IMG/VR virus record: IMGVR_UViG_3300009496_000053
Coordinates: 1-27,969 of that record
Source of the DNA: a virus
Direction: 5' to 3' (one strand)
DNA: 27,969 nt
Below, piece after piece: positions 1 to 27,969 of the stretch. Position numbers and translations under genes: made by a program. The notes under the pieces are model-generated. The model worked only from the letters and a program-made list of their open reading frames with translations. It searched no databases and was not told the DNA's origin. The first letter of the stretch is position 1. Each line of letters begins with the position of its first letter.

Positions 1-2
1 CA

Positions 3-203
3 AATTCTGATTGTATATTTGCAATACAAAACTCAAATTTAATCAAAGAGATGTATGGTATTAACTGTGTATCAAGTTCGTCTGAGCACCTAGAAAATAC
101 TGGTATTAAAAAGGTGCTTTACGAAGGAAATATTAAACAAAAATATTGGACGTTTGATGGTCTAAACGAGTTTGATCGCTATATGGCTATTGGTAAGAAG
201 TAG
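3..203 (+). CDS. C-terminal end of an unidentified plus-strand gene (partial)
   Basis: An open frame enters from the left edge and runs 66 codons to a TAG at 201-203. The visible residues include KEMYGINCVSSSSEHLEN and end in DRYMAIGKK. It is the only plausible plus-strand gene here. Its stop lies 17 bases inside the 3' end of the minus-strand gene at 187-843, so the two genes converge and overlap tail to tail. I do not recognise a family from this fragment. The start and most of the protein lie outside the window. It is probably real because the frame is open to the edge and ends exactly where the opposing gene ends, but 66 codons is limited proof. Confidence 0.6.
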   Translation, partial: NSDCIFAIQNSNLIKEMYGINCVSSSSEHLENTGIKKVLYEGNIKQKYWTFDGLNEFDRYMAIGKK

Positions 204-843
204 CGTCTTCACCTGAAATGTCTTCAATCATGTCTTGCCACATTTCTAAGTGTGGTATGACAAAGCCTAAAGAGATTCTTTGTTCGTGTGAGCCTGCACA
301 GTGATAAAACACTTTGTCAGGCTCTCTACCTCTACCAAAATATCCTACTTTGCATGTCCAGCCTGGCTTATCTTGCATCGTTACAATTTCTTTTGTGATA
401 GGATCTCTGTAACGAAAGAAACCGTTTCCTTCTTTTGAATATGATAGAAGAATATTATATCCAGATGCGTTCCAGTTATTGTGCCAGCTCATAAATCCTT
501 CTGCTGGATAATATACGTTGACTGCTTGATTACGTGCGCCGAGATAAGAACACAATTCAGTTGCCATGTCACGGCATTTTTTCTTATGTTCAGACGATAC
601 TCTTTCTTCTGATGCAATGTCTACAGAAATAGTTTTTTCAGGATAACCAATGTGTTCACCATCTTTGTCAACTATTTCCTTTAAGTGCTCTTCGCCACAT
701 GCTTTCTCTAAATCATAACCTTGATGCCTACCTTCATGATTAGATATTTTATCTAAATCAGATAAGTCTTGCTCAAAGAACCAGTCACTATATGAGTTTA
801 AAATTTCTGATACTTCAGTATTATTAATATTAATCCATTTCAT
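187..843 (-). CDS. putative 2-oxoglutarate/Fe(II)-dependent oxygenase
   Basis: A 218-residue soluble protein. The second half looks like the double-stranded beta-helix core of 2OG/Fe(II) oxygenases: a WHNN motif (H121, N123), a middle GNGFFRYRD segment, then FYHCAGSHEQRISLGF with candidate distal histidines H181 or H186 and a possible 2OG-binding R189. In the usual HxD...H triad the second position is Asp or Glu. Here it is Asn (HxN), which either weakens the call or indicates altered metal binding. It starts 11 bases after the GT8-like gene ends and is the last minus-strand gene of the tail region, overlapping the convergent plus-strand gene by 17 bases. The ribosome binding site is weak. 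Its position beside a glycosyltransferase and a repeat fibre protein suggests protein or glycan modification, which is inference. Confidence 0.55.
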   Translation of the reverse strand: MKWININNTEVSEILNSYSDWFFEQDLSDLDKISNHEGRHQGYDLEKACGEEHLKEIVDKDGEHIGYPEKTISVDIASEERVSSEHKKKCRDMATELCSYLGARNQAVNVYYPAEGFMSWHNNWNASGYNILLSYSKEGNGFFRYRDPITKEIVTMQDKPGWTCKVGYFGRGREPDKVFYHCAGSHEQRISLGFVIPHLEMWQDMIEDISGEDATSYQ

Positions 844-854
844 AACTTAAACTC

Positions 855-1559
855 TTAGTCTAACTTGTCCTGAGGTATTGTGTGATGATACAAAACGATA
901 TCAGTTTCTTGAAGTTCTTCAAAGTGATATCCGTTTACAAAATTCCAACGAGCGTCTGGTTCTTTGATGTACCCCCACTTAACTCCTTTCTCACCGTAAG
1001 TCAATAGGCGCCACATAGTAAATGTATCCCATTTACGAGCGTCTTCTGGATAGTGTTGCATGTCATAATCTGGCTCCCATTGTTTGAGATACTCAGTATA
1101 CCATGCGCCCATCAAGTTCATTGTTGCTTCGTTCTTTCTATATATAAAGAATCCGCAATGGCAAGTCATCTCTTCGCCTTCTGCTAACTTCGTCAGTTTG
1201 GCATTGTATGGACGATTCTTTGTGAACACAATGTCCATATCATCAGGCAACTCATCCCAGACATTCTGAATATCTTCATGCTCACACATCATATCAGCAT
1301 CAAGATAACAAGTAATGTCGTAAGGAGTTTTGTTGAGCGCCCACAGTTTAGCACGAATATGACGAGGAATACCTTCAGTTACAATGTTATCAAACAGTGT
1401 ATAGTCTTCAGGCTCAACCCATTCTTCGTGTGTAAAGAAGGTGATATTTGCTTCTGGATAAAAGTCTCGTACTGATTCTGCTAGTACTTTTGCGTAACGA
1501 TAAAACCCTTTTCTGACAGAAGCAACAATGACAAACCCTTTAGTCTGCTTCTTTGCCAT
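855..1559 (-). CDS. glycosyltransferase, GT-A fold, GT8-like
   Basis: A nucleotide-sugar-dependent glycosyltransferase, probably cytoplasmic. The N-terminal half has the GT-A pattern: a first strand FVIVASV, a KLWAL helix around residue 71, and CYLDADMM with the metal-binding D-A-D at residues 87-89. A later HCGFFIYRK segment fits the acceptor side of GT8-type enzymes. I chose ATG at 1559 (MAKKQ, 234 residues) rather than a TTG two codons upstream, because an AAGGAA Shine-Dalgarno at 1567-1572 is correctly spaced for it. The start overlaps the end of the upstream 163-residue gene by 20 bases. The GT8 family includes sugar-to-protein enzymes such as glycogenin. The donor sugar and acceptor cannot be read from the sequence. 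The nearby Tyr/Gly/Ser/Thr repeat protein is a possible acceptor (inference). Confidence 0.75.
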   Translation of the reverse strand: MAKKQTKGFVIVASVRKGFYRYAKVLAESVRDFYPEANITFFTHEEWVEPEDYTLFDNIVTEGIPRHIRAKLWALNKTPYDITCYLDADMMCEHEDIQNVWDELPDDMDIVFTKNRPYNAKLTKLAEGEEMTCHCGFFIYRKNEATMNLMGAWYTEYLKQWEPDYDMQHYPEDARKWDTFTMWRLLTYGEKGVKWGYIKEPDARWNFVNGYHFEELQETDIVLYHHTIPQDKLD

Positions 1560-2031
1560 TCTCAAGTTCCTTCATCAACAAAATAGTAGCATATGCTTGA
1601 ACTTCCATGATTGACTTAGACTTACGAATCATTCGTTTTAGTTCAGTATTTTTTGAGTTCTTGATAGCGTCAACTTCAAATGCTTCAAGTTTGCAGTTAA
1701 ACAATGCTTCTTGCTTTGCTCTTGTCAGTTGAGACTCTCGCCTTTCCATTTGACGCTTAATGTTTTCATTGCGCCTGTCTAGACCTTCTTGTGTGTTAGC
1801 ATCAATTTCTTCTTCAGTATATTGTTCCAACACAGCTTTCATGTCAGGATTTGTACCTTCAGGATCTTGAATGGAAGCCATGCTGTGCTGTCCATTTGCA
1901 AGTTCGATGGTTACAATGAGGTGGCGATTGTCCTTATTAGACCAATAAGGATTAAGATATTTCTTTTTAGGGGTAATTTCTTCGAACACTTGTGTAACAG
2001 AGGTGTCCGAAGAAACTGATAGATCGGTCAT
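1540..2031 (-). CDS. conserved hypothetical protein, possible tail-fibre assembly factor
   Basis: A 163-residue protein I cannot name with certainty. The N-terminal 75 residues look like a small beta domain (NRHLIVTIELANGQ, then HSMASIQDPEGTNPD). The rest is a highly charged helix, probably coiled coil (RRNENIKRQMERRES onward). It starts with ATG behind a GGAG ribosome binding site 47 bases after the repeat fibre gene, and its end overlaps the next gene. A small protein with a helical C-terminal half placed directly after a fibre gene is the usual position of fibre chaperones in T4-like phages, so a chaperone role is reasonable. That rests on position only. Confidence 0.55.
   Translation of the reverse strand: MTDLSVSSDTSVTQVFEEITPKKKYLNPYWSNKDNRHLIVTIELANGQHSMASIQDPEGTNPDMKAVLEQYTEEEIDANTQEGLDRRNENIKRQMERRESQLTRAKQEALFNCKLEAFEVDAIKNSKNTELKRMIRKSKSIMEVQAYATILLMKELENGKEAD
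1567..1572 (-). promoter_or_regulatory. Shine-Dalgarno site deciding the glycosyltransferase start
   Basis: On the minus strand AAGGAA lies 7 bases before ATG 1559. It is too close to the alternative TTG codon at 1565 to serve it, so it supports the shorter form beginning MAKKQ. Confidence 0.6.
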
Positions 2032-2078
2032 AATATAACTCCAAATAATAAAACTTCAATACTATATAGTCAATTTTT

Positions 2079-3599
2079 TTAAGCAGTCTTTAACCAAAGT
2101 TTCACAGTCGATACGTTTTCAGTAGTTGCTTGAATAGTATTGCCTGCGTATGTTCCAGTAAAGCCTCTAGAATATGTACCTGAATATGTGCCTGAATATG
2201 TACCAGTGTAAGTAGAAGTTCCTACATAGTTACCAGTATAATAACCAGTATAAGTGCCTGAATATGTACCAGAATATGCAGAAGTTCCTACATAGTTACC
2301 AGTATAATAACCAGTATAAGTGCCTGAATATGTACCAGAATATGCTGAAGTTCCTACATAGTTACCAGTAAAGTTTCTATTGTATGCACCGGTGTAATAC
2401 CCAGTATAGGTTTTAGCGCCAGTATAGAAACCAGTATAGAAGCCAGTATAATAACCAGTGTAGTAATTAGTATCACCAGCAAATCCTGAATAGAAAAGTG
2501 TATATGCGTTAGTAGTAGCATATGCTCCAGCATATGCACCAGCGTATGCAGAAGTTCCTACATAGTTACCTGCGTAGTCGCCAGAGAATGAACCAGTATA
2601 TGAGCCTGAATATGTTTTAGCTCCAACATATGAACCAACATAGTTGCCTGCATAGTTACCAGCATATGTGCCTGAATATGTTTTAGCTCCGGCATATCCA
2701 CCTACATAATTGCCCGCATAGTTACCAGAATATGCACCTGAATATGTTTTAGCTCCGGCATATCCGCCTGCATAGTTTCCTACATAGTTGCCAGTAAAAT
2801 TGCCGGTATACGTTCCTGCATAGTTTTGTGAAGCTACTTGCTGACGAGTATCTATTAAGTTGTCGCCCATTTGAACCCAGGTACCACCAGCAGGAGCGGC
2901 TGATTGTATTTTGTATGTACCTATACCCGAGTCAATGATTCGATTTCTGAAGTTAGGAACCATTTGCTCGATTTCAGCGGCAGACATCATTTTGACGTTT
3001 GTGCCATCTAGCTTGAGAGAAGCAAAATCAGAGTTTGCTGATGTAGATGGAGCAGTTTTTTGCCACAGATATAAACTAGTAGAACCGCCTTGATTACTAT
3101 CTGTAATAGTGGCACGAGAAGTCCATGTACCACCTGTAGGCGCAGAAGCAGCTAGTGTATATTGTCCTACTGTGTAACCAGTGCTAGTTACCATGTCCTC
3201 AATAACTTTGTCAATAACATCAGTGTCTAGTGCTGAATCATCATACTCTTTGATCGCTGAGTCCCAGCCAACTGGACGATTAGTAATGCTTTCTGAGGCC
3301 GCTGCTGTTACTTGCTTAAAGTAGTAGGTAGTATTAGTTGTTGTGCCAGCAGTTGGATGAGTTCCAATTGCGTCATTTCTGATAGTGTTTGTCCAAGTAC
3401 CAATGCTAGTACCCGATAAGGCGTTTGCAGTATCTACATTTAACTCTGCTGTTCCAGTACCATCGGTGTCTGCCGCAAACTTGTTTGTGATTACATATGA
3501 CAAATATTGATTGATTTCTGCTTCTGTCATCTCCTGCAAGCCTTGGAAGTTCGCTGAGCTGGCAGGAGTGCCATTGGCTTTAATTCTTAATGGGAGCAT
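2079..3599 (-). CDS. repeat-containing tail fibre-like protein ((Y/F)xGx repeats)
   Basis: A 506-residue protein with two halves. Residues 1-255 are non-repetitive and contain two related segments, YTLAASAPTGGTW (about 147-159) and YKIQSAAPAGGTW (about 229-241). The first is followed by YLWQKTAP, echoed by the final KLWLKTA. Residues about 260-487 are an almost uninterrupted tetrapeptide repeat, aromatic-x-Gly-x with x mostly Ala, Thr, Ser, Val or Asn (for example GNYAGNYVGGYAG). Such regularity suggests an extended fibrous beta structure. An AAGGAA ribosome binding site precedes the ATG. Its place between a short fibre-type protein and a possible assembly factor argues for a tail or head fibre. 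Similar YxG-rich proteins occur in marine T4-like phages, to my recollection, as hypothetical or tail-fibre-like proteins. No receptor-binding domain is visible. Confidence 0.75.
   Translation of the reverse strand: MLPLRIKANGTPASSANFQGLQEMTEAEINQYLSYVITNKFAADTDGTGTAELNVDTANALSGTSIGTWTNTIRNDAIGTHPTAGTTTNTTYYFKQVTAAASESITNRPVGWDSAIKEYDDSALDTDVIDKVIEDMVTSTGYTVGQYTLAASAPTGGTWTSRATITDSNQGGSTSLYLWQKTAPSTSANSDFASLKLDGTNVKMMSAAEIEQMVPNFRNRIIDSGIGTYKIQSAAPAGGTWVQMGDNLIDTRQQVASQNYAGTYTGNFTGNYVGNYAGGYAGAKTYSGAYSGNYAGNYVGGYAGAKTYSGTYAGNYAGNYVGSYVGAKTYSGSYTGSFSGDYAGNYVGTSAYAGAYAGAYATTNAYTLFYSGFAGDTNYYTGYYTGFYTGFYTGAKTYTGYYTGAYNRNFTGNYVGTSAYSGTYSGTYTGYYTGNYVGTSAYSGTYSGTYTGYYTGNYVGTSTYTGTYSGTYSGTYSRGFTGTYAGNTIQATTENVSTVKLWLKTA
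2139..2822 (-). repeat. 12-bp tandem repeat array encoding (Y/F)xGx
   Basis: About 57 tetrapeptide units (residues 260-487) are encoded by degenerate 12-base repeats. Most units keep the aromatic and glycine codons while the other two positions vary. Interruptions such as GAKTYSG and VGTSAY recur every few units and mark a longer period. Confidence 0.9.
2215..2346 (-). repeat. two near-identical 66-bp direct repeats
   Basis: Units 2215-2280 and 2281-2346 differ by eye only at the last base, and the first bases of a third copy follow from 2347. Each unit encodes 22 residues that include YTGYYTGNYVGTS. Nucleotide identity this high points to recent duplication and a site prone to copy-number change. 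Confidence 0.85.
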
Positions 3600-3610
3600 T
3601 ACTTAATTCC

Positions 3611-4093
3611 TTAATTTAATCGACTGCCAGATGAGTCGTATATAATTGTTTCTACCATGGTATTCCAATTAGTATTATCTATTCCAACCAATTTTATCGT
3701 GCTTCCAGGAGAAATAAGAATAGAATCATTTGCTGCGCCACTATTTATTGTTCCTGAAGTGTTAGGATATATTTTTACGTTTGCAGAAGTTCCATTAATA
3801 ATAGTATACAACACTCCAGCACTTGCGGTAGGAAGTTTCACCCCCTGATTTTCAGTTGCAGTAGAAACAAGATTAAAAGTCTTAGACAAAGCAGTTGCTC
3901 CTGTCTGATCTGTTCCTGCGGCTAAGACTGATGCTGTTATAGATGCAGTGTGGTCACCACTAGAAGTTATATCAGCGACTACGACAGAATCGCCTGACTC
4001 ATACTTATCAGTATTTAAATTACTAAAGTTATCATCTACCTCGGTATTAGTTAGAGGTCTACCTTCAACTGTTCTTAATGTAATTGTAGCCAT
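3611..4093 (-). CDS. short tail fibre-type structural protein
   Basis: A 160-residue protein. The N-terminus reads TVEGRPLTNTEVDDNFSNLN, a motif common near the N-terminus of phage tail fibres and short structural proteins (PLT.xEVDxNFxxLN). The rest is Ser/Thr/Gly/Asn-rich beta-type sequence without cysteine, ending with a strand-rich segment around STIKLVGIDNTNWNTMVE that resembles small fibre head or capsid decoration domains. The ATG at 4093 follows the coiled-coil gene by 4 bases, with a GGGA site upstream. It ends 11 bases before the repeat fibre gene and is probably made with it. The exact role is unknown. Confidence 0.65.
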   Translation of the reverse strand: MATITLRTVEGRPLTNTEVDDNFSNLNTDKYESGDSVVVADITSSGDHTASITASVLAAGTDQTGATALSKTFNLVSTATENQGVKLPTASAGVLYTIINGTSANVKIYPNTSGTINSGAANDSILISPGSTIKLVGIDNTNWNTMVETIIYDSSGSRLN

Positions 4094-4097
4094 CTAG

Positions 4098-4346
4098 TTA
4101 ATCCCGAGAATTCAGCTTTTCTAAAATTAATCTCAACGAGTCTTTTATATCTGTGACTTCATCTTTTAATGTATTTATATCATTCTCACATTCAAGAATT
4201 TTCTGATTCTTTTTAATTCTTTTTTGCTTTATTTTTTTATATTCTGCTAATGAAGAACTGTCTATATTGACGATTGCCTTAGAATTAGTTTCTCGGGCAA
4301 TCGTCTTATCGTCTTCAACACGTACAAACTTATTTATAGTCATCAT
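4098..4346 (-). CDS. small coiled-coil protein of unknown function
   Basis: An 82-residue basic protein. Residues 1-35 are a short beta-type segment (NKFVRVEDDKTIARETN), and residues about 36-80 form a continuous charged helix with heptad-like spacing (KKIKQKRIKKNQKILE, then NDINTLKDEVTDIKDSL), a likely coiled coil. The first ATG overlaps the stop of the giant structural gene (TAATG), and a second in-frame ATG follows directly and is better spaced from the upstream AGG. Its place in the fibre gene block suggests a connector or oligomerising structural protein, which is inference. Confidence 0.65.
   Translation of the reverse strand: MMTINKFVRVEDDKTIARETNSKAIVNIDSSSLAEYKKIKQKRIKKNQKILECENDINTLKDEVTDIKDSLRLILEKLNSRD
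4172..4179 (-). promoter_or_regulatory. TATAAATA octamer 80 bases before the short fibre-type gene
   Basis: It lies in the coiled-coil gene (DINT codons), 78 bases upstream of ATG 4093. It is a candidate for separate late expression of the fibre block. Confidence 0.35.
4331..4338 (-). promoter_or_regulatory. TATAAATA octamer at the start of the coiled-coil gene
   Basis: It overlaps codons 4-6 (I-N-K) of the 82-residue gene, so it cannot serve that gene from its own start. It could serve the fibre genes 240 bases downstream. Confidence 0.25.
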
Positions 4347-7300
4347 TATACCTGTAGTGCGTATGCTCTGAGCGTCTTAGTTTTAGGAAGAATTGCTCGG
4401 TTGCTACTTAAGTGTACTATCTTTATAGCAAACTGCTTGAAAGATTTATATGTGACAGTTGATGTGGTAGCAGTTCCTAGAGATCCTGCTACTGTTTCGC
4501 CTCCAGTACCTGGTACTATCTGTGCATTGACATTGCCTGCAGAATAATATCTTCCAGGATTAGTAATTCTAATCTCAGAGATTGTATTACCATTCATTAT
4601 TGCTTCAGCAGAAGCTCCATATCCAACACCAGCATTATCAGTTATCTTAATGATCGGAGCAGATACATATGTTCCACCCGTAACTACTGGAATAGAGGCA
4701 ACTCTCGTAACATCATATTCGAAAATTCCAGTTGTGCTATCAACTCCCCATGTGCCAGTAGATTTTTCTGGAATCTTATAAGAGTATTCTGCAAAACCAG
4801 TAGTCGCAATAAACGGAGATGTTTCTACTTCTAGTTTTCTCCAATAGACATCGCTTTCAAATTCCCCGTCATCTTCAGCATTTTGTAGTTTAGCATAAAC
4901 TTCAACCGCTGCATTAGAAGGAATAGCATTATCTAAGAATATCTTCAAGTCTTCTGCATCTTGTCCTTCTGCAAGAACAACTTTTCTTGATATATACTTA
5001 GATTGAGCATTGCCGCCACTGCGAATTTCTTCTTCTGTTGAAGTATTGTTTATGTTATTTGCAATTGCTAACATGTCAAGTGCAGCCAAATCTAGAATTG
5101 GACTTACATTGTTAGAAGTTGTACTTAACGTAAACTGTAGTCTAGCAGTTTTCTCACCGTCTCTAGCTATTTCATTTGAATAGCTATATACAGTCTTCAC
5201 TTCTGGAAGCTCTACTGTTGTTTGTAATACAGCATCAGACAATGTAGTGTTTGCAGTAAGTTCATCTTTCTTGGTTAAAGCAATCTTAGAAGAAAGAGTT
5301 CCAATTTGATCTGGATTGATTGCGTGATACTGTACGCAATGAGCAGTAAGGTCTCTATCTTCAATCGTAGAAATCTTAGTATAAGTCACGCCGTTACCAA
5401 CAAGGTCTCCGACAACAAAACTTCCACTAGTCACTTCTAATTCGTAAGAAGTGACTAGTTTGTCATAACGACTAACTTTTGCACGATTGAGAGACAATGA
5501 AACCGTTGCAGCAGTTGTTGGATCACCAGAAGTTAGCGCCACTGTAGGAGCTGAAGTATATCCTGATCCTGGATTAGTCAAAGTAATTGCAGTGACTGCT
5601 CCTCCAGAAACCGTATATGTTCCGGCAGCATTAGAGCCATTAGTTCCAGTATTAGTAAACACTAAATTATAAGTGCCATCAGTTGCATAAGAGCCTGCAC
5701 TGTTTATGGTAGCTTTAAATCCGTGTACAAAATCTGCTACTGGGAAATAACTCGGAGGCGTCAAAAATGTGCCATCCTCTGTTATAAAGTCTGTAACAGC
5801 AGTCGGCGTACGATCCCACTCATCTGCATCAAATTTAATCCAATCAATATTTTTGTTCACTGTGTTTACAATGTAATTTTGATTGACTTCAAATTTAGCT
5901 CGTCTTACAACAAACATTAAATCTTCATCTTGATGTGCAGACCAAGTTCTGTTATTTGCAGATGTAAATAGAACACCAGAATGTGTCTGTTCTGTTATAA
6001 CCTCAGTAGAACCTTTTCTAATCTCACCTAGTTTGCCGAGCCAAGCCTCGTAACCACGATCATTTGCATCTGGCTTGAGTACCATACAATACTCAGTGTT
6101 ATTTTGTAAATGTACTGGACCACTAAATTTAAAGTTAGTAGAATTGAATGTTACCTTTCCAGAACTATCTTCAGTAGACACTAAACACTCTGATCTTGTT
6201 TTATGGCTTTCTGCAATTATTGTTGATCCTGGCACACCATTTATCATTTCTCTGATCTGTAGAGTAATGCCGTTATTATTTTCCTCTGATGATTTATTTC
6301 TAAAGAAAACATCAGCAGAAGTAATAAACATTCCTCCTTCCATTCCTTCGACATAGAATGACTGTGCTAATGGATCTTGTGCAAAACTTCCTGGTCCAGC
6401 TTCTGCACAGAATAAATCTGGTATTGAAAAATCAAAGTCTAGTGCAGCAAGTGCTTCTAAATCTATGTTAAGATCAGTTATATTAGTTACAGAAGTAGCA
6501 TTAGGAACATTAATTACTTCAACATCTTCGGTCACATCTTTATTTGTAGTTGAAGTTGTCAGTCTTACATTAGATTCTCCTAAACTGCTTGCTGTCGCAC
6601 TTGTATTTACAGAAGGAGAAGTCTCATCAGCATCTCCATGAGTATAAACAGATGCGTCAATAGTTTGAACTGTTCCTGTGGCAGTGTCTATAGTAGCAGA
6701 ATCATCAACGAGAATTACTTGTTGAGTTTCAACTTGAACTGTGCTGGTATTAGTTGTATCTACATCGATATAAACTTTTGCTTGTTCTTTAACAGAAGGA
6801 GGCGCTTGATTTTGCAAATAATCATTGTAAGTAGCACAACCAGGATCAGCCATTTCAACGCCATATCTACTACCATCAGCTCGCTCAAGAACTGCTTTTG
6901 ATATACCAGTGGTTAAATCTTGAAGAGAATCAGGAACGCCACACGTAACGCCAAGAACCGTATCACTAACGTCTAGTTGTTCAATTGGAACTCTATTTGC
7001 ACGAACTAAAGAATCGCCCGCTAGAGTTTGAGTTTGCACCCAAGGATCTTGAATGCCAGTTGTGAACTTGACTTGTTCTATTTTTTTGTCTATATCAGTC
7101 GCTGTCCTGTCATCATATGTTCTACTTCGTACTTCTCTGTCGCCTATTGCTGATGCTGGCCTAGGCTTTCTAGTAGTCAAGTTTGTTATAACAGTTCTTT
7201 CTACTGAATGATTGGCATAAAAATAGCCATAGGTAGAAGAATCGGCCTGAGAAATATCATTATGATTTGTGATCTCAATCTTAATTCCCTCTTCCCGATT

Positions 7301-10300
7301 ATATCTTTCACCTGCTCCCCAATTAACCTGCGTAACAAGTCTTCCAGCGCCATTAGTAGTGCTTGTTCCGTATCTGGCGCTATCAACTAAAATAGTATGA
7401 AGAGTGTTAGGCTTAAGACCCCATGCTGAAATGTAAACAGTTTCTGATCTTGCAAATGTTTCTACTGGAATAGGTATGTTTTCTTCAAGAGATTCTGATC
7501 CATTCCACACATAGTCTGCTTCTCTATAGTCCCATACAGTAGAAGATTTTGGATTTATTGCAGATGGATTTGTCCATACAACATCGTACTCTGGCACGTA
7601 TAGTCCGCCGTCACCAGTCTCTACTGTGTTGTTTGGATCTGCGGAAAGTCCAAAGTTTTGTCCTGGATCTTGACCACCAATAGTACTGGTCGCAAATTCC
7701 CAGTTAGACCATTGTAAATTCCAGCCAGAATTATTTAAGGCTGTATCCAACCCTCTCAATAAATGATCGTATTCTCCGTTATCATTCTGAAGAGGTTGGC
7801 CTGCAACTCTATCATCTATAAAGTTAGCAACCGGCGGGTCAATTTGACAGCCTCCTGACCAAGGACCAGTTGCTACTGGTGTGCTTATTGGAGTAGTAGA
7901 GGTATCATTAATTGTCACTGAAGTACTTGCTGTTATTCCTGTACCAGAAAGAGTAATAGTCCAAGTTTCAGGGCTTTCAGTAGTTAAATCTTCTGCGATA
8001 GTAACCTGTAAGAAAGCGCAACCGGTTGCGTCTACAGTAAGAGTTCCTGTTCCATTTGCGGCTGTTGTTGGTACAGTACTATAGTCAGCAGCAATAATGC
8101 CGCCAGTAGTATCAGTGCCTGCAACTTGTGAAATCGTGTATCCTACCACTGTGCCTGTGGGCACATTAGTAGTCTCTAATGTTATGGTAAATGTATCGCC
8201 TTCATTTGCTACTGACTTTGATCTAAGCAAGTGATATGTAGGTGAAGTTGCCGTTGTACCACGATCACTTGCTCCAGTATCATTAGTTGAAGAACCTGTC
8301 TCTGTCTGATCTTGCCCTGTGCCATCATTATTTGTAGCAGTTTCTTCTGCTTCTTGTTCTGTAGCAGCAGGCGGAGTTATGAACAATTCACCCACAACAT
8401 TTCGATAAGAACTAGCTTGAGTTTGCTGTGTATAAATTGCTTCATTGTAAGGAACATGCCAGAAATATCCAGACTGACCAGCAGTAGTTCCAGTTGCTAT
8501 TGGCTTGAATCCTATTTGAGAAGTAGTGAACGCTGCCCTCAACTCTCTCTTTCTAACATCAATAGAACACTTGTTATCTGGACTACTGACATTATTAACT
8601 CCAAAGTTGGAGAAAGAGTCAACTAGATAACCGTTTTTATATCTGTCTATACCGTCAGAGTCGGGTATTATTACTTTTCCTGCTTCTTTTTCTAGCAAAG
8701 TGAGTGTAGTATAATACTCCAAATTTGATATTCTTTGCTCAAGCGCACCAATATCCTTCATTGTATATTTTTTGTTCTTCACAGGAACAATTGTCATTGA
8801 CAAATCTTCTCGACCAGCAATCTTTCCTGCTAACTGTGACAAACATGGATACGGAGGTAAATAACCGGTAGCCAGAGTCATTGCTCCTTCCGGTGAAGGA
8901 GGCATCTTAGGCGCAATAGAAGGAATGCCTTTAAGGATTTTAATATCTCTAGAAGGAGTAACAACTACTCTGTATGCTTCAGCTAAATAAAATTCTAAAT
9001 CTGTTGTAAATGTCGCTGAAGGAATAGGATTAGTAAGTCCTCCACCAGGACGATCAATTCTCTCAAAAGAACTTGGGTTAATAGGAGCTGCCGCTGCTGT
9101 TGCTCCAGGAGTTTCTGTTGACTCCATGAAAGGTCTAAAGTCAATGGCATTTCTCAAATCAAATACTTTACTAGATGACCTAGAAACATACAAAGGAATT
9201 TCTTCTGTTCGAATTCCAGTTGCACCAGTATCATCAACAGGATATGAATCTATGCAAGCAAAAGTTGGGCCGTCAATTGTGCCGTTGTCAAAGTAATCAA
9301 ATTCTACTGTAATATATTTTTCAGCAGTGAGGTCTATTGTGCTGCTAGATTTCTTTTCGATATAAGATAAGCCGTAGAAATTATCTCTTTGTCCATTATC
9401 TACATTAAACAAGTCTGAGACATTTCTAGCACCAGTAGTATAATCTGCGTTTGTTGTAGCTGTAATTCTTGTTACTCTAAATACGTCAGGTACACCGAGA
9501 CAGAATCTATTATTAGCAAAGTTTTCATTTGTATCTGCTTGTATTTTGACATATTTTGTTTTGACTAGGCTCTTAGTGATAGGAGCATCGTCAGAAACTT
9601 GCATATTGACATAGACTCTAACTTCAAAAGGAGCTCCTCCTATTGGGTTCAATTGTGTGCCTAAATCAATAGTCAAAGAAGTCTCGCTGGTTTGTGTTAC
9701 CTTACCAGTGAGATCAATAAATTCTCCTTTTTCTATCGTAGTACCGTCTATATCAAAAGATTCTCTTGCTACTAATTTAATATGACTAGCGACATTAGAT
9801 TCCGATACTGATCCATTGCCAAAAAAGAAAGTATGATCTGCGGCATCTGGTGCAAGATTTATTACACCATTACTGTCTGCAATTTTATCATATTCTTTAA
9901 TAAATTTAAAATTATATCCGTAAATTCCACCAGTGGCTGCTTGTAAAGTTTTTAGATGTTTGTACGGCAAATTCCAAACAAGTTTATTTGAATTCTTTTC
10001 ATAAACCTGTGCATCGCCTGCTTCGTTTAGTACGATGTCTGCGAAGGCATTTGCTTCGGAATTTTCGTAAGAAATACATCGAACTTCGCTAAAATCACCA
10101 CCAAACATTTTTATATCAAACAAATATAGCTTGAATTCAGCGGCAGCAGTTCCAGGTGTGCCAGAGGACAGTGCAATATGTCTAATTTTTGCAGTGCCTA
10201 TAATGTTTCCTGGTACAGAAGTATTAGAATACGCCCCCCCAGAAACGCCATTTGCTGGATTAGTGCTGTGTAAATTTACAATACCATTTGCGCTAGAATC

Positions 10301-11554
10301 TGCTCCGTCCGTATCCCATACACCGCATACGTCATTGACAATTACATAATTACCAAATGTTGTTGATTGTGATACAGTTTGTTCTATTTGAGTTGCACTT
10401 GGCTTGTTAAAAACTGATTCATTGTCTGCTAAAAGCTCTACAGGATAACCAGCAACACTTCCTAATCCAGCCTTCACGCCCAGAATAAGTTTATTAGCAT
10501 CTCCTCCCGCCGCACTTGGAAGCTGACCTCCATTTCTTGCTCCAGCAGAACGTAAATGCTCTTTAAAGTAAACTTGCATTCCTTTTGAAACATAATTGCC
10601 GTGTCGATCAAATGTTTCTCTGGCCAGAATTTTTCTAATTCCGCCTAAAGGGTCTGTTTCTATTTTAGCTCTTGTAATTTTTCCGTTAGAGTATGTTGCA
10701 ATCTGAAAATAATTATCTGCTGGTGAAGAATCTCTGTTATAAGATATTAATGATACAGTATTTTGCAATCTATCTGCACCAGGAGCTCCCTCATTAAAAG
10801 TTCCTCTAGCGTTGTCGTATAGAGTACCATCAACAGACGCTTGTTTGACAGATTGATTTACTAAGAATCCTATTTTTTTATCTGTATAAGGACTAAAGCT
10901 ATCAATAAAAACAGAGAGATTTTTAGTTCGAATGAAATTGCCAAGAGCATAAATTATGCCAGGAGACATAGTTAAATGAGGAGCTACGCCTGCATAAAAA
11001 TCTCTCTTACCAAAAGTTCCACTGGATGTAGTTTGAGTAACAAAGGTTTTTCCTTTTATATTCGTGTTTACAGATTCTACTGTTAGTGTTTCCCCTTGAT
11101 TAAATCTTTTGTATTGATTAGTTGTTAAATCTGCGTTCTGACCATTCTCGTCTATGTAAACAATGTACAATGCTTTTGTGTTAATTGTATCGCTGACTGT
11201 AATTTGTCCAGTCTTGTGTGTAATAATTCTTGCCCTTAGTCCAGTAGTGGCTCCAACTACAACTGCATTGTCATATGAAGCTAGATCAGCATTAGCAATA
11301 GGATCTTCATTAGCATCGTCATCGATAATTTTAACGAAACTAAAGTTTTCAATTTTTTGCTCGCAGCCACTAATGACTGCACCTTCTTTAAGACTAAAAC
11401 TACCTAATTGTGATAATTGATCGGAAAGAACTGTTTGAAGCTGAGTTAATTCTCTAGCTTGAACAGCAACACCTGGCTTAAAAAGTACCCGATGGTAATT
11501 CTTTTGAGGATCAAAATCATCATAATAAGGTGAAGAATTTAAATTAAGGGCCAT
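4346..11554 (-). CDS. giant baseplate/tail structural protein, DUF4815-like
   Basis: A 2402-residue virion protein. The N-terminus (YYDDFDPQKNYHRVLFKPG, then QARELTQLQ) is typical of the DUF4815 structural proteins of marine T4-like phages, as is the AIDFRPF segment near residue 805. An acidic Thr-rich linker (about residues 1060-1100) leads into a Calx-beta-like domain (about 1100-1220; SVANEGDTFTITLETT). Near residue 1720 comes a jelly-roll-like module (DPLAQSFYVEG). Two GGxGY-type modules lie at about 5500-5625 and 4500-4715. The end (FKQFAIKIVHLSSN, then LRAYAL) resembles the conserved C-terminus of the family. The ATG follows an AGGA site. It lies after gp8, where T4 has gp9 to gp12, so it probably forms a peripheral baseplate or fibre-attachment element. 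Its exact position in the particle is not known to me. Confidence 0.8.
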   Translation of the reverse strand: MALNLNSSPYYDDFDPQKNYHRVLFKPGVAVQARELTQLQTVLSDQLSQLGSFSLKEGAVISGCEQKIENFSFVKIIDDDANEDPIANADLASYDNAVVVGATTGLRARIITHKTGQITVSDTINTKALYIVYIDENGQNADLTTNQYKRFNQGETLTVESVNTNIKGKTFVTQTTSSGTFGKRDFYAGVAPHLTMSPGIIYALGNFIRTKNLSVFIDSFSPYTDKKIGFLVNQSVKQASVDGTLYDNARGTFNEGAPGADRLQNTVSLISYNRDSSPADNYFQIATYSNGKITRAKIETDPLGGIRKILARETFDRHGNYVSKGMQVYFKEHLRSAGARNGGQLPSAAGGDANKLILGVKAGLGSVAGYPVELLADNESVFNKPSATQIEQTVSQSTTFGNYVIVNDVCGVWDTDGADSSANGIVNLHSTNPANGVSGGAYSNTSVPGNIIGTAKIRHIALSSGTPGTAAAEFKLYLFDIKMFGGDFSEVRCISYENSEANAFADIVLNEAGDAQVYEKNSNKLVWNLPYKHLKTLQAATGGIYGYNFKFIKEYDKIADSNGVINLAPDAADHTFFFGNGSVSESNVASHIKLVARESFDIDGTTIEKGEFIDLTGKVTQTSETSLTIDLGTQLNPIGGAPFEVRVYVNMQVSDDAPITKSLVKTKYVKIQADTNENFANNRFCLGVPDVFRVTRITATTNADYTTGARNVSDLFNVDNGQRDNFYGLSYIEKKSSSTIDLTAEKYITVEFDYFDNGTIDGPTFACIDSYPVDDTGATGIRTEEIPLYVSRSSSKVFDLRNAIDFRPFMESTETPGATAAAAPINPSSFERIDRPGGGLTNPIPSATFTTDLEFYLAEAYRVVVTPSRDIKILKGIPSIAPKMPPSPEGAMTLATGYLPPYPCLSQLAGKIAGREDLSMTIVPVKNKKYTMKDIGALEQRISNLEYYTTLTLLEKEAGKVIIPDSDGIDRYKNGYLVDSFSNFGVNNVSSPDNKCSIDVRKRELRAAFTTSQIGFKPIATGTTAGQSGYFWHVPYNEAIYTQQTQASSYRNVVGELFITPPAATEQEAEETATNNDGTGQDQTETGSSTNDTGASDRGTTATSPTYHLLRSKSVANEGDTFTITLETTNVPTGTVVGYTISQVAGTDTTGGIIAADYSTVPTTAANGTGTLTVDATGCAFLQVTIAEDLTTESPETWTITLSGTGITASTSVTINDTSTTPISTPVATGPWSGGCQIDPPVANFIDDRVAGQPLQNDNGEYDHLLRGLDTALNNSGWNLQWSNWEFATSTIGGQDPGQNFGLSADPNNTVETGDGGLYVPEYDVVWTNPSAINPKSSTVWDYREADYVWNGSESLEENIPIPVETFARSETVYISAWGLKPNTLHTILVDSARYGTSTTNGAGRLVTQVNWGAGERYNREEGIKIEITNHNDISQADSSTYGYFYANHSVERTVITNLTTRKPRPASAIGDREVRSRTYDDRTATDIDKKIEQVKFTTGIQDPWVQTQTLAGDSLVRANRVPIEQLDVSDTVLGVTCGVPDSLQDLTTGISKAVLERADGSRYGVEMADPGCATYNDYLQNQAPPSVKEQAKVYIDVDTTNTSTVQVETQQVILVDDSATIDTATGTVQTIDASVYTHGDADETSPSVNTSATASSLGESNVRLTTSTTNKDVTEDVEVINVPNATSVTNITDLNIDLEALAALDFDFSIPDLFCAEAGPGSFAQDPLAQSFYVEGMEGGMFITSADVFFRNKSSEENNNGITLQIREMINGVPGSTIIAESHKTRSECLVSTEDSSGKVTFNSTNFKFSGPVHLQNNTEYCMVLKPDANDRGYEAWLGKLGEIRKGSTEVITEQTHSGVLFTSANNRTWSAHQDEDLMFVVRRAKFEVNQNYIVNTVNKNIDWIKFDADEWDRTPTAVTDFITEDGTFLTPPSYFPVADFVHGFKATINSAGSYATDGTYNLVFTNTGTNGSNAAGTYTVSGGAVTAITLTNPGSGYTSAPTVALTSGDPTTAATVSLSLNRAKVSRYDKLVTSYELEVTSGSFVVGDLVGNGVTYTKISTIEDRDLTAHCVQYHAINPDQIGTLSSKIALTKKDELTANTTLSDAVLQTTVELPEVKTVYSYSNEIARDGEKTARLQFTLSTTSNNVSPILDLAALDMLAIANNINNTSTEEEIRSGGNAQSKYISRKVVLAEGQDAEDLKIFLDNAIPSNAAVEVYAKLQNAEDDGEFESDVYWRKLEVETSPFIATTGFAEYSYKIPEKSTGTWGVDSTTGIFEYDVTRVASIPVVTGGTYVSAPIIKITDNAGVGYGASAEAIMNGNTISEIRITNPGRYYSAGNVNAQIVPGTGGETVAGSLGTATTSTVTYKSFKQFAIKIVHLSSNRAILPKTKTLRAYALQV
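7890..8260 (-). other. Calx-beta-like domain within the giant structural protein
   Basis: This segment encodes about 120 residues with the Calx-beta-type pattern: NEGDTFTITLETTNVP at the start, a central strand pair, then TTESPETWTITLSG before INDTS. The preceding 40 residues are an Asp/Glu/Thr/Gly-rich linker. Such domains bind calcium in adhesion proteins. Here I see only the fold-type pattern, not proof of calcium binding. Confidence 0.55.
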
Positions 11555-11563
11555 TATTTTTTC

Positions 11564-13333
11564 CTAAAATTGTACTATTGCTTTTATTGTTTCTACTTGA
11601 TCTGTTGATCTAGCTATAGATGTTCTGTTCTCAATGTAAACAACTTCTCCATAAGCAGTGCTTATTTCTGGATCTGTAACACTATTTATAGTCAGTGAGG
11701 AAATGTCTTGTGTGACGTTTTTCAACACGCTTGCGTTTTTTATGTTTGGTATTATCGATTGCAAGTATATGTCAAAAGTTCCCTCTGTTGCAGTTGACTC
11801 TACTATCTGTATTACTCTAAATCGTCCTTCATCTGCATCACCTTCGTCGGTAACTATTATGTCATCAATTACATAATTAGCAGAACTGCTTACGTTAGCT
11901 ATAAAACATGTGGTAGCGGTTGCTTCTCTCCATATGTTTTGCTCGTCATAATCATAAATATTTTTCAATAAGCCTATTTGTCTAAAATCATTATCTATCA
12001 TCAAATCTCTATTTGTGTTATCTGACAATGAAGAGACTATTCCTACTGTTGTGCTAAAGAGTTCTCGTACTGGATTACTACCATGTCCGAGTATAGGAGA
12101 AATGATTGCTCTCGCTGTTGCCTTTTTAGACAAATCATCATCAGCGGTATGAATTTCATCTCCATTTGAATCAACAAAAGTTATATCTGCGTAATTATAA
12201 TTTGCACCAACATCAGTTATTTTTATTGCGGTAATAGTTCCAGTGCCTTCTGCTATCGTAACAGTGGCTACTGCTTGATCTGTTGATAATACACTATCTC
12301 CAGTTATCTTGACAAAAGTGTCTCCAGCAACATAATCTCTTCCGCCATCTTCAACAAGTATTCTTTCTATTGTTCCTGCGATGGCAGTATTTTCTACTGC
12401 CTTTTGTAAAACGGTATTTTCTGGATCAGCATCGCCGAGAGTAACAGTTGCCTCAGCAACTCTGAAGTTTTCATCTTCTTCGTCTCCGCCGCCTGTGAAT
12501 TGAACAAATGCAAAAGTGTATCCCAATCCTTCAAATGTTTCGCCATTTTCACTGTCTATAGTAACTGAGTCAACTTGGCCGCTTTCATTAATTGTTGCAC
12601 TCGCCCTAGCTCCTGTCCCATCCCCCTGTATGTATACCTTTGGAGCAGAGGTATAACCTGCGCCGCCATTGGTTACAGTAATAGATTTTACTTCACCAAC
12701 AAGAGTTCCATATCCTGGACTATCTGTGGTGAGTTTTCTGATAGGAATATACTTCGCATCTAAAAACTTATTCTGATCGGCTTCTGAAACCTGATACATA
12801 AACTTCCATTTATATCCATCGTCAGTCTGAAATATGTTTGTAGTAGTAAGTTCAGGTTCATCTGTACTGTTTACAATGTTTCCAAATTCCGGTTCGGTTG
12901 GATCGAGCTGCCGATTTTCAATACACTTATACACCCTGTTTGCAGAAGTGTATACATAGAACTTAGCATCTGCTAAAGTAGTGGCGCCTGAAGGTGCTGG
13001 GTTATTTTCAGAATAATCGTCATCATAAGCATCGTAAATGCTGGGTTTTAGTGGGGTTCCTTCTTCCCAATCTATTCTTCTAATTAAATTACAGACATCA
13101 GAAGGATTTACTTTTTGAGTAAAGAGAATATTATTTCTAAACTGATTAATGTATTTTTGAGAATCATACGCAGTTTCTGGACTTTCTTCGTCTGTCCATG
13201 CGGTTGTCCTTGCAAGCGCAAAATTGTAATAGTCATATAACTTATTAGTATCAGAATCTATTACGTTTTTTACTTCTCGAACAAATGATCTCGCTAGTTC
13301 GACCCTAGCCAGTCTAGTCAATAAGATAGCCAC
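11564..13333 (-). CDS. 8: baseplate wedge protein gp8-like
   Basis: A 589-residue wedge protein. The N-terminus (ARSFVREVKNVID, LYDYYNFALARTTAW) and the following NNILFTQKVNPSDVCNLIRR, then FYVYTSANRVYKC and GYKWKFMYQVS, give the gp8 pattern of marine T4-like phages. T4 gp8 is 334 residues, so this one is much longer. The extra length lies mostly between residues about 215 and 390, which carry GGAGYTSAP-type modules. The start is GTG at 13333, with AGG about 8 bases upstream. No nearby ATG would keep the conserved N-terminus. It begins 12 bases after the small fibre-like gene and ends 9 bases before the giant structural gene. gp8 joins gp6, gp7, gp10, gp25 and gp53 in the T4 wedge. Confidence 0.8.
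   Translation of the reverse strand: MAILLTRLARVELARSFVREVKNVIDSDTNKLYDYYNFALARTTAWTDEESPETAYDSQKYINQFRNNILFTQKVNPSDVCNLIRRIDWEEGTPLKPSIYDAYDDDYSENNPAPSGATTLADAKFYVYTSANRVYKCIENRQLDPTEPEFGNIVNSTDEPELTTTNIFQTDDGYKWKFMYQVSEADQNKFLDAKYIPIRKLTTDSPGYGTLVGEVKSITVTNGGAGYTSAPKVYIQGDGTGARASATINESGQVDSVTIDSENGETFEGLGYTFAFVQFTGGGDEEDENFRVAEATVTLGDADPENTVLQKAVENTAIAGTIERILVEDGGRDYVAGDTFVKITGDSVLSTDQAVATVTIAEGTGTITAIKITDVGANYNYADITFVDSNGDEIHTADDDLSKKATARAIISPILGHGSNPVRELFSTTVGIVSSLSDNTNRDLMIDNDFRQIGLLKNIYDYDEQNIWREATATTCFIANVSSSANYVIDDIIVTDEGDADEGRFRVIQIVESTATEGTFDIYLQSIIPNIKNASVLKNVTQDISSLTINSVTDPEISTAYGEVVYIENRTSIARSTDQVETIKAIVQF
11683..11690 (-). promoter_or_regulatory. TATAAATA octamer inside the gp8 end (weak late-promoter candidate)
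   Basis: It lies in the last codons of gp8 (TINS), about 130 bases before the giant structural gene. It could supply that gene with its own late transcript, but it is coding sequence and may be chance. Confidence 0.3.
12170..12690 (-). other. GGxGY beta modules inserted in gp8
   Basis: Two or three related units are visible: SITVTNGGAGYTSAPKVYI, then ERILVEDGGRDYVAGDTFV, then ITAIKITDVGANYNYAD. Each has a strand, a GG-x-x-Y turn and a second strand followed by an Ala/Thr-rich strand. They account for much of the excess length of this gp8. Confidence 0.7.
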
Positions 13334-13345
13334 TATTTTTACCTA

Positions 13346-13810
13346 TTAAGAGATGGTAATGGTCCAAGTGACCGTCATTGTATCTGCTGCACCTTTGTTA
13401 ATTATGGCAAATACCGTGCGGCAAAGCATATCGCCAGTACTACCATCGTTAAAGATACCAGCTTCTGTCAATCCAGCAGTTCCTGTTCCAGCAGAAAAAG
13501 TTGCAGTATACACTGTGTCAGCGCCATTGATTACCGTATCTGTCAAAAGAACTCTAGCACCGGCCACTTCTGATCCAAGAGTAGTATCGCTAAGAGCTGC
13601 TGCTGTGTTATCAGTACCAACTGCCATATGAGTCATTGCATCAGGAATCGTGTGACTTCCTCCTGTATCTTTCATGCGACCAGCAATGAAATTTAGACCA
13701 GTTGTTACTACTAGATTTGGTACAGTAAAATCTTCTTTGACTTTACCGTTTTCATCTCTAACTACAATGTTTAGTTTACCTGTAGCTTTTGTTGTTTCGG
13801 ATTTGAGCAT
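13346..13810 (-). CDS. small fibre-like structural protein between gp7 and gp8
   Basis: A 154-residue protein starting at ATG 13810 (MLKSETTKATG). An upstream in-frame TTG at 13822 is possible, but the GGAG at 13817-13820 is spaced 6 bases from the ATG and would lie within the TTG-started codons. Features are FTVPNLVVTTGLNFIAGRM near residue 30, MTHMAVGTDNTA, and a C-terminal LTEAGIFN...MLCRTVF...TVTWTI run. This pattern recurs in small phage tail or fibre proteins of unknown detailed function. It sits 15 bases after gp7 and 12 bases before gp8, an insertion relative to the T4 gene order 6-7-8, so it may be a wedge-associated decoration protein. Confidence 0.65.
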   Translation of the reverse strand: MLKSETTKATGKLNIVVRDENGKVKEDFTVPNLVVTTGLNFIAGRMKDTGGSHTIPDAMTHMAVGTDNTAAALSDTTLGSEVAGARVLLTDTVINGADTVYTATFSAGTGTAGLTEAGIFNDGSTGDMLCRTVFAIINKGAADTMTVTWTITIS

Positions 13811-13816
13811 TTTTGT

Positions 13817-13820
13817 CTCC
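13817..13820 (-). promoter_or_regulatory. Shine-Dalgarno GGAG deciding the start of the small fibre-like gene
   Basis: GGAG on the minus strand is followed by ACAAAA and ATG 13810. The alternative TTG start at 13822 would place this site inside the coding sequence. Confidence 0.65.
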
Positions 13821-13825
13821 AAATA

Positions 13826-16459
13826 TTAGAATGTGCCTAAATTAACGCCTGTAACATAATCTTCAGCGAAGTATGTAAGAGCATAATTTTGAGGCCCGTT
13901 TATTGTTCCACTGTCTGAAGTTGTAGCAGAATCAGATTGTGAAGTTGTAGATAATTTACTAACTGCTTCAGAAACACTTGAAGAATCAGTCAGAGGCTTA
14001 GTTGTATTTATAACAGGAACAGAAGAGGCTGTAAGAATATTAGAGATTGATTTCTCTAAAGTTTTGAATACTCCTGGTCCATGATAGAAATCAGGCAAAT
14101 ATTCAGCTTCTACATATAGAGAATCATCGTAGTCGTCAGATGCTCCCACTGTTTCAAACACGGGCAAACCAAAGTCATACAGATACTCGAATAGTTCAGA
14201 TGCAGATAAAATATCAGTAACTGGCAATTCTACGTCAATCGCAAAATAATCAGACGTAGATAAACTTTCTGCAAATGACCTTAAGAATGAAACTTCTATG
14301 TCTACAAGGTCTGTTGCTTCTGCTTGGGTGTTTAATACTTTATTTAATAACTTAAATACACCAGCGCCTAGATATCCGAATGGTAAATAGTCTGCTTCTA
14401 CATATGTATCATCAACATATTCATCGTTTGTAGTTGCAACGTCTGAAGGATTTTTACCAAAATCAAATACTTCTGCATGAGTAGTTGATGCGACATCATC
14501 AAAGTCTCTAAACCATTGAACAACAATTGTGACAACATCTGGCGAAGTAACAATATCTTCAGTCTTAAATTCGTGTAGATGTAATCCTTCAGTCTCTATT
14601 GTAAAGAAAGGAGCAAACCCGACATTATTTTTAATAATTAGATCGCCAAATACTTCCATGCCCGCTGGATGCATTATTTCTTTGAAACGCTTCTTCCAGC
14701 TACTTTCAGGCATAGTTGATTTAATTATATAAGAATAGCTCTGATATCTGTAGTTGTCTTGTATTCTATTAGCGTCAGATAATTTGCCTCTATCGTCTTT
14801 AAATTTTCCTTCTTCAACAAAAAGATATCCAGTAGTTATGGTAAGAATTACAGATTTACGCAAAGAAGAACCTATACCAATATTAAATTCAGCTTCAGTG
14901 AATCTTCTGCCTGGATTTATAATTGAAAACGAAGTGGGAGCATTCTTAGTGTCAGTTGATTGTATTCGTATAACGCCATTGTTATTGCCACCTTCTTCAT
15001 TAACAGTATTAATCTGACCAACCGAAAATCCTGCATTAAGAGTTCCAGTAGAAATCACAGTACCAGTGCCAGTACCAACGCCTGTTGCTGTGAAAATTGT
15101 TCCTACATCACTGTCTGCTGCTCCTATCAAAGTAAAGTCTGTTGAGCCTGAAGAAACGATTTTATATTCTCTTCCAACAACTATTCTAAAAGGTTGTATG
15201 ATGCCATCATATACAGAAGCAGAAACGGAAGAAATACATCTATCTAAATACGCCCTTACATTTTCTTCTTCCGCAGTTGCTCCTCTATCAACAATAAATG
15301 TTCTTACATTAGAGGTATTAAAAGAAAGAGAATACTCACCATCAGTATATCCAGTTCCTCCATCATTTATAACGATTGAAGTGACAATACCTTCTGAGAC
15401 AACCGCTCTAGCTGAAAAGTCTATGCCAGAACCTGCGCCAGACAGTACTACAGCAGGTGCTGCTGTGTACTGTAAACCGCCATTAGTCACTTCAATATTT
15501 GTTACAATTCCGCCAGATATAGTAGCTTTTGCCGCTGCTCCAACACCTGGACCAGGAATAGAAGTAATTCCTTCTGGCAATTTTATTTGAACTTCATACA
15601 CCTGAGGTGAAGTATATGCTATTTTAGAAACTCTAGGAATAGTTATGGAAACAATTCTAGGAATAGTAACAGATCCAATTGTTTCATAATATATTAAATC
15701 GGCAACAGTTCCATTTAAATTTTGTACATCGAAATTATCATAACCAGCAGTCGCAAAAACGAATCTGTCTTGTATCCATATACCATCCGAAGCACGAAGT
15801 ATATTTTTACTTGGGAAATATACATCAACTTCTTCGTCATAAATTAGCTTGAAATATGCTTTAATCGATCTAACAGAACCTTTAGATTCGTATATGTTCT
15901 TTATTTTTTTGAGTAAAGTTTTTCTGTCTGCTTGCAGTAGTTGAGGAAACTCTTTAGCAAGTTCTAAGGCTCTTTTGTTAAGTTCTTCGTCATTAATATC
16001 GTCTATATCTGAATATTTTTTATTCAAAAGAAGATTGGCAGGATTTCCATCAGAATCTATATACTCATAATACTTTTCAATGAAAGTAATAAATTGGGTA
16101 TAGTCATCTCGTATGAATTCAGGAACCGTGTACTTGACTCCTGTTGAGCTTTTTTCTTCGTATTCAGTAGAACTAGCAGTGGCAAACCCAAGCACAGCAG
16201 TTAAAATCGCACCAGCTCCACCAGTTGAATCTGTTACAGTTACTGTGGGAGCACTAGTATAACCACTGCCTATATTTGTTACGTTTACTGTAGTTATTAC
16301 ACCACCAAGAACACTTGCTGTTGCAGTTGCACCAGTTCCTCCTCCTCCTGATATTGTTATAGTAGGAAGAGTTGCTGACTCTGCGCTGTATCCAGAGCCA
16401 CCATTTTCAATAGTGATGCTAGAAACATACTTTAAAAACTCTGGTATTTGATGTGACAT
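13826..16459 (-). CDS. 7: baseplate wedge protein gp7-like
   Basis: An 877-residue protein. Two parts match the C-terminal half of T4 gp7 as I remember it: [20 protein letters not shown] followed by EEVDVYF (about residues 190-217), like the T4 stretch ending in YNEEVEIE, and [20 protein letters not shown] followed by HPAGMEVFG (about 575-615), like T4 SYYVMKIKSNLPSSRWK with HPVGFGF. The large N-terminal part of T4 gp7 (1032 residues) is replaced by GGxGYTSAP modules (residues 12-90). More modules lie at about 302-383 and 424-466. The last 200 residues hold two YVEAxYLP repeats and a YFAEDYVTG end. The start overlaps the stop of gp6 (TAATG). gp7 is a wedge component assembled with gp10, gp8, gp6 and gp25. 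Confidence 0.8.
14005..14012 (-). promoter_or_regulatory. TATAAATA octamer inside gp7 (weak late-promoter candidate)
   Basis: It lies within the gp7 coding sequence (VINTT), about 195 bases before the small fibre-like gene. Its upstream flank TTCCTGT equals that of the octamer before gp48. It may be chance. Confidence 0.3.
14030..14425 (-). repeat. two copies of a YVEAxYLP repeat in the gp7 C-terminal region
   Basis: About 14310-14425 encodes [18 protein letters not shown], and about 14030-14135 encodes [18 protein letters not shown], each followed by a Lys-rich helix start. The copies are about 280 bases apart and have diverged in sequence, so this is an old internal duplication. Confidence 0.75.
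15060..15186 (-). other. inserted [12 protein letters not shown]-type module in gp7
   Basis: This encodes [19 protein letters not shown], then [18 protein letters not shown], a short beta-type motif that I recall from many marine phage structural proteins. It lies between the two halves of the gp7-like core. Confidence 0.6.
15310..15555 (-). other. GGxGY beta modules in the middle of gp7
   Basis: Units [20 protein letters not shown] and [19 protein letters not shown] are separated by an Ala-rich strand, the same pattern as in gp8 and the giant structural protein. Confidence 0.65.
16190..16424 (-). other. GGxGY beta modules at the gp7 N-terminus
   Basis: Units [19 protein letters not shown] and [20 protein letters not shown] are joined by [13 protein letters not shown]. 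They precede the first recognisable gp7-like segment. Confidence 0.7.
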
Positions 16460-18372
16460 TAATAGCCTTCGACTTCTGTAGATACTACTATTTCTAAGCC
16501 TTTTCTAGATCCAGTGACAGAATTAACAACGCTGTCATCTAGTGTAAGTATTGTGTTTTTAGCAGGCTTTGCAACAACTGCCGCAGTCGATATATCAGAC
16601 TGTCTTGTTAGAGTACTAGTAACAATGTCCTTTGAATCGTCATGCGGCCTTGTTCTGAATTTTAATTGAATATCATTGCCAAAAAGAGAAGCTACTGTTA
16701 CGCCATTCAAAGATATTGCACCAGTGCTATAATCTATAGTGCCTACATTTGCAATTTTAGTTCCACTAGTATCCACAATAGAAACAATGCCTGTTCCATT
16801 ATAAGCAGGAGGAACAACCCCTGTATTAGGAGTATCTTGGAATTTAACTTTATATGTAGTTCCAGTTACAGTAATATTGGCCCAGTTACTATGCAATTCT
16901 CTAGGTTGAATTCTACTATTAAAAGTAAAATTATAGTTGCTGTTTAATCCTGTCAATGCAGTAATTCTTTTCTGCAAAGTTGGAGTTATGTTCACAGATA
17001 CTATAGAATTTGATACAGATTTTACTGCATTGTGTACACTAGAATAATAAAAGTTTTTGTTTAGTTGATTCAGATTAGTGCTAAAGTAATTTGTAATTGC
17101 GGTACTGGCCGCTTGTGATATCTGTCCTGAAGTCAACGATGTTCTTGAAGAGTCATAAACGATACCAACTCTGAGTCCTATGTAAGTGTACTCAGGATCA
17201 ACAAACTCTGGTAATATAGCAACTGGTGCTCGTGGAGAAATCAAAGTGTTTATGATTCTGTCTTTCACTTCGTCTGTTATTATTTGTCCTTCTACAGGAT
17301 CTAACGAGATAAAAACTTTTCCGTATATAGGAGGATCATTATTTTCTCCACCCCAAACAGAACAGGATTGAACACTAGGATTATCTGCAAGAATAAGACT
17401 TCTATAGTCAGATGCTGATACTGCCCTTTCTCTGACTTGATTGTAGATAGGTGCCGTTTTTCTTATGCTATCAATACTTTCTCTAGCTGCACCGCCTGAT
17501 GCCTTGACAGTGTTTGCTGTGTCAAAACTTTTAACTTCGTCTGATCCGTTAGTGAGTACTGCACCTACTTGAAATCCTCTAGCACCATTTGCTTCAGCGC
17601 CAGAAGTTACGAGATAATCTATAATTACAATGTTTCCAGTTTCTAGTTTTTTGCCAAACACTCCGTCACCAAATCTTATGATGTATTTGCCGTCATGGCC
17701 TTCTTCTAGAAAATACGCACTGGTAGTAGTTTTTAAATCTAAAACTCCAGTAGATAATTGATAAGACTCTAGAGTTAGATCAGAGTTAGATGCTTGAACG
17801 CTAACTCGTAGTGTAGACGTGTCCACCCCATCATTTGGTATAGTAAGAGGACCAGAAACAGTATTCAAATCTATAAAAAATCTATTTGAAACTCTTGTTC
17901 CTTCTTTTAGGGCTAGATTATTAAAAACAAATTTATCTACACCATCAATAGTCTGAATAGTAGCAGTGACATCTGATTCTGGATAAAATTGAAAACTTAT
18001 TCCTTCATTTCGTGAAGAAAATATGGTGTCTCTTAAAAGAGTTAAAGTAGTTTTATTATGTGTAGAAGGAGGGACAACAGAAAAATCTACATATGCTGTG
18101 GCTGCTCTTGTTGATCTTGGCGTATAACCTAAAGACTTTGCAATAGAAACAACCGAGTTTCTTTTAATAGCAGAGTCTAAAAAGGACTCATTAGCAAGCA
18201 TGTGAGCAAGTACTGCATTATAATGTGTATTGTATGCTAGAGTATCCAGCAAGACAGACAACGCAGAACCTTCAAAGTCATAATCTCTGAACTCATCTTG
18301 CGCCTGCATGAAAGTTTTTAGAGATTGTTTGATTTGATCGAAATCTAATTCGGATACATTAAGTTGTGCCAT
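16459..18372 (-). CDS. 6: baseplate wedge protein gp6
   Basis: A 637-residue wedge protein, close to T4 gp6 (660). The N-terminus ([19 protein letters not shown], then [20 protein letters not shown]) and [21 protein letters not shown] are strongly typical of gp6 and the wider baseplate J-like family, as is [18 protein letters not shown] in the middle. In T4, gp6 forms the ring that holds the inner baseplate together and binds gp25 and gp53. The ATG at 18372 is 4 bases after gp25, behind AAGG at 7 bases spacing. The gene ends in a TAATG junction with gp7. Confidence 0.92.
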
Positions 18373-18376
18373 TGTT

Positions 18377-18781
18377 CTACCTTAATCTTTTTAAGTTGGC
18401 CGTAAGTGTCTGAGGTCTAGCAATACCCACAATAAAAAATGTCAACGTAACTTCATATGAATTCGTATCAAAATTGGGGCTTACTACTATAGACTCAATT
18501 CTTGCCCTCGGCTCATATGAAGTAATCAAATCTGATATAGTTCTCTGAATGATGCTTGCAAAATTTGAACTCATTGGCTCAAATAACAGTCCTCTTAAAT
18601 TTGCTCCTTTCTGGGGAGCAAAAGGACGCTCATAAAAGTTAGTAAGCATCAATATCTTTATTGATTGTTTTACTGCGTTTACATCTAATTTTTTGGAGAC
18701 ATCACCTGTTAATGGATTTGCAGTGAATGCTAAATCCAAATCCTTGTAAAGTCTAGATATTTTAAGAGTGTCGTTTGCCAT
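18377..18781 (-). CDS. 25: baseplate wedge protein gp25
   Basis: A 134-residue protein of the GPW/gp25 family, matching T4 gp25 (132). The core is NFYERPFAPQKGANLRGLLF (residues 49-68) and the conserved EPR triplet sits in SYEPRARIES (residues 90-92). gp25 links the wedge to the sheath and acts in triggering contraction. The start lacks a clear Shine-Dalgarno, and a TATAAATA octamer lies only 5 bases upstream, so the transcript from that promoter could be almost leaderless. gp6 follows after 4 bases. Confidence 0.92.
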   Translation of the reverse strand: MANDTLKISRLYKDLDLAFTANPLTGDVSKKLDVNAVKQSIKILMLTNFYERPFAPQKGANLRGLLFEPMSSNFASIIQRTISDLITSYEPRARIESIVVSPNFDTNSYEVTLTFFIVGIARPQTLTANLKRLR

Positions 18782-18786
18782 TTTAG

Positions 18787-18794
18787 TATTTATA
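18787..18794 (-). promoter_or_regulatory. candidate T4-type late promoter (TATAAATA) before gp25
   Basis: A perfect TATAAATA on the minus strand in the 23-base gap between the 209-residue gene and gp25. It matches the T4 late promoter consensus, which is recognised by the gp55-type sigma factor. The expected start site falls at or just before the gp25 ATG. Confidence 0.6.
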
Positions 18795-18804
18795 ACTCTT
18801 TTCG

Positions 18805-19434
18805 TTATAGTCCAATAGAATCTGGTAGTTCTATGTTAATAAAAGATTTGCCTTTTGACTGTTTAACTTCTCTTATATCATATACAAAATCTTTAATTTC
18901 TGGTATTTGTATGCCCAATAGATCAGCAATTGCACTCTTCTTAGGAGTAGTTATAGGTGTTCCTTTCAAAACAAATCCTGCTCCATCTTCTTCAAAATTT
19001 GGAATTTTCTTACATAGATTATCTAAATCTAAAGCACCTTGCCTCAACAAATCTGGTATATCATCAATAGCAACATCGCCTAAATCTAACCCATCATACT
19101 TTGTTTTCAAGTTATAAACTTCATTTTTTATATCATCGACTGCTAGTTTAGCTGCTAATATATCTGATGCAAATCCTTCAATGTCAGCCTGAAGACCTTT
19201 TATCTCTTCTGGTATCTCAATCTCTGGTAAAAACTCTTTTAGCTTAGAAGTGACTAAAGCCTGAATCTGAGCAGTGTCTTGTGCCATTGCAATTATAGCC
19301 GCAGCGTCTTTTACTGCTTGAGAAATCTCTGGTCGAATGGGAATCTTATCGACAATTCCGTCAATAATTTCATCTGTTGTTCCTAGAGACTGAGTAAGCT
19401 CTACTAATTTTTCAGTTGCTCCGCATAAACTCAT
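18805..19434 (-). CDS. helical hypothetical protein between gp5 and gp25
   Basis: A 209-residue protein I cannot name. It is almost entirely helical: helices around residues 20-70 (VKDAAAIIAMAQDTAQIQAL), a segment with heptad-like spacing near 80-115 (IKGLQADIEGFASDILAAKL), and a C-terminal domain with LCKKIPNFEEDGAGFVLKG. A single Cys near the N-terminus and another at LCKK are visible. AGGAA lies 7 bases before ATG 19434, 10 bases after gp5 ends. Its place within the hub and wedge genes makes a virion or assembly role likely. It could correspond to a hub assembly factor, but I see no motif that supports one. Confidence 0.65.
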   Translation of the reverse strand: MSLCGATEKLVELTQSLGTTDEIIDGIVDKIPIRPEISQAVKDAAAIIAMAQDTAQIQALVTSKLKEFLPEIEIPEEIKGLQADIEGFASDILAAKLAVDDIKNEVYNLKTKYDGLDLGDVAIDDIPDLLRQGALDLDNLCKKIPNFEEDGAGFVLKGTPITTPKKSAIADLLGIQIPEIKDFVYDIREVKQSKGKSFINIELPDSIGL

Positions 19435-19444
19435 TTCTTAATTC

Positions 19445-20947
19445 CTATGGTAGTGGCGGGGAGGTAGGAGAACCTGGCGAGCTTGAAACATGCTTGTGTG
19501 TTCCAAGAACAATAGGTCCTTGTTTCACGATTGTGCCACTTGCAACACCGACTACTGTGTAATTGCCTGTATGTGTAGTATTTCCAATAATACTTCTAGC
19601 AGGAGCAATTGTATTCTGTGCAGTAGACTTTAACACTTGTGCGCCAATTGAAGACAGAGTTTGCAATCCTGTAGCTTCTACTAATTGTACTGCTCCAGTT
19701 AGTGTTTGATTGACTGCGGCTGCTAGAGACATGTTCAAAGACATTGCTTTAAAACTTCCTATAGGAGCACTTGCACTAACACTTCCTGTAGTACTCATTA
19801 TTTTGAATCCTAGTATAGAAGTATGACTAGTAGCGCCAACAGATATCGCTGAAATGCTTCCGCCTACCGTAGTAAACTTGTCACCTCCTACCGTTTGAGT
19901 ATTATTTCCAATAATAGTATCTGTATGATTACCTCCAGTTCTAAACGAACTACTACGAGAGACATTCATACTTTGACCAGACAATACTTCTGTCATATCA
20001 TTACCGACGACTTTTGTTATCCTATCACCACCAACGGTAGTGAAAAGATTGCCGCCGATCTCTTGATACATATCACCAGTTACGAGCATTCTTGCATCGC
20101 CGCCGATTGTTACATCACATGTGCCTTTAATATAGACTTTTTTGTCTTTTAGTGTTATCTCGTATTCATCACCAACAACTTTCGTAGTCTTTGAGCCGTC
20201 TGCTTGTATCTCATAGAAAGTACCAGCGTTATGGTACTCGTGAATACGACCGTTGTTTGGAGTATCATCAACTTCAAATACATGACCGGTTTCAGTTTCA
20301 GTTACTTTATTGTATGGATATGCCGAAGTTTTATTATCAAAATTTGGGGCTTGATTTGACGCATTATACTGCCATCCCTCTTCGCCAAAGCGAGGATGTG
20401 GCTCTTCCCAAATCTCTCTATCGTATACTGCTCCTGCTTTGTCGTCTTGTATGGATTCGATATGAGGAGCAGCGGCTCTTGGTATTGCTTCTTTACGAGT
20501 AGCTCTTTTGTTAATAAGAGATTGGTGACCTTCTGCGACTGCATTTCTTGCTAGTCGTGAAAGATCAGGCTCCTGTAGACCATTTAGACCGCTTTCTCCT
20601 TCTCTAGGATACACACCATGTGGGTCAGAAAACCCTGTTTCGTTGCTTCTTTTATTTCTTGGCTTACCTGGCAATGTTCCAAAAATAATTGGAACTTGTT
20701 CATCTTCTCCATCACTAAAAAAGCCAACTACAGTTGTTCCTTCAACAAATGCAGGAGTTTCACCTACTCCAGAAATGCTTGCGGAAGTCATCGGCATAAT
20801 AGGAACTGCCCAAGGCAATTCTGTGGTGGGAAGCTCTACTAAGTCTTCGGTATGATAGCCAATTATTCTTACTCGACATCTGCCCAATTGAGCAGGATCC
20901 ACTCTATCTTCTACTACACCTATCCACCACTTAAAATTAGGATACAT
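19445..20947 (-). CDS. 5: baseplate central spike gp5 without lysozyme domain
   Basis: A 500-residue spike. Residues 5-95 form the OB-fold of gp5/VgrG proteins (KWWIGVVEDRVDPAQLGRCR, then VVGFFSDGEDEQVPIIFGTL). Residues about 250-380 carry the repeated V-x-G pattern (VVGDEYEITL, TIGGDARMLVTGD, EIGGNLFTTVGGD) that forms the gp5 C-terminal beta-helix needle. T4 gp5 (575 residues) has a lysozyme domain between these parts. Here that region lacks any lysozyme-type sequence, as in marine T4-like phages. The end GTHKHVSSSPGSPTSPPLP is a flexible His/Pro tail. An AAGGAG site within the end of the hub gene and a TAGATG junction couple it to the gp27-like gene, its expected partner. Confidence 0.88.
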   Translation of the reverse strand: MYPNFKWWIGVVEDRVDPAQLGRCRVRIIGYHTEDLVELPTTELPWAVPIMPMTSASISGVGETPAFVEGTTVVGFFSDGEDEQVPIIFGTLPGKPRNKRSNETGFSDPHGVYPREGESGLNGLQEPDLSRLARNAVAEGHQSLINKRATRKEAIPRAAAPHIESIQDDKAGAVYDREIWEEPHPRFGEEGWQYNASNQAPNFDNKTSAYPYNKVTETETGHVFEVDDTPNNGRIHEYHNAGTFYEIQADGSKTTKVVGDEYEITLKDKKVYIKGTCDVTIGGDARMLVTGDMYQEIGGNLFTTVGGDRITKVVGNDMTEVLSGQSMNVSRSSSFRTGGNHTDTIIGNNTQTVGGDKFTTVGGSISAISVGATSHTSILGFKIMSTTGSVSASAPIGSFKAMSLNMSLAAAVNQTLTGAVQLVEATGLQTLSSIGAQVLKSTAQNTIAPARSIIGNTTHTGNYTVVGVASGTIVKQGPIVLGTHKHVSSSPGSPTSPPLP

Positions 20948-22309
20948 CTATTCTTCTCCTTCCAAAGTAGCATTCTCTGGTGAAGAAGAAAATCCATTCT
21001 TTATCAATTCTGTTTCCATAACGTGTCTATCCGCTGTTATCTTGTGATGTATTGCTGAAATAATATATAGACCAGAAAGCAAAGGATCAAGAACAGCAGT
21101 CAAATCATCCGAAGGTGGTTCAGGAGAAGGATGCAATAAACTTATTAAATTTCCAACTTGTATATCTGTTCGACCTGGAACTGTCATGAGAAATTTATTA
21201 TTATCAAACGAATTCAGATAACTTTGTCTAAACAGAATTCTATCTGCTGTGTAATTAGAGGTTGAACCATCTGGCAAATCTTCTTCGTCTGTCAGTCCAT
21301 AATCATTAAAAAGACCTGAATTGAAAGAGTAGAAGTCTTTTTTTACTAGAGGATTTCTTTTTATATTCGAAGGCAGTATGTTTGTAGGACCAGTCTTGTA
21401 AAATTTATTCATGTCTTGCGTAAAATCAAAAGTCTTATGAATAATTTTTTTGGTGTACAAATCATATCCATCTACACTGGAAGAAAATGCCCCTTTATTG
21501 TTTCCATCCATTACATCAATAGTAGTAAGCATTTTCAAATTTTCGATGCGTGTTATCTCATCCGGCATTCTGTTGCCAACAAAACCAACGTCACTAATTC
21601 TTCTTGGCATTTTAGCGCCATCTCTTTCTAAAACATATTCGTCAAATACTGCATCTCTTCTCTGTGCATATATTAAACTTTCTATGCTTGCAAAATAAAA
21701 CGCTTTGTTCGACTCAAAGAAAAGATAATCAGAACCTAGAAGAGAAGCGCCTTTTGCTTTCTTAGATACATAGTTTATATTCTTAAAAGGAGACCAGTGA
21801 TTAGATACATATTTGACTTTTCTCGTATGTGGTGCATCAAGAATAACTAATGGTCTATCGACTTCTAAAAATTCTTCGTAAATATTTTGAACAACAACAT
21901 CAGTAGTGTCATTATAAGACTTTCTTATCGTTGTTGTTTGTTGTTCGTATCCTTCAATTGACATAAAAGAAATATTATAATATTGTGATCTATCATCATT
22001 AAGAATTCTATCATAGATAGCATATATTTGAAATGTCTTTTCTATTACATTTTCTGGAATATCTTCCAATGATGGAGTTCTGAGTTTAATTGTAATGTAC
22101 TCATTACCCAAAATAGGAAGATTAGATATTAGGTTTGTTGCATCTGCAAGCACGACATTGCCAGTCATGCACGGAGAAAACAAATCTTCGTACAAATTTA
22201 TCTCCATCATAAACTCGGTGATGTCAGCAAATTCTTCAGTCGTAGGACTTGTTATAATTAGCTTTTCTAGTTTAAAATCACCAGCTTGTGCGAGAACTTC
22301 GTCTTTCAT
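20948..22309 (-). CDS. 27: baseplate hub protein, gp27-like
   Basis: A 453-residue hub subunit. The first half (ITEFMMEINLYEDLFSPCM, then ILGNEYITIKLRTP) and the middle (YVSNHWSPFKNINYVSKKA and YLFFESNKAFYFASIESLI) follow the tube-domain pattern of gp27/gpD hub proteins. The later TVPGRTDIQVGNLISLLHP and SGLYIISAIHHKIT match the second tube-type barrel. T4 gp27 is 391 residues. It would form the trimeric ring between tail tube and gp5 spike, consistent with gp5 being the next gene (TAGATG). The ribosome binding site at ATG 22309 is weak (GGCGAA), so coupling to gp53, which ends 1 base before it, is likely. Confidence 0.82.
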   Translation of the reverse strand: MKDEVLAQAGDFKLEKLIITSPTTEEFADITEFMMEINLYEDLFSPCMTGNVVLADATNLISNLPILGNEYITIKLRTPSLEDIPENVIEKTFQIYAIYDRILNDDRSQYYNISFMSIEGYEQQTTTIRKSYNDTTDVVVQNIYEEFLEVDRPLVILDAPHTRKVKYVSNHWSPFKNINYVSKKAKGASLLGSDYLFFESNKAFYFASIESLIYAQRRDAVFDEYVLERDGAKMPRRISDVGFVGNRMPDEITRIENLKMLTTIDVMDGNNKGAFSSSVDGYDLYTKKIIHKTFDFTQDMNKFYKTGPTNILPSNIKRNPLVKKDFYSFNSGLFNDYGLTDEEDLPDGSTSNYTADRILFRQSYLNSFDNNKFLMTVPGRTDIQVGNLISLLHPSPEPPSDDLTAVLDPLLSGLYIISAIHHKITADRHVMETELIKNGFSSSPENATLEGEE

Positions 22310-22310
22310 A

Positions 22311-22913
22311 TTATTTCGCCATCAAACTCTTGTAACTTGTAACAAACTGTGCCAAAAACTCTGGCTTCAATACAAATATTTGTCTCTTCTTTTCGTTCTC
22401 TGAAATCTCAAAATCTAAATTTGATACTGCTTTTATTGTTCCAGCAGCAATTGCAGCTACATCATAATCTACAATAATAGGGGAATCTGATGGATCTACA
22501 GGAACTGCTTGTATATCTCTTGCCGCCAATTTTGCAGCATCATAATCAACAATTATGGTACTATCGTCTGCTAATGCATAACGATACGCCAATATATAAT
22601 GGTGATCTTTCAACGCATTACCTTGACCATACTTTGATTCAGTATACTCAAAAAGTAATGCTTGATTCTTAGGCCACTCTTCATTTACGTTTACAATATC
22701 ATTGACAGTCAATATGACCCAATGATATTTTGGTGTGCTATAGAAGTTGTTAGCCAACATCTCAGGAGTTTCGCCGTCTTTAACATAGTAAGCATTAACA
22801 GCTAACTTGCTGTTTATTCTTCTATCGATACCAACTCTTCTAAAAATATCCTTAGTTAATATCGTTTTTTCATTTGTCTTATATGATATTCTTGGCATTG
22901 CTTTGAAAAACAT
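22311..22913 (-). CDS. 53: baseplate wedge protein gp53
   Basis: A 200-residue protein. The core MPRISYKTNE, FRRVGIDRRI, YYVKDGETPEMLANNFYSTP and YHWVILTVNDI is characteristic of gp53, whose N-terminal region is LysM-like. The C-terminus ends in a helix, KPEFLAQFVTSYKSLM. Between residues 119 and 166 a segment, IIVDYDAAKLAARDIQAV, is repeated as IIVDYDVAAIAAGTIKAV. T4 gp53 (196 residues) has a similar length, so this region is not simply extra. ATG 22913 overlaps the gp48 stop (TAATG). A second ATG at 22898 (MPRIS) is the conserved-looking N-terminus but has no ribosome binding site. gp53 binds the inner wedge core near gp48 and gp27. Confidence 0.87.
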   Translation of the reverse strand: MFFKAMPRISYKTNEKTILTKDIFRRVGIDRRINSKLAVNAYYVKDGETPEMLANNFYSTPKYHWVILTVNDIVNVNEEWPKNQALLFEYTESKYGQGNALKDHHYILAYRYALADDSTIIVDYDAAKLAARDIQAVPVDPSDSPIIVDYDVAAIAAGTIKAVSNLDFEISENEKKRQIFVLKPEFLAQFVTSYKSLMAK

Positions 22914-24154
22914 TAGAATCCGTCCGCTATTCTGTTGTTAGTGAGAGTTTCAAGTTCGGTGAATGCTAACTCTAAATTAATTTCAGCCGGTGCGCCTTGA
23001 GTATTTTTAAAGGTAGTGAATGCATCTTGATTACCATATGTTACCTTTATATCAGTCAACGCACATTGAGATATCTTATTTAGATGTTCGTTTCTATTTC
23101 CATTATAACAATATTCTATTTCAAATTCAGAAGGATATTCTAAGAACAAACCAGTAGGATCATTTTCTGGATGCATATGATATTTAAATAGATCAATAAT
23201 TCTTCTCACATTATCATATTCTGTTTTGTTTCTAGGCGCAAATTTGTAATTGAATGCGAATTGACGAAAGCCCATGCTAGTAAACAATTGTTCTTTATAT
23301 GGATTAGCTACCTTACCAGAAGCTAAATCTAAAGATGCTCCTAAGTCACCGCTTAATCCAAAAGCAGCCGGTACTTGTGCCGCCGCTTTTATTGCACCTC
23401 TTATACCCAACTCTCCAACGCCTGTGCCTTTGTCGAGAAGGCTTTCCATGCTGAACTCTGAGCTTGTTAGCCCTGCGAGGGCTCCTAGTTCTTTGTTTTC
23501 CCAGTTTGCACTGTATCTAGCTACAGGAGGTTGTGATATGTGTAAGTTAATTTGTCCTAAGGTTCTAACTGTTCTAACAGATTCAATTACAGCAGCGCCC
23601 ATTCCTGCGCCTAAACCAGCGCCAGCAAACCCTGAAAAAAATGTACCAGCATTACTTCCTTTCCCCGCTAAAGAAACTCCAAGAGCTGCTCCTGCTACTC
23701 CAGAAGTTAGTATTGAAATAACACGAGCTTGGTCTGCTGAAAGATTATTTTGCTCAGTTTTATCTACTGCCTCTAATTCAAAAACAGGTCCTTGCCAGTC
23801 TCTCTCCATTGTCTGCAACGCTCGTTTATCTTGATTTTGCGCTGTAGCTGCTCGACTATTCTCTCTAGCCAAGATAGTGAATCGTATACTATGAAGTTGT
23901 TCTGGATTTTTTGAATCTCGTTCGCCCACTTTCAAAGGATATTCGAAAGAAGTCGCAGAATTAAAGACATATTTTTTTAGATTGTCTCTATCTCTCTGAG
24001 AGATGTCTGATAGTTCTTCAGTATCATGGTCGTTTTTTCCATCGAATAATGTGTCCGCATCGGGTACGTACCTTTGTCTGAGCGAGGCTATGTCTTGCTC
24101 GGTTGGGTTGGCACCGGTTGCTCTGATCGCTGCGAGTTCTGATTCAAATGACAT
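22913..24154 (-). CDS. 48: baseplate tail tube cap gp48
   Basis: A 413-residue protein (T4 gp48 is 364). The C-terminal third is characteristic: NPYKEQLFTSMGFRQFAFNY, FAPRNKTEYDNVRRIIDLFK, HPENDPTGLFLEYPSEFEIE, then a final EINLELAFTELETLT strand. Residues about 145-190 are a glycine-rich hydrophobic run (ILTSGVAGAALGVSL, then GFAGAGLGAGMGAAV) that reads like a glycine-zipper helix hairpin. gp48 caps the hub and starts tube polymerisation. It has a strong AGGAA site 6 bases before ATG 24154 and a TATAAATA octamer 30 bases upstream, so it appears to open the baseplate operon. Confidence 0.8.
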   Translation of the reverse strand: MSFESELAAIRATGANPTEQDIASLRQRYVPDADTLFDGKNDHDTEELSDISQRDRDNLKKYVFNSATSFEYPLKVGERDSKNPEQLHSIRFTILARENSRAATAQNQDKRALQTMERDWQGPVFELEAVDKTEQNNLSADQARVISILTSGVAGAALGVSLAGKGSNAGTFFSGFAGAGLGAGMGAAVIESVRTVRTLGQINLHISQPPVARYSANWENKELGALAGLTSSEFSMESLLDKGTGVGELGIRGAIKAAAQVPAAFGLSGDLGASLDLASGKVANPYKEQLFTSMGFRQFAFNYKFAPRNKTEYDNVRRIIDLFKYHMHPENDPTGLFLEYPSEFEIEYCYNGNRNEHLNKISQCALTDIKVTYGNQDAFTTFKNTQGAPAEINLELAFTELETLTNNRIADGF

Positions 24155-24184
24155 TCTAATTCCTGCGTAAAGAATTGTTTTCTT

Positions 24185-24192
24185 TATTTATA
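24185..24192 (-). promoter_or_regulatory. candidate T4-type late promoter before gp48
   Basis: A perfect TATAAATA on the minus strand inside the 57-base gap between the GlcNAc-transferase-like gene and gp48. The expected transcript would start about 20-25 bases before the gp48 ATG and keep its AGGAA ribosome binding site. This is the best placed of the octamers in the window. Confidence 0.75.
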
Positions 24193-24211
24193 ACAGGAAA
24201 TTTAAGTTATA

Positions 24212-25159
24212 CTAATCTTCTGAGTCTGGAGTGCCAGTTGCTTTGGGATCTATTATTTGGCGAGTGAATGCCCTTTCTTCGATTATTCCGTTTATATAAT
24301 CGACACCAGAGTATTCATGATATTTCTTTAAATCTTCTTCAGAGATACTTTCAATAAACTTTTTCCAGTATTTCTGACCACGATTAGTAAGGGGAGCATA
24401 TTTGTCAGTGATTGGATCAACCCAATGCTTAGTAACATAATCGTGTGTTCCTACAAAATGAAAACAATGCATCTCTCTTTGATTAAAAAGAGACCAGCCA
24501 TTAATGAATGACTTCAATACCATATAGTGTTCTTCGCCGTCAAAAAATATTCTTGAATCGTATCCTATTTCATCGACCCAACGAGTAGGAGCAAAGAAAT
24601 TTCCTGCAAAGATATGTATAGCGGTTTCTACATCTTCGGTGCTATCAATGTGTTCACCATGAGCGGCAGGTCTTCTAATGCTTTTTTGAAATGTAAAGTA
24701 TCTTCCTCTGCTAGTTTTATGATGATTTGGATCATACATTTTAAATGGCTCACCATCTTCTAGTTTGAAGTTGTGACAAGCAGCAGTTAGAATGACTCTA
24801 GCATTTTTTGCTTTTTGTCTTCCCAATTCCCAATCTTGCAATAAATAACGATCCCAATTTTTGTTAAAGAGCATATGGGAATCTACTTGATAGATAAAAT
24901 CTTCGTCTTCAATGTGAGCAGCATTTATTTTTCTAGCCCAGACTACTCCATCTGCATACTCAGGATCTATTCTTTTGTATTTTACATTTCGATGGTTGAC
25001 TAGGTCTGGTTCAACTGTAACAAGACTGTCTTCAAGGCAAGTTTGCTCAAAGACTCCTATGGTTATTTCGTTATCATCAGAGCGTTCATCCAACAAACTT
25101 TGAATAGTATATTTCAATAAAGGATCACGAAAAGATACTACACTAACAAAAATTTTCAT
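24212..25159 (-). CDS. glycosyltransferase, Skp1 GlcNAc-transferase-like (GT60/PF11397 type)
   Basis: A 315-residue protein. The order of motifs fits the GlcNAc-transferase family that includes the Dictyostelium Skp1 hydroxyproline GlcNAc-transferase: IFVSVVSFRDPLLKYTIQSL at the N-terminus, EITIGVFEQ, ADGVVWARKINAA, FIYQVDSHMLFNKNWDRYLL with the D-S-H motif, then FFAPTRWVDEIGYDSRIFFD followed by GEEHYMV, and a late HCFHFVGTHDYV. Members transfer GlcNAc from UDP-GlcNAc to a hydroxylated proline. Here substrate and sugar are unproven. The ATG overlaps the stop of the upstream gene (ATGA), the last link in a chain of coupled genes that begins with a prolyl-hydroxylase-type enzyme. The domain call is from memory of family motifs. 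Confidence 0.72.
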   Translation of the reverse strand: MKIFVSVVSFRDPLLKYTIQSLLDERSDDNEITIGVFEQTCLEDSLVTVEPDLVNHRNVKYKRIDPEYADGVVWARKINAAHIEDEDFIYQVDSHMLFNKNWDRYLLQDWELGRQKAKNARVILTAACHNFKLEDGEPFKMYDPNHHKTSRGRYFTFQKSIRRPAAHGEHIDSTEDVETAIHIFAGNFFAPTRWVDEIGYDSRIFFDGEEHYMVLKSFINGWSLFNQREMHCFHFVGTHDYVTKHWVDPITDKYAPLTNRGQKYWKKFIESISEEDLKKYHEYSGVDYINGIIEERAFTRQIIDPKATGTPDSED

Positions 25160-25878
25160 TCTTTTTTGTCCAGGGTAAATAGTTTTTTAACAGAAAGAAA
25201 TTTTCTATAGTATTGACTATCTCCGCCAAGTATTGAATTTCTACTCTTATCGACTTGTTGTTCTGTGCCAGGCCCATATCCGCCTATTAAATCAGTATTT
25301 AAAAATGGTATGACATGTAACAAAGGTTCTCCTGCCTTTATATTTATCTCGCACTTTCTCTTTGGTGTACAAATTAGATTTGCTGTAGAAAAGTTTTTAT
25401 AGTCCACTACACCTGGCCATATATGCAAGTCATCAAAAACATCATTGTGATAAATTGCAGGAAGTATAAGAGCTGATATATTTTTACTAACAAAAATATT
25501 CCAAGGTGCACCTATGTGTAATACAGTGAGAGGAACATTGTCTTCTATTTTTATGATTCCTTCTACAATATTAGAATTCATTTTTCTTGGTTGTAAAAAG
25601 CCCCTAGCTCCTCGTTGTTTAGAACCTATAGTAGACACTACACCAGCTTTATTTGCTTTAATCTTTATGTCTACCCACGCAGGTATTACATATCCAAGTT
25701 TTGCATAGTCTGCCATACCAGGACAATGTGGAAAAATGTTTGTTCCTGTTTTTGCTATTCTAGCATCTTTTCCTATAACTTCTAAGTCTTTCGCTAAATG
25801 TACAGGAAAATCCAGATATGCGTTTCTAGATACATCAACAAACTCAATATCTTTTTTCTTTTTAAAAAATAAAGGCAT
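25156..25878 (-). CDS. hypothetical protein, paralogue of the upstream gene (DUF6065-like)
   Basis: A 240-residue protein with a Lys-rich start. It shares a clear pattern with the preceding gene: HCPGMADYAKLGYVIPAWVD against CMPMLDAMTLGYVIPLCGD, WPGVVDYKNF against LGGLVDTDTY, and IKAGEPLLHVIPFLNTD against LPAGTPLVVAIPVKRD. The pattern suggests a beta-sandwich or cupin-like fold, but I see no metal triad. I recall such phage proteins being placed in a family of unknown function (DUF6065), which I cannot confirm. ATG 25878 overlaps the upstream stop (TAATG), and its own stop overlaps the glycosyltransferase ATG. Confidence 0.65.
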   Translation of the reverse strand: MPLFFKKKKDIEFVDVSRNAYLDFPVHLAKDLEVIGKDARIAKTGTNIFPHCPGMADYAKLGYVIPAWVDIKIKANKAGVVSTIGSKQRGARGFLQPRKMNSNIVEGIIKIEDNVPLTVLHIGAPWNIFVSKNISALILPAIYHNDVFDDLHIWPGVVDYKNFSTANLICTPKRKCEINIKAGEPLLHVIPFLNTDLIGGYGPGTEQQVDKSRNSILGGDSQYYRKFLSVKKLFTLDKKE

Positions 25879-26606
25879 TATTTTCTTTTCTCTCTCAACT
25901 CATCAGTGTAAACACGAACTCTAGTATTTTGTTGTTTTCGAATGTCATCAATAGCTTTAAATTCTTTATCTGACATAGGTCTAACAGAACAGTCTCTATG
26001 AACAGAATCTCTTTTAACAGGAATTGCTACTACAAGAGGAGTTCCTGCTGGAAGATGACCGTCAAAATTTGGAGTATGCCAAACAGCAGGAAAATTTACC
26101 TCTTTTGGATAAGTATCTGTGTCTACTAATCCTCCTAAGCAAGTAAAGTGTGGATTCTGTAAGTTGTTATTCACAAGAGGCATGAACAGTGTACTCCATC
26201 CAGGAGCAGTCTTTACTACCCAATGATTTATAAACTTAACAGGAGGAGCTGGCATACCAGGAGCTTTTGGTCCTAACTGTTCTAGACTATGAAACTCTGC
26301 TAATTTGATTTGGGGTGGATTAAAGACTTCAATTTGTCTCAAATCCTCTGAAGACTTTAGTCCTAGGTCCCCACACAGAGGAATAACATAACCTAGTGTC
26401 ATAGCATCTAACATAGGCATACATTTTTTTGCAGTCATATTAGGTCTATTGACATTATCTTTTGACGGCATAGTAGGAGGTATACTTTTGAACCACTCTG
26501 GTACATGTTTGTTTGCAGATCGTGGCTCAGGTATTATTCCTTGAACACTAGGATGACAATAAAACTCTATGATAGGAGTTTCTTTTTTCTTCAAAAAATT
26601 AAACAT
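25878..26606 (-). CDS. hypothetical protein, first of a paralogous pair (DUF6065-like)
   Basis: A 242-residue protein starting MFNFLKKKE, with HVPEWFKSIPPTMPS near residue 40 (a PEWFK-x-P motif), LGYVIPLCGDLGLK near 73-86, a HWVVKTAPGWSTLFMPLVN segment, and LPAGTPLVVAIPVKRDS near 181-197. It contains several His and Cys, but no catalytic set I recognise. It resembles the next gene along most of its length, so the two arose by tandem duplication. It begins inside the stop of the hydroxylase gene (TAATG). Tight coupling with a hydroxylase and a glycosyltransferase suggests a shared task. The function is unknown. Confidence 0.65.
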   Translation of the reverse strand: MFNFLKKKETPIIEFYCHPSVQGIIPEPRSANKHVPEWFKSIPPTMPSKDNVNRPNMTAKKCMPMLDAMTLGYVIPLCGDLGLKSSEDLRQIEVFNPPQIKLAEFHSLEQLGPKAPGMPAPPVKFINHWVVKTAPGWSTLFMPLVNNNLQNPHFTCLGGLVDTDTYPKEVNFPAVWHTPNFDGHLPAGTPLVVAIPVKRDSVHRDCSVRPMSDKEFKAIDDIRKQQNTRVRVYTDELREKRK

Positions 26607-27199
26607 TATGATTCTCTAGGCCCAGTTACCCATGTAACCAGCGTGTTTCTTTCGCCAGAAGTTACTGAAGTGACTCTATGAGGCATCCAAGAGGCAAAGA
26701 AAAGTGCATCGCCCTTCTTTGGCCGAATAGTTTGAATTTCATCGAGATTGCCGTTGATGCAAATTTGAAAATCGCCGCCTTCATAATCTTCTGGATCGTT
26801 TAGCATAACGATTACAGATATTTTTCTTTGTTTAATTTGATATCCAAAGAAAACGTCCCAATGCCAAGTATAATGACCATCGAGTTCGTATTTGGTATAT
26901 TGCATAGGACCAAAATCATCTACATCATACATGAAATGATCTTTGTTGGCGGTTCCTATGAGGGATCCCATTTTTTGATACAACCAATTGGTGTTCTCAT
27001 CATGATTCATAAAAAAGACAGAAGAGTCCCTTGCCTTTTTCATGTCTTCAGGAGTCATCGTAGAAGAACCTACAATTCCTTGCTGAAAGGTTTGTAACTC
27101 TTCTATTTCTCTAATTTTTTCAACTTCCTCTGCACTGAAGGCCTGAATCATATGGGCATAGCATTGCAGAGTAGCATTATATTTTGCAATTTTTGGCAT
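26606..27199 (-). CDS. 2OG-Fe(II) oxygenase, prolyl-4-hydroxylase type
   Basis: A 197-residue enzyme with a complete facial triad: H113 and D115 in YTWHWDVFFG, H174 in WMPHRVTSVT, and the 2OG-binding R184 in SGERNTLVTW. The intervening SVIVMLNDPEDYEGGDFQI is the usual strand and turn pattern of the P4H-type PF13640-like fold. Enzymes of this type hydroxylate proline or other residues using Fe(II), O2 and 2-oxoglutarate. They are common in T4-like phages of marine bacteria. The ATG at 27199 has only a weak upstream AAGTGA. It starts 58 bases after the repeat protein ends, and its stop overlaps the next ATG (TAATG). A structural repeat protein as substrate is inference. Confidence 0.85.
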   Translation of the reverse strand: MPKIAKYNATLQCYAHMIQAFSAEEVEKIREIEELQTFQQGIVGSSTMTPEDMKKARDSSVFFMNHDENTNWLYQKMGSLIGTANKDHFMYDVDDFGPMQYTKYELDGHYTWHWDVFFGYQIKQRKISVIVMLNDPEDYEGGDFQICINGNLDEIQTIRPKKGDALFFASWMPHRVTSVTSGERNTLVTWVTGPRES

Positions 27200-27257
27200 A
27201 ATATTTTCACTTAAAGTATATTATAATACTACATTATATATGAGTATTTAAATCATG

Positions 27258-27969
27258 TCAACTACTTTTTATTGTAACCTCTCCACCGTCAGGAACATCT
27301 ACTGGATAAGTATTGTCATCTGGATAATCATAATATGATACCTCAGATGCAGATGTAAATGTTGCTTCGGTTCCGCCCACGTTCGATCCAGGCAAAGTAA
27401 CACCTAATGCAGTAGCGGGCTGACCTGGCTGAGCTGCGATAGGAGTATTATATGTCGCTACATTTCCTGATATCGGAGAATTATATGTTGCAGGAGTTCC
27501 TGCTATCGATGAGTTATATGTTGCTACTGTGCCTGCAACAGGCGCATTGTATGTAGAAGGATTTCCTCCAGACCCGGTGTTGTATGTTGCAGGATTACCA
27601 GCTATCTCTGAGTTATATGTTGCTATATTGCCAGCGACATCAGCATTATATGTCGCTGCTGTGCCAGGAACAGGCGCATTATATGTTGCAGGATTACCAG
27701 CTATCTCTGAGTTATATGTTGCAACAGTTCCGGGAGTAGGTGCATTATATGTTGCAGGAGTACCAGCTACCTCTGAGTTATATGTTGCAGGTGTGGATTC
27801 AATAGGCGAATTATAGCCTACAATTACCGGACCATAAGTAATCTCAGGAGAATAAAAAGGAGGATTATATGAAGCTACCGGGCCAGGAGTAGGTGAATTA
27901 TAGTTTGCTATAGGACCTGAATTGTAACCACTAATAGGTCCTGGAACAGGCGGATTATATGTCGCAGGA
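27258..27969 (-). CDS. Pro/Tyr/Asn repeat protein, likely structural (5' end outside window)
   Basis: A minus-strand frame open from the right edge to a TGA at 27258-27260 gives 236 visible residues. It has no start in the window. Residues begin with irregular Pro-rich units (PPVPGPISGYN, SPTPGPVASYN), then eleven tandem 11-residue units of the form ATYNSEVAGTP, and end in a non-repetitive acidic tail, SYYDYPDDNTYPVDVPDGGE, then VTIKSS. No hydrophobic segment is visible. The conserved residues are Thr, Tyr and Asn, with Pro in most units. The nearest downstream neighbour is a P4H-type hydroxylase, which makes it a candidate substrate. The regular beta-type repeat and neighbourhood suggest a fibre or decoration protein, but no named family is visible. 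Confidence 0.75.
   Translation of the reverse strand, partial: PATYNPPVPGPISGYNSGPIANYNSPTPGPVASYNPPFYSPEITYGPVIVGYNSPIESTPATYNSEVAGTPATYNAPTPGTVATYNSEIAGNPATYNAPVPGTAATYNADVAGNIATYNSEIAGNPATYNTGSGGNPSTYNAPVAGTVATYNSSIAGTPATYNSPISGNVATYNTPIAAQPGQPATALGVTLPGSNVGGTEATFTSASEVSYYDYPDDNTYPVDVPDGGEVTIKSS
27426..27788 (-). repeat. eleven tandem 33-bp repeats encoding ATYN 11-mers
   Basis: Exactly 11 units of 33 bases. Every unit begins (A/S)-T-Y-N and most end in Gly-x-Pro, Gly-x-Val or a variant. Units alternate in part between SE(I/V)AG and AP(V/T)PG forms, so a 66-base higher-order period is partly visible. Confidence 0.9.
27583..27722 (-). repeat. 41-bp exact direct repeat within the 33-bp array
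   Basis: Bases 27583-27623 recur without change at 27682-27722, an offset of 99 bases or three repeat units. This suggests duplication of a three-unit block. Confidence 0.85.

Follow-up and report, generated by a model that had tools for sequence, protein, structure and literature searches.

Proteins that are first hydroxylated and then given a sugar are known chiefly from plants, amoebae and giant viruses. In the Skp1 pathway of Dictyostelium and Toxoplasma, a soluble dioxygenase of the prolyl-4-hydroxylase (P4H) type (PhyA/PHYa) is followed by a transferase (Gnt1) of the CAZy GT60/PF11397 family; only one proline of Skp1 carries the modification (PMC11570480; PMC6939170). The same two enzyme types are found together in the window studied here, that is, the whole 27,969-nucleotide stretch of viral DNA that we analysed. 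As in the Skp1 pathway, the chemistry would be possible in the cytosol without a secretory system. Unlike that pathway, the phage cassette includes a repeat protein (REP) and two extra proteins predicted to be dUTPase-like (D1 and D2) beside the oxygenase (OX) and the glycosyltransferase (GT), forms one operon and is viral, and no downstream extension enzymes were seen in it. We treat the Skp1 pathway as an analogy only.

Mimivirus encodes collagens as well as enzymes that modify them, R699 glucosyltransferase and related proteins (PMC9546862). Both viruses thus encode a substrate together with its (here, proposed) modifying enzymes, whereas in Mimivirus the modification is on hydroxylysine of collagen and the repeats found here are almost without Lys and are not of the Gly-X-Y type. 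In addition, the phage cassette belongs to a tailed phage of prokaryotes and combines a P4H-type oxygenase and a GT60 enzyme with D1 and D2. Another viral P4H is the prolyl 4-hydroxylase of Paramecium bursaria chlorella virus-1 (PDB 5c5t), to which the OX profile aligns almost end to end (positions 14-189 of the profile; E 9.6e-10), but this is a eukaryotic virus and we know of no GT60 or DUF6065-like partner linked to its enzyme. The 2OG-oxygenase islands of cyanophages (S-CREM1, syn9, P-TIM40) also have a D1-family protein beside 2OG oxygenases; upstream of it lie Gly-rich tail proteins and a small gene, probably for tail-fibre assembly. They differ in carrying tryptophan halogenases and many divergent oxygenases, and no GT60 gene was seen in them. 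The islands have been published as auxiliary genes, their halogenase being described as acting on free tryptophan (PMC9964418). Finally, polypeptide GalNAc-transferases (GT27), whose acceptors are peptides, share the GT-A fold with the GT model and are its closest structural match (Z 20.6 over 267 residues); GT belongs to a different sequence family (about 14% identity) and is without the ricin-type lectin domain. Prolyl hydroxylation is usually taken to be absent from collagen-like and other repeat proteins of bacteria and phages, as PMC3368898 states for bacteria and viruses. A phage system of this kind was not described in the literature that we searched, and the earlier note on this DNA likewise knew of none.

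Layout and conservation of the cassette

The genes in the window follow the order REP-OX-D1-D2-GT, all on the minus strand (Table 1). The junctions OX/D1, D1/D2 and D2/GT read TAATG, TAATG and ATGA, exactly the overlaps given in the earlier note. T4-type baseplate genes adjoin the cassette, some modules elsewhere (L150) run into a tail-fibre assembly chaperone gene, and no DNA-modification genes were recognised near the cassette. Near-perfect versions of the sigma-70-like promoter stand at the same place between REP and OX in several relatives.

Table 1. Positions of the cassette genes, promoter-like elements and adjoining genes in the window
Feature	Position	Strand	Description
REP	27258..27969	-	Pro/Asn/Gly/Tyr/Thr repeat protein, C-terminal part; 5' end open at window edge
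Promoter TTGACA-17-TATAAT	27233..27261	-	perfect sigma-70-like, between REP and OX
OX	26606..27199	-	197 aa; 2OG-Fe(II) oxygenase, prolyl-4-hydroxylase type; PF13640, phrog_61
D1	25878..26606	-	242 aa; phrog_7084, remote DUF6065 relative, predicted dUTPase-like fold
D2	25156..25878	-	240 aa; D1 paralogue, phrog_7084
GT	24212..25159	-	315 aa; PF11397 glycosyltransferase, CAZy GT60 type
TATAAATA	24185..24192	-	T4-late-promoter-like, between GT and baseplate genes; suggestive
Baseplate tail tube cap, T4 gp48/54 type	22913..24154	-	context gene
Baseplate wedge subunit, T4 gp53 type	22311..22913	-	context gene

We surveyed 30 OX clusters at 70% identity, 28 of which could be tested downstream and 27 upstream. 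OX was followed by D1 in 26 and by D2 in 25 of the 28, and REP lay upstream in 23 of 27; GT was present in 15 of 28, leaving about half of the clusters without it. Searches with REP alone placed OX, D1 and D2 beside every distinct REP with enough downstream sequence (47/47). The genes do not occur independently of each other or of REP; independent occurrence of the four genes was one of the outcomes that the earlier note had named as refuting its proposal. Since the same gene order recurs down to 37-47% identity, the arrangement is not due to chance. The core of the cassette is REP-OX-D1-D2, and GT is an optional add-on: D1 and D2 are more constant partners of OX than GT is. The set of four linked genes proposed earlier therefore holds for OX, D1 and D2, which are tied to REP, and GT falls outside the invariant part. 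Mantel correlations between the module proteins ranged from 0.78 to 0.91; we do not count these as proof because shared phage ancestry explains them.

Several lineages are more elaborate. OX is duplicated in four loci (L026, L028, L030, L034), with a second Pro-rich gene upstream where the locus reaches far enough, and in several lineages GT is paired with the second OX and second REP. In some lineages a Sulfotransfer_2 gene stands at the place of GT, replacing or accompanying it.

No match to the window was found by blastn against cultured phages. With GT as a tblastn query the same collection yielded only XacN1 (22% identity, unrelated neighbourhood), and therefore the full module was not seen in it. 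A scan of genome contigs gave one match, a 4.4-kb contig (L227) in a Chitinophagaceae metagenome-assembled genome, which has the whole module; both DUF6065 and PF11397 are uncommon in that phylum, and the contig is probably phage DNA. The module is carried by many uncultured tailed phages.

Enzymes, paralogue pair and repeat protein

OX matches PF13640 (E 3.4e-18, Pfam profile search) and has the HxD...H iron triad and the basic 2OG residue of P4H-type dioxygenases: H113, D115 and R184 are invariant in 37 relatives and H174 is kept in at least 90% of them, in agreement with the initial assignment from these four residues. Besides 5c5t, its profile matches 3itq and 5hv0 (the latter with E 3.4e-7), all three over most of the domain. 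PKHD-type PiuC outscores the P4Hs in this search, over its C-terminal half. GT matches PF11397 with 85.2 bits (E 7.8e-24; cut-off 21), which settles the proposed family of the 315-residue protein by the very profile search that had been suggested, and D12, E209-E210 and the metal/donor motif D93-S94-H95 do not vary among 26 relatives. Collagen LH3 is also among the structural matches of the GT model. Sequence searches with GT of the PDB, and a single-protein scan of viral contigs with GT alone, gave no match.

D1 and D2 both match phrog_7084 and so are indeed paralogues, but they need no longer be called unknowns, as they were in the earlier note: both are distantly related to DUF6065, and their predicted fold resembles that of dUTPases. 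The DUF6065 profile (PF19541) does not match the window proteins themselves; relatives in L014 and HF1 score 23.0 and 23.6 bits against a cut-off of 26.6, and the D1 homologue in L227 narrowly exceeds it (27.9 bits). The D1 model (pLDDT 91) superimposes on the dUTPase fold with Z 9.6 and 3.3 A over 121 residues, and among the Foldseek matches listed all are dUTPases or dCTP deaminases. D1 and D2 keep a G-x-V-D segment that resembles dUTPase motif III. No dUTPase family appeared in the Pfam search of D1 and D2 at E up to 1, and D1 had no match in a PDB sequence search. In cyanophages and haloarchaeal viruses, D1 relatives are encoded close to Gly-rich proteins of the tail region. HF1 has D1 without a PF13640 oxygenase, and therefore D1 is not strictly a hydroxylase partner. 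A cellular DUF6065 neighbourhood (L320) contained no recognised modification genes, and literature searches found no paper on DUF6065.

The REP fragment in the window contains exactly the 11 ATYN units counted before, plus ASYN/STYN variants, and 14% Pro; what the first description took as the protein is an incomplete open reading frame whose 5' end lies beyond the window edge. The fragment ends in the conserved tail 'ALGVTLPGSNVGG...YYDYPD..TYPV.VPDGGEVTI'. Relatives with complete frames are mostly about 390-870 aa long. Pro (7-31%) and Asn are present in the repeats throughout, and median proline content is 11.9% for the product of the gene upstream of OX versus 3.6% for other neighbours. 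Lysyl hydroxylation was considered and rejected because the repeats have almost no Lys. Gly-X-Y periodicity was not found in REP, the window-type repeats being ATYN, PVPGT and the like; a Pfam Collagen match was obtained only in the distant L014 and not for window-type REPs, and REP matched no annotated structural family. An N-terminal REP profile strongly matches the Gly-rich protein of L014, which is in the profile's own seed, and matches a Gly-rich protein of S-CREM1 with E 0.09 only. We infer that REP is a tail-fibre or tail-tip protein and the substrate of modification.

Weighing the proposed modification

The reading we prefer, with a probability of about 0.45, is that the cassette serves the phage as a dedicated system for post-translational modification of the adjacent repeat protein, in which Pro hydroxylation would be followed by O-glycosylation; the chemistry is read from sequence. 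OX would hydroxylate prolines in the low-complexity NP/PG/YNxP repeats, and GT would then attach a sugar, which family precedent suggests is GlcNAc, in the simplest case to the hydroxyproline just formed; in lineages with a sulfotransferase, that enzyme would take the conjugating role. D1 and D2, probably a hetero-oligomeric, dUTPase-like factor without dUTPase function, may bind or present REP to the enzymes or aid its assembly. The genes for modification have a separate sigma-70-like promoter in the window clade, and so their products may appear earlier than the structural protein. The tail appendage would be expected to become stiffer, protease-resistant and hydrophilic, and the glycans on its surface may have a role in binding the host. 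The two-step scheme first put forward is thus partly supported: the enzyme families and the linkage to REP stand, with Skp1 as an analogy and GT as an optional part. We counted in favour of the mechanism the enzyme families, linkage, Pro-rich repeats, sulfotransferase alternatives and tail context, and against it the Asn content, the equal composition of loci with and without GT, the collagen-like neighbours, the GT60 member with a different acceptor, the lack of a structural-family match for REP and the HF1 arrangement.

A polypeptide GlcNAc-transferase from the mucin pathway of T. cruzi also belongs to GT60, so that membership of this family does not imply hydroxyproline as the acceptor. This enzyme, the mucin-type GalNAc-transferases as nearest folds, the about 10% Thr, 7% Ser and 12% Tyr in the repeats and the many clusters without GT would all suit two independent modifications of REP, OX hydroxylating Pro (stabilising a polyproline-like repeat) and GT glycosylating Thr, Ser or Tyr directly, mucin-style, without hydroxyproline. 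We consider this unlikely: Thr, Ser and Tyr contents are the same in loci with and without GT, and four lineages have GT overlapping or immediately next to a second OX and not D1/D2, as a coupled pair would be. Pro content does not differ between these loci either, so that composition does not identify the acceptor. It is very improbable that OX acts instead on Asn (or Asp) of the YN/GN/NP repeats, like FIH and AspH, with GT adding sugar there or elsewhere, given its nearly full-length match to the P4H/PF13640 branch with no FIH or AspH structure among the profile matches; no residue is commoner in the repeats than Asn (median 16.6%, at least 7% in every case), but Pro is equally universal.

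The target might also be a GPQ collagen-like, another virion or a host protein, the position in the tail region being incidental. Large GPQ genes do lie 3' of the module in many loci (L010, L029, L045 and others), as possible additional or alternative substrates, and some lineages have a separate promoter for the module; however, the loci closest to the window and several others showed no GPQ protein, REP adjoins OX in nearly all, and REP-only searches always recover the module, which makes this distinctly unlikely. Phage 2OG oxygenases and glycosyltransferases are known from DNA modification, but the lack of recognised DNA-modification genes nearby, the resemblance of GT to peptide glycosyltransferases and the constant pairing with a low-complexity protein make it barely plausible that the product or target of OX and GT is a small molecule, a DNA base or a cell-surface glycan.

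Implications

Tentatively, and at somewhat less than even odds, modification of REP may represent a widespread, undescribed class in phages: low-complexity tail proteins would receive hydroxyproline-linked glycans, or sulphate, from a P4H with a GT60 enzyme or sulfotransferase, and a dUTPase-fold, DUF6065-like pair would act as a new modification or assembly factor. It would span phages of several bacteria, with the D component also in archaeal viruses. If true, hydroxyproline-based protein glycosylation would extend to tailed phages, and a function would be at hand for some of the many phage 2OG oxygenases that still lack an explanation and are currently classed as auxiliary metabolic genes. 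DUF6065-type proteins would gain a role, and chemical modification would join the ways in which phages vary their tail tips.

Composition and conservation of the cassette

The minus strand of the 27,969-base virus record holds a T4-type baseplate cluster (gp48/54, gp53, hub-lysozyme and wedge-subunit families), inside which lies a 2402-residue protein of phrog_358/877. Upstream of gp48, in order of transcription, are a repeat protein (REP; 5'-truncated, eleven ATYN units), a 2OG oxygenase (OX), two paralogs with phrog_7084 in common (D1 and D2) and a glycosyltransferase (GT), with TAATG, TAATG and ATGA at the gene junctions. Re-reading the window bore out the gene order, repeat number and junctions described in the earlier note, which proposed that the phage hydroxylates and then glycosylates its own repeat protein. 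Profile searches place OX in PF13640 and, as that note suggested, GT in PF11397, with a score four-fold the cut-off.

The 227 fetched loci collapse to 63 near-identity groups, and profiles of the four proteins showed OX, D1 and D2 co-occurring in about 50 of them, most also with GT. When OX was clustered at 70% identity (30 clusters), D1 followed it in 26, D2 in 25 and GT in 15 of the 28 clusters with enough sequence. The REP-type N-terminal domain was found upstream of OX in 23 of 27 clusters; L011 was scored as a miss solely since its REP, recognizable by eye, falls below the profile threshold. Because these loci were recovered via the module itself, the reverse search matters: in searches seeded with REP termini only, 47 distinct REPs were followed by 2.6 kb or more of sequence, and every one of them had OX, D1 and D2 (distinctness refers to the last 80 residues; the set includes close relatives and comes from a single collection).

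A perfect TTGACA-17-TATAAT promoter separates REP from OX in the window, and versions scoring 11-12 of 12 occupy this position in some, not all, lineages (L004, L005, L007, L035, L045, L054, L141 and others). A T4-late-like TATAAATA precedes gp48, with a weak excess in the window (6 vs 3.1 expected). These signals suggest that the cassette enzymes may be made independently of the structural genes.

The repeat protein and its candidate modifying enzymes

The REP relatives have two domains in common, a short one at the N terminus (LEKTWRxxGTGTTTFNxxGNxxIPYGR....GRGGxGN) and one at the C terminus (LGVxFPGG...YPVxVPxGGQIVVKIE), on either side of fast-changing repeats, e.g. TYNAPTPG, NGPQNFN, SYNTVPGN and NPFVPGN. 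Median repeat composition is 16.6% Asn, 13.6% Gly, 13.2% Pro and 11.9% Tyr, with Lys and His almost absent; Asn most commonly precedes Pro and Gly follows it. Median Pro content is 11.9% in the gene directly upstream of OX vs 3.6% in 518 other neighbors (Mann-Whitney p 3e-22, a nominal value, as related loci are not independent). Gene position, together with modules that lead straight into a gene for a tail-fiber assembly chaperone (L150), suggests that REP is a tail protein. In many loci the cassette is followed by GPQ collagen-like genes of great length, whose products are possible further substrates.

The iron triad and the Arg at the 2OG position are kept by OX across 37 sequences. Its profile matches solved prolyl 4-hydroxylases (P4Hs), the chlorella-virus enzyme included, over most of the domain; over the C-terminal half PKHD-type hydroxylases outscore them, so that sequence leaves P4H specificity unsettled. 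One OX-D1-D2-GT cassette (L022) is surrounded by three 2OG oxygenases and followed by a GPT repeat protein. The predicted GT structure (pLDDT 76) is a GT-A enzyme nearest to polypeptide GalNAc-transferases (Z 20.6, rmsd 4.4, 267 residues). GT60 includes the Skp1 hydroxyproline GlcNAc-transferase and the T. cruzi polypeptide GlcNAc-transferase (PMC6939170; PMC8724618). The GT60 enzyme of L207 has a C-terminal extension resembling a SAM-dependent methyltransferase (DIGAGSGNYGR).

OX probably hydroxylates REP, and GT, with similar confidence, probably glycosylates it. In the proposed order, hydroxylation by OX would come first, and GT or a sulfotransferase would then conjugate the product. Under such a scheme a hydroxylase should be followed by one or another hydroxyl-conjugating enzyme, as seen with GT and Sulfotransfer_2: genes of the latter family lie in the REP-OX or the OX-D1 interval in the L139/L140, L182 and L012/L209 groups, with or without GT. 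It is possible that the sulfotransferases target tyrosine or a sugar instead. Coupling of OX with GT, and of each OX with a REP of its own, is favored by the layout of L026, L028, L030 and L034, in which a second OX adjoins GT beside REP-OX-D1-D2 and, where the contig reaches, a further Pro-rich repeat gene lies upstream of this second OX. Our confidence in the coupled hydroxyproline-glycan scheme is 0.45.

Features in the window and in compared loci
Feature	Locus	Positions
2402-residue protein	window	4346-11554
Sulfotransfer_2 gene within cassette	L140	8658-9365
Sulfotransfer_2 gene within cassette	L182	8637-9260
Sulfotransfer_2 gene within cassette	L209	7644-8336
GT60 enzyme with C-terminal extension	L207	10716-12284
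Cassette with three 2OG oxygenases	L022	218-4449
GPQ collagen-like gene	L010	12928-17844
GPQ collagen-like gene	L031	11350-14607
GPQ collagen-like gene	L045	11857-16272
D1 homologue / Gly-protein region, HF1	L002	7911-8801 and 9711-10748
Cyanophage island, S-CREM1	L321	1307-13486
Cyanophage island, syn9	L323	
Cyanophage island, P-TIM40	L325	
Island with cyanophage-type order	L015	4983-17331
Island with cyanophage-type order	L016	6986-15530

The D family and relation to known systems

Pfam searches gave no convincing family for D1 and D2 of the window; DUF6065 matches are sub-threshold in their relatives and just above the cut-off in the L227 homologue. The D1 model (pLDDT 91) has dUTPases throughout its Foldseek list (Z 9.6, 121 residues), and the family keeps a G-L-V-D-T-D-x-Y segment, which we take to resemble dUTPase motif III. 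No dUTPase profile matches D1 or D2, and we therefore do not claim this activity.

Haloarchaeal viruses of the Hafunaviridae carry D1 relatives of 36% identity or less; in two of these viruses, HF1 and HRTV-5 (L324), a protein of 24-25% Gly lies by the tail genes, three genes from the D1 homologue, and profile searches found no PF13640 oxygenase in HF1. The cyanophages S-CREM1, syn9 and P-TIM40 share with L015 and L016 an order of Gly-rich tail-region proteins, a small tail-fiber-assembly-like gene, tryptophan halogenase(s), a D-family (DUF6065-like) protein and several consecutive 2OG oxygenases, identified by annotation or, for genes in the run that lack one, by inference. Across these neighborhoods and the cassette, what D-family genes have in common is a Gly- or Pro-rich low-complexity protein of the tail region. 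D proteins may bind the substrate or aid assembly, the least certain step of our reading. The cyanophage islands suggest a tail protein, and not free metabolites, as the target of their "auxiliary" halogenase and oxygenases.

The full module was not found in the cultured-phage collection searched, and a literature search covering few subscription journals found no published description of such a phage system. The cassette resembles in kind viral collagen hydroxylation-glycosylation (PMC9546862) and the Skp1 pathway, and differs from both in substrate, partner proteins, host range and operon form. The case for novelty would be stronger if the D pair turned out to be a modification factor of a new kind.
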